NCBI RefSeq assembly: GCF_007994075.1
Contig: NZ_VIWU01000001.1
Coordinates: 5,270,001 to 5,334,000, forward strand
Length of the DNA: 64,000 nucleotides
Reading direction: 5' to 3'
Origin: Pseudonocardia hierapolitana
GTDB lineage: Bacteria > Actinomycetota > Actinomycetes > Mycobacteriales > Pseudonocardiaceae
Below are positions 1 to 64,000 of the stretch, in pieces (position 1 is the first letter of the stretch; every line of letters starts with the position of its first letter). The notes below the pieces were generated by a model. The model saw only the letters and a list, made by a program, of their open reading frames with translations. It did no database searches and was not told where the DNA came from. Position numbers and translations under genes: made by a program.

Positions 1-638
1 AAGGCATCGGTGAGCTCGTCGAGGTCCTCCACGACGAGGCGGGCGCCGGCCAGCTCACCGGGCTCGGCGTAACCCCAGGTGACGCCGATCGTCGGCACGC
101 CGTGCGCCGCGGCGCCCTCGACGTCGTGGTGCCGGTCGCCGACCAGCACCACAGGGGCGAGCGCGGGGTCGAGGCCGAGCCGCTCGAGCACCGAGCCGAC
201 GACGGCGGCCTTGCCCACCCGGCCGGCCACGTGGTCGGCACCACCGACGAGGTCGAGGTGGCTCGCGAGCCCCGTGCCCGCGACGATCTTGCGCGCCAGC
301 TCCTCGGGCTTGGAGGTCGCGGTGGCGAGGCGGAACCCGTCGTCGTGCAGCCGTTCCAGCAGCTCGGGGATCCCCGGGTACACGGGCGTGACCGTGGCCG
401 CGACCGCGTCGTAGGAGGTCCGGTAGGCGACGATGGCGGCCGCCGTCTGTTCCTCGGTCAGGCCGAGCTCGGGCAGGGCCGTCTCGAACGGCGGGCCGAC
501 CAGCAGGCGCAGCCGCGCGGCGTCGGGCACCGGGAAGCCGACTTCGGCGATGGCCGCGGCCAGGTGCTCGACGATCGTGGACGCCGAGTCGACGAGGGTG
601 CCGTCGAGGTCGAGGAGGACGGTGCGCACTGATCGCAT
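1..638 (-). CDS. HAD-family phosphatase, phosphoglycolate phosphatase-like (3' end cut by window)
   Basis: A haloacid-dehalogenase-type phosphatase, probably soluble, acting on small phosphorylated metabolites such as 2-phosphoglycolate; the true substrate cannot be read from sequence. The ATG at 638 opens MRSVRTVLLDLDGTLVDS, so the nucleophile Asp10 and acid Asp12 of motif I are present. The later ATSKP (motif II/III) and VLVGDRHHD (motif IV) stretches are also visible. A cap-domain-sized insert follows motif I. About 212 codons are seen; the C-terminus runs off the left edge. It is divergent from the App1-type gene, with only 53 bp between the two starts, so they must share a compact promoter region. 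Confidence 0.88.
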   Translation of the reverse strand, partial: MRSVRTVLLDLDGTLVDSASTIVEHLAAAIAEVGFPVPDAARLRLLVGPPFETALPELGLTEEQTAAAIVAYRTSYDAVAATVTPVYPGIPELLERLHDDGFRLATATSKPEELARKIVAGTGLASHLDLVGGADHVAGRVGKAAVVGSVLERLGLDPALAPVVLVGDRHHDVEGAAAHGVPTIGVTWGYAEPGELAGARLVVEDLDELTDA

Positions 639-691
639 GCTACGTGGGGCCCGAGGTGGCCCCGGTGTGCGGCGTGCGGTAGGTCTGCGTC

Positions 692-1801
692 GTGCAGCTG
701 CGCAAGCTGGTGGTCGGGGCCGCGATGGTGGTCGAGAGCGTCGTGCAGGCGGGGGTGCTGCTCACCCTGCGCGTCCGGGGCCGGCACCTGCCGATGATCG
801 TGCCGTTCATCGGGCACGGCACCACCCGGCGGGTGCGGGTGGGCGGCCGGGTCGTGCTCGGCAGGCCGGAGGCCGCGGCGCCCGCGGTCGGCGTGCCGGA
901 GGCGCCGGAACCGACCCCGCGGTCGCGGCGGGCGGTGCTGCGGGCGACCATCGCGCGCTTCCTCACCGTCGAGGTCCCGGGCGCGGTGGTCGCGGTCAAC
1001 GGCCCCGGCGTGGCGGCCCAGATCCGCGCCGACCGCGACGGCTACCTCGACGCCGTGCTCGACGTCGCCGAGCCGCTGCGCCCCGGGTGGCACGCGTTCG
1101 AGCTGCGGCTGCGCGACGGGGCCGCGGTGTCGGCGCAGGTGCTGGTGGTCGATCCGGCGGTGCCGATCGGCCTGGTCAGCGACGTGGACGACACGATCCT
1201 GGAGACCGGCCTGACCCGGGGGATCGAGTTCGTGCGTGCGACCCTGCTCACCCCGGTGCGCGACCGCACGCCCCTGCCCGGTGCGGCGGCGCTCTACCGC
1301 GCGCTCGTGGAGCCGGCCGACGGCCCGCCCCGGCCCGTCATCTACGTCTCGACGAGCCCGTGGAACCTGCACGAGATGCTGCTGGAGTTCATCGCGCTGC
1401 GGCGGTTCCCGCTCGGCCCGCTGCTGCTGACCGACTGGGGGCCGTCGCACAGCGGCCTGTTCCGGATCGGTGCGCAGGAGCACAAGGGCGGGCTCGTCCG
1501 GCGGATGCTCGAGGAGCACCCGCTGCTCGGGCTCGTTCTCGTGGGCGACAGCGGCCAGCTCGACCCGGAGATCTACGCGGGGCTCGCCCGCGAGTTCCCG
1601 GAGCGCATCCGCGCCGTGTACATCCGCCGCACCCGGCACGCCCTCCCCGGCCGGCTCGCCGAGGTGGACGCGCTGGCCGCCGAGGTCACCGCGGCGGGGG
1701 TGCCGATGCTCGCCGTCGACGACAGCCTGCAGATCGCCGCGCACGCGGCCCAGCTGGGCCTGCTCGACGCCGCCGCGCTCGACGACGTGCAGTCCGGCTG
1801 A
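692..1801 (+). CDS. App1-family (DUF2183) phosphatase-domain protein
   Basis: A 369-residue protein with the App1 catalytic (DUF2183) domain. The HAD-like motif SDVDDTILETG lies near residues 163-173, followed by the family-typical STSPWNL, LLLTDWG, KGG and VGDSGQLDPEIY stretches. In yeast App1 this domain is a phosphatidate phosphatase; bacterial members are mostly uncharacterised, so the substrate is unknown. The first 80 residues hold a hydrophobic, amphipathic segment (VVGAAMVVESVV) that could lie on a membrane. The start is GTG at 692. The TGA stop at 1799-1801 overlaps the first unit of the 22-bp repeat array downstream. Confidence 0.88.
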   Translation: MQLRKLVVGAAMVVESVVQAGVLLTLRVRGRHLPMIVPFIGHGTTRRVRVGGRVVLGRPEAAAPAVGVPEAPEPTPRSRRAVLRATIARFLTVEVPGAVVAVNGPGVAAQIRADRDGYLDAVLDVAEPLRPGWHAFELRLRDGAAVSAQVLVVDPAVPIGLVSDVDDTILETGLTRGIEFVRATLLTPVRDRTPLPGAAALYRALVEPADGPPRPVIYVSTSPWNLHEMLLEFIALRRFPLGPLLLTDWGPSHSGLFRIGAQEHKGGLVRRMLEEHPLLGLVLVGDSGQLDPEIYAGLAREFPERIRAVYIRRTRHALPGRLAEVDALAAEVTAAGVPMLAVDDSLQIAAHAAQLGLLDAAALDDVQSG

Positions 1802-2013
1802 CTCGCCGCGCCGGAATGTCGGACCCGCCGCGCCGGTATGTCGGACTCAACGTGTCGGTATGTCGGACTCGCCGTGTCGGTATGTCGGACTCGCCGTGTC
1901 GGGACGTCGGACTCGCCGTGTTGGGATGTCGGACTCGCCGTGTCGGGACGTCGGACTCACCCGCGAGTCTTGCGTGTCAGCACGGCGAGTCGTGCGTATC
2001 AGCACGGCGAGTC
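1800..2013. repeat. 22-bp GACTC repeat array 1 with central inversion
   Basis: Eight direct units begin with GACTC or a close variant at 1800, 1822, 1844, 1866, 1888, 1910, 1932 and 1954, exactly 22 bp apart. The unit core is GACTCGCCGTG followed by a more variable 11 nt. After a 6-nt centre (ACCCGC) come three inverted units with GAGTC at 1965, 1987 and 2009, again 22 bp apart. The array lies between two convergent genes. Its first unit contains the stop codon of the App1-type gene, and the last inverted unit supplies the stop of the minus-strand gene. Halves of the array pair with each other in the plus-strand transcript. Two related arrays occur at 42657 and 49224. Confidence 0.95.
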
Positions 2014-2916
2014 GTGCGTTTCGGCGGGGTGGGACCGGCGGTTGGCGCGGAGCTTCTGCAGCTCGAAGATCCGCATCCGGCCGGGAGTCGTGGCCGCGCA
2101 CGTCAGCGGGCGTCCGGCGGCGACGTACCGCTCCCGCAGCAGCACCGAGCAGTCCGGATCGGCGAGCTCGACGTGCCAGTCCGTGCTGCCGTCCGGGAGG
2201 TCGTCGCGCACGACGTGCACGAGCCGCAGGTCGTCCACCCCGGTGGCGCCCGTGGCCAGGCGGGCGTGGTGTTGCGCGGCCTGCACCGCGGGCGGCATCG
2301 CCGACCGGCCGCGCACGGCGGCCGGCTCGAGCCGCCCGGCGCGGTAGGCGGCGAGCGCGGCGGGGGCACCTGCCGGGTCGAGCCCACCGAGCGCGTAGCC
2401 GTGCGGGAGCAGCACGACGGCCGGTGCGAATCGGCACCCGCCGACGTGGCTGCATTCCCAGACCGGCTCCGGATCGGCGGCGGCGAGCGCCGCGGCGACG
2501 GCGCGGCCGCGCACCGCGCAGCAGGTGTCGTGCCGGCCGTGGCTGCAGACGAGGGCCAGGGGACCGTCGTAGCGCTTCCCGGGCGTGTCGACGGCCGAGA
2601 CCAGCTCCGACTCGAGGCCGTACGTACCGGTGCGGACCGACTCGTGGCCCGGCCGCGCGTCCACGCGGAACCAGCGGCGAGGCGCGACCCGGCGGGCCCG
2701 GCCCGGACGCCGTACGAGCACCACGCGCCCCTCCCAGTCCGAGAGGGCGTCGGTCACGTCGGCCGGCAGCGTGGTGAGGGCTTGCGAGGGCCACGGCCCG
2801 GGATGCTCGACCAGCAGCCACCGGTCCGCCTGCGGCGCGGTGCCCTCCAGCGGGTCACCCGCCGTGCCCGCGGTGAGCGAGCAGCGGGGCCAGCCGTCCG
2901 TCACGGCCTCCTTCAT
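1999..2916 (-). CDS. Sucrase/ferredoxin-like family protein (paralogue 1)
   Basis: A 305-residue member of the sucrase/ferredoxin-like family (thioredoxin-like fold with a putative [2Fe-2S] ferredoxin module). The cysteine pattern CSHGRHDTCCAV near residues 122-133 followed by VWECSHVGGCRFAP is characteristic. Function is unknown; an electron-transfer or iron-handling role is an inference. The start chosen is ATG at 2916 (MKEAVTDGW); a longer frame to 3162 has low-quality coding content and would overlap terC on the other strand. The last codons (HDSPC, stop) are made of the repeat array. A paralogue with the same cysteine pattern lies at 23066-23938. Confidence 0.85.
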   Translation of the reverse strand: MKEAVTDGWPRCSLTAGTAGDPLEGTAPQADRWLLVEHPGPWPSQALTTLPADVTDALSDWEGRVVLVRRPGRARRVAPRRWFRVDARPGHESVRTGTYGLESELVSAVDTPGKRYDGPLALVCSHGRHDTCCAVRGRAVAAALAAADPEPVWECSHVGGCRFAPAVVLLPHGYALGGLDPAGAPAALAAYRAGRLEPAAVRGRSAMPPAVQAAQHHARLATGATGVDDLRLVHVVRDDLPDGSTDWHVELADPDCSVLLRERYVAAGRPLTCAATTPGRMRIFELQKLRANRRSHPAETHDSPC

Positions 2917-3043
2917 CAGGGCAAGGCTACCCACAAGGCTGCTGGTCCATCCGGTCCAACGATCGTGGAACCCCGCTTCCGCTACCCTCGGTGGGGCCAG
3001 TGGTAAAGAGATGGTAATGAAGATCGACTGAGGCGGAGGCTCG

Positions 3044-4057
3044 GTGCTGGAGATCAGCTGGCTCACCTGGGCGGTGACGATCGGTCTGGTCGTCGTGCTC
3101 CTCGCACTCGACCTGGTGCTGGCCGCAGCGCGGCCGCATCGGGTCGGTTTCCGGGAGGCCACCGCCTGGTCGATCTTCTACATCCTCGTGGCGGTTGCGT
3201 TCGGTGTGTGGTTCGCGATGGCCTACGGCGGGGACTTCGGCACCCAGTACTTCGCCGGCTACATCGTCGAGAAGAGCCTCTCGGTCGACAACCTGTTCGT
3301 CTTCGTGATCATCATGACGACCTTCGCGGTGCCCGAGGAGCACCAGCACAAGGTGCTGACGTTCGGCATCATCCTCGCGCTGATCATGCGCGCGATCTTC
3401 ATCGCGCTCGGCGCCACGTTGCTGTCGCTGTTCTCGTTCATGTTCCTGCTGTTCGGCCTGCTGCTGATCTACACGGCGGTGCAGCTGTTCCGGCACCGCG
3501 ACGAGGATCCCGACGTCGAGGACAACGCGGTCGTGCGCACAGCCCGCCGGGCGCTGCCGATCACCGACGACTACGTCGGGGGCAGGATTTTCACGCGGGT
3601 CGACGGTCGCCGGATGGTCACGCCGCTCTTCATCGTCCTGCTGGCCATCGGCAGCATCGACCTGCTGTTCGCGCTCGACTCGATCCCGGCTGTCTTCGGC
3701 GTCACCGCGGAGCCCTACATCGTGTTCGTTGCCAACGCGTTCGCGCTGCTGGGCCTGCGCGCCCTGTACTTCCTGGTGAAGGGCCTGCTCGACCGGCTCG
3801 TCTACCTCTCCACCGGGCTGGCGATCATCCTCGGCTTCATCGGGGTCAAGCTGATCCTGCACTGGGCCCACGAGGACATCTCCACCGCCGTCCCCGAGAT
3901 CTCCACCCCGGTCAGCCTCGCCGTCATCATCGGCGTGCTGGTGATCGTCACCGTGGCGAGCCTGATCAAGACCCGGCGCGACCCCACCCTGACGGCCCAC
4001 GCGGGCTCGCTGCGGGCGCACAAGCCCACGACGGCCGACGAGCGGCGGGAGCACTAG
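3044..4057 (+). CDS. TerC/Alx-family integral membrane protein
   Basis: A 337-residue polytopic membrane protein with 7 to 9 hydrophobic segments and the acidic intramembrane motifs of the TerC family: SLSVDNLFVF (Asp82) and LFALDSIPAVFG (Asp212). Family members are linked to tellurite resistance and to metal-ion export, manganese in particular for Alx/MntP-like relatives; which ion this one handles is not visible. The start is GTG at 3044, preceded by a purine-rich GGCGGAGG. The short C-terminal tail is charged and cytosolic-looking. It is divergent from the sucrase/ferredoxin-like gene. I saw no yybP-ykoY-type manganese riboswitch in the 127-bp leader. Confidence 0.92.
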   Translation: MLEISWLTWAVTIGLVVVLLALDLVLAAARPHRVGFREATAWSIFYILVAVAFGVWFAMAYGGDFGTQYFAGYIVEKSLSVDNLFVFVIIMTTFAVPEEHQHKVLTFGIILALIMRAIFIALGATLLSLFSFMFLLFGLLLIYTAVQLFRHRDEDPDVEDNAVVRTARRALPITDDYVGGRIFTRVDGRRMVTPLFIVLLAIGSIDLLFALDSIPAVFGVTAEPYIVFVANAFALLGLRALYFLVKGLLDRLVYLSTGLAIILGFIGVKLILHWAHEDISTAVPEISTPVSLAVIIGVLVIVTVASLIKTRRDPTLTAHAGSLRAHKPTTADERREH

Positions 4058-5242
4058 CAGGTGGTTCAGCTGCCGGTTGTTGTGCCCGTGTGTGGAGGCC
4101 TTCCCGCCGCTGCGGCCGACGTCGTCGTGATCGGCGGGTCGGTGCGCGGTCGGCGGATCTGACCCCGGGTTGCGCGCCGAGTCCCTGATCACGGCCGGGG
4201 GTGCGTTCCGCTCCCGGGGTGTGACTGATCTGTCTCGTGGGCGCGCCGTCCCCGGCTCAGGCCGCCCTGCCCCGCGCCGGGAGGGCGTTGCGAGATCGAG
4301 CTGCGCTCGACCTGGGCACCTGTCGTGATGGTCCGCCTGGTCGGTTTCCCCCTGGCTGCAGTGACGACCATGTGCGACCGAAACGAGGGGTCAGCCGGGT
4401 CGCGAGGGTGGCGATCAAGGGCGGATGGTCGCTCTCGAAGATCAACTGGCCACCATCTCGCCTTGATCGTTGACGGCACCTCGCGCCGATCAGGCAACAG
4501 CCTCCCGGTACAGCTGATGTCCCGTTTCCGCTGCTCATGAGGGCCGGCCGCGGCCCGGATCCGGCGGTGATCTCACCGTGGCGCTGCAGGGGAGGGTTGA
4601 ATGGGAGGGGTCGGGACCACCGCCGGTGGCGTGGCACCCGGCAGTGACGATCTCGTCGTGAACGGGCGTGCCCCAGGCCGGGGACGGCAGCCCACGCAAC
4701 CCCGGAGGTCGGTAGTGAACCCAACCCGGCCACCTCGCACAGGTGAGGGGTGCGACGCGAACCGCGGGACCACGCGGGAGGCCCCGAAGAGTGGGCGTCC
4801 GCCGTGTGGCCCGGGCCGGGAACGGCGCGCCCACCGGAACCCCGCCGGACCAGGCCGACTCGATGGGGCCCGATCGACGGGCTCACCGCGCTCTCGCCCG
4901 GAGGGTGAGATGGCGCAATGGCCTCACCGGCCGAGGCGCGCATGATCCGAACTGTCGGTTGCCCATGGCTGCTCCCACGACCATGAGCACCCGCCACAGC
5001 GGATCATGAGCGCCGAGATCGCGAGTGTCTTCGGCGCAACCACGGGAACGGGTGTCGGCAGCAGCGCCGAACACTCGTGATCAGGGGATCCGGCCGGCGC
5101 GGCAGCCGGTGACGCCGACGTCCCGTTGTCGCGTCCAGTCGTGGCGGGCGCTGCGGAGCGAGCTTGCATGGTCACGTCGACCCCACGCCGCGACCTGATC
5201 GTGCGGAGCCGGCTCGGCCCGGCGGCACCGAGTTCGGAAGCA
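4058..5242. other. 1.2-kb stretch without a convincing gene
   Basis: Every open frame here has arginine/proline/glycine-rich shadow composition and no recognisable domain; codon third-position GC bias also looks weaker than in the neighbours. No tRNA, transposase or integrase was recognised. The clearest structure is a hairpin at 4412-4469 (18-nt arms, 15 paired, 22-nt loop). The part from about 4600 to 4900 reads like a structured RNA or decayed mobile DNA, but I could not match it to a known family. Confidence 0.6.
4412..4469. repeat. Inverted repeat (18-nt arms, 22-nt loop) in gene-free region
   Basis: The left arm at 4412-4429 (CGATCAAGGGCGGATGGT) and the right arm at 4452-4469 pair at 15 of 18 positions. 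There is no T-run on either side, so it is not a classical terminator. It may be an end or internal palindrome of a decayed element. Confidence 0.6.
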
Positions 5243-6403
5243 CTAGATCCCGTACTGCCAGATCGTCAGGGCGTAGCCGCCGAACCACGCCGACGCGAGC
5301 GCCGCTGCGACCACCACGGCCACGGCCGTGCCCGGCCGGCGCCGGGCCAGGCCGGAGGCCACCGGGAGCAGCAGCACGAACGCCGGGACGAGCAGTCGCA
5401 GCTTCGCGTTCATCAGCCCGTGGGTGCCCCACACGGGCAGCACCACGAGTGCGCTGTACGCGACCAGCGGCCACGGCATCCGCTGCGTCACCGCGAGGCC
5501 GAGCAGGACGAGGCTGCCGATGAGGGCGAGCACCGTGACGGCGTCGAACACGCGCTCGCCGTCGGCGAGCACCCTCCCGATGTAGCGGGCCGTTGCGGCG
5601 CCCCCGTCGAGGTACCAGCCCCAGCCGCCGCGCTGGATGCGGAACCAGCCGTCGAGCGCTCCGGTGCGCGCGGCGACCCAGCCGAGGTATCCGATGAGGC
5701 CGGTCGTGGCGAGCAGGCCGCCCACCCACGGTCGCCAGCCGCCGCGGCGGGTGAGCACGGCGGCGAGCGCGGCCAGGCCGACGGCGCCCACCACGGCCGA
5801 GCCGGTGGGCCGCACGAGCCCGGCGGCCGCCGCGCAGAGCCCGGCGAGCAGCCACTGCTCGCGCAGCACACCGACCAGTGCCCACACCACCAACGCGCAG
5901 AAGAGCGCCTCGGTGTAGGCCATCGACAGCACGACGCTCATCGGGGTGGCGGCGAAGAGGGCCGTGAGCAGCAGGCCGGTGCGCCGGGACCCGCCGGGCA
6001 CGAGCTCCCCGAGCCGGGTCGTCCCGTATGCGGCGGCCACACCTGCGGCCGCCGCGACGAGCAGCCCCGCGACGACGAGGTCGCCGCCCGTCAGCACGCC
6101 GACCGCGGCGACGAGCGCCGGATAGCCCGGGAAGAAGCCGACCGGCGTGTCGGGGGTGTGGTTGCCGAACGCGTCGAGCATGTCGGTCGGGACGCCGTCG
6201 TACCCGTGCTCGGCGATTGCGAGCAGCCACGACGCGTCCCAGCTGGTGAGCTCGGGAACCAGTCGCGACCCGCCTGCCATGAGAGCGAGCACGGCGACGC
6301 CCACCGCCCGGACGCCGAGGTAGACGCCTGCCGGCGCGAGCAGGTGCGCGATCCGGGGCCATGCCGGAGCGCCGGCCCGTGGCGCGCTCCCGGCCGCAGT
6401 CAT
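5243..6403 (-). CDS. GT-C-type membrane glycosyltransferase (PIG-V-like)
   Basis: A 386-residue protein with about 10 hydrophobic segments. The first luminal loop carries WDASWLLAIAEHGYDG and then GFFPGYP, matching the W-D/E and FFPxYP pattern of PIG-V-like mannosyltransferases that use polyprenyl-phosphate sugars. It probably adds a mannose or related hexose to an envelope glycan on the outer face of the membrane. The ATG at 6403 is preceded by GAGAGGAG. It stands alone, divergent from the ABC importer. The acceptor is unknown; the assignment to the PIG-V branch rests on the two motifs only. Confidence 0.78.
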   Translation of the reverse strand: MTAAGSAPRAGAPAWPRIAHLLAPAGVYLGVRAVGVAVLALMAGGSRLVPELTSWDASWLLAIAEHGYDGVPTDMLDAFGNHTPDTPVGFFPGYPALVAAVGVLTGGDLVVAGLLVAAAAGVAAAYGTTRLGELVPGGSRRTGLLLTALFAATPMSVVLSMAYTEALFCALVVWALVGVLREQWLLAGLCAAAAGLVRPTGSAVVGAVGLAALAAVLTRRGGWRPWVGGLLATTGLIGYLGWVAARTGALDGWFRIQRGGWGWYLDGGAATARYIGRVLADGERVFDAVTVLALIGSLVLLGLAVTQRMPWPLVAYSALVVLPVWGTHGLMNAKLRLLVPAFVLLLPVASGLARRRPGTAVAVVVAAALASAWFGGYALTIWQYGI

Positions 6404-6644
6404 CGCGAGCTCCTCTCGTTGCGACGATCCTCCCGGACCGGCGTCAGGAGCTCCCGGCGGCGTCCAGCGCGGTGCCTCCGGTCACGACGCCAACGGGCCG
6501 GGGAGGCGGCGGCGTCGCCGTCCGATCGGGCGCGCTGCCGGCGGTGGGATCGCGTGCGTCGTCGCAGACGGACGTCGAATGATCGACAGAACGGCTCGGG
6601 AGGTCCAAGCTAGGGCGCCGGATCGTCGAGGATCGGGGGCGCGG

Positions 6645-7427
6645 GTGACGGGATCGGGCAACGGGGCACCCCCGCTGCTGCAGGCGCGCGAGCTGCGCAA
6701 GAGCTACGGGTCCGTGCAGGCGCTGCGCGGGGCGTCGTTCGACCTCGCGGCCGGCGAGGTCGTCGCCCTCATCGGCGACAACGGGGCCGGCAAGTCCACG
6801 CTGGTCAAATGCCTGTCCGGGGTCGAGCAACCGGACGCAGGGGAGATCCTCATCGAAGGCGCGCCGGTCGTGCTGGACTCGCCGGGCGCCGCGCGCGCCC
6901 ACGGGATCGAGACCGCCTACCAGGACCTCGCCGTCGCGCCCGACCTCGATCCCGCCGCCAACCTGTTCCTCGGCCGCGAGCTGCGCCGCCCCGGGCTGCT
7001 GGGCGCGCTCGGCATGCTCGACAAGGCCGAGATGCGCCGGCAGGCCGCCGATCAGTTCGCGCGCCTCGGGGTGACGCTGCAGGACATCGACGTGCCGATC
7101 GGGTCGCTGTCCGGCGGCCAGCGCCAGAGCGTCGCGGTGGCCCGCTCGGTGGTGTGGGCGAGCCGGGTGGTGTTCCTCGACGAGCCGACGGCCGCGCTCG
7201 GTGTCCTGCAGCGCGAGCGGGTGCTCGACGTCATCCGCCGGGTGCGCGACACGGGCGTCGCGGTGGTGCTCATCAGCCACAACATGCCGGAGGTGCTGGC
7301 CGTGGCCGACCGCATCGAGGTGCTGCGCCTCGGGGCGCGGGTGGCCCGGTTCACCGCGGCCGACGCCACGCTCGAGCAGCTGGTCGGCGCCATGACCGGC
7401 GCGCTCGTGCACGAGGAGGAGCGGTGA
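6645..7427 (+). CDS. Sugar ABC transporter ATPase, FrcA-like single domain
   Basis: ATP-binding subunit of a ribose/fructose-type importer. It shows Walker A GDNGAGKS (about residues 44-51), signature LSGGQRQ, Walker B VVFLDEPTAAL and switch ISHN. At about 260 residues it has one ATPase domain, like FrcA, whereas RbsA and XylG have two. The chosen start is GTG at 6645; an upstream ATG at 6579 in frame would add 22 residues of poor-quality sequence. The stop overlaps the permease start by four bases (GTGA), so translation is probably coupled. It works with the next two genes; no sugar-specific enzyme is adjacent, so the substrate is open. Confidence 0.9.
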   Translation: MTGSGNGAPPLLQARELRKSYGSVQALRGASFDLAAGEVVALIGDNGAGKSTLVKCLSGVEQPDAGEILIEGAPVVLDSPGAARAHGIETAYQDLAVAPDLDPAANLFLGRELRRPGLLGALGMLDKAEMRRQAADQFARLGVTLQDIDVPIGSLSGGQRQSVAVARSVVWASRVVFLDEPTAALGVLQRERVLDVIRRVRDTGVAVVLISHNMPEVLAVADRIEVLRLGARVARFTAADATLEQLVGAMTGALVHEEER

Positions 7428-8443
7428 CCGACACCGAGGTCGGGGTTCCCACCCAGCGCCCGGCGTTCCAGCGGCTGGCCGGTGTGTCCACGTTCTGGAT
7501 CGCGCTGGTGCTGGTGGCGCTGTGCGTGCTGTTCAGCGCGCTGCGCCCGGACGCGTTCCCCACCCTGTTCACCCTGCAAACGCTGCTGATCGAGGCGTCG
7601 GTGCTGCTGGTGCTCGCGGTCGGGATGACGTTCGTGATCATCACGGCGGGCATCGACCTGTCCGTCGGATCGGTGCTGGTGTTCTCCGGCGTCGTCGGGG
7701 CCACGCTGATGGAGGCGCTGTCCGGCGGGGACTCCTCCGACGCGGGCGTCGGTGTGGTGCTGCTCGGGCTGCTCGGCGCGCTCGCGGGCGGGGGAGCGTG
7801 GGGCCTCCTCAACGGGATGCTGGTGGCCAGGGCACGGATCCCCCCGCTGATCGTCACGCTCGGGTCGTTCGGCGCCGCGCTCGGCGCGGCCCAGCTGATC
7901 ACCGACGGCGTGGACGTGCGGACCGTGCCGCGGGTCCTGCGCGACGGGCTCGGGTTCGGCCAGACCGCGCAGGTGCCGCACATGGTCGCGCTCGCCGCCG
8001 TCGTGACGCTGGCGGGTGCCTGGCTGCTGCACACCACGCGGTTCGGGCGGCGCACGTTCGCGGTGGGATCGAACGCGGAGGCCGCCCGCCGGGCCGGGAT
8101 CCCGGTCCAGGGGCACCTCGTGCGCGTCTACACCGGGGTCGGGCTGCTGTCCGGCCTGGCCGGCTTCATGTCGCTCGCGTACTTCGGCACGACCACGATC
8201 AGCGGGCACTCGACCGACAACCTGAACGCGATCGCCGCCGTCGTGCTGGGCGGCACGAGCCTGTTCGGCGGGGTCGGCACCGTGTTCGGAACGGTGATCG
8301 GTGTGTTCATCCCGGCGGTGCTCACGAAGGGATTCGTGATCGTCGGGGTGCAGCAGTTCTGGCAGCCGGTGGCGATCAGCGCGGTGCTGGTGGCCGCGGT
8401 GTGGTTCGACCAGGTACGACGGCGGTCTCGGGACAGCCGATGA
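7424..8443 (+). CDS. Sugar ABC transporter permease (RbsC/FrcC family)
   Basis: A 339-residue permease with 8 to 10 membrane spans. The motif GIDLSVGS and the late VVLGGTSLFGGVGTVFGTVIG stretch are typical of the branched-chain/ribose permease family used with PBP1-type binding proteins. GTG at 7424 overlaps the stop of the ATPase gene. The end (CGATGA) abuts a 140-bp MIRU-like element carrying a mini-ORF that links it to the binding-protein gene. Confidence 0.93.
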   Translation: MTDTEVGVPTQRPAFQRLAGVSTFWIALVLVALCVLFSALRPDAFPTLFTLQTLLIEASVLLVLAVGMTFVIITAGIDLSVGSVLVFSGVVGATLMEALSGGDSSDAGVGVVLLGLLGALAGGGAWGLLNGMLVARARIPPLIVTLGSFGAALGAAQLITDGVDVRTVPRVLRDGLGFGQTAQVPHMVALAAVVTLAGAWLLHTTRFGRRTFAVGSNAEAARRAGIPVQGHLVRVYTGVGLLSGLAGFMSLAYFGTTTISGHSTDNLNAIAAVVLGGTSLFGGVGTVFGTVIGVFIPAVLTKGFVIVGVQQFWQPVAISAVLVAAVWFDQVRRRSRDSR

Positions 8444-8580
8444 GGAGGAGCGCCATGAGCGAGCGTGCGAGCGAATCACTGTGGGGGATGGAAGGGTCGA
8501 CGGAGGAGGCCCGGGGCGGGTATGAGCTGTCACAGCGGCCGCGCGAAGCGCCGGCCGAGCGCAGCGAGGCCGTGCGATGA
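8440..8580 (+). repeat. MIRU-like element with coupled mini-ORF inside ABC operon
   Basis: Between permease and binding protein lies a sequence that starts and ends with ATGA. Right after the permease stop comes GAGGAGGAGCGCC and an ATG at 8455. This opens a 41-codon frame whose TGA (8578-8580) overlaps the ATG of the next gene. It contains GCGAGCGTGCGAGCGAATCA and ends with an AGCGCAGCGAGG block, a composition common in actinobacterial interspersed repeats. Mycobacterial MIRUs are known to sit inside operons with their own small frame overlapping the flanking stop and start codons; this element has that layout. Identity with MIRUs is inferred, not searched. Confidence 0.55.
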
Positions 8581-9566
8581 GCCGCATGCGGGTGGGTACG
8601 GCGGCGGTGGCGGCAGCGATCGCGCTGATCACCGCCGGCTGCGGTGGCAGCGGGACGATCGGGCAGAACCAGGGGGGTCAGGCGGAGCCCCCGGCCAACA
8701 AGAACCTGGTGCTGCTGCCGGGCGTCAAGGCCGAGCCGTTCTACATCTCGATGGAGTGCGGCGCCCAGGAGGAGGCGGCCAAGCTGGGCTACCAGCTCAC
8801 CACGCAGGCCCCCGACCAGTTCGAGGCGGCGCTGCAGACCCCGATCGTCACGGGCGTGCTCGCCACCCGTCCGGCGGGCGTGCTGATCGCGCCCACCGAC
8901 GACGTCGCGCTCGCCAACCCGATGACCCAGCTCAAGGGCGCGGGTATCAAGGTCGTCGAGGTCGACACCCGGCTGCAGGACGAGTCGGTGGCGTTGTCGA
9001 CGGTGTCCTCGAACAACGAGCAGGGCGGGCGGCTCGCCGCGCAGACCGTGGCGCAGCTGATCGGGGACACGGGCAAGGTGATGGTGCTCAACACGAAGGC
9101 AGGCACCTCCACCACCGACGCCCGGGCCCGGGGGTTCGAGGAGGAGATCGCCAAGCACCCCGGCATCACCTACCTGGGGCAGGAGTACACCGACAACCAG
9201 CCGGCGGTGGCGGCGCAGAAGGTGTCGGCGAAGCTGTCCAGCGACCCGGATCTCGCCGCCGTGTTCGCCACCAACCTCAACTCCGGCGAGGGCGCGGCCA
9301 CCGGCCTGCGCAACGCGGGAAAGACCGAGCAGGTGCGCCTCGTCGGGTTCGACGCGAGCCCGAACCAGGTCGAGGACCTGCGCGCCGGGGAGGTGTCGGC
9401 CCTGATCGCGCAGGACCCCGCCACGATCGGGCGCCAGGGCGTGCAGCAGGTCGTCGCCGCGATCGAGGGCAAGCCGGTGCAGCGGGAGATCCAGACCGAT
9501 CTGATCGCGCTCACCCAGGCCGACATGGACGCGAACTCGCAGTACTTCTACAAGACGGCCTGCTGA
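8577..9566 (+). CDS. Sugar-binding lipoprotein of ABC importer (periplasmic-binding-protein type 4 domain)
   Basis: A 329-residue extracytoplasmic binding protein. The N-terminus has a signal peptide ending in the lipobox ITAGC (Cys near residue 22), followed by a Gly/Ser/Gln-rich linker. The body is a two-lobed ribose-binding-like fold: PTDDVALANP, VDTRL, NEQGGRLAA, and FDASPNQVEDLRAG near the end. It delivers a sugar to the FrcC/FrcA-like pair upstream. ATG at 8577 overlaps the mini-ORF stop. Confidence 0.93.
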   Translation: MSRMRVGTAAVAAAIALITAGCGGSGTIGQNQGGQAEPPANKNLVLLPGVKAEPFYISMECGAQEEAAKLGYQLTTQAPDQFEAALQTPIVTGVLATRPAGVLIAPTDDVALANPMTQLKGAGIKVVEVDTRLQDESVALSTVSSNNEQGGRLAAQTVAQLIGDTGKVMVLNTKAGTSTTDARARGFEEEIAKHPGITYLGQEYTDNQPAVAAQKVSAKLSSDPDLAAVFATNLNSGEGAATGLRNAGKTEQVRLVGFDASPNQVEDLRAGEVSALIAQDPATIGRQGVQQVVAAIEGKPVQREIQTDLIALTQADMDANSQYFYKTAC

Positions 9567-9606
9567 TCCGGCATAACGTCGCAGCAGCGGGCTGCGAGAG
9601 GTCACC

Positions 9607-10505
9607 ATGACCACCCTCGACGCCCGCGAGCTGTACCGCCGTGCCTCGGCGGAGTTCACCGCGCGCGTCCACCGCGTCGGCGACCGGTGGACCGCGCCGA
9701 CCCCGTGCGCGGGCTGGGACGTCCGCGCGCTGGTCCGGCATCTCGTCGAGGAGGAGCGGTGGGCCCCGCCCCTCCTCGACGGCGCCACGATCGCCGAGGT
9801 CGGTGACCGGTTCGCCGGGGACCTGCTCGGCGCCGATCCGGTCGCGGCGGTGGACGACGCCGCGCCGCGGGCCGTGTCCGCCGTCGAGTCCGGCGAGGCC
9901 CTGACCCGGACGGTGCACCTGTCGTTCGGCGACGTGCCGGGCCAGGAGTACGTCATGCAGCTCGCGGCCGACCACCTGGTGCACGCCTGGGACCTCGGGC
10001 AGGCGCTCGGCGACGACTCCGCGCTCGACGCGGACGCCGTCGCGACCGTCCGCGAGTGGTTCGCGTCGATCGAGCCGCTCTACCGGCGCGTGGGCGTCAT
10101 CGGGCCCCGTGCCGCGCTGCCGGACGCCGCAGGCCCGCAGGACGAGCTGCTCGCGATGTTCGGCCGGAGTCCGGCCCTCGCCGCGGTGCAGCGGTTCAAC
10201 GCCGCGTTCGGCGCGAAGGACGTCGACGCGATCATGGCGGCGATGACGCCGGACTGCGTCTTCGAGGACACCACGGCGCCGGACGGCACGCGCCACGTCG
10301 GGGCGGCCGCGGTGCGGTCGGCGTGGACGTCCCTGTTCACCGGGGCGCCGGACGCGCGGTTCACCGTCGAGGAGATCGTCCCGGCGGGGGACCGGGTCGT
10401 CAGCGGTGGCGCTACGAGTGGGGCGACGGGCACGTCCGGGGCGTGGACGTGTTCACGGTGCGGGACGGACGGGTCGCGGAGAAGCTGTCCTACGTGAAGG
10501 GGTGA
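9607..10505 (+). pseudogene. DinB-like/TIGR03086 plus SnoaL-like fusion, frameshifted near 10400
   Basis: The first 190 residues from ATG 9607 resemble TIGR03086/mycothiol-dependent DinB-like proteins (TPCAGWDVRALVRHLVEE and DHLVHAWDLGQALG). The rest is a SnoaL-like domain (VQRFNAAFGAKDVDAIMAAM). The reading frame turns into nonsense after VPAGDRVVS and stops at 10497. One frame over, the expected SnoaL ending follows at once (WRYEWGDGH, VDVFTVRDGRVAEKLSYVKG) and stops at 10505. So a single base seems missing around 10400-10406. This is either a real frameshift or an assembly error. A mycothiol-linked role is an inference from the first domain. Confidence 0.75.
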
Positions 10506-10551
10506 CACCTCCTAGTGCAGACAGCCATACTGCAATCTGCACTAGGAGGTG
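10506..10551. promoter_or_regulatory. Perfect 16-bp inverted repeat, probable PadR operator
   Basis: CACCTCCTAGTGCAGA (10506-10521) and its exact reverse complement (10536-10551) flank a 14-nt centre. The right arm contains the AGGAGG ribosome-binding site of the PadR gene, so a bound repressor would cover the translation start. In the mRNA the arms could also form a stem that hides the ribosome-binding site. Confidence 0.85.
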
Positions 10552-10554
10552 GTG

Positions 10555-11151
10555 ATGTCCTTGCAGCGCGCCGACCGGGACCTGCCGGCGCTCACGGTGC
10601 TCGCCCTGCTCATGACGGGGCCGAGGCACACGTACGAGATGCACCGGCTGATGGTCGACACGCACAAGGACTTCGTGACCGGGCTGCCGCGCAGCATGTA
10701 CCACGCCGTCGAGCGGCTGCTGCGCGCCGAGCTGATCGAGGTGGTGCGCACCGATCGGACGGAGGGACGTCCCGAGCGCACCGTGTACGGACTCACCGAC
10801 GCCGGCCGGGCCGAGCTGGTGGAGCGGGTGCGGCGGCTGCTCGAGCACCCCGACCCGGACGCCACGCTGTTCGTCGCCGCTCTGTCGTTCCTGGCCTGCC
10901 TGCCGGTGCCGCAGGCGCGGGCCGCGCTCGACGTGCGCCGAGCCGAGCTGCACCGGCGGATCGACGGCGCGCGGGCAGCGCTCGCCGAGGTCGTGCACCT
11001 GCCGCGCCTGCTGCTCGTGGAGACCGAGTTCGAGATCGCGCGCCTCGCGGCCGAACGCGACTGGGTGGCCGGGTTGCTCGCCGACATCGACAGCGGCCGG
11101 CTCGACTGGCCGGCCGACATCCGGGAGCTGGAGGTACCGCCCGTGACGTAG
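10555..11151 (+). CDS. PadR-family transcriptional regulator
   Basis: A 198-residue regulator. The N-terminal winged helix (LTVLALLMTGPRHTYEMHRLM, then RSMYHAVERLLRAELIE and RTVYGLTDAGRAEL) is a clear PadR domain; the C-terminal half is helical, as in the longer PadR type with a Vir_act_alpha_C-like dimerisation region. ATG at 10555 sits five bases after AGGAGG; two in-frame GTG codons just upstream are alternatives. The perfect inverted repeat over its ribosome-binding site argues for autoregulation. Likely targets are itself and the frameshifted gene just before it. The ligand is unknown. Confidence 0.9.
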   Translation: MSLQRADRDLPALTVLALLMTGPRHTYEMHRLMVDTHKDFVTGLPRSMYHAVERLLRAELIEVVRTDRTEGRPERTVYGLTDAGRAELVERVRRLLEHPDPDATLFVAALSFLACLPVPQARAALDVRRAELHRRIDGARAALAEVVHLPRLLLVETEFEIARLAAERDWVAGLLADIDSGRLDWPADIRELEVPPVT

Positions 11152-11158
11152 CCGAGAG

Positions 11159-11198
11159 CGGCCCGGGCGGAGGCGTTGCCCCGCCCTCGCCCGGGCCG
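11159..11198 (+). terminator. Hairpin terminator after padR gene
   Basis: CGGCCCGGGCG (11159-11169) pairs perfectly with 11188-11198 across an 18-nt loop, 8 bp after the PadR stop codon. There is no U-run, as is usual in high-GC actinobacteria. Confidence 0.7.
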
Positions 11199-11298
11199 GA
11201 ACCGCTTCGGCGACCGCAGCCGCGCTCCACGGGAACTGCACCGGTGAGGGTACGGCGTCGCGGTCGCGCCGACCCACACTCATCGGAAGGAACCCGAC

Positions 11299-11688
11299 AT
11301 GCCCACGTCCGTCGAGGACACCTTGACCCGCCTCGCCGCCGCCTGGAACGACGGCGACGCCACCGCCTACGCCGACCTGTTCACGACCGACGCCACCTAC
11401 GTCGTGTTCGACGGCACCGTCGTGCGCGGCCGCACCGCCATCGAGGAGGGCCACCGCGCGCTGTTCGCCGGCCCGCTGCGCGGCTTCCGGATGGAGCCGC
11501 CGACGGCCGCCGTTCCGGTCCGGTACCTGGGCGCGGACGTCGCGCACGTGCTCGCCACGGGCGGCACCCGCCCGCCGGGGCAGGAGGACCAGCCCGCCGA
11601 CCGGGCATCGATCGTCTCGTTCGTGCTGGTGTGCGACGAGGGCGACTGGAAGATCGCCGCGTTCCAGAACACGAGAGCGCAGCGGTGA
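11299..11688 (+). CDS. SgcJ/EcaC-family SnoaL-like (NTF2-fold) protein
   Basis: A 129-residue single-domain NTF2-like protein of the SgcJ/EcaC (DUF4440-related) family: TLTRLAAAWNDGDATAYADLFTTDATYV, then GRTAIEEGHRALF and SFVLVCDEGDWKIAAFQNT. Such proteins bind or rearrange small hydrophobic molecules; no catalytic assignment is possible. ATG at 11299 follows GGAAGGAA. It lies alone between two strong hairpins, so it is probably its own transcript. Confidence 0.85.
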   Translation: MPTSVEDTLTRLAAAWNDGDATAYADLFTTDATYVVFDGTVVRGRTAIEEGHRALFAGPLRGFRMEPPTAAVPVRYLGADVAHVLATGGTRPPGQEDQPADRASIVSFVLVCDEGDWKIAAFQNTRAQR

Positions 11689-11731
11689 CCTGACGGTCCT
11701 CCGGGGTGCCGCGCGGCGGGCCCGGGAACGC

Positions 11732-11760
11732 CCCCCGGCGCGACTCCGTCGCGCCGGGGG
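11732..11760 (+). terminator. Strong hairpin terminator (13-bp arms, 3-nt loop)
   Basis: CCCCCGGCGCGAC (11732-11744) pairs perfectly with 11748-11760, 43 bp after the SnoaL-like gene. No U-run follows. Confidence 0.8.
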
Positions 11761-11805
11761 AGCCGAGGCATAGGTCGATCTGCGCCGGGTCGGCAGGATG
11801 GCGGG

Positions 11806-12654
11806 GTGACCGGGGAATCGTCCTACGTCGAGCGCCCGCCGACGCCTGCGCTCGCCGCGTTCGCATCGTCCGTCTGGATCCAACAGGTGGGCGACCGGCC
11901 GGTGGCGCAGCGACACGTGCCACACGGCGGCGCCGACGTGCGTTGCGTGCTCGGTGAGCAGCCCCGGCTGCTCGGGCCCCTGACCGCGGCGACGTACCGG
12001 GAGATCCCGGCGGGAGGCACGGTCGTCGGGGTGCGGCTGCGCCCGGGTGTGGTCGGTGGTCTCGCCGGGATGCCGGCCGACGAGCTGGTCGATCAGGACG
12101 TCGCGGGTACCGACCTCTGGCGTGACCTGGGCCGCCTGACGGACGCCCTCGGGGACGCCGTGACCCCGCGGGTCGCGCTGGGTCAGCTCCAGTCGTTCCT
12201 CGCGCGGTCCGCCGGCGAACCGGACCCGTTGGTGGACGAGGCCGTCCGGAACCTCATGCCCTGGCACGGCCGCGGGACGGCCGCCCTGCCCGCGTTGCTG
12301 TCGATCTCCGAGCGCCAGTTGCGGCGCCGCTGCCGGGCAGCGGTCGGCGTCGGCCCCAAGGAGCTGCACCGCATCCTGCGGTTCCAGGGATTCATCGCCC
12401 GCGTTCAGGCATCGGTCGCCCTGCAGGGGGGCTCGGACGCCGGTCTCGCACGGTGGGCCGTCGAGGCCGGGTACCACGACCAGGCACACCTCAGCCGCGA
12501 GTGCCGCAGGTTACTGGGCGCAACGCCCGGCGAGGTGCTCGCGCAGTACGGCGCGGCGTGCTCCTGCGGGCACGACCACGCCGCGTCCTACGTCCCGATG
12601 CTCCGGGGCGTGGATGGCCGTTCCGTACAAGAGCGGCGGCCGGTTCCCGCCTAG
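11806..12654 (+). CDS. AraC-family transcriptional regulator
   Basis: A 282-residue AraC-type activator. The N-terminal 150 residues match the DUF6597-type sensor domain often paired with AraC helices (ERPPTPALAAFASSVW, VGVRLRPGVVGGLAGM). The C-terminal part holds two helix-turn-helix motifs (LSISERQLRRRCRAAVGVGPKELHRI; AVEAGYHDQAHLSREC). GTG at 11806 is the start. A Cys/His cluster near the C-terminus (ACSCGHDH) could bind metal; that is speculative. It may control the reductase genes downstream, which run in the same direction. Confidence 0.88.
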   Translation: MTGESSYVERPPTPALAAFASSVWIQQVGDRPVAQRHVPHGGADVRCVLGEQPRLLGPLTAATYREIPAGGTVVGVRLRPGVVGGLAGMPADELVDQDVAGTDLWRDLGRLTDALGDAVTPRVALGQLQSFLARSAGEPDPLVDEAVRNLMPWHGRGTAALPALLSISERQLRRRCRAAVGVGPKELHRILRFQGFIARVQASVALQGGSDAGLARWAVEAGYHDQAHLSRECRRLLGATPGEVLAQYGAACSCGHDHAASYVPMLRGVDGRSVQERRPVPA

Positions 12655-12714
12655 CGTCGAGATCATGCGACTGGGCGACGCGATCACGCAGCATCACGGG
12701 TCGGAGGGCTGCGG

Positions 12715-13665
12715 ATGATCCTCATCACCGGCGGCATGGGTTCCATCGGGTCGCACACCGCACGGGCGCTGCTCGACATGGGTGAGTCCGTCGTGCTCAC
12801 CGCGCACCGGTCCACCCGGCTGCCCGACCACCTCGCCGACGAGCCCGCAGGCCGGGTCGTGGTCGAGCCGCTGGACACCACGGACGAGGCGGCCTTCCTC
12901 GACATCGGGAAGCGGCACGAGATCACCGGCATCGTGCACCTCGCGGCGGCCCGCTACGACCTGCCCGACCCGGTCGAGTACCTCCGCGCCGACGCCATCG
13001 GCCTGCTCAACGCGCTGAAGGCGGCGACGGTGTGGGGGGTGCGTCGGTTCTCCGTCGCCAGCAGCATCGCCGTGTACATGGGCGTGGACGAGGTCCCGCT
13101 GCGCGAGGACGCCCCGCTGCCCGTGGTGGCGGCGCACCAGATCCCGGTGTTCAAGAAGACCGCGGAACTGTTCGCCGCGCTGACCGGCGACAGCGCCGGG
13201 TTCGAGACGGTGAGCCTGCGGATCGGCACCATCTGGGGCCCCCTCGGCGTGCCCGACAACCCCTTCACCCCGCTGCCCCGCCTGATCAGCGCGGCGGTCT
13301 GGGGCGAGGACCCCGATCTCACCCCGCCCCGTCCGCCCGCGTACGCCGAGGACGCCACCGACCTCTGCTACGTGAAGGACTGCGGGCGGGCCATCGCGCT
13401 GCTCATGCTCGCGGACCGCCTCGGGCACCGCGTCTACAACGTCTCCAGCGGACGGCTCGTGCCGTACCGCGAGGTCGTCGACGCGATCAACGCCGCCGTT
13501 CCCGGCGCGGACATCACCCTGCCGGAGGGTCGCAATCCCGACCGGCCCCCGGACAACTACCTCGACATCACCCGCCTGCGGGCGGACACCGGCTTCCGGC
13601 CGGAGTACGACGTCGACCGTGCCGTACCGGACTACGTCGCCTGGCTGCGGGCCCACGATCGCTAG
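12715..13665 (+). CDS. Extended SDR: NAD-dependent epimerase/dehydratase-like, no catalytic Tyr-x3-Lys
   Basis: A 316-residue extended short-chain dehydrogenase. The Rossmann motif [12 protein letters not shown] is intact near residues 5-16, and SSIAVYMG matches the usual Ser region. Where the YxxxK pair should be, the sequence reads [15 protein letters not shown], with no tyrosine four residues before either lysine. It may therefore bind NAD(P) without classic dehydrogenation, or use another residue. The C-terminus ([18 protein letters not shown]) is normal for the family. ATG at 12715. It is followed closely by an FMN/F420-type protein and a RibD-like reductase, suggesting a small redox set. 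Confidence 0.85.
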
Positions 13666-13688
13666 CCCAGACCTGGGGAAGGACCAGC

Positions 13689-14081
13689 ATGACCGCACTC
13701 GACGACGAGGCCCGCGCCCTTTTCGCCGGCCCGAACCTCGCCCACGTCGCCACGCTCCTGCCCGACGGCGCGCCGCACTCGGTTCCGGTGATGATCGACA
13801 TCGAGGGTGACCACCTCGTGTTCTTCACCTCGCCCCACTCGCGCAAGGGCCGCAACCTTGCGGCGGACGATCGCATCGCGATCTCCGTGACCGACCGGGA
13901 GGACCTGGTACGCAGCGTTCTCGTCCGTGGTCACGTCGTGAAACGCATCGGTGGCGATGCGGGCTGGGAGATCGTCGACCGCATCTTCGCCAAGTACACC
14001 GGCGGCCCGTACCCGCGGGGCGAGGAGCGCGAGGCGTACCTCGTGGAACCGGCGCACGTGACCGTCCCGACGTTCGGCTGA
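13689..14081 (+). CDS. PPOX-class (split-barrel) F420- or FMN-dependent oxidoreductase
   Basis: A 130-residue split-barrel protein of the pyridoxamine-phosphate-oxidase-like class. Seen are LAHVATLLPDGAPHSVPVMID, FFTSPHSRKGRNL and AISVTDRED, the usual arrangement in actinobacterial F420-binding PPOX proteins (TIGR03618-like). Cofactor F420 is an inference from the taxon. ATG at 13689 follows GGAAGGA. It lies 23 bp after the SDR gene and 9 bp before the reductase, so the three are likely one operon. Confidence 0.87.
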   Translation: MTALDDEARALFAGPNLAHVATLLPDGAPHSVPVMIDIEGDHLVFFTSPHSRKGRNLAADDRIAISVTDREDLVRSVLVRGHVVKRIGGDAGWEIVDRIFAKYTGGPYPRGEEREAYLVEPAHVTVPTFG

Positions 14082-14090
14082 GGAGCGCAG

Positions 14091-14687
14091 ATGGCCAGGG
14101 TCGTCATACAGGCGGTCGTCTCGGTGGACGGCTACATCGCCTACCCCGATGACACGGTCGGGCCGTTGTTCGACTGGTACTTCAACGGAGACACCGAGTT
14201 GTCCGCCCGGCCGAGCGGCTGGACGTTCAACGTCTCGCGGACCTCCGCCGCGTACGTCCAGCCGTTCTGGGACGCCATCGACGTCACGGTGATCGGCCGT
14301 CACCTGTTCGACACCACGAACGGCTGGGACGGCAAGCCGGCCGCCGGGGAGCAGCTGGTCGTCGTCACCCACCGGCCCCTGCCGCAGGAGTGGCTCGCCG
14401 ACCACCCGGACGCGCCGTTCCACACCGCCGACTCGGTCGAGGCGGGCATCGCGCTCGCCAAGAAGCTCGCGGGCGACGGTCTCGTCGCGGTGACCGCCGG
14501 CGACGTCGGCGGGCAGGCGTTCTCGGCAGGACTGGTCGACGAGGTCGCGATGGACGTCGTCCCGGTGGTCATGGGCGAAGGCGTGCGCTTCTTCGGCGGC
14601 CACACCGGGACGGTGCTCCTCGACGATCCCGACCAGGTGGTCCAGGGCGACCGCGTGCTGCACCTGCACTACACGATCAAACGCTGA
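14091..14687 (+). CDS. Dihydrofolate-reductase-family (RibD C-terminal-like) protein
   Basis: A 198-residue protein with the RibD_C/DHFR-like fold: IQAVVSVDGYIAY at the start, VIGRHLFDTTNGW in the middle, and DEVAMDVVPVVMGEGVRFF at the end. Actinobacterial relatives are NADPH-dependent reductases of unknown substrate rather than true folate enzymes. ATG at 14091 follows GAGGAGCG. It is the last gene of the probable SDR-PPOX-RibD-like operon and is closed by a perfect hairpin. Confidence 0.87.
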   Translation: MARVVIQAVVSVDGYIAYPDDTVGPLFDWYFNGDTELSARPSGWTFNVSRTSAAYVQPFWDAIDVTVIGRHLFDTTNGWDGKPAAGEQLVVVTHRPLPQEWLADHPDAPFHTADSVEAGIALAKKLAGDGLVAVTAGDVGGQAFSAGLVDEVAMDVVPVVMGEGVRFFGGHTGTVLLDDPDQVVQGDRVLHLHYTIKR

Positions 14688-14718
14688 CCCCGGTCGTCTG
14701 CGGTTCCTACATGGCCGT

Positions 14719-14752
14719 GTGTGGCGAGCCGGCCAGTTGCGGCTCGCCACAC
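14719..14752. terminator. Bidirectional hairpin between convergent genes
   Basis: GTGTGGCGAGCC (14719-14730) pairs perfectly with 14741-14752 across a 10-nt loop. It sits between the stop of the RibD-like gene (plus) and the stop of the tautomerase gene (minus). Confidence 0.85.
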
Positions 14753-14766
14753 TCACGCGACGGTGG

Positions 14767-15174
14767 CTAGCCGTTGAGCTGCCTGAGGGCGTCGACGATC
14801 TCCGGGTCGTCGGACTGCAGGCGTCCGGCGAATCCGGCCATCTCCAGCGGATAGTGGTTCATCATGATGAGTGTCTCGTCGGTGTTGGCCAGGCCGGAAT
14901 AGGCCTCGCTCACCGCCGCATGGATTCTGGCAGCCATCGCGCGTCGGGCGTCGATGCTGTTCAGCTCGGGAGCCTCCAGGAAGCACATCGGCCGGGGCGG
15001 CTCGGCTCCGACCCGCCCGTCCTGGGCGACGTTCTCGGCCGGGTACTCCCGCAGCCACACGCGGACGTCCTGGAAGTGGTAGGCCTCCTCGATCGCATCG
15101 CTGACCTGCCGCATCAGCTTCTGCTTGGTCCCTGCGTCGGCTCCGACCGGAGCTTCGATCATCAAAATCGGCAT
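14767..15174 (-). CDS. Tautomerase-superfamily protein (Pro1)
   Basis: A 135-residue protein starting M-P-I-L-M-I-E-A-P. Removal of Met would expose Pro1, the catalytic base of the 4-oxalocrotonate tautomerase superfamily. Length and the AxxAIH/LxNT pattern fit the cis-CaaD/MSAD-like single-chain trimeric branch with about 130-150 residues. The substrate is unknown; roles in aromatic or halogenated acid breakdown are known for the family. ATG at 15174. Its 5' end overlaps a longer plus-strand frame that carries a regulator remnant. Confidence 0.83.
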   Translation of the reverse strand: MPILMIEAPVGADAGTKQKLMRQVSDAIEEAYHFQDVRVWLREYPAENVAQDGRVGAEPPRPMCFLEAPELNSIDARRAMAARIHAAVSEAYSGLANTDETLIMMNHYPLEMAGFAGRLQSDDPEIVDALRQLNG

Positions 15175-15180
15175 CGTCGT

Positions 15181-15388
15181 CGCTGACAGCGAGTTGCAGG
15201 CGGTGCGATGCGAGCCCGAGTCCGGCGACGCGGTGTTGCGCAGCGACCCCGATACCTTCTCCGCGTTGCTGGCCGGCCGGCTCACCCTCGCCGCCGCCGA
15301 GGAGTCCGGCGCCGTGAGCCTGGAGGGCGACCGGGCCGCCGTCGAACGCGCGCTCCAGCTCTTCCCGGTGCCGGAACCGGTTGGCTGA
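15181..15388 (+). pseudogene. Remnant of a regulator C-terminus (SCP2-like domain)
   Basis: The plus frame ending at 15388 reads LQAVRCEPESGDAVLRSD, then ALLAGRLTLAAAEESG and SLEGDRAAVERALQLF. This pattern is the C-terminal SCP2-like tail found on many actinobacterial HxlR-type regulators. No winged helix precedes it; the frame upstream is the antisense of the tautomerase gene. It looks like the 3' fragment of a deleted gene. Coding content agrees in codon bias, but expression is unlikely. Confidence 0.55.
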
Positions 15389-15505
15389 CGATCCAGGCGC
15401 GGTGGGGCCTGTTGTGGGTGCGCCGTCCCGGCTCGGGCCGGACCGGCCCGGGGTTGATGTCGTGGCACCCCGGGTTCGCCGGTCCGGGTGCTGGGTCCCA
15501 GAAAC

Positions 15506-15855
15506 GCGACGGGCGAGGCGGGTTCGCGCTTTCCGGGACGCCTCGTGCGTGCTGCGGCGTGAAGGGGTGCGCCGTGAAGGGGTGCGCCGTGAAGGGGTGC
15601 GGAACCTGGGTGCCCGGGACGGGGGGTCCGGGGGGCGAAGCCCCTCCGGGTGGGGTCTGGGGGCTGCGCCCCCAGAAAAAGCGACGGGCGAGGCGGGTTC
15701 GCGCTTTCCCGGACGCCTCGTGCGTGCTGCGCCGTGAGGTTTCTGCGGAACCTGGGTGCCCGGGACGGGGGGTCCGGGGGGCGAAGCCCCTCCGGGTGGG
15801 GTCTGGGGGCTGCGCCCCCAGAAAAAACGACGGGCGAGGCAGGTTCGCGCTTTCC
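15506..15855. repeat. GC-rich repeat block: 109-bp direct duplication plus partial third copy
   Basis: The stretch 15601-15709 is repeated almost exactly at 15747-15855 (offset 146 bp), and part of it (15506-15550) occurs a third time. Within lie three 15-bp tandem units at 15556-15600 (GCCGTGAAGGGGTGC type). Each long copy has a perfect palindrome CTGGGGGCTGCGCCCCCAG (15657-15675 and 15803-15821) followed by A5-A6. It fills the space downstream of the tRNA pair; no gene is seen from 15389 to 15881. Confidence 0.9.
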
Positions 15856-15881
15856 GCGAACACACCTCGCCCACTCGCCCG

Positions 15882-15954
15882 TGCGCCGCCAGGGACTCGA
15901 ACCCCGAACCCGCTGGTTAAGAGCCAGCTGCTCTGCCAATTGAGCTAGCGGCGC
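15882..15954 (-). tRNA. tRNA-Lys (anticodon CTT)
   Basis: The minus strand folds as a 73-nt cloverleaf. The acceptor stem is GCGCCGC/GCGGCGC, the D arm AGCTCAATTGGCAGAGC, the anticodon stem GCTGG/CCAGC with loop CTCTTAA (anticodon complement at 15919-15921), and the T arm GGGTTCGAGTCCC-like. No CCA is encoded. It lies 83 bp downstream of tRNA-His. Confidence 0.95.
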
Positions 15955-16037
15955 CTGCCGTTGCGCCCTCCCGCTCGGCGCCCGGAAACGCTAACACGCG
16001 CTTCCGGAGGCCGTGCGGCGGGGGTGCCTCGGCATGG

Positions 16038-16111
16038 GGTGAGTGACGGGACTTGAACCCGCGACTTCCTGGACCACAACCAGGTGCTCTACCAGCTGAG
16101 CTACACCCACC
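16038..16111 (-). tRNA. tRNA-His (anticodon GTG)
   Basis: The acceptor stem GTGGGTG/CACTCAC is preceded by the extra G(-1) and followed by C73, the histidine identity pair. The anticodon loop is TTGTGGT (anticodon complement at 16075-16077), and the T loop GTTCAAG is normal. It sits just downstream of orn, the same order (orn, His, Lys) as in Mycobacterium tuberculosis. Confidence 0.96.
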
Positions 16112-16149
16112 ATGCGTTCCCGGCCTGGACCGGGGATGCGACATCAAGC

Positions 16150-16776
16150 TTAGCGTGGGGTCTGCGGGACCTCGAAGCGGGTTGCCGGGAGGCTCGCGGC
16201 GACGGCCTGGGCGGCCTCGGTGGTCGGTCCGGGAGGGGCCACGAACAGGGTGCGGCGGTAGTACTCGAGTTCGCGGATCGACTCCATGATGTCGGCGAGG
16301 GCGCGGTGGGCGAGGCCCTTCTCCGGCTTCGCGTAGAACACGCGGGGGTACCAGCGCCGCGCGAGCTCCTTGACGGAGCTGACGTCGACCATGCGGTAGT
16401 GCAGGTAGCCGTCGAGTGCCGGCATGTCGCGGGAGAGGAACGCGCGGTCGGTGGCGATCGAGTTGCCGGCGAGCGGGGCGCTGCGGGGGTCGGGCACGTG
16501 CCGGCGCACGTAGTCGAGCGCGAACTGCTCGGCCTCCGCGATGGTCACGGTGGAGGCGCGCACCGCGTCGGTGAGCCCGGATCGCTCGTGCATCTCGCGC
16601 ACGACCTCGGGCATGCCGGCGAGGGCGGTCTCGTCGGCGTGGATGACGAGGTCGACGCCTTCGCCGAGCACCCTGAGGTCGCCGTCGGTGACGAGTACGG
16701 CGATCTCGATGAGCGCGTCGCGCCCGAGGTCGAGCCCGGTCATCTCGCAGTCGATCCACACCAGACGGTCGGTCAC
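16150..16776 (-). CDS. orn: Oligoribonuclease
   Basis: A 208-residue DEDDh 3'-5' exonuclease that degrades nano-RNAs and pGpG to mononucleotides in the cytosol. The motifs are clear: [11 protein letters not shown] at the N-terminus (Asp9, Glu11), the second acidic motif around NSIATDRAF, and the final [11 protein letters not shown] with the catalytic His. Length fits bacterial Orn (about 180-215). GTG at 16776 is preceded at 6 nt by TAGTGT, so translation is probably leaderless. tRNA-His follows in the same direction. Confidence 0.96.
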
Positions 16777-16782
16777 GGCGCC

Positions 16783-16788
16783 ACACTA
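16783..16788 (-). promoter_or_regulatory. -10 hexamer TAGTGT of leaderless orn promoter
   Basis: On the minus strand TAGTGT lies 6 nt before the GTG start, the spacing at which transcription begins at or next to the start codon. No Shine-Dalgarno sequence is present. Confidence 0.6.
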
Positions 16789-16864
16789 TGCCCACGGGCG
16801 GGCGGAGGTCCTGCTCCGGAGCGTGTCGTCGTTCGGAGATCGGTTCGGAGCCCGTTCTCGGCTG

Positions 16865-16870
16865 TACGCT
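16865..16870 (+). promoter_or_regulatory. -10 hexamer TACGCT of leaderless HerA-type ATPase promoter
   Basis: TACGCT ends 8 nt before the GTG at 16879, with no ribosome-binding site, matching the TANNNT leaderless layout. It is divergent from the orn promoter; the two hexamers are 76 bp apart. Confidence 0.55.
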
Positions 16871-16878
16871 GCCTCGCC

Positions 16879-18426
16879 GTGGAGAACACGGCCGCCCGCA
16901 CCGCCGCGCAGGAGATCGCCGCTGGGTACGCGACCGAGGGGGCGGCCCTCGAGCTGGGTTGCGTCCTCGTCGACGGCGCGCCCGATTCCGCTGCCCGGGT
17001 GCGGATCCCGTTCGCGACGCTCAACCGCCACGGCCTCGTCGCGGGCGCCACCGGCACCGGCAAGACCAAGACGTTGCAGGGGATCGCCGAGCAGCTGTCG
17101 GCGGCGGGCGTGCCCGTCCTGCTCTCGGACATCAAGGGCGACCTCTCCGGGATGGCGCGCCCCGGCGAGGGCGGGCCGAAGATCGAGGCCCGGGCCGCGG
17201 AGACCGGCGACGACTGGACGCCCACGGCGTACCCGGTCGAGTTCATGTCGCTCGGTGGCGGCAGCACGGCGGTGCCGATCCGGGCCACCCTCACGCAGTT
17301 CGGCCCGATCCTGCTGAGCAAGGTGCTCGACCTGAACGACACCCAGGAGTCCACCCTCGGGCTGATCTTCCACTGGGCCGATCAGCGGGGGCTGCCGCTG
17401 CTGGACACCAAGGACCTGCGCGCCGTCATCCAGCACCTCACCTCCGACGAGGGCAAGGCCGATCTCAAGGGCATCGGCGGGGTCTCCTCGGCCACGGCGG
17501 GGGTGATCCTGCGGGCGCTGGTGAACCTGGAGGCGCAGGGCGGCGACGACTTCTTCGGCGAGCCGGAGTTCGACCCGGCCGACCTCATGCGTCAGGTCGA
17601 CGGCAAGGGCGTCGTCACGCTGCTGGAGCTCTCGGACCAGCAGGCCAACCCGCGGCTGTGGTCGACGTTCCTCATGTGGCTGCTCGCGGAGCTCTTCGAG
17701 GAGCTGCCGGAGGCCGGTGACCTCGACAAGCCGAAGCTCGTGTTCTTCCTCGACGAGGCGCACCTGCTCTTCGACGGTGCCTCGAAGGCGTTCCTGGAGC
17801 GCATCGAGCAGACCGTGAAGCTGATCCGGTCGAAGGGCGTCGGGGTGTTCTTCTGCACCCAGCTGCCCACGGACATCCCGAACGAGGTGCTCTCGCAGCT
17901 CGGCGCGCGGATCCAGCACGCGTTGCGCGCGTTCACGCCGGAGGACCAGTCCGCGCTGTCCAAGACCGTGCGGACCTACCCGAAGACCGCGGTCTACGAC
18001 ATGGAGAACGCGCTGACGTCGCTCGGCATCGGCGAGGCGATCGTCACGGTGCTCTCCGAGCGGGGTGCACCCACCCCGGTGGCGTGGGCCCGCATGCGCG
18101 CTCCGCGCTCGCTGATGGCCGCGATCGGCGCGGATGCCGTCACGGAGGCGGCGAAGGCGTCCCCGCTCTTCGGGAAGTACGGCGAGACCGTCGACCGCGA
18201 GTCCGCGTACGAGAAGCTCACGGCCAAGATCGCGGCGCCGGCACCGGCACCCGCTGACGCCCCGCCGCCGCCCCCGGCGCCCGAGCCGGAGCGGCGCCGG
18301 GAGGAGCCGGGCATGGTGGCCGAGGTGCTCGGCTCGCCGGTGGTGAAGTCGTTCTTGCGCTCGGCGGCGAGCGCGCTGGGCCGCGAGATCACCAGAGGTC
18401 TCTTCGGCACCCGCAGGCGTCGCTGA
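16879..18426 (+). CDS. HerA/DUF853-type ATPase (YjgR-like)
   Basis: A 515-residue P-loop ATPase of the HerA/FtsK-related DUF853 family. It has Walker A GATGTGKTKT (about residues 56-65), DIKGDLSGM, Walker B LVFFLDEAHLLFD, and FFCTQLPTDIP. A proline/alanine-rich linker (PAPAPADAPPPPPAPEPE) precedes a basic C-terminal helix. HerA-type proteins pump DNA or remodel nucleic acid complexes; the role of YjgR-like members is not established. The chosen start is GTG 16879, well after a long antisense-type frame that begins at 16084 and covers orn. Confidence 0.9.
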   Translation: MENTAARTAAQEIAAGYATEGAALELGCVLVDGAPDSAARVRIPFATLNRHGLVAGATGTGKTKTLQGIAEQLSAAGVPVLLSDIKGDLSGMARPGEGGPKIEARAAETGDDWTPTAYPVEFMSLGGGSTAVPIRATLTQFGPILLSKVLDLNDTQESTLGLIFHWADQRGLPLLDTKDLRAVIQHLTSDEGKADLKGIGGVSSATAGVILRALVNLEAQGGDDFFGEPEFDPADLMRQVDGKGVVTLLELSDQQANPRLWSTFLMWLLAELFEELPEAGDLDKPKLVFFLDEAHLLFDGASKAFLERIEQTVKLIRSKGVGVFFCTQLPTDIPNEVLSQLGARIQHALRAFTPEDQSALSKTVRTYPKTAVYDMENALTSLGIGEAIVTVLSERGAPTPVAWARMRAPRSLMAAIGADAVTEAAKASPLFGKYGETVDRESAYEKLTAKIAAPAPAPADAPPPPPAPEPERRREEPGMVAEVLGSPVVKSFLRSAASALGREITRGLFGTRRRR

Positions 18427-18446
18427 CCGCGCTGCCCGAGGTGTAA

Positions 18447-18461
18447 CCCGCGTCACGCGGG
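18447..18461 (+). terminator. Small hairpin after HerA-type gene
   Basis: CCCGCG-TCA-CGCGGG lies 20 bp after the stop codon. A weak terminator candidate. Confidence 0.4.
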
Positions 18462-18496
18462 GGTATCGCGCTGTCGAGCGGTGAGTCGCTCGCTGA

Positions 18497-18551
18497 TCCA
18501 CAAATTGTGGAATGCGAATTCGATCAATTCTCCGTGCTGCCTCATGCACGG
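18497..18551. promoter_or_regulatory. Palindromes upstream of Mn catalase
   Basis: A perfect 15-bp palindrome TCCACAAATTGTGGA lies at 18497-18511, then GAATTCGATCAATTC, then a hairpin CCGTGC/GCACGG at 18532-18551. This AT-rich patch stands out in a GC-rich region and is a good candidate for a redox- or metal-responsive repressor site. Which regulator is unknown. Confidence 0.6.
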
Positions 18552-18592
18552 AGAACGAGAGCGCGCAACCGGACGGAAAGCGAGGCAGCTCG

Positions 18593-19525
18593 ATGTTCAT
18601 GCACGTCCAGCGGCTGATCAATGAGATCGTTCCGGACGAGCCCGACCCCGCGGCGGCGAATGCGCTGCAAGAAGGGCTGGGTGGTCAGTTCGGCGAGATG
18701 CGCACGATGATGCAGTACCTGTTCCAGAGCTTCAACTTCCGCGGCAACGGCCAGGCCAAGCCCTACCGCGACCTCCTCTACGGCGTCGGCACCGAGGAGA
18801 TCAGCCACGTCGAGCTGATCGCGACGACGATCGCCCGTCTCGTCGACGGATCTCCCCGCTACCAGGGTTCGAGCACCGCCCCGCTCGACGAGCCTGCGGC
18901 AGGTGGCGCGACACCGCTGTCGACGGCGCTGTCGAACGGCAACATCCACCATTTCCTCGTCGGCGCGCAGGGCGCCATGCCGGTGGACGCCGTCGGCAAC
19001 CCGTGGTCGGGGTCCTACGTCTACAACAGCGGCAACCTGGTTCTCGACCTGCTGTACAACCTGATGCTCGAGTCGACCGGGCGGCTGCAGAAGTGCCGGA
19101 TCTACGAGATGACCGCGAACAAGACCGCGCGGTCGACGGTTTCCTACCTGATCGTCCGTGACCAGGCGCACGAGAACGTCTATGCCAAGGCGCTCGAGAG
19201 CCTCGGGGTGGACTGGGGCAAGGTGCTGCCGATCCCGAAGACCAAGGCGGAGCGCTACCCGGAGGTCAAGACGCTGCTCGACCAGGGGCTGGGCGAGAAG
19301 CAGTACCTGTTCAGCGCCGACAACCTCAGCGAGGCCGGCAAGATCCTGCAGGGGGCGTCGGCGTTCAAGGACGGCACGACCCTGAGCACGGACATGGGCC
19401 GGCCCGAGGGCGTGCCGCTCGAGACGGCGCCGGAGCGGCCGGAGGAGTTCGCGCCCGGTCTGGACGAGGCGCTGCTCCAGCTCATCCAGGCCACCTCGGA
19501 ACAGGAGCTGAAGACCAGCGGCTGA
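18593..19525 (+). CDS. Manganese catalase
   Basis: A 310-residue non-haem dimanganese catalase that disproportionates hydrogen peroxide in the cytosol. The bridging and terminal ligands can be placed: FGEMRTMMQY (Glu35), GTEEISHVE (Glu68 or Glu69 with His72), LMLESTGRLQ (Glu) and VRDQAHENVY (His). Length is near that of characterised enzymes (about 270-310). ATG at 18593 or 18599 (MFMHVQ) is the start. The upstream palindromes suggest peroxide- or manganese-dependent control. Monocistronic; it ends 9 bp from a convergent gene. Confidence 0.94.
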   Translation: MFMHVQRLINEIVPDEPDPAAANALQEGLGGQFGEMRTMMQYLFQSFNFRGNGQAKPYRDLLYGVGTEEISHVELIATTIARLVDGSPRYQGSSTAPLDEPAAGGATPLSTALSNGNIHHFLVGAQGAMPVDAVGNPWSGSYVYNSGNLVLDLLYNLMLESTGRLQKCRIYEMTANKTARSTVSYLIVRDQAHENVYAKALESLGVDWGKVLPIPKTKAERYPEVKTLLDQGLGEKQYLFSADNLSEAGKILQGASAFKDGTTLSTDMGRPEGVPLETAPERPEEFAPGLDEALLQLIQATSEQELKTSG

Positions 19526-19534
19526 GACGGCGCG

Positions 19535-21109
19535 CTATGACGTCGTGAACCGGGTCAGCAGATCCGGGGTCGTCGCGTCGGCCAGCAGCACGCCGTCCCG
19601 GGCGGCCACGTCGAGCACCGGGTAGCCGCCCGCCCCGGCCGCCGTGACCGCCTCCACGTCGACGAGCCCGGCACGGCGTTGGAACACGCTCTGCCGGAAG
19701 GTCCAGCCAATCACGCCGGTCCGCTGCAGCGCGACCGTCCGCCGCCGCACCGAGCCATGGCGGGTGACCAGGTAGCGGGCGGTCAGCTGGTGCCCGAGGT
19801 TGCGGTAGCGGTCGAGCGCGAGCAGCAGGGCGACCGGGAGCAGCACGAGGCTCACCGGCCCGAGCCAGGCGACCGACACGACCTCTCCGACCACGAACGC
19901 GATCACCACGAGCGCCGAAGCCGGTAGGAGGGCCCTGGTCAGCCTGCGTTGCAGCGCGGCGCGAGGGTGGCGCAGCAGCGGGGCGAGCGTGGCCAGTTCG
20001 GGGTGCTCCCGCAGCGCGACCGCGGCCACCCGGTGCGCCTCCCTGCGCGGAGCGGGTGGTTGGAGGGCGCTGCCCTGGGGGTCGCGGGACAGGCCGGTGG
20101 CCAGAGCCCGGGTCTGGGCGCCCCGGCCTGCCCGCAGCAGCAGCGGCTCGACGATCTCTGCTCCGCGCAGGCGCTGCTCCGACACCGAGAGCGACCGGCG
20201 GGTCAAGAGCCCACGTCGCACCCGCAGCGCGCTGCCGTCGGTGGTGAACTCCCGCGTGAGGCGGTAGGCGTACCAGCGCTCGGCGAAGAGCAGCAGGGCG
20301 CCCACGACCGCGACGACGAGCAGCAGGGCGCCCACGACGCCCACACCCACCCAGATCGGCGCGGCGGTGAGGCGATGGGCGGCCTCGTCGACGGCGGGGA
20401 CGTCCCGCGGGTCCACCCCGAGGTCGTCGAACAGGTTGTACACGGCCGCGAACACCGCACCGACGCCGGCGACCGAGGAGAACGTCAGCGGGGCGAAGCG
20501 CAACCACGACCACCGCAGCCGGGCCAGCTCGTCCACCCGACCTCGCTGCCGCTCGGCCGGCCTCGCCGGGCCTCCTGTCGATGGCGCGCTCGCCAGCTGT
20601 GACATCGATTCGCCCGCTGACGCCCCCTCGTCGGCCGGCGGCGCGACCGCGGCGGACCGGTCCAGCAGCTCGTGGCGCAGCCGGTCGGCCTCCGCCTTGC
20701 TGACGGCGTCGAGGGCGAGCCCTCCGCTCTCCGACGACGAGCCGGACGCCGCGCTCACGTGCACGACGCTGAGCCCGAACACGCGGTGCACCAGCTTCGC
20801 GGTGAGGTCGACGGTGCGGATCCGGTCCCGGGGCACCGACCGGCGCTGGCGGCGCAGCCACCCGGTGTGCAGCTCCACCCGGTCGGGGGTGAGCCGGTAC
20901 CGGGTGGTGCGCCAGCGCACCAGCCCACCGAGCACGAGCGCCAGCGCGATGCCCAGCGGCACCCACAACCGCCCGACCGCGTCGCCCTGCCCGGTCAGAA
21001 GGAGCACCACCGCCACCGGCAGCAGCCGGACCGCCCCGGACAGCGGCGTCACCGCGAGCATCCGCTTGTCCAGCCGCCGCCACGGCGGCTCGTCGGGCCC
21101 GGGCGTCAC
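19535..21109 (-). CDS. PH-domain (bPH2) membrane protein, YdbT-like
   Basis: A 524-residue protein with repeated blocks of paired membrane helices followed by bPH2 domains (YRLTPDRVELHTGWLRRQRRSVPRDRIRTV; YRLTREFTTDGSALRVRRGLLTRRSLSV; RYLVTRHGSVRRRTVALQRTGVIG), the build of YdbT. In Bacillus the YdbST pair contributes to resistance to bacteriocins and envelope stress. GTG at 21109 overlaps the stop of the upstream YdbS-like gene by four bases. The longer frame to 21634 is antisense-like and is not used. Confidence 0.88.
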   Translation of the reverse strand: MTPGPDEPPWRRLDKRMLAVTPLSGAVRLLPVAVVLLLTGQGDAVGRLWVPLGIALALVLGGLVRWRTTRYRLTPDRVELHTGWLRRQRRSVPRDRIRTVDLTAKLVHRVFGLSVVHVSAASGSSSESGGLALDAVSKAEADRLRHELLDRSAAVAPPADEGASAGESMSQLASAPSTGGPARPAERQRGRVDELARLRWSWLRFAPLTFSSVAGVGAVFAAVYNLFDDLGVDPRDVPAVDEAAHRLTAAPIWVGVGVVGALLLVVAVVGALLLFAERWYAYRLTREFTTDGSALRVRRGLLTRRSLSVSEQRLRGAEIVEPLLLRAGRGAQTRALATGLSRDPQGSALQPPAPRREAHRVAAVALREHPELATLAPLLRHPRAALQRRLTRALLPASALVVIAFVVGEVVSVAWLGPVSLVLLPVALLLALDRYRNLGHQLTARYLVTRHGSVRRRTVALQRTGVIGWTFRQSVFQRRAGLVDVEAVTAAGAGGYPVLDVAARDGVLLADATTPDLLTRFTTS

Positions 21110-21612
21110 GTCGCGTCCCCGGGGGTCGCCTGCGTGGTCTCGGTGAGCAGGCGGGCGAGCTCCGCGGCCGCTCCCTCGTCGAGGCCGCGGATCGTCACCG
21201 GGCCGCGGGCCGACGCCGTGGTGACCGTGACGCTCGCGAGCTTCAGCAGCTGCTGAAGCGGCCCGTGCTCGGTGTCGACGGTCTGCACGCGCGAGATCGG
21301 CGCGATCCGCCACTCCCGCACCAGCCAGCCCGACAGCGTGTAGACGGCCTCGGGGGTGACCTCCCAGCGGTGGACCCGGTAGAGCAGCGGCGGTACGGCG
21401 ATCCCGTAGACGAGGCAGGCCACCAGCGTGGCCACGGTCGTGGCCATGAGCCAGCCCGGTGCGTCCCCGGCGAGCACCACCAGCCCGACGGCCTGCGGGG
21501 CGGCGAGCCCGAGCCCGGTGAGCAGGGCACGCATCCGCCACCACCGCACGGCCCGCGGGCTCACCTGGTGGGCAGGTGGACGCAGCGGCAGGGCGATCGG
21601 CGCGGCGGACAT
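21106..21612 (-). CDS. PH-domain (bPH2) membrane protein, YdbS-like
   Basis: A 168-residue protein: two hydrophobic segments near residues 30-70, then one bPH2 domain (YRVHRWEVTPEAVYTLSGWLVREWRIAPISRVQTVDTEHG split over the usual strands). It matches YdbS in size and is coupled to the YdbT-like gene by a GTGA overlap. The start MSAAPIALP (ATG 21612) is preferred over the upstream codon at 21687, because the extra 25 residues are Arg/Ser-rich and lack similarity to the family. Confidence 0.87.
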   Translation of the reverse strand: MSAAPIALPLRPPAHQVSPRAVRWWRMRALLTGLGLAAPQAVGLVVLAGDAPGWLMATTVATLVACLVYGIAVPPLLYRVHRWEVTPEAVYTLSGWLVREWRIAPISRVQTVDTEHGPLQQLLKLASVTVTTASARGPVTIRGLDEGAAAELARLLTETTQATPGDAT

Positions 21613-21727
21613 GCCAGGAGTTTGCCCGCTCCACGCACGGTGGTCCGCACGCGACGCGCGCCGCACGCAGCTGGGCTGGTGCGCCACAGGAGTCGTGGCC
21701 GCACCAGCCCCTGCAGAGACGCTGTCA

Positions 21728-22030
21728 TCACACGGGTGGGTGCACGGGGCGCGGGGGTCCGCGCTGCCGAGGCCGTGGTCGCGGATGGCCGGGCCCGCCC
21801 GGCTCTCCCGGCGATGCCGCGCGGCGGCGGGGGCGTACGGGCCAGGGGTGGTACCCGGCGGCGCCGGAGGGCGGGCGCCGAGGCGGGCGCGGGTCGAGGG
21901 CGTCGGAGGTGGTGGCGTAGTTGGCGGCGATGATCGAATCGAACTCGGCGCGCAGGAGTTCCGGATCCGCGCAGACGAGATCGGCCAGCGGCGGTCCGGC
22001 CGGGAGTGTGGTGTCGACGGGTTCGGTCAT
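21728..22030 (-). CDS. Small actinobacterial protein of unknown function
   Basis: A 100-residue protein. The N-terminal half (LADLVCADPELLRAEFDSIIAANY) is a conserved-looking acidic helix seen in small actinobacterial proteins; the C-terminal half is Pro/Arg-rich and disordered. I do not recognise a function. ATG at 22030. It lies 41 bp downstream of hsp20 in the same direction and may be its operon partner. Confidence 0.6.
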   Translation of the reverse strand: MTEPVDTTLPAGPPLADLVCADPELLRAEFDSIIAANYATTSDALDPRPPRRPPSGAAGYHPWPVRPRRRAASPGEPGGPGHPRPRPRQRGPPRPVHPPV

Positions 22031-22071
22031 GGCACGTCAACTCCTGGGGGTGGCATTGCCCCCTTGCACCT

Positions 22072-22521
22072 TCAGGCGTTGATCTCCTTCTGCCGGCTGC
22101 CTGCCGCGTCGACGGCGATCTTGCGCGGCTTGGCCTCCTCGACGACCGGGATCCGCAGGGTCAGCACGCCGGCGTCGAGGGTGGCGGAGATGTTGTCCAC
22201 GTCGAGGGTGTCGCCGAGGAACAGCTGCCGGGACACCGCGCCGACGGGGCGTTCGGCGACCTGCATCTCGACCTGCATCTCGACCTGCTGATCGGCGACG
22301 GGGCGACGCTCGGCCTTCACGGTGAGCACGTTGCGCTCGACGTCGAGCTCGATCGCCTCCGGGTCCACGCCGGGCAGGTCGAACGCCACCACGAACTCGT
22401 CGCCGGAGCGGTAGGCGTCCATCGGCATCGGGGTGGGCCCGGACCAGCCGCCGGGGGAGGCGCCGCGGACCTGCCGTGTGAGCCGGTCGAGCTCGCGGAA
22501 CGGATCGGTGCGCATCAGCAT
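22072..22521 (-). CDS. Small heat-shock protein (Hsp20/alpha-crystallin)
   Basis: A 149-residue ATP-independent chaperone that holds unfolded proteins. The alpha-crystallin domain runs from about residue 38 (AYRSGDEFVVAFDLPGVDPE) to the conserved DAGVLTLRIPV; an IxI/V motif is replaced by KIAV. A 12-bp tandem duplication gives VEMQVEMQV in the mid-loop. ATG at 22521 follows a GGAGTG-type site. A perfect 14-bp palindrome lies 18 bp upstream. It neighbours a frameshifted DnaJ-domain gene, forming a chaperone cluster. Confidence 0.93.
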   Translation of the reverse strand: MLMRTDPFRELDRLTRQVRGASPGGWSGPTPMPMDAYRSGDEFVVAFDLPGVDPEAIELDVERNVLTVKAERRPVADQQVEMQVEMQVAERPVGAVSRQLFLGDTLDVDNISATLDAGVLTLRIPVVEEAKPRKIAVDAAGSRQKEINA

Positions 22522-22539
22522 CGCGGAGGCACTCCTCTC

Positions 22540-22553
22540 GTGATCCGGATCAC
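22540..22553. promoter_or_regulatory. 14-bp palindrome upstream of hsp20
   Basis: GTGATCCGGATCAC is a perfect palindrome 18 bp before the hsp20 start. Just beyond it CTCCGAT is repeated (22553-22569). It could bind a heat-shock repressor; it does not match the HAIR consensus of HspR. Confidence 0.55.
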
Positions 22554-22627
22554 TCCGATATCTCCGATGGTAACTACAGGCTTCCTGCCCTGCAAGAGGA
22601 GGTAAGACGGAAGTTGTCGGTGGAGGT

Positions 22628-22994
22628 CTACCGAGTGCTGCCGCCGCTCCGGCGGGGTGGGAGCGGATCGACGCGCACCTGTCCCACCCGGATCAGGGGC
22701 TCCTCCCGTTCCCTGCGGTGCAGTCGGACGGCGACCGGTACCGGCGTGCCCGCCGGCCGATGCTCGGCGCGGGCCCGGAGGTCGGCGTCGTAGCGCGCGC
22801 CTGGCCGGGTCGCGCAGCACCTGGTACGCCTGCTGGATTGCTGCGAGATCAGGCGGTGGATCGGGCTGATCCGGATCGGTCGCCGTCGGGTGGCGGACGT
22901 CCGGGTGCAGCTGCCGGAGCCGGCGGCGGTAGGCGCGCGCCAGCTCGGTGCCGTCGGCGGACGCGTCCACTCCGAGTAGCTGGTACAGGTTCAC
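22628..22994 (-). pseudogene. DnaJ-domain protein, frameshifted near 22793-22801
   Basis: From GTG 22994 (preceded by GGGAGG) the sequence reads a J-domain: NLYQLLGVDASADGTELARAY, then the HPD motif in RQLHPDVRHP, and IQQAYQVLRDPARRA. The next residues should be Y-D; the current frame gives LRRRPPGPRR and nonsense. One base over, YDADLRARAEHRPAG and a further 45 sensible residues follow, ending at TAG 22628. The slip falls in a CG-dinucleotide run (GCGCGCGC). Either a natural frameshift or a sequencing error. J-domain proteins stimulate DnaK ATPase. Confidence 0.78.
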
Positions 22995-23041
22995 CCGTGC
23001 CTCCCGGGTGCAATCCATCTCTCGCGGGGAGAAGGCTAAAT

Positions 23042-23059
23042 CTCCAGTGAAGACTGGAG
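23042..23059. promoter_or_regulatory. Inverted repeat upstream of DnaJ-domain gene
   Basis: CTCCAGT-GAAG-ACTGGAG, perfect 7-bp arms, 47 bp before the dnaJ-like GTG start and just after the stop of the sucrase/ferredoxin-like gene. It may be an operator or a terminator. Confidence 0.5.
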
Positions 23060-23065
23060 CAAGTG

Positions 23066-23938
23066 TTAGTCGGGAAGCATACGGATGACGGTGGCCTGCA
23101 GCGACTGCCACGGGGAGGGGTCGGTGCCGCAGGACAGCGGGCGCGGGGCGCCGACGATCGGCGCCACGTCCACCGCCCAGCGTCGCCCGTCGCGTGCCGT
23201 GACGACGGCGCCGTCCGGCGTGTCGGTGACGTGGAGGGCGTCGGCGTCGCGCAGGCCGGTGGCGCCGCGGACGGCCAGCTCGGCGATCTGCCCTGCCGGC
23301 GACCAGGTGCTGCGGCCGCGGCACGCCGCGGTGTCGACCTCCCCCGGGAACGCGGCCTTGCGGGCCGCGATCGCCGTGGCGGGGTCGAGCCGGCCGTACG
23401 CGTAGCCGGTGGGCAGCACGAGCGCGGTGGGCGCGAACCGGTGGCCCCCGAGGTGGCTGCACTCCCACACGTGCTGCTCGCCCGCGTCGACGATGGAGAG
23501 GGCGAGCGCCCGGCCGTCCACGGCGCAGCAGCGGTCGCGCCTGCCGTGGGTGCACACCAGCAGCAGCGGGTCGTGGACGGGCGCGCCGGGCAGCGGCTCG
23601 TCGGGGCCGGGCAGCTCGAGGCCGGCGAGCTCCTCCGGGTCGCCCACCGTGAAGGTGGTGGCGCGGGTCGCGCCCGGCGTGGTGTCGGCGAGGAAGACCC
23701 GCAGGGGCGCACCCACCTCGCCGCGGCGCCCGGGGCGGCGGATCAGCAGCAGGCGCCAGCCGGGGGCGGTGGCGAGTGCGGCGAGCGCGGGCTCGGGATG
23801 GGTCGTGAGGTCGGTCGGCCATGCACCGCGCTGCTCCACGCACACCCAGCGACGGGCCAGCGGCGCGGTGCCGGCGAGCGGCTCGTCGCGCGCGAGCGCG
23901 AGAAGGCTGCACCGCTGCCACCTCGCGTCCGGGTCCAC
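23066..23938 (-). CDS. Sucrase/ferredoxin-like family protein (paralogue 2)
   Basis: A 290-residue paralogue of the 1999-2916 product. The cysteine pattern CTHGRRDRCCAV and HVWECSHLGGHRFAP is shared, as are the GYAYGRLDP and CRGRSTW stretches. The second cluster lacks one cysteine (GGH instead of GGC). The start is GTG 23938. An IdeR/DtxR-like box lies 10 to 28 bp upstream and would cover a leaderless promoter, so iron repression is likely. This supports an iron-related role for a family whose function is not established. Confidence 0.86.
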   Translation of the reverse strand: MDPDARWQRCSLLALARDEPLAGTAPLARRWVCVEQRGAWPTDLTTHPEPALAALATAPGWRLLLIRRPGRRGEVGAPLRVFLADTTPGATRATTFTVGDPEELAGLELPGPDEPLPGAPVHDPLLLVCTHGRRDRCCAVDGRALALSIVDAGEQHVWECSHLGGHRFAPTALVLPTGYAYGRLDPATAIAARKAAFPGEVDTAACRGRSTWSPAGQIAELAVRGATGLRDADALHVTDTPDGAVVTARDGRRWAVDVAPIVGAPRPLSCGTDPSPWQSLQATVIRMLPD

Positions 23939-23947
23939 CCCCGAACA

Positions 23948-23966
23948 GTACCTAAGCCTTACCTAA
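23948..23966 (-). promoter_or_regulatory. IdeR/DtxR-like iron box
   Basis: On the minus strand TTAGGTAAGGCTTAGGTAC matches the mycobacterial IdeR consensus at 14 of 19 positions by eye. It overlaps the TAG stop of the upstream acyl-CoA synthetase gene and ends 10 bp before the GTG of the sucrase/ferredoxin-like gene. TAGGTA inside it could be the -10 element. Confidence 0.65.
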
Positions 23967-25601
23967 CTCAGTCGGGTGACTCCGCTCACGGGTGCCCCCC
24001 AGCTCGCGGTGCACCACTTTCCCGGTGGCGTTGCGGGGCAGCTCGTCGACGAACTCGACGTCCCGAGGCACCGCGAACCGGCTCAGCTCGGCGCGCACCC
24101 AGCCGCGGACGTCGTCGGCGCTCACCTCGACGCCCGGCTCCAGCACGACGTACGCGGCGAGCCGCTGGCCGTACTGGTCGTCCGGGACGCCGGTGACGGC
24201 GGCCTCGCGGACCTCGGGCCGGGCCGCGATGAGGTCCTCGACCGGGCCGGGATGCACGTTCTCCCCACCAGAGACGATCATGTCGTCGGCGCGTCCGGTG
24301 AGGTGCAGCAGGCCGCGCTCGTCGAGACGGCCGACGTCGCCCGTGCCGATCATCCGGCCGCGCCGCTCGACGTCGGCGCCATCGCGCGTGTAGCCGGCGA
24401 ACGGCATGTCGTTGTGGACGAACACGCGGCCCTCGGTGCCCGGCGGGACCGGGCGGTCGTCGTCGCCGAGGATCACCAGGCGGGTGCCGAGGGGGGCGCG
24501 GCCCGCCGTGCCGGGAGCGGCCCGCAGGTCGGCCGGGCCCGCGATGCTCACCCACGAGACCTCGGTGGAGCCGTAGAGGTTGTAGAGGACCTCGCCGAAG
24601 CGGTCCATGAACGTGGTGGCCAGCGCGGCGGGCAGGGCCGACCCGCTCACCGCGACGATCCGCGGGCGATGCTCCGACCAGGCCTTCCCGAGATCGGCGG
24701 CGGGCAGCTCCAGCACCCGTTGCAGCATCACCGGCACCGCGAAGACGGCGTCGACGCGGTGCTCCTCGGCGATCCGCAGGAACTCGGCGGGGGAGTACCT
24801 GCGGGCGAGCACGACCGGCGAGCCGTGCAGCACGGCGAGCTGCAGCGCCGCGTACCCCCATGTGTGCAGGAGGGGCGCGGCGATGAACGCGGGCTCGCCT
24901 GCCCGCAGCGGGATCGCCGAGAGGATCGCGGCGGCGGGGGAGATGCTGTGCACCGGCGGGCGGCGCGCGCCCTTCGGGGTGCCGGTGGTGCCGGACGTCA
25001 GCACGATCGTGTGCCCGGCGGGTGGCCGCCGCGGCAGCGGGCCGGGGCCGTCGAGGTCGCCGAGTGCGGTGTCGGTGACGACCCGGACGTGCCCCGGGAG
25101 GCCGGCGAGCGCAGGCTCGAACTCCTCGTCGGCCACCACCGTGTGCAGGCGCAGCTCGCCGGCGACCTCGCGGAGCTGGGTCGCGGAGAGCCCGACGTTC
25201 AGCAGCACGGCATCGGCACCCAGCTTGCCCCCGGCGATCTGGCCGGCGATGGCGCCGCGGTGGTTGCGGCAGAGCAGGCCGAGGCGCGTGCCCGGCCCGA
25301 CGCCGGACGCCGCGAGCCCGCGGGCGACCGCATCGGTCCACGTCGCCAGCTCGGCGAACGTGAGCGCGCCCGCGTCGTCGACGATCGCGGTGCGGTCCGG
25401 GTGCCGCACCGCTCCCGCCGTGTAGCCCGCGGTGATCGTCAGGCCGTACCGGGCGAGGCCGGCCGTCATGCCGAGCAGCCGGTCCGGGCGGATCGGCCGG
25501 ACCACGCCGTTGCGGGTCAGCGCCACCACCGCCCGTGCGGACCCGACCGCCTGCTCCACTCCCGACCGCGCGACCTCGAGAACCCGTGCGACGTCGACCA
25601 C
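23952..25601 (-). CDS. Acyl-CoA synthetase (AMP-binding, FadD-type)
   Basis: A 549-residue ANL-superfamily ligase that activates a fatty or other carboxylic acid to its CoA thioester via an acyl-adenylate. It shows the P-loop TSGTTGTPKG (about residue 200), YGSTEVSWV, TGDVGRLDERG and the final PRNATGKVVHREL lysine motif. It resembles mycobacterial FadD2/FadD12-type enzymes. The extra N-terminal 40 residues are usual for that group. GTG at 25601. Its stop codon lies within the IdeR-like box. Chain-length preference cannot be read. Confidence 0.9.
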   Translation of the reverse strand: MVDVARVLEVARSGVEQAVGSARAVVALTRNGVVRPIRPDRLLGMTAGLARYGLTITAGYTAGAVRHPDRTAIVDDAGALTFAELATWTDAVARGLAASGVGPGTRLGLLCRNHRGAIAGQIAGGKLGADAVLLNVGLSATQLREVAGELRLHTVVADEEFEPALAGLPGHVRVVTDTALGDLDGPGPLPRRPPAGHTIVLTSGTTGTPKGARRPPVHSISPAAAILSAIPLRAGEPAFIAAPLLHTWGYAALQLAVLHGSPVVLARRYSPAEFLRIAEEHRVDAVFAVPVMLQRVLELPAADLGKAWSEHRPRIVAVSGSALPAALATTFMDRFGEVLYNLYGSTEVSWVSIAGPADLRAAPGTAGRAPLGTRLVILGDDDRPVPPGTEGRVFVHNDMPFAGYTRDGADVERRGRMIGTGDVGRLDERGLLHLTGRADDMIVSGGENVHPGPVEDLIAARPEVREAAVTGVPDDQYGQRLAAYVVLEPGVEVSADDVRGWVRAELSRFAVPRDVEFVDELPRNATGKVVHRELGGTRERSHPTELGKA

Positions 25602-25642
25602 GCTCCCAGTCTCGCAAGCACGCGTCGGCTACGCAGGTGCGC

Positions 25643-27373
25643 TCATGGCCTCGGTTTCGCGAAGTCGTAGACGGTGCTGTCGTCGGCGGTCGTCGATTGG
25701 AAGGTCTGCTGCACCCAGGTCGAGATCGCGGAGGCGCGGCCCCTGGCCGGGCCGGCGTCGACGAACCAGCGCACCTCGCCCGCCGCGACGATGGCCTGGA
25801 ACTGCTCGAGGGTGGGGGCGGGGTCGTTGCCGGAGAGGCCGCCGATGCCCATCACGGTGGTGTCGCTGGCGAGCGCGAGGGTGGCGCTGTTCTGTGTGCC
25901 GACCGTGGCGGCCGACCACTGCCTCCCGGTCGAGCGGAGCAGTTCTCGCAGCTCCGGACCGGGGGCGGCCGGGCCGTGCGCGCCCGCATCCTGGCCCTCC
26001 GTGGCCGTGATGTGTGCGGCGTAGGCGGCAGGTCCCGCCAGCGCCATCAGCGCCATGGTGGTTCCCACAGCGGCGGCTCCCCGGCGCCTGACGGCCGCGC
26101 CGACCAGCACGACCCCGATCACGACCGCGGCCGCCGCGACGACGACCCACCGGGGCACGAACTCCGGCGTCCGGTCGAGCAGCAGCCACGCCCACGCCAC
26201 CGTGCCGGCCACGAGCAGCGCGAGTGTTCCGCGGCCTGCCCACCTCCGCCGCCGCTCCCACAGCACTGCGCTGCCGATCCCGACGAGCGCCGCGACGCCG
26301 GGTGCGAGCGCCACGGTGTCGTACGAGTTGTAGCTGCTGACGGCGAGGGCCAGCGCCGCGGTCGCGGTCCAGCCGCCCCACAGCAGGAGCGACGCGCGGG
26401 CGGCATCGGTGCGGGGCGCGCGACTCCTGAGCAACAGCCCCACCAGGAGCAGCGCGAGCGCGGCGGGCAGCAGCCAGCCGACCAGCACCGCGCTCCGCGC
26501 GTCGGTCATCCGCTCGAGCTCAGGGGCGCTGCCGAGGAACCGCCCGAGGCCGCCCTCGCCCATCGCGAGCTCCAGGGCGCTGTCGGTCCGGGAACCACCG
26601 ATGTAGGGGCGCGTCGTGGAGGGCCGCAGCTCGACGAGTGCGTACCACCACGCACCGGCGACGACGACCGCGACGCCCGCGGCCAGCAGGTGCAGCACCC
26701 GTCGCCAGAACCCGGTCGGGGCGGCCACCAGGTAGGCCAGCGCGAGCGCGGGCAACGGCACGAGGGCCTGGGCCGGGTTCGTCAGGAACGCGAGCCCGAC
26801 CAGCACGCCGGCCAGGAGCAGCCAGCGCGGTCGCGCGGCCTCGACGGCACGGACCGTGGCGTACGCCGCAGCGACGAGGAGCAGCACCAACAGCGCGTCC
26901 GGGTCGTTGTAGCGGAACGTCGCGACGGCCGCAGGCGTGAGCGCAAGGGCCGCTCCGGCCAGGAGCCCGGCGCCGGAGGTGGTGACCCGGCGCACGGCGG
27001 CGCAGAGCAGTGCCACCGCGCCGACCCCCATCAGCGCCTGGGGCACGAGCAGGCTCCACGAGGAGAGCCCGAACATCCGCGCGGACAGCGCCATGGCCCA
27101 GAGCGAGCCGGGCGGCATGTCCACGGTGACGACGCTGCCGGCGTCGGTGGAACCGAAGAGGAACGCGGTCCAGTCCTGCGCCATGCCGTGGACCGCGCCC
27201 GCGTAGTAGATGTTCCCCCAGCCGACGGACCCCAGGTCCCAGAGGTAGAGGGCCGCCGTGCCGATCAGCAGGCCGGCCGATGCACGGCGCTCGAAGCGGG
27301 TGAGCTTGCGCCGCGCAGGCCCTGGCGGCCGGACCGGACGGAGGTTGGGGACGGTATCGGCGACAACGCTCAT
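25643..27373 (-). CDS. GT39-family membrane glycosyltransferase, YkcB-like (paralogue 1, divergent)
   Basis: A 576-residue protein: about 12 membrane helices, then a soluble C-terminal domain of the YkcA/B type (ALASDTTVMGIGGLSGNDPAPTLEQFQAIV; GEVRWFVDAG). Such GT-C enzymes take a sugar from a polyprenyl phosphate on the outer face. Compared with the two other paralogues here, the luminal motif VTVDKPPASLW reads VTVDMPPGSLW, and FRYNNPDAL reads FRYNDPDAL. The usual HPYY/HSYY loop reads YNSYD. Activity or specificity may therefore differ. ATG at 27373. Confidence 0.85.
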   Translation of the reverse strand: MSVVADTVPNLRPVRPPGPARRKLTRFERRASAGLLIGTAALYLWDLGSVGWGNIYYAGAVHGMAQDWTAFLFGSTDAGSVVTVDMPPGSLWAMALSARMFGLSSWSLLVPQALMGVGAVALLCAAVRRVTTSGAGLLAGAALALTPAAVATFRYNDPDALLVLLLVAAAYATVRAVEAARPRWLLLAGVLVGLAFLTNPAQALVPLPALALAYLVAAPTGFWRRVLHLLAAGVAVVVAGAWWYALVELRPSTTRPYIGGSRTDSALELAMGEGGLGRFLGSAPELERMTDARSAVLVGWLLPAALALLLVGLLLRSRAPRTDAARASLLLWGGWTATAALALAVSSYNSYDTVALAPGVAALVGIGSAVLWERRRRWAGRGTLALLVAGTVAWAWLLLDRTPEFVPRWVVVAAAAVVIGVVLVGAAVRRRGAAAVGTTMALMALAGPAAYAAHITATEGQDAGAHGPAAPGPELRELLRSTGRQWSAATVGTQNSATLALASDTTVMGIGGLSGNDPAPTLEQFQAIVAAGEVRWFVDAGPARGRASAISTWVQQTFQSTTADDSTVYDFAKPRP

Positions 27374-27543
27374 GGAGCCTCCTCACCGGTGCTGGTCGGC
27401 GCGCCGTGTCCGGCGGTGCTGCACCCAGGGTCGCCTCGCCCGACCGGGCACGTGGTCTCACACGACCGGTGCGTGGCCGAACGGCAGCGGAGAGTCCGCG
27501 AGCGGCATCGCCGACGAGAAGTCTGAGACCGTCAGCGGGAGGC

Positions 27544-29493
27544 TCACAGCTTCGGTTGCGTCAGGTCGTACACCGTCGTGCCGCCGATCGTGATCGGCGT
27601 GAAGCCGTCCTGCACCCACAGGCCGATCCGGTGCGCTTCGTCGCTGCCCCCGCTCGCCGTGTTGCTGCGGCCCGCCTCCCCGACGAAGTAGTGGATCCGC
27701 CCTTCGGCGACGAGCTGCTGGAACCCCGCGAGCGTGGGGAAGGGGTCGGTGCCGTTGAACCCGCCGAGCGCCATCACCGGCTCGCCGCTCGCGAGCTGGT
27801 AGCCCGCAGCGCTGTTGGAGCCGATCGTGGCCGCGGCCCAGGTGTACGAGCCGGCATCGCGGTGCAGGAGCGCGGTGAGCTCGGCCGACGGGGTCGGGGC
27901 GCCCAGGAGGTTTCCGCCCGTCATGACTCCCTCACCCCGCGTGCCACCGCTGGCAGGCCCACCACCAGCGGGGCCGCCTCCGGGTGCGCCGACGAGCACG
28001 CGGCCACCGCCGGGGCCGCCCATGCGCGCGTCCCGCGGACCGGAGGACGGGATGGCACCGGTGTGCGGCGTCGCCGCCGTCGCGATCGACCAGCCTGCCG
28101 GCGCCGCGAGCGCCGCCACCACCGCGACGGCGACCACGCCCGCCCGTGCCCCGCGACCGAACCGGTGCACGCCGAGCAGCCCGCCGGATCCGATCAGCGC
28201 GAGTACGAGCACGGTCCACGCGAGCCACGGCTGCCAGCCGGCGCGGTTCAGGAGGACGACCGCCCACGCCGCCGTGCCCGCGAGCACCACGGCGAGTACG
28301 GCGCGGGCGGCGATCTGCGCGCGCCGCCGCCAGAGCTCCACGGCCCCGATCCCGACCAGCGCGCCGATCGCCGGCGCCAGCACCACCTGGTAGTAGCTGT
28401 GGAAGATCCCGGCCATCAGGCTGAAGACTCCGGTGGTCACGACGAGCCACCCGCCCCAGGTGAGCGTCGCCGCGCGCAGCCGGTCGGTGCGCAGCTCCCG
28501 GCGCGTCCACCACAGAAGCGCGCCGAGGAGCACCAGCGCGGCGGGCAGCAGCCAGGACGCGTCCCCGGCATAGCTGCCGGTGAACAGGCGGGTGAGGCCG
28601 GTCGGTCCCCAGCTGCCGCCGCCTCCCATCTGACCGGGAGCGACGCTGCCCACCTCGTCCCCGGTGAGACGACCGAGGCCGTTGTAGCCGAGCACCAGCT
28701 CGAGCACGCTGTTCGTCTGGGAGCCGCCGATGTACGGCCGGGCGTCCGCAGGCCACAGGTCCACCGCGAGCACCCACCAGCCGGCGCTGACGAGGACGGC
28801 GACGCCCGCGAGCAGCAGGTCGCGCATCCGTCGGGCGAGGCCGACCGGGGCGGCCAGCAGCCAGACGGCCGTGAACGCCGGCAGCACGAGGAACGCCTGC
28901 AGCATCTTGGTCAGGAACCCGAGCCCGACGAGCACGCCCGCGAGCACCAGCCAGCGCGTCCGGCCCGCCTCGACCGCGCGCAGCACAGCGTACGTCGCGG
29001 CGACCAGCAGCAGCGTGAGCAGCGCGTCCGGGTTGTTGAACCGGAACATCAGCACCGCCACCGGCGTGAGCGCGCAGACCGCGCCGGCCAGCAGCCCGGC
29101 CGCCGCGCCCGCCGTGCGGCGCACCGTCGCGTACAGGAGCGCGACCGTGGCGACGCCCATCAGCGCCTGCGGCACGAGAATGCTCCAGCTGCTCAGCCCG
29201 AAGAGCCGCACCGACAGGCCGGTGACCCACAGCGCGGCGGGCGTCTTGTCCACGGTGATCGCGTTCGCGGCGTCGGAGGAGCCGAAGAACCATGCGGTCC
29301 AGCTCTCGCCGCCTGCCTGCGCGGCCGCCGAGTAGAACGCGTTGGCCCACCCGGACGCGGACAGGCCCCACAGGTAGAGCAGCGCGGTGCCGGCGAGCAG
29401 GCCGGGCAGCGCGGCCCACCGAGCCCACGGCGGGCGGCGGGGAAGCGGGGCTGCCGGAGGCGGTTCGGTGCGAACGGAGATCGTCGTGGCCAC
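27544..29493 (-). CDS. GT39-family membrane glycosyltransferase, YkcB-like (paralogue 2)
   Basis: A 649-residue GT-C enzyme with about 12 membrane helices and a C-terminal YkcA/B-type soluble domain (EPVMALGGFNGTDPFPTLAGFQQLV). A Gly/Pro-rich linker (GGPGGGRVLVGAPGGGPAG) joins the two halves. ITVDKTPAALW and FRFNNPDALL are close to the family pattern. GTG at 29493 (MATTISV) is the likely start; there is no good ribosome-binding site. It lies downstream of the histidine kinase gene, with TGTG half-sites phased by 11 bp between them, so the two-component system probably controls it. Confidence 0.86.
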   Translation of the reverse strand: MATTISVRTEPPPAAPLPRRPPWARWAALPGLLAGTALLYLWGLSASGWANAFYSAAAQAGGESWTAWFFGSSDAANAITVDKTPAALWVTGLSVRLFGLSSWSILVPQALMGVATVALLYATVRRTAGAAAGLLAGAVCALTPVAVLMFRFNNPDALLTLLLVAATYAVLRAVEAGRTRWLVLAGVLVGLGFLTKMLQAFLVLPAFTAVWLLAAPVGLARRMRDLLLAGVAVLVSAGWWVLAVDLWPADARPYIGGSQTNSVLELVLGYNGLGRLTGDEVGSVAPGQMGGGGSWGPTGLTRLFTGSYAGDASWLLPAALVLLGALLWWTRRELRTDRLRAATLTWGGWLVVTTGVFSLMAGIFHSYYQVVLAPAIGALVGIGAVELWRRRAQIAARAVLAVVLAGTAAWAVVLLNRAGWQPWLAWTVLVLALIGSGGLLGVHRFGRGARAGVVAVAVVAALAAPAGWSIATAATPHTGAIPSSGPRDARMGGPGGGRVLVGAPGGGPAGGGPASGGTRGEGVMTGGNLLGAPTPSAELTALLHRDAGSYTWAAATIGSNSAAGYQLASGEPVMALGGFNGTDPFPTLAGFQQLVAEGRIHYFVGEAGRSNTASGGSDEAHRIGLWVQDGFTPITIGGTTVYDLTQPKL

Positions 29494-29515
29494 GGTGCCG
29501 AGGTTGGTGCGGCGA

Positions 29516-29555
29516 GCTGTGCCGTCCCGGTGCCGCGGCTGTGCACGAGCTGTGG
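29516..29555. promoter_or_regulatory. Phased TGTG half-sites upstream of GT39 paralogue 2
   Basis: GCTGTG occurs at 29516, 29538 and 29549 (TGTG at 29518, 29540, 29551), that is 0, 22 and 33 bp: all multiples of 11. This is the direct-repeat layout bound by OmpR-type regulators. The same pattern precedes the regulator gene and the GT2-GtrA gene. Confidence 0.65.
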
Positions 29556-29573
29556 GCGACACTCCAGTGGCGC

Positions 29574-30986
29574 TCAGGCCGCTCTCGGGAGGCTCACCGT
29601 GAACACCGTGCGGCCTGGGGTGCTCTCCGCTTCCACCTTGCCCGCGTGCGCTGCGATCACTGCTCGCACGATCGCCAGCCCGAGGCCGGTGCTGCCGTTG
29701 TCGCGGGAGCGGGAGGTCGAGCCGCGGGCGAAGCGTTCGAAGATGTGCGGCAGCAGGTCGGGGGCGATGCCGGGGCCGTCGTCGGTGACCGAGAGCCGGG
29801 CACACGATCGCTCCGCGGCGAGCGCGACCGTCACGTTCGTGCCGGGTGGGGTGTGGGTGCGGGCGTTGGCCAGCAGGTTGGCGAGCACCTGGGCCAGCCG
29901 CGAGCCGTCGCCGGGCACCACCACCGGCTCCTCCGGCACCGCGAGCTGCCAGTGGTGATCCGGGCCGGCCGCGTGCGCGTCGGCCACGGCGTCGACGACG
30001 AGCCGGGCGAGGTCGACCTCGCCGCGTTCGAGGGGGCGGCCGGCGTCGAGGCGGGCGAGCAGCAGGAGATCCTCGACGAGCGCGGTCATCCGTTCGGTCT
30101 GCGAGGCGATGCGGGTGAGCGAGTACTCGACGTCGGCGGAGAGCTCCTCGCGGCGGGTGAGTTCGGTGTACCCGCTGATCGCGGCGAGCGGGGTGCGCAG
30201 CTCGTGGCTCGCGTCGGCGATGAACTGGCGCAGCTGCATCTCGCTCTCGTGCCGCACCTCGAGGGCCGACCCGACGTTGTCCAGCATCCGGTTGAGGGCG
30301 CTGCCGACCTGCCCCACCTCGGTGCGCGGGTCGACGTCCGGCACGCGCTCGACCAGCGACACCTCGCCGCGGTCCAGCGGCAGCGTGCTCACCCGTGCGG
30401 CCGTCGCCGCCACCCGTTCCAGGGGGCGCAGCTCCCGCCGGACGACCATCGCCGCCGCGGTGCCCGCCCCGGCCAGCGCAATGCCCGTGACGACCAGCTC
30501 GATGAGCACGAGCGATGTCACGGTCGCCTGCACGGGAGCCTCCGGCAGCCCGCTGACGATGACGTCGCCCAACGGGGTGCGGGTCGCGAGGAGGCGGAAG
30601 TCGCCGAGCTCGCCGAGATCGACGCTCCGCGGTGGTCTCCCGTCCTGGAGGCCCAGGAGGTCGGGGTACTCGGACTCGGGCACCGGCCGCGGGTCCTCGC
30701 CGATCGGGAACACCGCCGCGGCGACGACCTCGCCGTCGCGGATGACCGCGGTGAGGGTGTCCGGGGGACGGGGACCGCGGTCGGGCACCACGAGCGCGGG
30801 CGGGGAACCCGGCTCGGCGCGGATGAACACCCGGTTGGACGCGCGGACCTGGTCGTCGAGGCGGTGGATCAGGAACTGGCGCAACGAGATCGTCGTGACG
30901 ACGGCGATGAGCGCCGATGCGATGGCCAGCAGCAGCAGCGTGGTGGCCACCAGCCGGGTGCGCAGCGAGTAGCTGTTGCGGATCAC
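29574..30986 (-). CDS. Sensor histidine kinase (TrcS-like)
   Basis: A 470-residue membrane sensor. TM1 spans about residues 11-33, an extracellular loop follows to about 152, then TM2 to 183 and a HAMP domain. The phosphoacceptor is His261 in the ASHELRTP box; the ATPase lobe has NLLANARTHTPPG, DDGPGIAPDLL and STGLGLAIVRAV. GTG at 30986 overlaps the stop of the response regulator gene by four bases. It resembles mycobacterial TrcS in domain order. The stimulus is probably envelope-related, given its place between glycosyltransferase genes. Confidence 0.94.
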   Translation of the reverse strand: MIRNSYSLRTRLVATTLLLLAIASALIAVVTTISLRQFLIHRLDDQVRASNRVFIRAEPGSPPALVVPDRGPRPPDTLTAVIRDGEVVAAAVFPIGEDPRPVPESEYPDLLGLQDGRPPRSVDLGELGDFRLLATRTPLGDVIVSGLPEAPVQATVTSLVLIELVVTGIALAGAGTAAAMVVRRELRPLERVAATAARVSTLPLDRGEVSLVERVPDVDPRTEVGQVGSALNRMLDNVGSALEVRHESEMQLRQFIADASHELRTPLAAISGYTELTRREELSADVEYSLTRIASQTERMTALVEDLLLLARLDAGRPLERGEVDLARLVVDAVADAHAAGPDHHWQLAVPEEPVVVPGDGSRLAQVLANLLANARTHTPPGTNVTVALAAERSCARLSVTDDGPGIAPDLLPHIFERFARGSTSRSRDNGSTGLGLAIVRAVIAAHAGKVEAESTPGRTVFTVSLPRAA

Positions 30987-31723
30987 CCGCCTGCCGCCGG
31001 CTTGAGCACGTACCCCGCCCCCCGGACGGTGTGGATCATCGGTGCGCGCCCGGCGTCGATCTTCTTGCGCAGGTAGGACACGTAGAGCTCGACGACGTTG
31101 GACTGGCCGCCGAAGTCGTAGTTCCAGACTCGGTCGAGGATCTGGGCCTTGGACAGCACGCGCTTCGGGTTGCGCATCAGGTAGCGCAGGAGCTCGAACT
31201 CGGTGGCGGTGAGCTCGATCAGGTCGTCACCGCGGCGCACCTCGTGGCTGTCCTCGTCGAGCACGAGGTCGCCGACCACGAGCTCGGAGCCGTGCCGGGC
31301 GGCGGTCATCCGGGAGCGGCGCAGCAGCCCCCGCAGCCGCGCCACCAGCTCCTCCAGGCTGAACGGCTTCGTGACGTAGTCGTCGCCGCCCGCGGTGAGC
31401 CCGGCGACGCGGTCCTCCACGGCGTCGCGGGCGGTGAGGAACAGCACCGGCACCTCGGGGGCCTCGGCACGCAGCCGGCGCAGGACCTCGAGGCCGTCGA
31501 AGTCGGGGAGCATCACGTCGAGCACGACGGCGTCGGGGCGGTGCTCGCGGGCGGTGCGGACGGCGGCGGCGCCGTCGGCGGCCGTCCGCACGTCCCATCC
31601 CTCGTAACGCAGCGCCATCGACAGCAGCTCCGACAGCGACGCCTCGTCGTCGACCACCAGAACCCGGATCGGACCACCGTCGGCCCGCCGCAGCTCAGGT
31701 CCGGTGTCCCGCATCGTCGCCAT
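30983..31723 (-). CDS. OmpR-family response regulator (TrcR-like)
   Basis: A 246-residue regulator with receiver domain (Asp25/Asp26, phosphoacceptor Asp69 in VVLDVMLPDFDG, Lys in TKPFS) and a C-terminal winged helix (LTATEFELLRYLMRNPKRVLSKAQIL; NVVELYVSYLRKKID). First gene of the kinase operon. A perfect 10-bp direct repeat, AACCTGTGCG spaced 11 bp, lies 43 bp upstream of its start, consistent with autoregulation. Confidence 0.95.
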   Translation of the reverse strand: MATMRDTGPELRRADGGPIRVLVVDDEASLSELLSMALRYEGWDVRTAADGAAAVRTAREHRPDAVVLDVMLPDFDGLEVLRRLRAEAPEVPVLFLTARDAVEDRVAGLTAGGDDYVTKPFSLEELVARLRGLLRRSRMTAARHGSELVVGDLVLDEDSHEVRRGDDLIELTATEFELLRYLMRNPKRVLSKAQILDRVWNYDFGGQSNVVELYVSYLRKKIDAGRAPMIHTVRGAGYVLKPAAGG

Positions 31724-31747
31724 GCTAGCCAGGCTCGCGCGCGTGGC

Positions 31748-31786
31748 TGTGGCCCCGATGGGCGGAACCTGTGCGAAACCTGTGCG
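31748..31786. promoter_or_regulatory. Phased TGTG sites upstream of response regulator
   Basis: AACCTGTGCG at 31766-31775 is repeated exactly at 31777-31786, and a further TGTG lies at 31748. TGTG starts are at 31748, 31770 and 31781 (0, 22, 33 bp), the same spacing as before GT39 paralogue 2. Confidence 0.7.
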
Positions 31787-31861
31787 CCTTCGAGGGAACC
31801 GGAGCGCCCCCGCCGTCGTCCATGCCGGTCACCACCTCGCGTCGACCGACAGGAGCACGAC

Positions 31862-32518
31862 ATGTTCACCGGCTGGCCCAGCGGCGCCACGGCGTTCCTC
31901 GCCGAGATCGAGGCCGACAACACCCGGGCGTTCTGGGAGGCGAACGGCCACCGCCACGCCACCGCCGTGCAGGGGCCGATGCGCGCGCTCGCCGCGGAGC
32001 TGGAGCCCGAGTTCGGGCCGATCCGGGTGCTGCGCGCCCACCGCAACCGGCGTTTTCGGCCCACCGCCCCGCCCTACCGCACCGACACCGGTGGGGTGGG
32101 CAGCAGCCCGGGCGGCGCGGCCCTCACCGTCGTGCTGTCGGCCACCGCCCTGACCACGGCGGTGGGGCACTGGATGTTCGACTCCGGTCAGCTGCGCCGC
32201 TACCGGGTGGCGGTGCTCGAAGCGGCGGGCGAGCGGTTGCCGGGCCTGCTCGCGGCACACCGGGTGGACCGTCGCCGTTCCCTGCGCGGTGCGCCCCGCG
32301 GCTTCAAGGGCGACCACGCGCGGATCGACCTCCTCAAGCTGCTCGGGCTGCAGGTCGTCACCACGAGACCGGCGGGTCCGTGGCTCTCCACCGCCGAGCC
32401 GCTGGAGTGGGTCCGTGCGGCCTGGCGGGCGGCGGCGCCGGTGGTGGCCTGGTTGGACACGCACGTGGGCCCGGCCGACCCGGTGCCGCCGCGGCCGCGC
32501 CCGGCTCCGACCGGGTGA
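31862..32518 (+). CDS. DUF2461-family protein
   Basis: A 218-residue protein of the DUF2461/TIGR02453 family: FLAEIEADNTRAFWEANGHRH at the N-terminus, then FRPTAPPYRTDTGG and KGDHARIDLLKLLGLQV. No biochemical function is established for the family. ATG at 31862 follows CAGGAGC. It is divergent from the response regulator, so the phased sites between them might affect it too. A perfect bidirectional hairpin ends it. Confidence 0.88.
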   Translation: MFTGWPSGATAFLAEIEADNTRAFWEANGHRHATAVQGPMRALAAELEPEFGPIRVLRAHRNRRFRPTAPPYRTDTGGVGSSPGGAALTVVLSATALTTAVGHWMFDSGQLRRYRVAVLEAAGERLPGLLAAHRVDRRRSLRGAPRGFKGDHARIDLLKLLGLQVVTTRPAGPWLSTAEPLEWVRAAWRAAAPVVAWLDTHVGPADPVPPRPRPAPTG

Positions 32519-32523
32519 GCCGT

Positions 32524-32561
32524 GAGTGGCCGTGCCCCGGAGGGACGGGGCACGGCCACTC
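32524..32561. terminator. Bidirectional hairpin, 15-bp perfect arms
   Basis: GAGTGGCCGTGCCCC (32524-32538) pairs perfectly with 32547-32561 over an 8-nt loop, between two convergent stop codons. Confidence 0.9.
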
Positions 32562-32586
32562 GTCAGCCGGTGGGCGGGAGGGGGGA

Positions 32587-34545
32587 TCAGCCCGCCGGCT
32601 GGGTCAGGTCGTAGACGGGCCGGCCGCCCACGGTGGTGGAGGTGAAGTTGTCCTGCACCCAGCTGGCGATCTCGGAGTTGCCGACCGGGCCGCCGCCGCC
32701 GATGAAGTAGTGCACCTCACCGGCCGCGACGAGCGCCTGGAACCGCTCCAGGGTCGGCGCCGGGTCCCCGCCGTTGAAGCCGCCGATGCCCATCACGTCG
32801 ACGCCCCCGGCCAGGGCGAGGCCCGCGCTGTTCGACGCGCTCGTGGTGGCCGCCGCCCACTTCGTGCCGGCGTTCTGCAGCAGCGCTACGAGCTCGGGGT
32901 CCGACGGGTTGCCCCGGGAGCCGAAGCCGCCGCCCGGGCCGCCCTGGACGATGACGCCTCCCGCGCCTCCGTCGCCGCGCCGCGCGCCGTCCGGGCCGGG
33001 ACCGAAGCGCACACCGCCGCCCGGGCCGGAGCCTGCCGTGGCAGGGCCCGCCGTCGGGTTCCCGCCGTTGTGCGTGCTCGTGATCGTGTCGGCGGCGTAG
33101 GCGACCTGCGCGGCGCCTCCCGTGAGCAGCACGGCCAGCGCCGCGACGGCGGTGAGCCTGCGCCATCGTGCTCCGATCAGCAGCGCGGGCACGGCCACCG
33201 CGGCCACGGCGATCACGACCCAGCGCAGCCACGGCACGAAGTCGGGCGTGCGCGCGAGCAGCACCACCGCCCAGGCCGCGGTGCCTGCCGTGATCACGGC
33301 GAGCGTGATCCGGGCCGGCCAGGTGGCCCTGCGCCGCCACAGCTGCTCCCCGCCGATCCCGACGAGCGCGGCGATGCCCGGGGCGAGGGCCACGGTGTAG
33401 TAGGGGTGGAAGATCCCCTGGGCGAAGCTGAACACCGCCGCGGTCACGACCGTCCAGCCGCCCCAGACCAGGAGGGATGCGCGCAGGCGGTCCGTGCGCG
33501 CGGTGGGCCACGTCAGCACCAGGCCGGCGACCAGCAGCACGAGCGCGGCGGGCAGCAGCCACGAGACCTGGCCACCGACCTGCTCCCCGAACAGGCGCGT
33601 CCAGCCTGCGGCGCCACCGAAGCCTCCGCCGGCACCCGGTCCGGCCTCCGCGCCGGGCGGCGGCTCCATCCCGGCGGGCGGCTGCATCACGCCGCGACCA
33701 CCGCCACCCTGGCCGAAGATCCGGCCGAGCCCGTTGTAACCGAACGTGAGGTCGAGGACGCTGTTGTTCTCCGAACCGCCGATGTATGGCCGCGAGCTCG
33801 CGGGCCACAGCTCCGCGATCGCCACCCACCAGCCCGCGCCCACGACGACGGCGAGGCCTGCGGCGAGCAGCTGCCGGATCCGCCGCCAGAACCCGGTGGG
33901 AGCCGCCACGAGGTAGGCGAGCGCGAGCGCCGGGACCACGATGAAGGCCTGCATCATCTTGGCCAGGAACGCGAAGCCGACGAGCGTCCCGGCGAGCACG
34001 ATCCAGCGCGTGGATGCGCGCTCCATCGCGCGGACCGTGGCGTACGCGGCGGCGACGAGCAGCAGGACGAGCAGCGCGTCCGGGTTGTTGTAGCGGAACA
34101 TGAGCACGGCGATCGGCGTCAGCGCGAACACCCCGCCCGCGAGCAGCGCCGCGGCGGGGCTCGCGACCCGGCGCACGGCCGCGTACAGCAGGGCCACCGC
34201 GCCGACGCCCATCAGCGCCTGCGGCACGAGCATGCTCCATGAGGAGAGCCCGAAGATCCGGGCCGAGAGCGCCATGACCCACAACGACGCGGGTGGCTTG
34301 TCGACCGTGACGGTGTTGCCTGCGTCGGTGGACCCGAAGAAGAAGGCGGTCCAGTTCTGCGTCATCGCCCGGACGGCGCCCGCGTAGTAGGTGTTGGCCC
34401 AGCCCTCGGCGCCGAGGTTCCACAGGTAGAGCGCGGCGGTGCCGACGAGGAGGACCGCGAGGGCGATCCGCTCCGTGCGGCCGCGCCGCGGGCGTTCGGT
34501 CGCGGCGGCGGGTGCCGGGCCTGCGGTGGCGAGGGTGGCGGTCAT
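32587..34545 (-). CDS. GT39-family membrane glycosyltransferase, YkcB-like (paralogue 3)
   Basis: A 652-residue GT-C enzyme with about 12 membrane helices, a Gly-rich linker and the YkcA/B-type C-terminal domain (GVDVMGIGGFNGGDPAPTLERF). VTVDKPPASLW, FRYNNPDALL and IFHPYYTVALAP are the standard motifs. ATG at 34545 overlaps the GT2-GtrA stop (ATGA) and follows GGAGACC, so the two are translationally coupled. The pair parallels Bacillus ykcC-ykcB: the GT2 part makes polyprenyl-phosphate sugar, GtrA may help flip it, and this enzyme transfers it outside. The acceptor is unknown. Confidence 0.9.
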   Translation of the reverse strand: MTATLATAGPAPAAATERPRRGRTERIALAVLLVGTAALYLWNLGAEGWANTYYAGAVRAMTQNWTAFFFGSTDAGNTVTVDKPPASLWVMALSARIFGLSSWSMLVPQALMGVGAVALLYAAVRRVASPAAALLAGGVFALTPIAVLMFRYNNPDALLVLLLVAAAYATVRAMERASTRWIVLAGTLVGFAFLAKMMQAFIVVPALALAYLVAAPTGFWRRIRQLLAAGLAVVVGAGWWVAIAELWPASSRPYIGGSENNSVLDLTFGYNGLGRIFGQGGGGRGVMQPPAGMEPPPGAEAGPGAGGGFGGAAGWTRLFGEQVGGQVSWLLPAALVLLVAGLVLTWPTARTDRLRASLLVWGGWTVVTAAVFSFAQGIFHPYYTVALAPGIAALVGIGGEQLWRRRATWPARITLAVITAGTAAWAVVLLARTPDFVPWLRWVVIAVAAVAVPALLIGARWRRLTAVAALAVLLTGGAAQVAYAADTITSTHNGGNPTAGPATAGSGPGGGVRFGPGPDGARRGDGGAGGVIVQGGPGGGFGSRGNPSDPELVALLQNAGTKWAAATTSASNSAGLALAGGVDVMGIGGFNGGDPAPTLERFQALVAAGEVHYFIGGGGPVGNSEIASWVQDNFTSTTVGGRPVYDLTQPAG

Positions 34546-35804
34546 GCCGAGGTCTCCTGACGGGCCGGTGCGGCCGGGCGGGCGGTGTGCGTGCGGAAGA
34601 TCCAGGAGCGGTACGCGACGAACCGCAGCAGCGTCGACAGCGCGTTCGCCACGATCAGCACCAGCAGCTCGACGGCGTGGCTCGCGGTGGGCACCCACGT
34701 GTGCAGCGCGGCGAGGGCACCGCTCGTGAGCGCGAGACCCAGCCCGAAGACGATCAGCCCCTGCAGCTGGTGGGTGGCGGCGCCCGCCGAGCCGCGCACC
34801 CCGAACGTGAGCCGCCGGTTGGCCGCGGTGTTGCCGACGGCCGTGATGACGAGGGCGAGCAGGTTGGCCGCGTAGGCCCCGACCGGCTCGCGCAGCAGCA
34901 GGAACAGCAGCGCGTAGGCGAGGGTGCTCGCCACCCCGATCGCCGCGAACCGCACGAGCTGCCCGGGGAGGCCGGTGGGCACGCCGGGAACCGAGGTCGG
35001 CAGCGCGTCCCGGCCGAGCCGGCCGCGCAGCTCGGCGAGCGGCAGCCGCCCGGTCGCCAGTGCGCGCCCGAGCCGGGCGATGCCCTTCAGGTCGGCGATG
35101 GCGGTCGCGACGATGTCGACCCGGCTGTCCGGGTCGTCGACCCAGTCGACGGGCACCTCGTGGATGCGCAGCCCGCTCCGCTCGGCGAGCACGAGCAACT
35201 CGGTGTCGAAGAACCAGCCGGCGTCCTCCACCAGCGGCAGCAGCCGCCGGGCAACGTCGGCGCGGATCGCCTTGAACCCGCACTGGGCGTCCGAGAAGCC
35301 GGCGCCGAGGGTGCCGCGCAGCAGCAGGTTGTAGGAGCGGGAGATGAACTCCCGCTTGGCGCCGCGGACCACCCGCGAGCTGCGCGCGAGCCGCGTGCCG
35401 ATCGCGAGGTCCGAGTGCCCGGAGATCAGGGGTGCGACGAGCGGGAGCAGTGCGGCCAGGTCGGTGGACAGGTCCACGTCGCAGTAGGCCAGCACCCGCG
35501 CGTCCGACGCCGACCAGGCCTCCCGCAACGCGCGGCCCCGGCCCTTGTCGGCCAGCCGCAGCGCAGTGACGTCCGGCAGCTCCGCGGCCAGCCGTGCTGC
35601 GATCCGCGGCGTGGCGTCGGTGCTCGCGTTGTCCGCGATCGTGATGCGGAACGGGAAGGGGAACTGCCCGGACAGGTGCTCGTGCAGCCGGCGGACCGAC
35701 GGCTCGAGATCCACCTCCTCGTTGTGGACGGGCACGACGATGTCGAGCACGGTGCGCTCGGACCGTCCGTGCCGAGGAGGCCGGAGTGCGGTGTCGACGC
35801 TCAT
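34542..35804 (-). CDS. GT2 glycosyltransferase fused to GtrA membrane domain
   Basis: A 420-residue fusion. Residues 20-250 are a GT2, DPM1-like transferase (VPVHNEEVDLEPSV, DNASTDATP, CDVDLSTDL with the metal-binding DxD-like site, FSDAQCGFKAI), expected to make polyprenyl-phosphate hexose on the inner face. Residues 285-405 are a four-helix GtrA domain (RFAAIGVASTLAYALLF, NTAANRRLTFGV, RFVAYRSWIF), a proposed flippase. It is the first gene of the operon with GT39 paralogue 3. TGTG sites spaced 11 bp lie 36-58 bp upstream. ATG at 35804. Confidence 0.92.
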   Translation of the reverse strand: MSVDTALRPPRHGRSERTVLDIVVPVHNEEVDLEPSVRRLHEHLSGQFPFPFRITIADNASTDATPRIAARLAAELPDVTALRLADKGRGRALREAWSASDARVLAYCDVDLSTDLAALLPLVAPLISGHSDLAIGTRLARSSRVVRGAKREFISRSYNLLLRGTLGAGFSDAQCGFKAIRADVARRLLPLVEDAGWFFDTELLVLAERSGLRIHEVPVDWVDDPDSRVDIVATAIADLKGIARLGRALATGRLPLAELRGRLGRDALPTSVPGVPTGLPGQLVRFAAIGVASTLAYALLFLLLREPVGAYAANLLALVITAVGNTAANRRLTFGVRGSAGAATHQLQGLIVFGLGLALTSGALAALHTWVPTASHAVELLVLIVANALSTLLRFVAYRSWIFRTHTARPAAPARQETSA

Positions 35805-35839
35805 GGAGCCCAGCGTTCGACCGGGCCCTATCGGCTGCT

Positions 35840-35866
35840 TGTGCCGATCGTGTGTGCGAGCTGTGT
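35840..35866. promoter_or_regulatory. Three phased TGTG half-sites upstream of GT2-GtrA operon
   Basis: TGTG begins at 35840, 35851 and 35862, exactly 11 bp apart, in the same orientation as the sites at 29518 and 31748. Candidate binding site of the OmpR-type regulator at 30983-31723. Confidence 0.65.
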
Positions 35867-35892
35867 CCCGTCCCGAGCCGCGGTGAGGCCGG

Positions 35893-36315
35893 TCACCCGG
35901 CGGAGGCGCTCGAAGCGCCCAGGATCTCCAGGTAGTGCGGGTTGTACATCACGCCGAGGATGTTGCCGAACGGATCGACGACCGACGCGGTGACGAACCC
36001 GTCCGACCTCGGTGTGATCGGCTCGTGCACCCGTGCTCCCATGGCGAGCAGCCGCTCGACGGCCGCGTGCACGTCGTCGAGGTGCCAGAAGATGATCTCT
36101 CCTGACGGCTCCCCGTGCCGGTGCGGGGCGAAGCGGGCATCGATCAGGCCGAGCTCGTGCTGGTAGTCGCCGATGCGGAACTCCACGTAAGCAGGCTTCC
36201 CGTCCGGGCCAGGGACGCTGAAGTACGGCTCGACGCCCACGAGCTCGGTGTACCAGCGCGTCGCGGCCTCCAGGTCCTGGGCGAAGTACGAGACGGTCGC
36301 GAATCCTCGCAGCAC
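35893..36315 (-). CDS. VOC-family (glyoxalase/bleomycin-resistance fold) protein
   Basis: A 140-residue vicinal-oxygen-chelate protein: FAQDLEAATRWYTELVGVEPYF, FRIGDYQHELGLID, IIFWHLDDVHAAVERLLAMG and VVDPFGNILGVMYNPHY. The substrate is unknown. GTG at 36315. It is divergent from a WYL regulator with a perfect palindrome between them, so it is probably that regulator's target. Confidence 0.88.
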   Translation of the reverse strand: MLRGFATVSYFAQDLEAATRWYTELVGVEPYFSVPGPDGKPAYVEFRIGDYQHELGLIDARFAPHRHGEPSGEIIFWHLDDVHAAVERLLAMGARVHEPITPRSDGFVTASVVDPFGNILGVMYNPHYLEILGASSASAG

Positions 36316-36368
36316 GGCTGCTCCTTCGTGGTGGTTCGTCGTGGACGACGACCATGGTGGCGAGCTGA

Positions 36369-36389
36369 AGTGCTCATCTTCTGAGCACT
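36369..36389. promoter_or_regulatory. Palindromic operator between VOC and WYL genes
   Basis: AGTGCTCA-TCTTC-TGAGCACT has perfect 8-bp arms and lies 22 bp before the WYL regulator ATG. A likely autoregulatory site that also serves the divergent VOC gene. Confidence 0.75.
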
Positions 36390-36410
36390 TTTCCGGCGAG
36401 AATCGGTGAC

Positions 36411-37358
36411 ATGCGCGCCGATCGGCTCGTGGCCATCCTGCTGCTGATGCAGGCGAGGGGACGGGTGACGGCGGCCGAGGTCGCCGCCGAGCTGGAGGTG
36501 TCCGTCGCGACGGCTCGCCGCGATCTCGAAGCGCTCTCGGTCGCGGGCGTCCCGGTCTACCCGCAGCCAGGGCGGGGCGGAGGCTGGACGCTCGTCGGCG
36601 GGGCGCGCACCGATCTGACCGGGCTCACGGTGCCTGAGGTCCAGGCCCTCTTCCTCCTCGTCGGGCCGGCGGCCTCGGTGTCCCCCGAGGCCAAGGCGGC
36701 GCTGCGCAAGCTCGTGCGCGCCCTCCCCGGCACTTTCCGCGCCGACGCGGAGGCGGCCGCGACCGCCGTTCTCGTCGACCCTGTGCCGTGGGGCGAGGCC
36801 GACCGGCGCCGCCCGCAGCTCGTCGGGATCCTGCAGTCCGCGATCGTCGCGCGCCGCAAGCTCCAGCTGACGTACGCGAGCCGGGCGGGCGAGCGCACGG
36901 AACGACTCGTCGACCCGTGGGGCCTCGTCGACAAGGACGACACCTGGTACCTGGTGGCCGGCACCGAGCGCGGGCAGCGCACGTTCCGCGTCGACCGGAT
37001 CGCCGAGGCCGCCGTGACCGACCTCGACGCCGAGCACCGCCCGGGCCTCGACCTGGCAGCGGCCTGGGACCGGGTGGTCGAGGAAGTGGAGCAGCGCCGG
37101 TCGCGGACCTGGGCGACGGTGCTCGTCGACGCCCGGTACGTGCAGGTGCTCCGCGGGCAGTTCGGCCGCCACTGCGAGATCGGCGGTCCGCACGACGACG
37201 GTCGGGTGGAGGCGCGGGTGGCGGCGGACACGCCGTTGTCGATCGCCCGGCACCTCGCGGGCTGGGGGGTGCTCGTCGAGGTCGTGGGCCCGGCGCCGGT
37301 GCGTGCTGAGCTCGCCCGGCTCGGCACCGAGCTCGTCGCGCGCTACGGGGATCGATGA
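36411..37358 (+). CDS. HTH/WYL-domain transcriptional regulator (YafY-like)
   Basis: A 315-residue regulator: N-terminal DeoR-like winged helix (MRADRLVAILLLMQARGRVTAAEVA, VSVATARRDLEALSVAGVPVY), then the WYL domain (VDPWGLVDKDDTWYLVAGTERGQRTFRVDRI) and a WCX C-terminal part. WYL domains sense nucleic acids or small ligands. ATG at 36411. Divergent from the VOC gene over a shared palindrome. Confidence 0.9.
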   Translation: MRADRLVAILLLMQARGRVTAAEVAAELEVSVATARRDLEALSVAGVPVYPQPGRGGGWTLVGGARTDLTGLTVPEVQALFLLVGPAASVSPEAKAALRKLVRALPGTFRADAEAAATAVLVDPVPWGEADRRRPQLVGILQSAIVARRKLQLTYASRAGERTERLVDPWGLVDKDDTWYLVAGTERGQRTFRVDRIAEAAVTDLDAEHRPGLDLAAAWDRVVEEVEQRRSRTWATVLVDARYVQVLRGQFGRHCEIGGPHDDGRVEARVAADTPLSIARHLAGWGVLVEVVGPAPVRAELARLGTELVARYGDR

Positions 37359-37394
37359 TCGCTGCGGGCGATCGGCGAACCGTGCTCGCCTAGC

Positions 37395-38507
37395 TGTAGC
37401 GACTCAGGACGTTGTTGACAGTTCGGTCAGCGTGTCGGCTTGATCGAGGGAGGACCTCCGGGCGGAGTGGGTGTGTCTCACGCACTCGCTCCAGGCCAGG
37501 AGGTCCTCGTGGCGCACCGTAACGCCCGCACCACCGTCTTTGCGCGGCGGCTCATCGTCGAACGCTTCCTCGCCGGGTGGCCAGCGGCGCGGATCGCCGA
37601 GCAACTCGGCGTCTCCCGAGCGACGGTGCACAAGTGGGTCCGCCGCTACCGCGAGGAGGGCTGGGACGGACTTGCCGACCGCTCGTCGCGGCCGCACACC
37701 AGCCCGAACCGCGTCGCCGCACAGATCGAGGACCGCATCCTCGAGTTGCGAGCCACCGCGCATCGGGGAGCGGTGTTCCTGGCCGGCGAGCTCGGCCTGG
37801 TCGCCTCCACCGTCGGCCGGGTGCTGGCCCGCCACCAGGTGCCGCACCTGGCCGCGATCGACCCGATCACCGGCGCACCGGTCCGGCGCCGCCACTGCGG
37901 GATCCGCTACGAACGCCCCCACCCCGGGGATCTGATCCACATCGATGTCAAGAAGTTGGGCCGGGTCCCTGACGGCGGCGGCTGGCGGCTGCGCGGGCGC
38001 CGAGAAGCCCGCCAGAGCGGAATCGGGCGCGGAATCGGGCGCGGGATCGGCTACGACTACCTGCACGTCGCGGTCGATGACCACTCCCGGCTGGCCTACA
38101 TCGAAGCGCTGCCCGACGAACGCGACACCACCTGCGCCGGGTTCCTGCACCGGGCCGTGGCCTGGTTCCGTGAGCACGGCGTGCGAGTGCTGCGGGTCCT
38201 GACCGACAACGCCAAGGTCTACCGGATCGGGCAGGACTGGCGGGCGGTGTGTGTCGCGCTCGGGATCCGGCGCCGGTTCACCAAACCCGGCTGCCCCTGG
38301 ACCAACGGCAAAGCTGAACGGCTCAACCGCACCCTGCTGACCGAGTTCGCCTACGCCCAACCCTGGCTGTCCAACCACGACCGGCTCACCGCCCTGGACA
38401 GCTGGGTCGAGCACTACAACACTCGACGCGCCCACTCCGCCCTCGGCGGCCGCCCTCCGATCACCCGACTCGCCGCATGACAGTCAACAACCTCCCGAGT
38501 CAGTACA
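37395..38507 (+). mobile_element. IS481-family insertion sequence
   Basis: Imperfect terminal inverted repeats start at 37395 (TGTAGCGACTCAGGACGTTG...) and end at 38507; 23 of 28 positions match. The left flank CCTAGC (37389-37394) is the target. IS481 elements are known to insert at NCTAGN and duplicate 6 bp. The right copy of the duplication (CCTA, 38508-38511, and GC after 39781) is split by the next element. The transposase is intact, so the copy may be active. Confidence 0.9.
37509..38480 (+). CDS. IS481-family transposase
   Basis: A 323-residue transposase from GTG 37509 (an upstream GTG in frame at 37440 is possible). It has an N-terminal helix-turn-helix (RIAEQLGVSRATVHKWVRRY) and an RNase-H-fold DDE core: DLIHIDVKKLG, RVLTDNAKVY and NGKAERLNRTL. 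A 12-bp tandem duplication gives GIGRGIGRGIG just before the core strand YDYLHVAVDDHSR. There is no frameshift. Confidence 0.93.
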   Translation: MAHRNARTTVFARRLIVERFLAGWPAARIAEQLGVSRATVHKWVRRYREEGWDGLADRSSRPHTSPNRVAAQIEDRILELRATAHRGAVFLAGELGLVASTVGRVLARHQVPHLAAIDPITGAPVRRRHCGIRYERPHPGDLIHIDVKKLGRVPDGGGWRLRGRREARQSGIGRGIGRGIGYDYLHVAVDDHSRLAYIEALPDERDTTCAGFLHRAVAWFREHGVRVLRVLTDNAKVYRIGQDWRAVCVALGIRRRFTKPGCPWTNGKAERLNRTLLTEFAYAQPWLSNHDRLTALDSWVEHYNTRRAHSALGGRPPITRLAA

Positions 38508-38511
38508 CCTA

Positions 38512-39779
38512 GTGCGTTGACCACATACGTTCGCCGGGTTTGATCATGCGGCGGCGCGGGGTCGGCCCCAGCGTTGTTGGCGTTCGCTGCGGACCCGGGC
38601 TCGTTCGCGGCGCTGGGCCGCGAGGACGTCGGGGTGGCGGGCGTTGGCGTTGCGCCAACGCAGGTAGGCGTGCAGCTCGCGGGCCAGGACGGTGTGGTTG
38701 GGGTGGTTCGAGGCGCCCATGACGAAGGTCCGCAGCGGCCCGAACTGGGCCTCGATCGGATTGGCCCAAGAGGCGTAAGTCGGGGTGAAACACAGCTCGA
38801 CCTTGTTGCGGGCCGCCCACGCCCGGATCTTCGGTGTCTTGTTCGCCGACAGGTTGTCCAGGATCACGTAGATGGGTGCGCCGTCGGGTCGGGCGGCTCG
38901 GATCGATTTGAGTGCGGCGAGGGTGTGGTCGCCGCCTTTGCGGCGCCGGATGACACCCCAGAGCTGGTCATCGCCGAGGCTGTAGCAGCCGTGGAAGTAG
39001 CGGATGCCGTGCGTGCGAGTGTAGGTCGCGGGCAGCCGGGTCGGTTTGGACTCGAGCGCCCAGGTGGAGCCGTGGCAGGGGCGGATCGACAGCGGCCCGA
39101 ACTGGTCGAACGCGAAGCACCGGTTCGGGAACTTGGCGGTCACTTCCTCGATCCGGTCCAGCTTGGCGTCCTTGTCCGGGTCGCGCGACTCCTTCCAGGT
39201 CCGGGTCCGCTGGAACGACACCCGCCGCTCACGCAGCAGTTGACGCAGCCGCTCGTACCCAATCCGTATCGGTCGGTCCGGGTGCTCGGCCAGATACGCG
39301 GCGAGCTTGCGCAAGCTCCAGCGGGTGAACGGGCGCCCGAGCTTGCGCGGGCGAGTGGTGGCCGTCGCGATGACGAACTCGATGTCCTCATCGCTGATCA
39401 GGCGGGGACGGCCTCCCGCCCACTGAGGGTCCAGCGCGGCCAACCCCCGCCGGTTGAACGCGTGGATCACGTCCCGGACCGTGTCCTCATCCGCGGCGAC
39501 CAGCCGGGCGATCGCCGGGACCGGAGTACCCGACGACGACGCCATGATGATCATCGCTCGGCGGACCCGGATCGAGCCGTGCTTGCCCCGGCGCACGATC
39601 TGGGTCAACCGCTGGCCCTCCGCATCGGTGAGCCTGCGCGCTCTGACCGGTTCTGCCATCCAGACCTCAACCCTCGATCCCGACCTCACGTCGGGACCGA
39701 GAGTGGGATCAACGCGACTCCACGCCCGGGACGCTGCCCGGCGTGTCGCCAACCCGGTGAACGTTCGTGGTCAACGCAC
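38512..39779 (-). mobile_element. IS630-family insertion sequence
   Basis: Terminal inverted repeats GTGCGTTGACCAC... (from 38512) and its complement (to 39779) match at about 24 of 27 positions. The element is flanked by TA on both sides (38510-38511 and 39780-39781), the known IS630 target duplication. It lies inside the right-hand target copy of the neighbouring IS481 element and ends exactly at the stop codon of the siderophore-interacting protein gene. Confidence 0.92.
38544..39659 (-). CDS. IS630-family transposase
   Basis: A 371-residue transposase. Its N-terminal helix-turn-helix (VPAIARLVAADEDTVRDVIHAFNRRG) and second winged segment (GRPFTRWSLRKLAAYL) precede the DDE core (CFAFDQFGPLS, YVILDNLSANK, WANPIEAQFG). 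The start MAEPVRARRL (ATG 39659) is preferred; the frame extends 31 codons upstream through the terminal repeat. One uninterrupted frame, without the programmed frameshift some IS630 copies need. Confidence 0.92.
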   Translation of the reverse strand: MAEPVRARRLTDAEGQRLTQIVRRGKHGSIRVRRAMIIMASSSGTPVPAIARLVAADEDTVRDVIHAFNRRGLAALDPQWAGGRPRLISDEDIEFVIATATTRPRKLGRPFTRWSLRKLAAYLAEHPDRPIRIGYERLRQLLRERRVSFQRTRTWKESRDPDKDAKLDRIEEVTAKFPNRCFAFDQFGPLSIRPCHGSTWALESKPTRLPATYTRTHGIRYFHGCYSLGDDQLWGVIRRRKGGDHTLAALKSIRAARPDGAPIYVILDNLSANKTPKIRAWAARNKVELCFTPTYASWANPIEAQFGPLRTFVMGASNHPNHTVLARELHAYLRWRNANARHPDVLAAQRRERARVRSERQQRWGRPRAAA

Positions 39780-40522
39780 TAGCGAGCCCGCCAGTAGCCC
39801 GTGGCGTAGATGCGCCTGCGGTCCAGCCCGCGTTCGTCGAGCAGGTGCTTGCGCAGGTCGCGCACGCAGGCCGACTCGCCCGACAGCCACGCCTGTCCGC
39901 TCCCCGCCGGGAACGCCGCGGCCCGCACCGCGGCGGCCAGCGGCTCGCCCGGTTCGGCGGCACCGCGATGCACCCACTGCACCCGCGCCGCGCCGGGCAG
40001 CTGCTGCTCCTCGTCGGCGTCGGCGACCTCGAGGAACGCCAGCGCCGGCACGTCGGCGGGCAGGGCGGCGAGCACGGTGGCGACGGCGGGGAGCGCGGTC
40101 TCGTCGCCGATCACGACGTGGAAGTCGGCGGCCGGGTCCGGCTCGTAGCGGCCCCCGGGTTCGGAGACGCCGACCCACGCGCCGGGTCGCGCGTCGCGCG
40201 CCCACGCCGCGGCCGGGCCGTGGCCCTCGTGCAGCACGAAGTCGACGTCGAGCTCGCCGGCCGCCGGGTCGTACCGGCGCACCGTGTAGGTGCGGATCGC
40301 GGGGCGCGGCTCGCCGGCAGGCCACAGGGGGCCGCCGGACGTCGCCCTCGGTACAGCAGGCCGCTGCTGGCCCGCGACCGGGAAGAACATCTTGATCCGC
40401 CGGTCCGGGCCCTCGCCGCCGAACCCGGCGAGCTCGTCGCCCGCGAGCGTCACGCGGATCATCCGCGGGGTGATCCGCTCGCTGCGCCGCACCTGCAACA
40501 GCCGGGGTGCCGTCGTACTCAT
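39779..40522 (-). CDS. Siderophore-interacting protein (FAD/NAD(P)H-binding ferric reductase)
   Basis: A 247-residue flavoprotein that would reduce ferric siderophores to release iron in the cytosol. The FAD site RTYTVRRYDP and the NAD-binding GDETALPAVATVLAALP are typical of the SIP family; a C-terminal WLSGESACVRDLRKHL is also conserved. ATG at 40522 overlaps the TetR gene stop (ATGA). The stop codon (39779-39781) now has its first base from the IS630 end, yet remains TAG, so the protein is unchanged. Confidence 0.9.
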   Translation of the reverse strand: MSTTAPRLLQVRRSERITPRMIRVTLAGDELAGFGGEGPDRRIKMFFPVAGQQRPAVPRATSGGPLWPAGEPRPAIRTYTVRRYDPAAGELDVDFVLHEGHGPAAAWARDARPGAWVGVSEPGGRYEPDPAADFHVVIGDETALPAVATVLAALPADVPALAFLEVADADEEQQLPGAARVQWVHRGAAEPGEPLAAAVRAAAFPAGSGQAWLSGESACVRDLRKHLLDERGLDRRRIYATGYWRAR

Positions 40523-41115
40523 CGAGCGGATTGTGCCCTGTTCCCGAGGCCGGTCCAGACGAGGTCCATGAGGTAGCCGGTGGCCTGCTCGCCGGTGATG
40601 CCGGAGCGGTCGCGCCACAGGGCCAGCCGCTCGCACGCGCCGACGATGACCTGGGCCCACCCGGTGAGGCGCTGGGGTTCGGCGTCCGGGGCCTGGGCGG
40701 CGAGCAGCGCCGCGATGAAGTCGGTCTGCTGGGCGCGGATCTCCTCGATCGCATCGCCCGCGACCGCCGACTCCGCGTACATCAGCCTCCACGCCGGGGC
40801 CTGGCTCTCCAGGTAGTCGAAGAACGCGAGCGTGCCCCGGCGCAGCATCTCCTCCGGGGTGGACGCCGACGTCGCCGCCGCCGACGTGACGTCGAGCAGC
40901 TCGGCCCGCGCTCGCGCGATGCAGGCCAGCAGGAGTCCCTCCTTGGACCCGAAGTGCGTGTAGAGCACCGGCTTCGTGACGCCGACGCGCTCGGCGACCT
41001 GGTCCATCGAGGCGTTCTGGTAGCCGCGCTCGCCGAACACGGCGACGGCCGCGTCGAGGATCTGGCGCTCGCGCTCGGCCCGGCCGACGCGGCGCCGGGG
41101 CGCACGGGTGTCCAC
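40519..41115 (-). CDS. TetR-family transcriptional regulator
   Basis: A 198-residue repressor. The helix-turn-helix is clear (RQILDAAVAVFGERGYQNASMDQVAERVGVTKPVLYTHFGSKEGL as the usual block, residues 17-61). The C-terminal ligand domain is about 130 residues. GTG at 41115. It is divergent from the monooxygenase gene, with three tandem 13-bp palindromes between them, and coupled to the siderophore-interacting protein gene. It probably represses all three. Confidence 0.92.
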   Translation of the reverse strand: MDTRAPRRRVGRAERERQILDAAVAVFGERGYQNASMDQVAERVGVTKPVLYTHFGSKEGLLLACIARARAELLDVTSAAATSASTPEEMLRRGTLAFFDYLESQAPAWRLMYAESAVAGDAIEEIRAQQTDFIAALLAAQAPDAEPQRLTGWAQVIVGACERLALWRDRSGITGEQATGYLMDLVWTGLGNRAQSAR

Positions 41116-41124
41116 GGCGAGACC

Positions 41125-41165
41125 CTACCGGAGGTAACTTACTCGTGGTAACTTACCGGCGGTAA
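41125..41165. promoter_or_regulatory. Three tandem 13-bp operators, period 14 bp
   Basis: The sites CTACCGGAGGTAA (41125-41137), TTACTCGTGGTAA (41139-41151) and TTACCGGCGGTAA (41153-41165) follow the palindrome TTACC-N3-GGTAA, each separated by one base. They fill the promoter between the TetR and monooxygenase genes. The third is a perfect palindrome. Confidence 0.85.
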
Positions 41166-41185
41166 CCCGTCGGGAGGAGCCGCAC

Positions 41186-42646
41186 ATGACCGAGAACGTG
41201 GAGCGGGTGGACGTCGCGATAGTGGGCAGCGGGTTCGCGGGGCTCGGTGCCGCTGTGCGGTTGCGCGAGGCAGGCCGCCCGGATTTCCTGATCCTGGAGA
41301 AGGGTGACACGCTCGGCGGCACCTGGCGCGACAACACCTACCCGGGCTGCGCGTGCGACGTGCAGTCCCACCTGTACTCGTTCTCCTTCGCGCCCAACCC
41401 GCACTGGACGCGCACCTTCGCCCGGCAGCCGGAGATCCGCGCCTACCTGGAGCGCGTCGCCGACCGCTTCGCCCTGCGGGACCGGATCCGCTTCGGCGCG
41501 GCGGTCACCGCGGCCCGCTGGGCCGGGAAGGGCTGGGAGCTGGAGCTCGCGGACGGCAGCCAGGTGCACGCGCGCGTCGTCGTGTGGGGCACCGGGGCGC
41601 TGCACGAGCCGTCCGTGCCCGACCTCCCGGGCATCGACGAGTTCGCCGGCACGGTGTTCCACTCCGCGCAGTGGCGCCACGACCACGACCTGACCGGCCG
41701 TCGGGTCGCGGTGATCGGCACGGGGGCGAGCGCGATCCAGTTCGTCCCCGCGATCCAGCCGCGGGTGGCGTCGCTCGCGCTGTTCCAGCGCACCGCACCC
41801 TGGGTGCTGCCGAAGCCGGACCGGCCGGTCCCCGCCGCGATGCGCAGGCTCTACCGGGCCGTGCCGGGAGTGCAGAAGCTGCAACGCGCGCTGATCTACG
41901 CCCGCAACGAGGCGCTCGTCAGCGGGTTCCTGAAGCCGCGGCGGATGGCCATCGTGGAGCGGTTCGCCCGCGCCTACCTGCACCGGGTTTTCGCCGACCG
42001 GCCCGATCTGGAGGCCAAGGTCACCCCGGACTTCACGATCGGCTGCAAGCGCATCCTGATGTCCAACGACTACTACCCCGCGCTGAAGCAGCCGAACGTC
42101 GACGTCGTCACCGAGAAGATCGTGCGGGTCACGCCGAACGCGGTGGTGACGGCCGACGGTGTCGAGCACGAGGTCGACACGATCATCTTCGGCACCGGGT
42201 TCAGGGTCGGGGCCGGGCTGGGCAAGTCGGTGCCGATCACCGGCCGCGACGGCGTGCGGCTTGCCGACCAGGGCGCCGTCGAGGGCTTCCTGGGCACGAC
42301 GATCGCCGGGTTCCCGAACCTGTTCGTGCTCACCGGCCCGAACACCGGGCTCGGGCACAGCTCGATGGTCTTCATGATCGAGTCGCAGCTGAACTACGTG
42401 ATGGACGCGCTGCGCGTGCTCGACGAGCACGGCGCGGTGGCCCTGGACACCCGCCGGGACCGCCAGGAGGCCTACAACGCCAGGCTGCAGGGCCGGCTCG
42501 ACGGGTCGGTGTGGGCCGCGGGCGGCTGCGCCAGCTGGTACCTCGACGACGACGGCCGCAACCGCACCCTCTGGCCGGGCTACACCTTCGACTTCCGCCG
42601 CCGCACCCGCAAGGTCCGCCCGTCCGACCACGAGCTGATCGCGTAG
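41186..42646 (+). CDS. Flavin-containing monooxygenase, Baeyer-Villiger type
   Basis: A 486-residue NADPH/FAD monooxygenase. FAD motif GSGFAGLG at residues 13-20, the fingerprint FAGTVFHSAQW (about 152-162), and NADPH motif GTGASAIQF. It would convert ketones to esters or oxidise S/N atoms; it resembles EthA/MymA-type mycobacterial enzymes. GGAGGAG precedes ATG 41186. Controlled by the TetR repressor next door. The substrate is unknown. Repeat array 2 starts 11 bp after its stop. Confidence 0.92.
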   Translation: MTENVERVDVAIVGSGFAGLGAAVRLREAGRPDFLILEKGDTLGGTWRDNTYPGCACDVQSHLYSFSFAPNPHWTRTFARQPEIRAYLERVADRFALRDRIRFGAAVTAARWAGKGWELELADGSQVHARVVVWGTGALHEPSVPDLPGIDEFAGTVFHSAQWRHDHDLTGRRVAVIGTGASAIQFVPAIQPRVASLALFQRTAPWVLPKPDRPVPAAMRRLYRAVPGVQKLQRALIYARNEALVSGFLKPRRMAIVERFARAYLHRVFADRPDLEAKVTPDFTIGCKRILMSNDYYPALKQPNVDVVTEKIVRVTPNAVVTADGVEHEVDTIIFGTGFRVGAGLGKSVPITGRDGVRLADQGAVEGFLGTTIAGFPNLFVLTGPNTGLGHSSMVFMIESQLNYVMDALRVLDEHGAVALDTRRDRQEAYNARLQGRLDGSVWAAGGCASWYLDDDGRNRTLWPGYTFDFRRRTRKVRPSDHELIA

Positions 42647-42656
42647 CCGAACGCGA

Positions 42657-42846
42657 GACTCGCGGTGCTCGAACGCGAGACTCGCGGTGCTCGAACGCGA
42701 GACTCGCCGTGCTCGAACGCAGGACTCGCTGGCGAGTCGGGCATTCGATGCGGCGAGTCCGACGTTCCGACACGGCGAGTCCGACGTTCCGACACCGCGA
42801 GTCCGACGTTCGGACAGGCGAGTCGGGCGTTCCGACGCGGTGAGTC
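42657..42846. repeat. 22-bp GACTC repeat array 2 with central inversion
   Basis: Four direct units (GACTC at 42657, 42679, 42701, 42723, exactly 22 bp apart), a 6-nt centre GCTGGC, then six inverted units (GAGTC at 42734, 42755, 42777, 42799, 42820, 42842; spacing 21-22 bp). The direct units read GACTCGCGGTG plus CTCGAACGCGA. It lies 10 bp after the monooxygenase stop and ends 24 bp before the menC promoter. Same build as the arrays at 1800 and 49224. Confidence 0.95.
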
Positions 42847-42869
42847 CGCGGGCCGGGGTTGGGCGCACG

Positions 42870-42875
42870 TAGGGT
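42870..42875 (+). promoter_or_regulatory. -10 hexamer TAGGGT of leaderless menC promoter
   Basis: TAGGGT lies 6 nt before the GTG at 42882, with no ribosome-binding site. It starts just after repeat array 2 ends. Confidence 0.6.
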
Positions 42876-42881
42876 CGGGCG

Positions 42882-43820
42882 GTGCTCGACGTCTACGCCA
42901 TCCCGCTGACCACCCGGTTCCGCGGGATCACCGTCCGGGAGGGCGTTCTGATCGAGGGCCCGGCGGGGTGGGGGGAGTTCTGCCCGTTCGCCGACTACGA
43001 CGACAAGGAGTCGGCACCGTGGCTCGCTGCGGCCCGGGAGGCGGCCGAGGAGGGCTGGCCGGAACCGGTGCGCGACCGGGTCCCGGTGAACTGCATCGTG
43101 CCGGCCGTCGGGCCGGACCGGGCGCAGGAGATCGTGCGGGCGTCGGGGTGCGCCACGGCCAAGGTCAAGGTCGCCGACGGGCCCGGCTCGCTGCCTGCCG
43201 ACCTGGAGCGGGTGGCCGCGGTGCGCGACGCGCTCGGCCCGGCCGGCGCGGTCCGGGTGGACGCCAACGCCGCATGGACCGTGGACGAGGCCGTCAGCGC
43301 GATCTCCGCGCTGGATCGCGCGGCGGGCGGGCTGCAGTACGTCGAGCAGCCCTGCCGGACCGTCGACGAGCTGGCGGCGGTCCGGCGCAAGGTCGACGTG
43401 CCGATCGCCGCGGACGAGTCGATCCGCAGGGCCGAGGACCCGCTGCGGGTGGCGGTGGCCGGCGCGGCGGATGTCGCGGTGCTCAAGGTCGCCCCGCTCG
43501 GCGGCGTGCGCAGGGCCCTCGCGGTGGCGGAGGCGTGCGGGCTGCCGTGCGTGGTGTCGTCGGCGCTGGAGACGAGCGTCGGCATGGCCGCCGAGCTGGC
43601 GCTGGCCGGGGCGCTGCCGAGGCTGGACATGGCGTGCGGTCTCGGCACGGGCGCGCTGCTCACCGCCGACGTCGTCGACGACCCGATCCGGCCCCGCGAC
43701 GGCTGGCTGCCGGTGCCCCGGCGCGCGCCCGAGCCCGTGCGACGCTCGGACGTCGCCGCCGGACTGGACCGGGTGCGTTGGTGGCAGGACCGGCTCGCCC
43801 GCGTCGCCGCCGCGGTCTGA
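42882..43820 (+). CDS. menC: o-Succinylbenzoate synthase
   Basis: A 312-residue enolase-superfamily enzyme that dehydrates SHCHC to o-succinylbenzoate in menaquinone synthesis. Seen are the catalytic KxK (ATAKVKV), metal ligands VDANAAW, VEQPC and AADESIR, and the second lysine in LKVAPLGG. Length fits the short actinobacterial form. GTG at 42882, probably leaderless. No other men gene is adjacent; the stop TGA overlaps the next ATG by one base. Confidence 0.93.
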   Translation: MLDVYAIPLTTRFRGITVREGVLIEGPAGWGEFCPFADYDDKESAPWLAAAREAAEEGWPEPVRDRVPVNCIVPAVGPDRAQEIVRASGCATAKVKVADGPGSLPADLERVAAVRDALGPAGAVRVDANAAWTVDEAVSAISALDRAAGGLQYVEQPCRTVDELAAVRRKVDVPIAADESIRRAEDPLRVAVAGAADVAVLKVAPLGGVRRALAVAEACGLPCVVSSALETSVGMAAELALAGALPRLDMACGLGTGALLTADVVDDPIRPRDGWLPVPRRAPEPVRRSDVAAGLDRVRWWQDRLARVAAAV

Positions 43821-44776
43821 TGGCGGTCGTGGTCGTGGGCGCGGGCATCGCCGGGACGGCCTGCGCGGCCGAGCTGGCGGCGGCGGGCGTGCCCGTGCGG
43901 CTGGTGGAACGGGCGGGCGGGGTCGGCGGGCGGATGGGCGGCCACGTCGTCGCCGGACGCCCGGTGGATCTCGGCGCGGCCTACTTCACGGTGCGGGACC
44001 CCGGCTTCGAGCAGGTGGTGCGGCGCTGGGAGGCCGCGGGGCTCGCCCGGCCGTGGACGTCCGAGCTCGCCGTGCTGAGCGGCGGCACCCGCGACCGCGC
44101 GCCCGGGCCGCAGCGGTGGGCGGCTCCCGGCGGGCTGGGCGGGCTCGTGGCCGAGCTGGCCGCCGGGCTCACCGTCGAGCTCGGCCGCGAGGTGCGCCGG
44201 GTCGGCCCCGGCCCGATCGTCGACGGCGAGCCCGCCGACGCCGTCGTCCTCGCGATGCCCGACCCGCAGGCGCTTCGGCTCCTCGAGCCCGGCCACCCCG
44301 CTGCCGCCCGGCTGACCGGACGCGGGTGGCGGCCCGCGATCGCGGTCGCCGCCGGGTGGGCCGTTCGGGAGTGGGCGGAGCTGCCCGCCGCGTTCGTCAA
44401 CGACCACCCGGTGCTCACCCTGATCGCCGACGACGGCAGGCGGCGCGGCGACGGCGCCCCCGTCCTGGTCGCCCACACGACGGCCGCCGTCGCCCGCGCC
44501 CATGAGGCCGACCCGGACGGCGCGATCGGGCCCGTGCTCGACGCGCTGCGGGAGCTGCTCGGCGTCCGCAGCGCGCCCGCGTGGACGCTGGCTCACCACT
44601 GGCCGCACGCGTCGCCGGACGGGACCCGCGACGAGCCGTTCCACCTCACCGCGGACGGCATCGGGCTGGCGGGCGACGGCTGGGGCAGCCCCCGCGTGGA
44701 GACGGCGTGGCGCTCGGGCCACCTGCTGGGAACGGAGCTCGCCGAGTGGGTGCGGCGCGGCCGTCCCGCGGGTTAG
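43820..44776 (+). CDS. Renalase-like FAD-dependent oxidoreductase
   Basis: A 318-residue flavoprotein: the N-terminal VVVVGAGIAGTACAAELAAAG dinucleotide fold, ERAGGVGGRMGG, then DLGAAYFTVRDPGFEQVV, and C-terminal GIGLAGDGWGSPRVETAWRSG. This is the arrangement of bacterial renalases, which oxidise off-path NAD(P)H isomers. ATG at 43820 overlaps the menC stop (TGATG), so the two are coupled. The TAG stop lies within the -10 hexamer of the next gene. Confidence 0.85.
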   Translation: MAVVVVGAGIAGTACAAELAAAGVPVRLVERAGGVGGRMGGHVVAGRPVDLGAAYFTVRDPGFEQVVRRWEAAGLARPWTSELAVLSGGTRDRAPGPQRWAAPGGLGGLVAELAAGLTVELGREVRRVGPGPIVDGEPADAVVLAMPDPQALRLLEPGHPAAARLTGRGWRPAIAVAAGWAVREWAELPAAFVNDHPVLTLIADDGRRRGDGAPVLVAHTTAAVARAHEADPDGAIGPVLDALRELLGVRSAPAWTLAHHWPHASPDGTRDEPFHLTADGIGLAGDGWGSPRVETAWRSGHLLGTELAEWVRRGRPAG

Positions 44777-44779
44777 CGT
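44774..44779 (+). promoter_or_regulatory. -10 hexamer TAGCGT of leaderless glcD-like promoter
   Basis: TAGCGT includes the TAG stop of the renalase-like gene and ends 8 nt before the GTG at 44788. Confidence 0.5.
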
Positions 44780-44787
44780 GCTGAGCT

Positions 44788-46179
44788 GTGCCCGCCCCTG
44801 CTGATCCACTCGTCGCCGACCTCCTCGCCGCGCTCCCGGCCGACCGCGTGCTCGTCGACCCGGACGTCGTGGCGCCCTTCCTGCACGACGAGGCCGAGTG
44901 GGCCGCCTACGGGCGGGCGGCTGCGGTGGTCCGCCCGCGGAGCACGGCCGAGGTCGCCGCGGTGGTCGCAGCGTGCGCCCGGCACGTGCGCCCGCTGGTG
45001 CCGCGCGGCGCCGGAACCGGCCTGTCCGGCGGGGCGAACGCGGTCGACGGGTGCGTGGTGCTGTCCACCGAGCGGATGCGCGAGATCGTCGAGATCGACG
45101 AGGCCGAGCGGCTCGCCGTCGTGCAGCCGGGTGTGGTCAACGACGACCTGCGCGCGGCCGCCGCGGAGCGCGGCCTGTGGTACCCGCCGGACCCCGCGAG
45201 CTCCCCGTGGTCGACCATCGGCGGCAACGTCGCCACCAACGCAGGCGGCCTCTGCTGCGTGAAGTACGGCGTCACGCGCGACTACGTGCTCGCCCTCGAG
45301 GTCGTGACGGCGGCGGGCGACGTGGTGCGGGTCGGGCGGCGCACCGCGAAGGGCGTGGCAGGCTACGACCTCGCCGGGCTGATGGTCGGCTCGGAGGGCA
45401 CCCTCGGGGTGATCACCGAGATCACCGTGCGGCTGCGCCCGCTGCGCACCGGCACCCCGCGCACGGTCGTCGGCTTCTTCGACACGCTCACCGCAGCGGG
45501 CGACGCGGTCTCCCGGGTCACGGCGCGCGGGCTCCAGCCCTCGGCGTTCGAGCTGATCGACCGCGTGTGCCTGCACGCCGTCAACTCCTGGAAGCACGCA
45601 GGCCTGCCAGAGGACGCGGCCGCGCTCCTGCTCGCCCAGACCGACCTCCCCGAGCCCGCTGCGGAGCAGGAGGCAGCGGCGATCCACGCGGAGTTCGAGG
45701 CGGCAGGCGCCCGGGACGCGGTCTTCTCGACCGACCCGGTGGAGGCCGACGCGCTCTTCGACGCCCGCCGCCTGGCCTATCCGGCCCTCGAACAGCGCGG
45801 CGACGCGATGCTCACCGAGGACGTCTGCCTCCCGCGCGCACGCCTCGCCGAGATGCTCGCCCGCGTCGAGGAGATCGCGGCGCGCCACGACGTGCTGATC
45901 GCCAACATCGCGCACGCGGGCGACGGGAACCTGCACCCGCTGCTCATCACCCCGCACGGCGACGAGCCCGCGAAGCGGCGCGCGCAGGCCGCGTTCGACG
46001 ACATCGTCGACGCCGCGCTCGCCCTCGGCGGCACCGTCACCGGGGAGCACGGCGTCGGCCTGCTGAAGCTGCCGGGCATGCGCGCCGAGCTCGGCCCCGA
46101 GGTCCTCGCGCTGCAACGCGCGGTGAAGCAGGCACTGGATCCGCACGGGATCCTCAACCCCGGCAAGGTGGTTTCGTGA
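44788..46179 (+). CDS. FAD-linked oxidase, GlcD/D-lactate dehydrogenase type
   Basis: A 463-residue enzyme of the vanillyl-alcohol-oxidase flavoprotein family. The FAD-binding part shows VPRGAGTGLSGGANAV and STIGGNVATNAGGLCCVKYG; the C-terminal part has the NIAHAGDGNLHPLL and GTVTGEHGVGLLK motifs of glycolate or D-2-hydroxyacid oxidation. The partner subunits GlcE/GlcF are absent. GTG at 44788. It overlaps the acyl-CoA synthetase start by four bases (GTGA). Confidence 0.9.
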   Translation: MPAPADPLVADLLAALPADRVLVDPDVVAPFLHDEAEWAAYGRAAAVVRPRSTAEVAAVVAACARHVRPLVPRGAGTGLSGGANAVDGCVVLSTERMREIVEIDEAERLAVVQPGVVNDDLRAAAAERGLWYPPDPASSPWSTIGGNVATNAGGLCCVKYGVTRDYVLALEVVTAAGDVVRVGRRTAKGVAGYDLAGLMVGSEGTLGVITEITVRLRPLRTGTPRTVVGFFDTLTAAGDAVSRVTARGLQPSAFELIDRVCLHAVNSWKHAGLPEDAAALLLAQTDLPEPAAEQEAAAIHAEFEAAGARDAVFSTDPVEADALFDARRLAYPALEQRGDAMLTEDVCLPRARLAEMLARVEEIAARHDVLIANIAHAGDGNLHPLLITPHGDEPAKRRAQAAFDDIVDAALALGGTVTGEHGVGLLKLPGMRAELGPEVLALQRAVKQALDPHGILNPGKVVS

Positions 46180-47615
46180 CTCCGCTGTTCCCCGCCCTCC
46201 TCGACCCGGACGACCGGCCCGCGCTGCGGTTCGGCGACGACGCGCTGACCTACCGCCGGCTCGCAGGCGCCGCAGGGGCGCTCGCGGGCTCGCTCGCGGG
46301 GCGGCAGCGCGTCGCCGTGCACGCCACGCCGACGATCCACACGGCCGTCGGGGTCACGGCGGCGCTGCTCGCGGGCGTCGCGGCGGTGCCGGTGAACCCG
46401 AAGCTGGGGGAGCGGGAGCTCGGGCACGTCGTCGGCGACTGCGCGCCCGACCTCGTGCTGGCCGCGCCCGGTGCGCCCCTGCCCGGTCCGCTCGCGGCGC
46501 TGCCGCGGCTGGACGTCGACCTCACAGCGGCCGGGCCGGTACCGGCGCACGAGCCGCCGCCCGACGTCCCGGCGCTCGTGATCTACACGTCCGGCACCAC
46601 CGGGCCGCCGAAGGGCGCCGTGCTGCCGCGCAGCGCCGTGGCGTACGACCTCGACGCGCTCGCCGAGGCGTGGGACTGGACGTCCGACGACCTGCTCGCC
46701 CACGCCCTGCCGCTGTTCCACGTGCACGGTCTGGTGCTGGGCGTGCTCGGCCCGCTGCGGCGCGGCGGGAGCCTGCACCACATTGGCAGGCTCGACGCGC
46801 CGGTGCTGGCCGCGGCGGGCGCGTCGATGGTGTTCGGCGTGCCGACGCAGTACCACCGGCTCGCCGGCCAGCTCGAGTCCGACCCGGAGTCGGCGAAGGA
46901 GATCGGCCGGGCGCGGCTGCTCGTGTCCGGGTCGGCCGCGCTCACGGCCGTCGACCACGCCCGGATCCACCGTGCCACCGGCCTCGCCGTGCGCGAGCGC
47001 TACGGGCTCACCGAGACGCTGATCCTCACCGCGGCGCGGGCCGCCGACGAGCCCGAGGTCGGCGCCGTGGGCCGGCCTCTGCGCGGCACCGAGATCCGGC
47101 TCGCGCCGCTTGCCGGCCCCGGCGGCCCGAGCCGACAGCGCAGCGGCGAGGACGACGGGCTGGGCGCGATCGAGGTGCGCGGGCCCAGCCTGTTCACCGG
47201 CTACCTCAACCGCCCCGACGCCACGGCCGCCGCGCACACCGCGGACGGCTGGTTCGCCACCGGGGACATCGGCCGCTGGACCGAGAGCGGCGCGCTCGCG
47301 ATCGTCGGCCGCAGCGCCACCGACCTGATCAAGTCCGGTGGGTACAAGATCGGTGCGGGCGAGATCGAGAACGCGCTGCTCGAGCACCCCGCTGTGGCTG
47401 AGGCCGCAGTTGTCGGGGTGCCGGACCCCGACCTCGGGGAACGGATCGTCGCGCACGTCGTGCCCGCGGGCACCGCGCCGGAGGAGCGAGAGCTGATCGA
47501 CCACGTCGCCGCGCTGCTCGCGCCGCACAAGCGGCCGCGCGAGGTCCGGTTCACCGAGGCGCTCCCGCGCAACGACATGGGGAAGGTGCAGAAGTCCCGC
47601 CTTCCGCGGGAGTGA
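46176..47615 (+). CDS. Acyl-CoA synthetase, MatB/FadD36-like
   Basis: A 479-residue ANL-family ligase. It has the P-loop YTSGTTGPPKG, LPLFHVHGLVLGVLGPL, YGLTETLI, WFATGDIGRW, KSGGYKIGAGEIE and PRNDMGKVQK. The short N-terminus and the HVHGL loop fit the malonyl/methylmalonyl-CoA synthetase group (MatB, FadD36). It would charge small dicarboxylic or short acids. GTG at 46176 is coupled to the GlcD-like gene. The stretch GPGGPSRQRSGEDDG around residue 315 is an unusual hydrophilic insert. Confidence 0.88.
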   Translation: MTPLFPALLDPDDRPALRFGDDALTYRRLAGAAGALAGSLAGRQRVAVHATPTIHTAVGVTAALLAGVAAVPVNPKLGERELGHVVGDCAPDLVLAAPGAPLPGPLAALPRLDVDLTAAGPVPAHEPPPDVPALVIYTSGTTGPPKGAVLPRSAVAYDLDALAEAWDWTSDDLLAHALPLFHVHGLVLGVLGPLRRGGSLHHIGRLDAPVLAAAGASMVFGVPTQYHRLAGQLESDPESAKEIGRARLLVSGSAALTAVDHARIHRATGLAVRERYGLTETLILTAARAADEPEVGAVGRPLRGTEIRLAPLAGPGGPSRQRSGEDDGLGAIEVRGPSLFTGYLNRPDATAAAHTADGWFATGDIGRWTESGALAIVGRSATDLIKSGGYKIGAGEIENALLEHPAVAEAAVVGVPDPDLGERIVAHVVPAGTAPEERELIDHVAALLAPHKRPREVRFTEALPRNDMGKVQKSRLPRE

Positions 47616-47646
47616 TTGGGCCGCCTCTTTGGGGCACCCTGATCGG

Positions 47647-49188
47647 ATGACGGACACGACGACCCGCACCGAGAGCCGCACCTTCCGCGGAGCCGCCGAG
47701 GCCGGCAGTCCCCGGCTCGACGCGCTTCCCGGGGTCCACCGCGAGGACGCCGTTCCGCAGCAGGTACTCGAGGTCGAGCGCTTCGACACCGCGGACCACC
47801 GGCTCGCCGCGGCCGGGATCACGCTCGCCGTGCACCGGACCGACGGCGAGCAGCCGCACTGGCGGCTCGACTTCCCGGACGACGACCGCGGCGAGGAGCT
47901 GCGCGTCCCGCTCGCCCCCGACGCACCGCCGGTCCCGGACGTGCCGAGTGAGCTGGCCGAGCTGGTGCGCGGCGTCGTGCGGGACGGCGAGCTGCGCCCC
48001 TCCGGCCAGGTCCGCCGGGTGCGGACGGGTTCGCGGCTGCTGGGCGAGGACGACCGCCTGCTCGCCACGGTGGTCCACGACCACGTCACGGTCGCCACGC
48101 TCGGCTCGTCCACCGAGGGCGCGGCGTGGACCGAGGTGCACGCCCACGACATGTCCGACGGCGGGCTCGCCGAGGCGCTCGAGCGGCGGCTCGGCGAGGC
48201 CGGGCTGAAGCCCGCGACGACGTCGGCGGAGGCCGAGCTGGACCGCCTGTTGCGCCCGCCCGCCCGGCAGCGGCGCGGGTCGGGTGGGAAGCGCATGAAG
48301 CCCGGGACCGCGGGCGCGGCACTCGTCGAGTACCTGGCCGCGCAGGTCGATCGGCTCGCCGCCGAGGACCTGCGTGCCCGGCGCGGCGAGCCGGACTCCG
48401 TGCACCAGCTGCGGGTGGCCGCGCGGCGTTTGCGCAGCGCGCTGCAGTCCTACCGGCGGCTGGTGGACCGCGAGCGCACCGAGCCGGTCGTGGACTCCCT
48501 GCGGGAGCTCGCCCGCTCGCTCGCCCCGGCCCGCGACGCCGAGGTGTTGCACGAGCGGATCCGCGACGGACTCGGCGGCTTGAAACCGGAGCTGCTGCTC
48601 GGGCCGGTGCAGGCGCAGGTCACCCGGCACTACGCGCGCGTGGAGGGGGAGGCCGCTGCGGCCGTGCTCAGCGCGCTGGACGGCGACGAGTACGCCCGCC
48701 TGCGCCGCGATCTCGACGACCTGCTGCAGGACCCCCCGCTCACGAAGCGCGCGGCGCGACCCGCCCGCAAGGAGCTGCCCGCGCACGTCGCGCGGGCGGC
48801 ACGGCGGCTGTCCCGCGCGGTAGAGGTGGCGGTCGATCCCGCCGTTCCGGCCGAGGAGCGGGACATCGCGGTTCACGACGCCAGGAAGGCAGGCAAGCGG
48901 CTGCGCTACGCCACCGAGGTCGCCCGGCCGGCGGTCGGGAAGGACGCGAAGCGGTTCGCGAAGGAGCTCAAGGGGTTCCAGGACGCCCTCGGTGAGCACC
49001 AGGACACCGTGGTGGCCCGCGACGCCCTCCGCGAGCTCGCCACCCAGGCGTCCGGGAAGGGGGAGAACGGCTTCGCGTTCGGCGTCCTGCACGGCCGCGA
49101 TGCCGCCCGCGCCGCGGAGATCGAGGCGCAGCTGCCGGACCTGTGGGCGACGGCCTGGCGCCCCCGCAACCGCCGCTGGCTCGGCTGA
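47647..49188 (+). CDS. CYTH-CHAD domain protein
   Basis: A 513-residue two-domain protein. The N-terminal CYTH tunnel-fold domain runs to about residue 205, but the usual ExExK entry is degenerate (LEVERFDTADHRL follows a variable start). The C-terminal CHAD helical domain spans about 225-510 (VHQLRVAARRLRSAL, VHDARKAGKRLRYATEV). CHAD binds polyphosphate, and CYTH enzymes cleave triphosphates, so a polyphosphate role is likely. ATG at 47647. Repeat array 3 begins 36 bp after the stop. Confidence 0.9.
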   Translation: MTDTTTRTESRTFRGAAEAGSPRLDALPGVHREDAVPQQVLEVERFDTADHRLAAAGITLAVHRTDGEQPHWRLDFPDDDRGEELRVPLAPDAPPVPDVPSELAELVRGVVRDGELRPSGQVRRVRTGSRLLGEDDRLLATVVHDHVTVATLGSSTEGAAWTEVHAHDMSDGGLAEALERRLGEAGLKPATTSAEAELDRLLRPPARQRRGSGGKRMKPGTAGAALVEYLAAQVDRLAAEDLRARRGEPDSVHQLRVAARRLRSALQSYRRLVDRERTEPVVDSLRELARSLAPARDAEVLHERIRDGLGGLKPELLLGPVQAQVTRHYARVEGEAAAAVLSALDGDEYARLRRDLDDLLQDPPLTKRAARPARKELPAHVARAARRLSRAVEVAVDPAVPAEERDIAVHDARKAGKRLRYATEVARPAVGKDAKRFAKELKGFQDALGEHQDTVVARDALRELATQASGKGENGFAFGVLHGRDAARAAEIEAQLPDLWATAWRPRNRRWLG

Positions 49189-49223
49189 CAACCTACGGCG
49201 TCGCCAGGCGTGCAGGAACGTCG

Positions 49224-49591
49224 GACTCGCCACGCACGAACGCCGGACTCGCCACGCACGAACGCCGGACTCGCCGCGCAGGAACGCCGGACTCGCCGTG
49301 TCGAGACGTCGGACTCGCCGCGCAGGAACGCCGGGCTCGCCGTGCCGAGACGTCGGACTCGCCGCGCAGGAACGCCGGGCTCGCCGTGCCGAGACGTCGG
49401 ACTCGCCGCGCAGGAACGCCGAACTCGCCGTGTCGAGACGTCGGACTCACCGTGTTGGAGTGCCGGACTCGCCCGCGAGTCTTGCGTTCCTGCGCGGCGA
49501 GTCTTGCGTTCCCGCACGGCGAGTCTTGCGATCGGGCGCGGTGAGTCTTGTGATCGGGCGCGGTGAGTCCGGCGTTCGGACGCGGTGACGG
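49224..49591. repeat. 22-bp GACTC repeat array 3 with central inversion
   Basis: Twelve direct units (GACTC or variant every 22 bp from 49224 to 49466), the centre GCCCGC, then five inverted units (GAGTC at 49477, 49499, 49521, 49543, 49565) and a decayed sixth. Direct units alternate between two types (tails CAGGAACGCCG and TCGAGACGTCG), giving a 44-bp higher order. Next to the centre, 19 of 22 positions in the flanking units pair in the plus-strand transcript, five as G-U. It lies between two plus-strand genes. Confidence 0.95.
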
Positions 49592-49614
49592 GGGGCCGTG
49601 CGACGATCGCGGGC

Positions 49615-50640
49615 GTGACCGAGACCCGGGATGCCGTTGCCGACCTGCGGCGGATCGCCTTCCTGCTCGAGCGCGCGCACGAGTCGACCTACCGGGTCAG
49701 GGCCTTCCGCACTGCGGCCGCGGTGCTGCGCCGGCGTGACCCGGAGGAGATCGCGCAACTCGTGCGCACGGGGGAGCTGGTTCGGCTCAAGGGGGTCGGG
49801 GAGGTCACGGCGAAGTGCGTGGCGGAGTCGGTGCGCGGTGAACCCCCGGCGTACCTGCAGAAGCTCGAGGCGATCGAGCCGTCGCCGCTCGACCGGGCCG
49901 CGGAGGGGCTGCTGGAGGCGATCTGCGGGGACTGCCACAGCCACACCGACGCCTCCGACGGCGGGTCGCCCCTGCGGGAGATGGTCGAGACGGCGCAGGC
50001 GCTCGGCCACGACTACCTGGTGATCACCGACCACTCGCCGCGGCTGACCGTCGCGAACGGCCTGTCCGCGGACCGGCTGCGGGCCCAGCTGGAGGACATC
50101 GCGGAGCTCAACGCTGAGCTGGGTACCGGGTTCCGGGTGCTCACCGGCATCGAGGTCGACATCAACGAGGACGGGTCCCTCGACCAGGACGAGGACCTGC
50201 TCGCCCAGCTGGACGTCGTGGTCGCCTCGGTGCACTCGAAGCTGCGGATGCCGCGCGCCGAGATGACCGAGCGGATGCTCACCGCCATCGACAACCCGCA
50301 CGTCGACGTGCTCGGGCACTGCACGGGCCGGATGGTCACCGGAAACCGGAAACGGCCGGAGTCCCAGTTCGACGCGGACGCGGTGTTCGCGGCGTGCGCC
50401 GAGCGCGGGGTGGCGGTGGAGGTGAACTCGCGGCCGGAGCGGCTCGACCCGCCGAAGCGGTTGCTGCGCCTCGCGCTCGATGCCGGGTGCCACTTCACGA
50501 TCGACACCGACGCCCACGCCCCCGGCCAGCTCGACTGGCTGCGCAACGGCTGCGAGCGCGCCGCCGAGTGCGAGGTGCCCACCGAGCGGATCATGAACAC
50601 CTGGCCCGCGGAAAGGCTTCTCACCCGTACGCGTGGCTGA
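49615..50640 (+). CDS. PHP-domain protein with helix-hairpin-helix, PolX-like without polymerase
   Basis: A 341-residue protein. The first 80 residues are like the N-terminal HhH domain of X-family polymerases (RRIAFLLERAHESTYRVRAFRTAA, VRLKGVGEVTAKCVAES). From residue 106 a PHP metal-dependent phosphoesterase follows (CHSHTDASDGG, VITDHSPRLT, HVDVLGHCTGR, IDTDAHAPGQL). The nucleotidyltransferase core of PolX is missing. Proteins of this layout are common in actinobacteria; a DNA-repair nuclease or phosphatase is likely. GTG at 49615 lies 24 bp past repeat array 3. Confidence 0.87.
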   Translation: MTETRDAVADLRRIAFLLERAHESTYRVRAFRTAAAVLRRRDPEEIAQLVRTGELVRLKGVGEVTAKCVAESVRGEPPAYLQKLEAIEPSPLDRAAEGLLEAICGDCHSHTDASDGGSPLREMVETAQALGHDYLVITDHSPRLTVANGLSADRLRAQLEDIAELNAELGTGFRVLTGIEVDINEDGSLDQDEDLLAQLDVVVASVHSKLRMPRAEMTERMLTAIDNPHVDVLGHCTGRMVTGNRKRPESQFDADAVFAACAERGVAVEVNSRPERLDPPKRLLRLALDAGCHFTIDTDAHAPGQLDWLRNGCERAAECEVPTERIMNTWPAERLLTRTRG

Positions 50641-50687
50641 TCTCGCGCCACGCCCTCCGCCCGGTTCCAATGGGGCTGGAGGTGTCA

Positions 50688-51515
50688 GTGGTGCAGATGT
50701 CCGTTTTGCTGCCGGCGATCGTCAGTACGTGCGCCGTGTTGGCTGCCGGCCAGGCCGAGCCTGCGCCTGCCGACCCGTCCGAGTGCGCCACGACGGCCGC
50801 CGAGCGCTACGGCTGGGGTGAGCCGACCCGGCGCTCCGACTTCTCCGACGGTCTGCCCGGCGACTGGCACCCGTACGGCCCCGAGCCGGGCCACGACAAG
50901 AAGGGGATCCGCACCCCGGAGGCGATCTCGGTGGCCGACGGCGTCGTCACGATCTCCGCGACCCGGGACGGCACGACGGGCGCGATGAGCTGGCACCCCG
51001 GGCAGCGCTACGGGCGCTGGGAGGCGTGCGTGCGCTCCGAGGCGGCGTCCGGCGGGCTGAACGCGCTGCTGCTGCTCTGGCCGGTCGCCGAGGACTTCCC
51101 GGTGGGGGGCGAGATCGACTGGATGGAGATCCTGTCCGACGACCGGCAGGAGACCGACTTCTTCCTGCACTACGGGCCGGACAACGACCAGGACCACGGG
51201 TCCGTGCGGCACGACGCGACGCAGTGGTCGGCCTACGCACTCGAATGGACCCCGGAGAAGATCACCGCCTACGTGAACGGCGAGGAGTGGTACGCCAACA
51301 CCGACACCGAGAAGTTCCCGCCCCGGCCGATGAACATGACCATGCAGCTGGACTACTTCCCGCCGGCAGGCGGCCCGGCCGCGATGCACATGGACTGGGC
51401 CATGCAGTGGGCATTGCCGGAGAGCGAGCCGGCCGAGCTGTCCCTCGCCCCCGGTGACCCGGCCACCGGCCAGCCGGACGACTTCCCCGAACGCGCCCCG
51501 AGACGTCTGCGGTGA
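50688..51515 (+). CDS. Secreted glycoside hydrolase family 16 protein
   Basis: A 275-residue protein with a signal peptide (about 20 residues, ending near AAGQA). The GH16 catalytic motif GEIDWMEI is complete: nucleophile Glu142, Asp144, acid/base Glu147. Jelly-roll strands flank it (WHPYGPEPGHDKKG, AYALEWTPEKITAYVNGEEWY). It would cleave beta-1,3 or beta-1,3/1,4 glucans or a similar galactan outside the cell. GTG at 50688 is preferred because GGAGG lies five bases before it. The stop overlaps the next gene. Confidence 0.9.
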   Translation: MVQMSVLLPAIVSTCAVLAAGQAEPAPADPSECATTAAERYGWGEPTRRSDFSDGLPGDWHPYGPEPGHDKKGIRTPEAISVADGVVTISATRDGTTGAMSWHPGQRYGRWEACVRSEAASGGLNALLLLWPVAEDFPVGGEIDWMEILSDDRQETDFFLHYGPDNDQDHGSVRHDATQWSAYALEWTPEKITAYVNGEEWYANTDTEKFPPRPMNMTMQLDYFPPAGGPAAMHMDWAMQWALPESEPAELSLAPGDPATGQPDDFPERAPRRLR

Positions 51516-52594
51516 TGACCAGGATCGGGGCGATCGCGCTCGTCGCCCTCTGCGGCGTTCTCGCCGGACCGACAACCGTGATGGCGGATGCTCCGGGCAC
51601 CTACCAGGTGGACCCGGCGTTGGGCGACGACGGCACCGGCACGGGTTCGGTCGCCGCCCCCTTCCGCACGATCGCCCGGGCGCTCGCGGCGGCTCAGCCG
51701 GGCGAGACCGTGGTGCTGCGCCCGGGGACGTACGACGAGCACGTCGTCACCGTGCGCCCCGGTGTCACCGTGACCGGGCCCCGCAGCGCCGTGCTGCGGG
51801 GTGCGGACACCTCCCAGCGGGTGTTCGAGGTCCAGCACGACGACACCACACTGCGCGGCTTCACCATCGACGGGAAGGTCTGCGACGCGCTCGTCAAGGA
51901 GTGCTTCCGCGGCCGGGCGATCTGGGTGCAGAGCACGGTCGCGCATCGCGGACTCAGCGGCACCACGATCGACGGAATGCTCCTCGCGAACCTCGGCGGC
52001 GAATGCGTCCGCATGAAGTACTTCACGACCGGCAGCCTCGTCACCCGCAACACGATCGGGCCGTGCGGCATGTGGGACTTCACGGTGCCGAACACCGGCA
52101 CCGGCCAGAACGGCGAGGGCGTCTACATCGGCACCGCCCCCGAGCAGCTCGACCGCAACCCCACGCCCGAGCCGGACGGGAGCAACGGCAACGCGGTGCA
52201 CGGCAACGCCATCGACACCCGGGCCGGCGAGTGCGTCGACATCAAGGAGGCCGCGCGCGACAACGACGTCGCCCACAACCTCTGCACGGGGCAGGGGCCG
52301 CGCAACGGCAACTCCGGCGCGATGGACTCCCGCGGGCCGTCCAACACGTTCCGGTTCAACGTCATCCACCACAACGCCGCGGCCGGCGTCCGCATCGGCG
52401 GCGACCGGCCCGGTGACGCCGTGGGCAACGACGTCCTCCACAACGTGATCACCGACAACGCCCGCGGCGGCATCAAGGTCCAGGAGTTCGGGCCGCACGG
52501 GACGATCTGCGGCAACCTGATGCGCGGCAACGTCGGCGGCGACGCCGTCGGCACCTTCAAGGACACGATCGGCGACCCCAGGGCGCCCTGCTGA
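51512..52594 (+). CDS. Secreted right-handed beta-helix protein
   Basis: A 360-residue secreted protein: signal peptide of about 25 residues (ALVALCGVLAGPTTVMA), then a DUF1565-type start (GDDGTGTGSVAAPFRTIARALAAAQPGETVVLRPGTYDEHV) and repeated beta-helix coils (RNTIGPCGMW, GNAIDTRAG, NVIHHNAAAGV, NVITDNARGGI). Such folds occur in polysaccharide lyases and carbohydrate-binding proteins; catalytic residues are not evident. GTG 51512 (or ATG 51515) overlaps the GH16 stop, so both are likely secreted together for polysaccharide use. Confidence 0.87.
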   Translation: MMTRIGAIALVALCGVLAGPTTVMADAPGTYQVDPALGDDGTGTGSVAAPFRTIARALAAAQPGETVVLRPGTYDEHVVTVRPGVTVTGPRSAVLRGADTSQRVFEVQHDDTTLRGFTIDGKVCDALVKECFRGRAIWVQSTVAHRGLSGTTIDGMLLANLGGECVRMKYFTTGSLVTRNTIGPCGMWDFTVPNTGTGQNGEGVYIGTAPEQLDRNPTPEPDGSNGNAVHGNAIDTRAGECVDIKEAARDNDVAHNLCTGQGPRNGNSGAMDSRGPSNTFRFNVIHHNAAAGVRIGGDRPGDAVGNDVLHNVITDNARGGIKVQEFGPHGTICGNLMRGNVGGDAVGTFKDTIGDPRAPC

Positions 52595-52595
52595 G

Positions 52596-53567
52596 TCAGC
52601 CGGGGCGACGGGAGAGCAGGTCGTCCGCCGTGGGCGGGTCGGCCCCCCGGCGGCTGCAGGTGATCGCGGCGGCGAGCGCGGCCTCGTCGAGCAGGGCGTC
52701 GAACGTCTCGGCGTCGACACCACGCAGCGCGGGGCGGGCTGCGGCGCCGAGCAGCCCGCGCCGGTGCAGCCCGGCGAGCAGGGCGGCGGAGAACGTGTCG
52801 CCCGCGCCGACGGTGTCGATCACGGTGACGGGCACCCCGGGGCGCCGGGTGCGTACGCCGGATGCGGTGCCGGCCAGCACACCCTCCCCGCCGAGCGTGA
52901 CGGCGACGATCGCCGGGCCGCGGGCGAGCCAGTCCTCGATCACGTCCTGTGGCGAGGTGCCCGGTACGAGCCACTCCAGGTCCTCGGCGCTGACCTTCAC
53001 CACGTCGGCGACGGCCAGCAGCTCGTGCACGCCCGGCAGCACGCCGGCCGGCTCGCCCATGAGCAGGGGGCGGCAGTTCGGGTCGTAGCTGATCGTCACC
53101 GACGCCGCCGCCCGCGAGATCAGCTCGCGCAGCACGGCCGCGCCCGGTGGTGTGGTGAGCGCGAGCGAGCCGGAGTGCAGCGCGACGACCGGCCCGTCGA
53201 GGGCCCCGTCGAGTTCGTCGGCGGTCCACTGCCAGTCGGCCGTGCCGGTGACCCGGAAGTCGTAGCTCGCCCCGCCGTCCGGCCCGACCGCCACCATCGC
53301 GAGCGACGTCTGTTCGGCCGCGGCGACGGCGTGGTCGAGCTGCACGCCGTTGACGGTGAGGTGCTCGCGGATGCGGCGGCCGAGCATGTCGTCGGCGATG
53401 CGGGCGAGCAGCCGCGCAGGAACCCCGAGCCGGGCGAGCGCCACCGCCACGTTCGCGGGGCTCCCGCCCGGGGCGGCCTCGATGTAGTCGCCGACGGGCG
53501 CCGGGACCAGGTCGACGAGCGCCTCGCCCGCGACGGCGACGATCCCGTTCTCGATCGGTGTGCTGAT
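52596..53567 (-). CDS. PfkB-family carbohydrate kinase with apparent ATC start
   Basis: A 323-residue ribokinase/fructokinase-like enzyme, ATP plus sugar to sugar phosphate. PfkB signature 1 (PGGSPANVAVALARLG) and signature 2 (DTVGAGDTFSAALLAG, catalytic Asp) are intact. To include signature 1 and the first strand (IVAVAGEALVDLVP), translation must start upstream of the first usual codon, GTG 53450. The frame then runs back to ATC at 53567, which is preceded by AAGGGGA at 7 nt; no ATG, GTG or TTG is available. Either ATC is used or the base is wrong. Its stop is 1 bp from the convergent beta-helix gene. Confidence 0.82.
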   Translation of the reverse strand: MSTPIENGIVAVAGEALVDLVPAPVGDYIEAAPGGSPANVAVALARLGVPARLLARIADDMLGRRIREHLTVNGVQLDHAVAAAEQTSLAMVAVGPDGGASYDFRVTGTADWQWTADELDGALDGPVVALHSGSLALTTPPGAAVLRELISRAAASVTISYDPNCRPLLMGEPAGVLPGVHELLAVADVVKVSAEDLEWLVPGTSPQDVIEDWLARGPAIVAVTLGGEGVLAGTASGVRTRRPGVPVTVIDTVGAGDTFSAALLAGLHRRGLLGAAARPALRGVDAETFDALLDEAALAAAITCSRRGADPPTADDLLSRRPG

Positions 53568-53584
53568 GGCGGGTCCCCTTCGGC

Positions 53585-54028
53585 TCAGTCGCGCAGCGAG
53601 GTCGCGAGGTTCTCCAGCACGCCGTCGTGGATCCGCTGCAGGCCCTTGGGGGCGAAGGTGCGCTCGAAGAAGCCGCCGATGCCGCCCGCGCCCTTCCAGC
53701 TGCTCTCGACGGCGACGACGCTGCGGTCGGGCCCCGCGGGCGTGACGGTCCAGGTGGTGACCATGCTCGAGTTCGCGTCCTTCTCGACGATCCGGTCGTC
53801 GCCGGGCGTGGTGACCTCCACGAGCTGGTCGCGCACCCGCTTGTTCGTGGCCTGCAGGAGCCAGTGCACGCGAGTGCCTCCGCCCTGGCCGCCCGCCTCC
53901 ACGCGGTAGTCCCGGTAGTGGTCGGTGAGGATCGCCCGCCGCACCTTCTCGTAGTCGGCGAGCGCCGCGCGCACCCGCTCAGCGGGGGCGTCGATCGTGC
54001 GCTCGGTCCGCGCCGTCACCTGTGCCAT
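53585..54028 (-). CDS. SRPBCC-family protein (polyketide cyclase/START-like fold)
   Basis: A 147-residue START-like protein: RTERTIDAPAERVRAALADYEKVR at the N-terminus, then GTRVHWLLQATNKR and a long C-terminal helix (FAPKGLQRIHDGVLENLA). It binds hydrophobic ligands; function unknown. ATG at 54028. The stop lies 17 bp before the ATC codon of the kinase, so the two are probably co-transcribed. Confidence 0.86.
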   Translation of the reverse strand: MAQVTARTERTIDAPAERVRAALADYEKVRRAILTDHYRDYRVEAGGQGGGTRVHWLLQATNKRVRDQLVEVTTPGDDRIVEKDANSSMVTTWTVTPAGPDRSVVAVESSWKGAGGIGGFFERTFAPKGLQRIHDGVLENLATSLRD

Positions 54029-54129
54029 GGCGCCAATCCTGCCGCCGGACCGCGCCCGGGGTCACGCCGGGGCCCGAGGCCGCGTCCCGCGGATGTCGAC
54101 CGCGGCGCCAGTGCCTCTGGCGGGGAGCA

Positions 54130-55032
54130 CTAGCCCCACCCACGCTGCTGTTGCTCGGCCCCCGTGAGCTGCTTGCCGGTCTCGATCACGGCGCCGGCAT
54201 GCAGCTCGTCGGCGGCATCGTTGATCTCCTTCACGGTCGGCATCGCCGCCTGGACCGCGGTAGCGGTCTGCTGGATCGCGCCGCTGAGCTGTGCCGCCGT
54301 GCCACCGGCGAGGGTCATGGCGTCGAGCAGCCGCCTGATCGTCCGGTAGATGCTGTCGGCGAGGTCGAGCGCACTCCAGATCAGCCGCACCGCGCCGACG
54401 CCCAGCGCGCCACCGGCGCTGATCAGCGCCGCGACGCCCGCGTAGATGGCGGTCTGGATCGCCTCGCTCACCCATGCCGCGATCTGGTCGCGGACGAGGG
54501 CCCGCACGGTGCCCACCTGGGCACCGGTGCTGAGGATGAGGTCGGCGAGCTGGGTGGCGTCCCGCCCTGCCTGCTCGAGGGCGCCACCGAACCGGTCGAC
54601 GGCCCCGCGGTAGCCGTCGCCGGCCATGCCCTCCCACGCGCTGATCGCCGCGGCGGCCGCGCGGTGGTCCTGCGCGACCGCGCCGAGCTCGCCGCCGACC
54701 TTGTGCCAGGTCTGGGCCTGCGCGGTGATCTGCGTGGGGTCGCCCGCGAGCGCGTCGAGCGGCTCGTGCAGGAACCAGACGTGCTCGATCAGCCAGCCGA
54801 CACCGGCCGAGAACAGGCTGTCGAGCGGGTTCTCGATCGCGCCGAGCGTGTCGAGGCCGGCGCCGGCGGCCGTGTAGACCACCTGGAGCGGGTCGACGTG
54901 CTCGGCGGAGAGGGCGGCGTTCAGGTCCGCCCAGCTCGACACGACCCCGCCGCCTTCGAAGTTGTCGAGCGGTTGGGCGTCCTCGTTCTCGGGCAGCACC
55001 ACGAGCGGGTTGGCGCCCGGCTGCTCGGTCAT
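54130..55032 (-). CDS. WXG100-type ESX-substrate-like protein
   Basis: A 300-residue protein with a WXG100-like helical hairpin in the middle (WHKVGGELGAVAQDHRAAAAAISAWEGMAGDGYRGAV, the W-E-G turn near residue 145). An Ala/Gly-rich hydrophobic helix (IYAGVAALISAGGALGVGAV) and further long helices follow. This is the build of actinobacterial type VII secretion substrates. No EccA-E machinery is in the window. ATG at 55032 overlaps the EspC-like stop by four bases. A toxin domain is not evident at the C-terminus. Confidence 0.75.
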   Translation of the reverse strand: MTEQPGANPLVVLPENEDAQPLDNFEGGGVVSSWADLNAALSAEHVDPLQVVYTAAGAGLDTLGAIENPLDSLFSAGVGWLIEHVWFLHEPLDALAGDPTQITAQAQTWHKVGGELGAVAQDHRAAAAAISAWEGMAGDGYRGAVDRFGGALEQAGRDATQLADLILSTGAQVGTVRALVRDQIAAWVSEAIQTAIYAGVAALISAGGALGVGAVRLIWSALDLADSIYRTIRRLLDAMTLAGGTAAQLSGAIQQTATAVQAAMPTVKEINDAADELHAGAVIETGKQLTGAEQQQRGWG

Positions 55033-55325
55033 CGGCCCGTGCCGAACGGCGCCGCGACGCGCCGTTCGGCCTCCTGGTAGTCGCGGACGGCGGCCCGCAC
55101 GCCGTCGCCGATCGCCTGGCCCCCCTCGGCGAGCCGGGCGACCGACCGCGACGCGGTGGCGGTGGCGTCGACGGCCGCTGCCGCGAACACCTGCCCGATC
55201 AACCCGTAGGCACCGAGCCCCAGCGGCGTGCCGGCGCCCGCGGCGTTGCGCAGCCGGGCGGTGAGCGCGTCGACGTCCTGCGCGTGCCGGGAGAGGGCCC
55301 CGTCGTCGACCCGGAAGCCGTCCAT
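55029..55325 (-). CDS. EspC-like ESX-associated protein (DUF2580)
   Basis: A 98-residue protein: FRVDDGALSRHAQDVDALTARLRNAAGAG, then a Gly/Leu turn and a second helix (ATASRSVARLAEGGQAIGDGVRAAVRDYQEAERRV). This two-helix form matches the DUF2580/EspC family linked to ESX secretion. It overlaps both neighbours (TGATG and ATGA), so the three genes form one coupled operon. Confidence 0.8.
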   Translation of the reverse strand: MDGFRVDDGALSRHAQDVDALTARLRNAAGAGTPLGLGAYGLIGQVFAAAAVDATATASRSVARLAEGGQAIGDGVRAAVRDYQEAERRVAAPFGTGR

Positions 55326-55672
55326 CACCGCTCCGGCAGGGCGAGGTGGGAGCGGAACACCTCCATGGCCGCGCTGCGCTCGCCGAAAACGGGCACCAGC
55401 GCCGCCTCGGCCTGCCGGGCGGCCTCCTCGCGCGCCCGCCGCGCGGTGTCGACCACGGTGGCGGCGAGCTCCTTGCGGGAGAGGACCTCGGCGTGCTCGG
55501 TGAGCTCGAGGTGCTGCAGGGCGCCTGCCTGATCGACGGTGACGACGACCGCCCCGTCCCGGCTCGTTGCCGCGCCCGCCACGGCGGCCAGCGCCCGCTC
55601 GGCCCGGGCCGCCCGCGCCCGGACGTCCTCGAGGCGGTTCCGGTAGTCGTCGAGCCACTCGCGTCCGTCCAT
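55325..55672 (-). CDS. YbaB/EbfC-like protein of ESX-type operon
   Basis: A 115-residue protein: coiled N-terminus (LDDYRNRLEDVRARAARAERALAAVAG), then the YbaB-like strand pattern (GAVVVTVDQAGALQHLELTEHAEVLSRKELAATVVDTARRA). YbaB/EbfC proteins bind DNA, but copies that open actinobacterial ESX-substrate operons are of unknown role. ATG at 55672 (MDGREWLDD) is chosen over the frame start at 55699. First gene of the three-gene operon. Confidence 0.82.
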   Translation of the reverse strand: MDGREWLDDYRNRLEDVRARAARAERALAAVAGAATSRDGAVVVTVDQAGALQHLELTEHAEVLSRKELAATVVDTARRAREEAARQAEAALVPVFGERSAAMEVFRSHLALPER

Positions 55673-55723
55673 GGGTGGGACGGTAAGCGGCGACCCCATC
55701 TCCGCGGGGCCGTTTCGAACAAC

Positions 55724-56227
55724 TCAGCCGGTCAACCGGAACGCGGTGAGGTCTTCCAGGAGCGGCCTGCGAGGAGCGGAACGGTCCGCCACGAGGGCGA
55801 CCTCGCGAGCCGTCCACTCCGCCGCCACCGGCTCGCCTGCGAGCGCCGCCGGCACCCGGCCCCTGGCGAGCACGACGTCGGCCTCGAACGGCTGCGGGTG
55901 GGTGACCGGCACCAGACCGGTCGTCGCGTCGAACACGAGCGCGGCGAGGTCGTCCAGCCCGGAGACCGGTGCGCCGAGCCACTGCCCGCCCAGCCTGCGG
56001 GTGGCCGGGCCGAGGGTGCAGCGCACCGGAGGCACGCCCGCCAGCTCGTCGGCCAGCGCCGTGACCAGGGGATCCAGGACGTGTTCCGGCACATGCCCGA
56101 GCGGGCGCAGCTTCACGATCCACTGCTCGGGCACCGACCACGTCACGCCACGGACGGGCTCCCGACGCAGCCGGCCGAGCACCTCGACCACGTCGGCGGG
56201 CGGCCGCACCGCCACGGACAGGCGCAC
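55724..56227 (-). CDS. 2'-5' RNA ligase-like (2H) protein lacking both catalytic histidines
   Basis: A 167-residue protein with 2H-phosphoesterase topology: LSVAVRPPADVVEVLGRLRRE, then WIVKLRPLGHVPEHV where W-H-x-T-L-R-F-L-G is usual, and FEADVVLARGR where H-V-T-L-A-R is usual. Both HxT motifs are thus altered (I-V-K and D-V-V). It is probably not a phosphodiesterase; it may bind RNA or a nucleotide. GTG at 56227. It stands alone between operons. Confidence 0.75.
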   Translation of the reverse strand: MRLSVAVRPPADVVEVLGRLRREPVRGVTWSVPEQWIVKLRPLGHVPEHVLDPLVTALADELAGVPPVRCTLGPATRRLGGQWLGAPVSGLDDLAALVFDATTGLVPVTHPQPFEADVVLARGRVPAALAGEPVAAEWTAREVALVADRSAPRRPLLEDLTAFRLTG

Positions 56228-56315
56228 GTGTCGAGGGTAGGCCGGTCAGGCCCGGAGCCGGCCCCACGGGCGCAGCGGGGTGGGGATGCCCACCCGATGC
56301 CCACCCCGCTGCCGT

Positions 56316-57413
56316 TCAGGAGGTGCGCGCGGTGAGCACCTCGCGTACCGACGGCCACGCGGCCAGGGCGTCCCGGACGTCCGGGTGCGTCTCCCGGCGG
56401 ACGGCCTCGGCGTGGGCCTCGGCCAGCACGTCGTCGATGAGCACGCGCTGCCCGGTGTCCGCCGAGCGCACCGCGGCCTCGACCATGGCGAGGCTCAGCA
56501 CGTTCTCGTGCACCTCGCCCATCGGCGGCACGCCGGTGCGCAGCGCGTCGGTGAAGACGAGCAGCGCCCCCTCGATGCCGGAGAACGGGGCGGCGGGGCG
56601 TGCCGCCGGGTCGACGTCGCCTTCGAGCACCGGGTCGTGGTCGCCGTCCCAGTGCGCCGAACCCTTCTCACCGGACAGGCGCCACTCGCCGTTCCAGGAC
56701 GTCTGCCTGCCGGGACTGCACCAGCTGCCCGTGTAGGTGTAGCGCACGCCGCCGGTCATCTCGAACACCGCGGTGGCGGCGGCATGGCCTGCGAACCAGC
56801 TCCACGGCGGGTTGTGCGACTCGCAGTACGCCGCGACCGGCTCGGCACCGAGCACGAACCGGGCCGAGTCGAACGGGTGGATCGCCATGTCGACCAGCAG
56901 CGGGTGGGCCATCTCCTCCCGGAACCCGGGGAAGTGGGACTCCCGGAAGAACTCCGCGGTGAGCGAGCCCGGCGTGCCGAGGTCCTCCGCCATGGCGCGC
57001 AGCGCGAACAGCTGCGGGTTCCACCGCCGCGACTGGCTCACCATGAACAGCCGTCCGGTCACCTCGGTGGCCGCGGCGAGCGAGAGCGCCTCGGCCACGG
57101 TGGGGGCGACGGGCTTCTCGCCCAGGACGTCGAGCCCGGCGAACAGTGCCGCGGTCGTGACCGGGTGGTGTGCCTCGGGCACGGTCGCGTTCACGATGGC
57201 GCGTGCGCCGGTGGCGGCGGCGAGTGCCACGCCGTCGGTGCCGGTGGGCACCGGCCTGCCGAGCGGCGCCGCGGTCGCCTCGGCGGTGGCCGGGTCGATG
57301 TCGGCGATCCCGGCGAGCTCGACGTCCGGGGCGGCCTCGATGACGTCGCGCCAGGCGCGTCCCATGAGACCCGCGCCGACCAGCACGACGCGCAGCGGAT
57401 CGGCGAGACTCAT
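56316..57413 (-). CDS. Gfo/Idh/MocA-family oxidoreductase (ThuB-like)
   Basis: A 365-residue NAD(P)-dependent sugar oxidoreductase. The N-terminal Rossmann fold ([17 protein letters not shown]) is followed by [10 protein letters not shown] (catalytic Lys of the EKP motif) and the C-terminal sheet domain with [16 protein letters not shown]. It would oxidise a sugar taken up by the adjacent importer, as ThuB oxidises trehalose in rhizobia. ATG at 57413 overlaps the ThuA-like stop. Confidence 0.9.
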
Positions 57414-58174
57414 CCGAGCGGCCCCGTGTAGCCGGCGCCCTTGAAGAATTCGCCGGTCTCGTAGCGCAGCAGCACCGGCGCGGCGCGCTCGGGCCGGACC
57501 GTGCGCGCCCACTTGACGCCGTTGGCGATCACCCGGCGGACGTCCTTGTGGTGGTAGGTCGGGTAGTCCTGGTCGCCTGGTCGGAAGTAGAAGATCTTGC
57601 CGTGGCCGCGGTGGAACGTGCAGCCGCTGCGGAACGCCTCCCCGCCGGAGAAGGTGCTGATGAAGATCAGCTCGTCGGGGGCGGGGATGTCGAAGAACTC
57701 CCCGTACATCTCGTCCTCCTCGATTTCGAGGGGGTGCGGGACACCCTCGGCGATCGGGTGGGTGGGGTCGACGGTCCAGATCAGCTCGCGGTCGTGCTCG
57801 CTGCGCCAGCGCAGCGTGCAGCTGGTGCCCATGAGCTTCATGAAGATCTTCGACCAGTGCCCGGAGTGCAGCACGATGAGGCCCATGCCGGACAGCACGT
57901 GGCGGTGCACGCGCTCCACGACCTCGTCGGCGACGTCGCCGTGCGCGGCGTGGCCCCACCAGACGAGCACGTCGGTGTCCTGCAGGACCTCCTCGGTGAG
58001 GCCGTGCTCGGGGTCGTCGAGGGTGACGGTGCGGACGACGGCGCCGTCACCCAGGTTCTCCCGGATGCCGTCGGCGATCGTCTCGTGCATGCCGTCGGGG
58101 TAGATCTTGCGGACGTGCTCCTCGATCTTCTCGTGGCGGTTCTCGCCCCAGACGATCACGCGGACGGGTGTCAC
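57410..58174 (-). CDS. ThuA-like protein (trehalose-utilisation type)
   Basis: A 254-residue ThuA-domain protein with class-I glutamine-amidotransferase-like fold: [10 protein letters not shown] at the start, [33 protein letters not shown] and the late [18 protein letters not shown]. ThuA works with ThuB to make keto-trehalose in Sinorhizobium. GTG at 58174. It lies 29 bp after the second permease and overlaps the oxidoreductase gene, all in one operon. Confidence 0.92.
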
Positions 58175-58203
58175 AGATTGCGTCCTCTCACTATTTCACC
58201 GCT

Positions 58204-59016
58204 TTATTTCACCGCGCCGCTGGCGACGCCCGCGGCGACGAATCGCTGGGCCACCAGCAGGAGTACGACGGCCGGGAGGGAGGCGAGCACGGCGGTGGCC
58301 ATCACCGAGCTCCAGTCGTTCACGTAGGTGCCGATGTACTGGAAGATCCCGAGGGTCACCGGCCGCACCTGCTCGGTGGTGGTGAGCGTGAGCGCGAACA
58401 GGAAGTCGCTCCACGTGAACAGGAACGTGAAGAGCGCGGCCGTGACCAGCGCGTTGCGGCTCATCGGCACGACGATCGAGACGAACGCGCGGATCTGGCC
58501 CGCCCCGTCCACCCGGGCGGCCTCGATGACCTCGCTCGGGATCGACAGCAGGTAGGCCCGCATGATCAGGATCGCGAACGGGATGCCGTGCGTGGAGTCG
58601 GCGAGGATCAGCCCGGGGATCGAGTTGAGCAGGCCCAGGTCGCTGTAGGCGCTGTAGAGCGCGTTGGCGACGACGATCCCGGGGATCATCTGGCTGATCA
58701 GGATCCCGAACAGCACCACGCCCGCGCCGCGCACCCGGAACTGCGCCAGCGCGTACGCCGCGGGCGTGGCGACCAGCAGGCTGAACACGACGCTGCCGAG
58801 GGCCACGATCAGGCTGGTGACCAGGTTGCGGCCCTGCTCGCGCAGCGCCGTCGCGTAGCCGTCGAAGGACAGGTCGAGCGGGATCCACGGCGTGCCGACG
58901 GCCGAGCCCGCCGGTTGCAGCGAGACGTTCAGCATCCAGTACAGCGGGAACAGCATCACGGCGAGGATCAGCACCCCGATGGTGGTGTGGCCCCAGCCGC
59001 CGGTACGTGTCTTCAT
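58204..59016 (-). CDS. Carbohydrate ABC permease, MalG/ThuG type
   Basis: A 270-residue inner-membrane permease with 6 spans. The EAA loop EAARVDGAGQIRAFVSIVVP, which docks on the ATPase, is clear. It imports an oligosaccharide together with the MalF-type gene upstream. ATG at 59016 is 7 bp from the preceding stop. There is no ATPase gene in the locus. Confidence 0.94.
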   Translation of the reverse strand: MKTRTGGWGHTTIGVLILAVMLFPLYWMLNVSLQPAGSAVGTPWIPLDLSFDGYATALREQGRNLVTSLIVALGSVVFSLLVATPAAYALAQFRVRGAGVVLFGILISQMIPGIVVANALYSAYSDLGLLNSIPGLILADSTHGIPFAILIMRAYLLSIPSEVIEAARVDGAGQIRAFVSIVVPMSRNALVTAALFTFLFTWSDFLFALTLTTTEQVRPVTLGIFQYIGTYVNDWSSVMATAVLASLPAVVLLLVAQRFVAAGVASGAVK

Positions 59017-59023
59017 CGACGCC

Positions 59024-60061
59024 TCACCGGGCCAGTGCGCGCCGGTTGGCGCGCAGGTAGAGGAGTGCGAACACCAGCGAGATGATGATGAGCACGTTGC
59101 CCATCGCCGCGCCCTCGCCGAACCGGAACTCCTGGAACGAGAGGTGGTAGGCCTGCGTCGCGATCGTCTGCGTCGCGTTGGCCGGGCCGCCGTCGGTGAG
59201 TCCCAGGATGATGTCCAGCACCTTGATCGTGTAGACGACCCCGAGCACCAGCACGACGTTCACCACCGGCCGCAGCAGCGGCCAGGTCACGTGCCGGAAC
59301 GCCCGCCAGCCGGTGGCCCCGTCCAGCGCGGCGGCCTCGTACAGGTCCTGCGGGATGTCCTGCAGGCCGCCGTAGAGGATCGTCGTGTTGAACGGGATCC
59401 CGATCCAGATGTTCACCCCGATCACCGCGATCAGCGCGAGCGAGGTGCTGGTGAGCCAGCCGGGGTTGTCGGCGACGCCCACGGCCCCGAGGAACCGGTT
59501 GAGCGCGCCGTTGTCCTGGTCGAGGATCCAGCGCCACACGGCCCCGGAGACGATCAGCGGGATCAGCCACGGCAGCAGCAGGAGTGAGCGCAGCACACCG
59601 GACAGCGGGAACCGCCGGTGGAAGTACAGCGCGATCCCCAGCCCGATCACGAACTGGCCCGCGATCGACCCCACGGTGAACAGCACGGTGTTGAGCAGCG
59701 CGGTGCCGAACAGGCCGGACGACAGCACCGTGACGTAGTTGTCCAGCCCGACGAACGGCGCCTCACCGGTGTAGAAGCTGCGCGTCGTGTACTCCTGGAA
59801 GCCCATCAGGGCGTTCTGGAGCACCGGGTAGCCGAAGAAGAGCAGCAGGTATGCCACGGCGGGCACCAGGAACGCGAGCTGCAGCATCCGTTCCCGCCCG
59901 CGCGGGGTCCACCACCCGCCGGCCGTGCCCCGTGGGGGAGCCGGCGCGGCGTCGCTCGCGAGTGGCCGGCCGGGCGCACCCGGGGGATGGAAGCCGGCGG
60001 AGCTTGCGGAGCCGGCGGGGCGGGTAGATGCAGCGACCGCCGACCGGGTCACATCAGCCAT
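59024..60061 (-). CDS. Carbohydrate ABC permease, MalF/ThuF type
   Basis: A 345-residue permease. A disordered Pro/Ala-rich N-terminus of about 55 residues precedes six membrane spans and the EAA loop EAAALDGATGWRAFRHVTWP. ATG at 60061 overlaps the end of the binding-protein gene by eight bases. Part of the thu-like operon. Confidence 0.94.
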   Translation of the reverse strand: MADVTRSAVAASTRPAGSASSAGFHPPGAPGRPLASDAAPAPPRGTAGGWWTPRGRERMLQLAFLVPAVAYLLLFFGYPVLQNALMGFQEYTTRSFYTGEAPFVGLDNYVTVLSSGLFGTALLNTVLFTVGSIAGQFVIGLGIALYFHRRFPLSGVLRSLLLLPWLIPLIVSGAVWRWILDQDNGALNRFLGAVGVADNPGWLTSTSLALIAVIGVNIWIGIPFNTTILYGGLQDIPQDLYEAAALDGATGWRAFRHVTWPLLRPVVNVVLVLGVVYTIKVLDIILGLTDGGPANATQTIATQAYHLSFQEFRFGEGAAMGNVLIIISLVFALLYLRANRRALAR

Positions 60062-61283
60062 TCTGAGCCTGCTCGAGAGCCTGCAGCGGGGGCGCGCCGC
60101 CGGTGATGGCGGTCTGCATCGCGGTGTAGATGCGGGTGGCGGCGGCGGGCCACTCGGGGCCGAGCTTGCCGGTGCGCGCCCGTGCGGTCTGGACGATCTC
60201 GGTGAAGGCCGCCATCCGCGGCACCTCCGCGACGAACCGGTCGCGCAGCGCCGTCTTCGTCGGCACGGTGGTGCGCTCGGTCGCCAGCGCGATCTGGTTG
60301 TCGTCGGTGTTCAGGCAGGCGACGATCTCGGCGGCCTTGGCTTGGCGGGCGGGGTCGCCGGTCTGCGGGATCGTCCACGTCTCGCCGCCCAGCGGGGCCA
60401 CCACGGACTCACCGGTCCGCGGCACCGGGATCGGCACGACCTCGTAGTTCAGGCCCTGCACCTTGTCGAGTGCGGGGAACTGCCACGGCCCGTTGACCAT
60501 CATCGCCGCATTGCCCGCGGCGAACTGGTCCTTGACGTCGGCCTGCTTCCAGTTCAGCACCGACCGCGACGCCGCCCCGGAGTTCACGAGGTCGACCCAC
60601 AGCTGCAGCGCCTCGGCGGTCTGGGGGCTCGCGATGTCGGTCTCGTCGCCGCCGTTGGTCCACATGAACGGCAGGAACTGCCACGCGCCCTCGTAGTCGG
60701 CCACCGCGGAGAACGCGATGCCGTACCGGTCGCCCTGGGTGAGCGCGGCTGCGGCGGTTTTGAGCTCGTCCCACGTCTTCGGCGGCGTGATGCCGGCCTG
60801 GTTGAGGATGTCGACGTTGTAGAACAGCCCGATCGAGTTGGTCACCGGCTGCAGCCCGTAGACCTGGCCCTCGAACGTGGACGCGCTCCGTACGCCCTCC
60901 TGGAAACCGTCCGCGGAGAGGCCGAAGTCGCTGATCGGGGCGAGCGCGCCGGTGGCGGCGATCTGCTGCAGGTCGGGGTTGTCGAGCATGAGGACGTCCG
61001 GCAGCGTCCGCGAGGACGCCTGCTGCAGCACCTTCTGGATCAGCGAGTCGCCCGGGACGACCTCGCGCTCGATCGTCACGCCTGCCTGCTGGCCGCACTC
61101 GTCGAGCTTGCGCGCGTAGACGCTCTTGTCGGGCTCGTTGTTGTAGTAGTCGAGCACCCGGAGCGAGGTGACGTCACCGCCACCACCGCCGCCGCTCCCG
61201 CCGCCACAGGCGGTGAGCCCGAGCGCGGCGGCCGCGACCAGCGCGGGGAGGGCGGTCCGTAGTGATGCTCCTCGTCGAGCCAT
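60054..61283 (-). CDS. Carbohydrate-binding lipoprotein, ThuE/MalE-like
   Basis: A 409-residue solute-binding protein. Signal peptide with lipobox LTAC (Cys near 26) and a Gly-rich linker, then the type-1 extracellular binding fold (SLIQKVLQQASSRTLPDVLMLDNPDL; GLFYNVDILNQAGI; AAMMVNGPWQFPAL). It captures a di- or oligosaccharide. ATG at 61283. A perfect 14-bp palindrome 15 bp upstream is repeated before the LacI-type gene, marking the control site. Confidence 0.93.
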   Translation of the reverse strand: MARRGASLRTALPALVAAAALGLTACGGGSGGGGGGDVTSLRVLDYYNNEPDKSVYARKLDECGQQAGVTIEREVVPGDSLIQKVLQQASSRTLPDVLMLDNPDLQQIAATGALAPISDFGLSADGFQEGVRSASTFEGQVYGLQPVTNSIGLFYNVDILNQAGITPPKTWDELKTAAAALTQGDRYGIAFSAVADYEGAWQFLPFMWTNGGDETDIASPQTAEALQLWVDLVNSGAASRSVLNWKQADVKDQFAAGNAAMMVNGPWQFPALDKVQGLNYEVVPIPVPRTGESVVAPLGGETWTIPQTGDPARQAKAAEIVACLNTDDNQIALATERTTVPTKTALRDRFVAEVPRMAAFTEIVQTARARTGKLGPEWPAAATRIYTAMQTAITGGAPPLQALEQAQNG

Positions 61284-61298
61284 GTCCGGTCCTCTCGG

Positions 61299-61312
61299 TC
61301 GATACGTATCGA
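61299..61312. promoter_or_regulatory. LacI-type operator 1
   Basis: TCGATACGTATCGA, a perfect palindrome 16 bp before the binding-protein ATG. A near-identical copy precedes the LacI gene. Confidence 0.85.
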
Positions 61313-61351
61313 TTACGGGCGTGCGGCGGCCGCGGTGGGTGCGCGGCCGGG

Positions 61352-62365
61352 TCAGGGGGCGGGAAGGGTGGTCTCCCGGCGCGTGAGCCGGGGCCGGATC
61401 AGCTCGACGAGCTGCGCGGGGGGCTCCCCGCCGCGGTCGAGCAGGCGGAACAGGATCTCCATCGCTCGCCGCGAGACGTCCCGCGGCTCCAGCGACACGT
61501 TCGTGACGGCGGGGGTGGTGGCCTCGGCCGCCGCGTCGGTGCACAGCCCGATCAGCGAGGTGTCCCGGCCCGGGACGACGCCCCGCTCGATCAGGGCGTG
61601 CAGCACCGGGGCGACGGCCTGGGAGTTCGGCACGACGACGCCCGGGCGGCCACCGCCGTCGAGCGCGCGCTCGACGGCCTCGCGGGCACCCGCGGTGCCC
61701 GGCGGGACGGGGGCCACCACCGAGTAGCCGATCCCGTGCCGCGCGGCCGCGGCGGCGGCACCGCGCTGGAAGCGGCGCACGAAGTTGATGTCGCGCTCGA
61801 TCACGTCGGCCGCGTGCCCGATGAGCACGACGCGGTCGTGCCCGAGGGCGGCGATCTCGTCGACGGCGAGCGTGCCGGCCAGCGTGAAGTCCATGTCGAC
61901 GCAGTGCAGGCCCGCGCTGTCGTCCGGGACGCCGATGAGGATCACCGGCACCTTGAGCGCAGCGGCCACCGGGATGCGGGCGTCGTCGGCCTCGACGTCC
62001 ATGAGCACGATCGCGTCGCAGAGCGCACGGCCCGCGAGCCGGGTGAGCCCGGCCGCGCCCTCGTCGGTGGTCACGAGCAGGACGTCGTGGTCCTCCGCTC
62101 GCGCGCAGCTCGCGATCGTCTCGATGAAGGGCAGGAGGCCTGCGGTGTCGGCGCCCGGCCCGAACGGGACGACGAGGCCGATCACCTGCGTGCGCTGGCT
62201 GGCGAGCGCACGGGCGCCCGCGTTGGGTTGATAGGTGAGCTGCTCGATCGCGTCGAGCACGCGCTTGCGGGTCTCGGCCGAGATCGATCGGCGGCCGCTC
62301 ATCACGTAGGAGACGGTGCTCTGCGATACACCCGCGACCCGGGCGACGTCCCGGCTGGTGACCAC
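61352..62365 (-). CDS. LacI-family regulator of the thu-like locus
   Basis: A 337-residue LacI-type repressor. HTH and hinge (SRDVARVAGVSQSTVSYVMSGRRSISAETRKRVL as the usual block; residues 3-50) and a periplasmic-binding-like sensor (IGLVVPFGPG, GVVVPNSQAVAPVL). GTG at 62365 is chosen; the frame continues upstream into the divergent gene region. Operators before itself and before the binding-protein gene indicate autoregulation plus control of the transport operon. Confidence 0.93.
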   Translation of the reverse strand: MVTSRDVARVAGVSQSTVSYVMSGRRSISAETRKRVLDAIEQLTYQPNAGARALASQRTQVIGLVVPFGPGADTAGLLPFIETIASCARAEDHDVLLVTTDEGAAGLTRLAGRALCDAIVLMDVEADDARIPVAAALKVPVILIGVPDDSAGLHCVDMDFTLAGTLAVDEIAALGHDRVVLIGHAADVIERDINFVRRFQRGAAAAAARHGIGYSVVAPVPPGTAGAREAVERALDGGGRPGVVVPNSQAVAPVLHALIERGVVPGRDTSLIGLCTDAAAEATTPAVTNVSLEPRDVSRRAMEILFRLLDRGGEPPAQLVELIRPRLTRRETTLPAP

Positions 62366-62385
62366 GGCACCCCCTCCGTCGGGAG

Positions 62386-62399
62386 TCGATACGCATCGA
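62386..62399. promoter_or_regulatory. LacI-type operator 2
   Basis: TCGATACGCATCGA differs from operator 1 by one base and lies 21 bp upstream of the LacI GTG. Confidence 0.82.
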
Positions 62400-62492
62400 C
62401 AATGACGCGGGTGACCGTAGCCACACGACCGGGTGATCGCAAGCCCGGTGGGATAGTGGGCCCACCCGGTTCGCCGTCTCGGAGGTGCAGCG

Positions 62493-63500
62493 ATGTCCGC
62501 GACCATGCGCGACGTCGCCCGGCTGGCGGGGGTGTCGGTCAAGACGGTCTCGAACGTCGTCAACGACTTCCCGTACGTGAGCGAGCGGACCAGGGCCCGC
62601 GTGCTGGCGGCGATCGCGGAGCTCGGCTACCGGATGAACTTCTCCGCTCGCAACCTGAGCCTCGGCCGCACCGGGATGCTCGCGCTCGCGGTGCCGGAGC
62701 TGCGGTTGCCCTACTTCGCCGAGCTGGCCGACGCCGTGATCGCCGCGGCCGCCGAGCGCGGGTACACCGTGCTGATCGAGCAGACCGGTGGCGTGCGGGA
62801 GCGCGAGCTCGCGGTGCTGACCAGCGACCGGCGGCGCATGACGGACGGGCTGATCTTCTCGCCGATCGGGCTGCGCGCGGCCGACGGGGCACAGCTCGAC
62901 GTGGACTACCCGATGGTCCTGCTCGGCGAGCGCGCGCTGCACGCGGGCGTGCCGCACGTCGCGATGGCCAACGCCGAGGCGGCGCGGGCCGTCGCCGGGC
63001 ACCTCCTCTCCGTCGGGCGGCGCAGGATCGCCGTGGTCGGCTCGTCCGACGAGCCGGGGCCGAGCGCGGGCTCGCTGCGCACCCGGGGGCTCCTCGACAC
63101 CCTCGCCGCCGCAGGCGTCACGCACGATCCCGCGCTCGTCGGGGAGGCCCTCGAGTGGACCCGCGCCGCGGGCGCCGCCGCCATGCGCCAGGTGCTGGAC
63201 CGCGGCGTGGAGTTCGACGCCGTCTTCGGCCTCAACGACGTGCTCGCGCTCGGCGCCATGCGCGTGCTGTACGAGCGCGGGCTGCGGGTGCCGCAGGACG
63301 TCGCGGTGGCCGGCTTCGACGACATCGAGGACGGCCGCTTCTCCCGCCCGAGCCTCACCACCGTCGAGCCGGGGAAAGCGGAGATCGCCGGCAGCGCCGT
63401 CGCGCTCCTGGTGGAGCACCTCACGACTACCGGTCCCGGGCCCGGGGCGTCGGTGGTGGCCGGGTTCCGGCTGCACGTGCGCGAGTCCACAGCCGGCTGA
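62493..63500 (+). CDS. LacI-family regulator (second)
   Basis: A 335-residue LacI-type regulator: MRDVARLAGVSVKTVSNVVND, YRMNFSARNLSLGRTG, then sensor domain (VFGLNDVLALGAMRVLYERG; VAGFDDIEDGRFSRPSLTTV). ATG at 62493 follows GGAGGTG. It is divergent from the first LacI gene and lies before a new binding-protein gene whose promoter holds a different palindrome, so it probably controls that second sugar locus. Confidence 0.93.
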   Translation: MSATMRDVARLAGVSVKTVSNVVNDFPYVSERTRARVLAAIAELGYRMNFSARNLSLGRTGMLALAVPELRLPYFAELADAVIAAAAERGYTVLIEQTGGVRERELAVLTSDRRRMTDGLIFSPIGLRAADGAQLDVDYPMVLLGERALHAGVPHVAMANAEAARAVAGHLLSVGRRRIAVVGSSDEPGPSAGSLRTRGLLDTLAAAGVTHDPALVGEALEWTRAAGAAAMRQVLDRGVEFDAVFGLNDVLALGAMRVLYERGLRVPQDVAVAGFDDIEDGRFSRPSLTTVEPGKAEIAGSAVALLVEHLTTTGPGPGASVVAGFRLHVRESTAG

Positions 63501-63544
63501 GGCGCCGGACGCGGCGTTGACCACCACCCGCCCGTGTGCTGTTC

Positions 63545-63558
63545 TTACACCGGTGTAA
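63545..63558. promoter_or_regulatory. LacI-type operator of second sugar locus
   Basis: TTACACCGGTGTAA is a perfect 14-bp palindrome 32 bp before the ATG of the binding-protein gene at 63591. Confidence 0.8.
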
Positions 63559-63590
63559 ACGCCGCGACGACGGGGCGAGGGGACGAGGAC

Positions 63591-64000
63591 ATGCGAATCC
63601 GGCTGGTGGCGGCCGCGCTCGGAGCGGCGCTCGTGGCCGCGGGGTGCGGCGCGGGCTCCGACGAGGACGGACCGGTGACGATCCGGTTCTCCTGGTGGGG
63701 CAACGACGAGCGCGCGCGGATCACCAACCAGGCCGTCGACGCTTTCGAGGCCGCCAACCCCGGCATCACGGTCGAGACCGAGTCGATCGACTTCACCTCC
63801 TACTTCGACCGGCTCGCCACGTCCGTCGCCGGGAACGACGAGCCGGACGTGATCACGATGGGCGGCGCCTACCCGCGGGAGTACGCCGATCGCGGTGTGC
63901 TCCTCGACCTCGCGCAGGTGTCCGGTCACCTCGACCTGTCCGCGCTCGACGAGCACGCGATGGCGGGCGGCAACTTCGAGGGCACCCAGTACGCGGTGCC
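63591..64000 (+). CDS. Sugar-binding lipoprotein of ABC importer (3' end cut by window)
   Basis: The first 136 residues of a type-1 extracellular solute-binding protein. Lipobox VAAGC (Cys near 19), then TIRFSWWGNDERARITNQAVDAFEAANPGI as the usual first strand and helix, and DVITMGGAYPREYADRG. It continues past the right edge. ATG at 63591. The upstream palindrome and LacI gene point to a second sugar uptake locus. Confidence 0.9.
   Translation, partial: MRIRLVAAALGAALVAAGCGAGSDEDGPVTIRFSWWGNDERARITNQAVDAFEAANPGITVETESIDFTSYFDRLATSVAGNDEPDVITMGGAYPREYADRGVLLDLAQVSGHLDLSALDEHAMAGGNFEGTQYAV

Follow-up and report, generated by a model that had tools for sequence, protein, structure and literature searches.

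MITEs are non-coding inverted repeats in gaps that expand in lineage-specific bursts and are characterized by fixed terminal inverted repeats and target duplication, and minisatellites or VNTR arrays are built of tandem units that duplicate locally. The 22-letter repeat family described here, which is apparently undescribed so far, has as its building block an oriented arm of 22-bp units, each consisting of a GACTCGC core and a 15-nt filler. With MITEs the family has in common that it forms non-coding inverted repeats in gaps with lineage-specific bursts, but its arms comprise 1-12 units, no fixed ends or target duplication were seen, and many elements are one-armed. Tandem 22-bp units, local duplication and a 44-bp two-unit period are shared with minisatellites; however, the family is dispersed over the genome and has a common dialect of filler, a polarity and a stop-codon anchor. 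Like REP/BIME with RAYT, as portrayed in the available parts of two papers (PMC2817692, PMC3733652), it occurs in many extragenic copies per genome with a species-specific sequence, and in head-to-head and tail-to-tail layouts, composite clusters and two-type hybrid clusters. In contrast to REP/BIME, the 22-bp unit is not itself palindromic (single arms are mostly without a fold), direct iteration at 22 bp is strict, the RAYT domain PF01797 has no match in the genome under study, and sister species differ by replacement of the filler in the same gaps; in addition, no GTAG was seen by eye in the units inspected, and a CGTC in the filler of one dialect (A) does not lie beside a palindrome. REPINs, according to the available part of PMC3116915, are similar in forming a within-genome population of short mobile-like repeats between genes, but the differences from REP apply to them as well, and an arm of the array analyzed here reaches twelve units. 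A CRISPR was rejected, since the fillers are related repeats and not unique spacers. An earlier note, made without database searches, had stated that no family with this build was described, and this agrees with the literature, where searches covering few subscription journals brought up no such arrays; nor does the available part of a paper on Kutzneria (PMC4210621) contain anything on such repeats.

The array lies in the genome of Pseudonocardia hierapolitana (G000; 8.86 Mb, single contig), within a window of 64,000 nucleotides (genome positions 5270001-5334000) that contains three mirror-built arrays, the one at 49224..49591 and two sisters. In the following, G277 denotes the genome of a sister species, G299 and G307 those of further relatives, and L numbers the sequence stretches that were compared. 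The features are, in window coordinates:

1800..2019: sister mirror array in a convergent gap, of dialect A both here and in G277
42648..42848: sister mirror array of dialect A; dialect B in the matching gap of G277
47629..49188, plus strand: gene for a CHAD-domain protein, start uncertain (47629 or 47647), with the array after its stop
49189..49223: 35 nt from the CHAD stop codon to the first clear unit, including a degenerate outer unit
49224..49472, plus strand: left arm, twelve 22-bp units of GACTCGC core and 15-nt filler, dialect A
49466..49481: head-to-head centre GACTCGC-CC-GCGAGTC, 2-nt gap class
49475..49588, minus strand: right arm, five inverted units
49615..50640, plus strand: gene for a PHP / helix-hairpin-helix protein

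For the PHP gene the GTG start at 49615 was preferred over the start at 49585 in the ORF list because relatives keep 49615. Short tandem repeats of 12-15 bp occur elsewhere in the window, at 15553-15601, 22257-22288, 38017-38050 and 41126-41166.

The build attributed to the array in the earlier note was confirmed by the sequence, a repeat finder and TRF: 22-bp units, twelve in direct and five in inverted orientation, join at GACTC-GCCCGC-GAGTC (49466-49481), and both flanking genes lie on the plus strand. TRF placed a period of 22 at 49212-49473 (11.9 copies) and at 49477-49588 (5.1 copies) and also returned the 44-bp period, and the left arm contains two unit types, mostly in alternation; the fillers of the right arm resemble one of these types but end in CAA. 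The repeat finder paired arms of 114 nt at 76% complementarity, separated by 134 nt. A hand count from the sequence likewise reproduced the claimed pairing of 19 of the 22 inner columns (14 Watson-Crick, 5 G-U, 3 mismatches), and the observation that the five G-U pairs of the plus RNA become C-A on the minus strand holds for the inner units of this array. When all 73 symmetric columns were scored, 51 were Watson-Crick, 11 G-U, 3 A-C and 8 other.

The array is far beyond chance and is one copy of a large family. With a unit pair defined as GACTCGC-N15-GACTCGC and the reversed pattern used as control, G000 contains 272 unit pairs (130+142) compared with 0+0 for the control. At least 9 pairs were found in 39 of the 62 genomes of the genus, none in 19, one in two and 4-6 in the remaining two, and at least one match occurred in 116 of 390 genomes of the bacterial family, one or two matches being near the control level. 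Among the matches listed for 396 genomes sampled across the phylum, a three-unit pattern was found in G000 alone; the 80 titles listed of at least 120 stretches with three units were mostly Pseudonocardia, with Actinophytocola, Lentzea, Herbihabitans, Amycolatopsis, Mumia and Nocardioides as other genera. A stricter 40-base pattern had no match in the genome contigs. When TRF was run at 30 PHP-gene loci without any pattern, 17 period-22 arrays with at least 3 copies were recovered, all 17 of which contain GACTC or GAGTC. In genus g8, 22-bp mirror arrays have GACAC/GACTC-type cores and a conserved CTGAGCGTT, and the reversed control itself gave 82 matches in one genome (G069). The GACTCGC core is thus not universal outside Pseudonocardia, and its conservation between genera is partly a selection artefact because the core served as search seed, as the control matches in G069 and this sister form illustrate. 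The sister form was observed in L265-L282 (genomes G059, G069 and G072), with ends near stop codons, and 22-bp GACTCGC arrays outside the Pseudonocardiaceae were observed in L026 (Mumia) and in L035 and L095 (Nocardioides). A plasmid or phage origin was rejected, as there was one weak Azospirillum plasmid match, covering 52% of the query, and no phage match; the plasmid stretch (NZ_CP059454.1:64987-65186), annotated as hypothetical protein, matches half of the array at 71.6%.

Some arms have no partner; others are paired, either head to head, the cores then being about 2, 10 or 22-24 nt apart, or tail to tail, with a distance that varies. The 41 G000 stretches contain 38 arrays of at least 3 units, 31 of them two-armed and 27 of these head to head, and the 40 G277 stretches contain 26 arrays, of which 21 are two-armed and all 21 head to head. 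A wide set of 142 groups in 120 stretches from many species is one-armed in the majority; its 33 two-armed groups include 14 head-to-head and 12 tail-to-tail ones, a non-uniform polarity that argues against copying of arms. Over 201 stretches, the core gaps of 67 head-to-head pairs fall into discrete classes of 0-2 (5 pairs), 7-11 (15) and 20-26 nt (42), with five larger. Of 235 arms with at least 3 units, 115 have an inverted core at most 27 nt from their head. The 37 tail-to-tail pairs of the 201 stretches are separated by 0-1553 nt, and an element with a homologous inner region between such arms was rejected, the spacers having only four short similarities. The unit step is exactly 22 in 597 wide-set steps (next commonest 21, in 30 steps), and the seven core columns have a high information content, which is biased by the seed. 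The last core of an arm usually precedes GGG (in single arms, the frequency of G at the three positions after this core is 0.88, 0.76 and 0.79). Filler identity is 0.72-0.83 within the same arm compared with 0.58-0.68 between arrays, and units multiply locally inside an arm.

Arms lie close to stop codons. By codon-model gene calls made in the present analysis, the head end is at most 20 nt from a called stop codon in 60 of 112 single arms and the tail end in 12 of 112; of 108 arms that face another core, 40 have their outer end this close to a stop. For the remaining 52 single arms, no called stop lies within 20 nt of the head, which speaks against copying to gene ends. Arrays are enriched in convergent gaps: in G000, 16 of 36 gaps with an array are convergent, versus 48 of the 295 others (p 2e-4), and in G277 the numbers are 15 of 25 versus 28 of 195 (p 2e-6). 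Only 3 of the 36 and 1 of the 25 array gaps, respectively, are divergent, and 2 of the 38 G000 arrays of at least 3 units fall inside gene calls. Stretches L023, L047, L084, L091 and L126 were left out of the stop-distance counts and of the wide-set folding described below, the first four being titled Acidimicrobiaceae, Bacteroidia, Planctomycetaceae or Bacteroidaceae MAGs and L126 being dropped for its A+T-rich filler.

In each genome, one filler of its own predominates. Position weight matrices, for which the same units served as training set, gave a clean separation of two dialects, A (GACTCGCCGTGCCGGGACGTCG; 240 of 246 sampled units in G000) and B (GACTCGCGCGCACCCAGACCGC; 85 of 93 units in G277). 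For at least 15 of the 38 G000 arrays, the matching G277 gap also contains an array, of at least 2 units, with flanks about 85-97% identical, the number being a lower bound because the comparison covered only 40 G277 stretches and L142. By eye, 11 of these 15 gaps hold A units in G000 and B units in G277; both genomes have A or A-like units in two gaps and B units in one, and in the remaining gap both dialects are present in G000. At the level of the aligned sequences, this demonstrates that related species have arrays in the same gaps between genes but with different fillers. The CHAD/PHP gap contains an array of at least 2 units in 12 of 27 genomes aligned on both flanks, L169 and L170 being nearly identical among these and the arrays of L144, L145 and L152 sitting in an interval of 590-819 nt, where other genes may be present. 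All five relatives with at least 89% PHP identity carry an array in this gap, and its fillers are A in G000, B-like in G277, G299 and G307, and of other kinds in G285, G301, G310, G287, G326, G268, G315 and G274. By eye, B-like fillers were counted at about 97 of the 100 places listed of 105 in G307 and at 95 of the 100 listed of 182 in G299. Moreover, old and new dialects are found together: in the G277 stretches L241 and L218 the inner units are B and the outer units A, and the G000 stretch L256 has a B array beside an A array. The simplest account would be that A displaced B in the G000 line, a direction that rests on parsimony by flank identity and not on a tree. One 13-bp convergent gap is without array in G000 (L019:899-913) and has arrays at L093:5298-5474, L109 and L117; no target-site duplication was seen by eye in such empty/filled pairs, which again does not favor copying.

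Taken together, we consider it probable that the array is one locus of a lineage-specific, REP/BIME-like extragenic repeat family of the Pseudonocardiaceae whose arms are copied between gene ends. The copying would be carried out by a process that recognizes the core, new arms would land in or next to old arrays, and mirror and hairpin would be by-products of two arms of the same dialect facing each other. Dialect A may in this way have largely displaced B in the G000 lineage, the CHAD/PHP gap included, and the likely effect on the cell would be that of a tolerated, strongly structured stretch of DNA and RNA after genes, which may act as a putative two-way transcription barrier. With respect to the copying machinery, the RAYT (Y1) domain PF01797 has no match in G000 or G277 and a match in 5 of 62 genus genomes, and the reverse transcriptase domain PF00078 has none in G000 or G277 and a match in 36 of 62; for lack of matches in G000, a RAYT and a reverse-transcriptase partner, respectively, were rejected. 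A cassette gene beside the arrays was rejected as well, since no family linked to the arrays emerged when 1522 called proteins from 201 stretches were clustered, and the largest protein groups beside arrays resemble common superfamilies. The search for these two domains and for neighbour families in G000 thus yielded no copying enzyme for the arms. A bolder version of the copying reading is possible but doubtful: oriented 22-bp-unit arms would be written beside stop codons and periodically overwritten genome-wide at the same gaps by a new dialect, through a copying that involves neither RAYT nor reverse transcriptase and reads the heptamer core only, which would constitute a new class of prokaryotic repeats.

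The possibility that no dedicated enzyme is involved, and that replication forks stalled at palindromes switch template between arrays via microhomology of the 7-bp core and thereby spread the current dialect, is consistent with the core common to dialects A and B, with the presence of old and new dialects in one gap and with the lack of Y1 transposase and reverse transcriptase matches in G000 and G277; it appears unlikely to us, however, as it leaves arrays in formerly empty gaps unexplained. Similarly improbable is that the arrays are binding sites for a sequence-specific DNA protein, a nucleoid or boundary factor, which would find GACTCGC every 22 bp, about two helical turns. The exact spacing, the discrete head-to-head gaps and the information in the core agree with such a protein (the information is seed-biased, but the 17 TRF arrays were found without a pattern), yet by itself protein binding accounts neither for the wholesale replacement of filler at the same gaps nor for the local duplication of units, and no candidate protein was identified. 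Somewhat less improbable, though still unlikely, is that the arms serve as two-way terminators or stabilizers of 3' ends by forming a long RNA hairpin in either direction, with selection keeping the arrays in convergent gaps. Their enrichment there and their closeness to stops argue for such a function, as does their folding: among arrays of at least 5 units and at most 330 bp, the 30 folded of 58 two-armed ones had median z values of -5.76 and -6.79 on the two strands (correlation 0.76), and 29 of the 30 (0.97) were below -3 on both. In contrast, the 30 folded of 39 single-armed arrays had medians of -0.67 and -0.92, either strand being below -3 in 0.13 of them, neither the arms nor the centres show covariation, and U-tract terminator-like sites, that is a GC-rich hairpin followed by a T run, numbered 0 at 49100-49700. 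In addition, a terminator function must be dispensable, because 21 of the 62 genus genomes have 0 or 1 pair.

The earlier note had itself proposed an RNA structure that would be under selection on the plus strand, the strand that encodes both flanking genes, and the same argument, in which G-T pairing in REP stems is read as a sign of RNA function, is found in the available part of PMC2817692 or PMC3733652. This proposal is supported by the 11 G-U versus 3 A-C columns of the array, but we regard it as very improbable. Contrary to the predicted advantage of the plus strand, both strands fold about equally when compared with shuffles (plus -260.3 kcal/mol, z -7.03; minus -250.6, z -7.49), although the plus-strand fold is clearly non-random (0 of 100 shuffles as good). 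Nor were the compensatory changes found for which the note had called, the left and right arms being without covariation: filler identity was 0.577 within and 0.585 between arrays in G000 (31 arrays, p 0.69) and 0.676 versus 0.681 in G277 (21 arrays, p 0.59). The two arms of an array thus match because they share a genome-wide dialect, and not through pairwise upkeep of complementarity. Likewise, no significant covariation was found in the central loops (20 long centres in G277 and 11 in G000, best p 0.08). Co-directional arrays, counted with centres of up to 30 nt, had 62 sense versus 47 antisense G-U in G000 (12 arrays) and 13 versus 15 in G277 (7 arrays), a weak pooled difference of 75 versus 62 that amounts to no general sense-strand bias; the G000 sums lean toward the plus-RNA proposal, those of G277 do not, and the bias is local to the array at 49224..49591. 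With equal folding of the strands and no compensatory changes, the proposal is largely refuted by the terms in which the note itself had put it. At gathering score, the only matches to Rfam 15 in the window were two tRNAs, and at 49150-49640 four matches to microRNA precursors were far below their gathering scores (best 38.8 bits versus 197). As a more general warning, a G-U asymmetry seen in a single inverted repeat of this length lends little weight to a function as RNA.

If the copying of arms between gene ends is true, the family would represent a bacterial counterpart of the concerted evolution of satellite DNA, in which the addresses are kept and nearly all of the sequence is exchanged between sister species. 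This exchange would run without either of the enzyme classes looked for (PF01797, PF00078), and the arrays of Pseudonocardia would offer a tractable system for studying how short repeats spread and become homogenized in bacteria.
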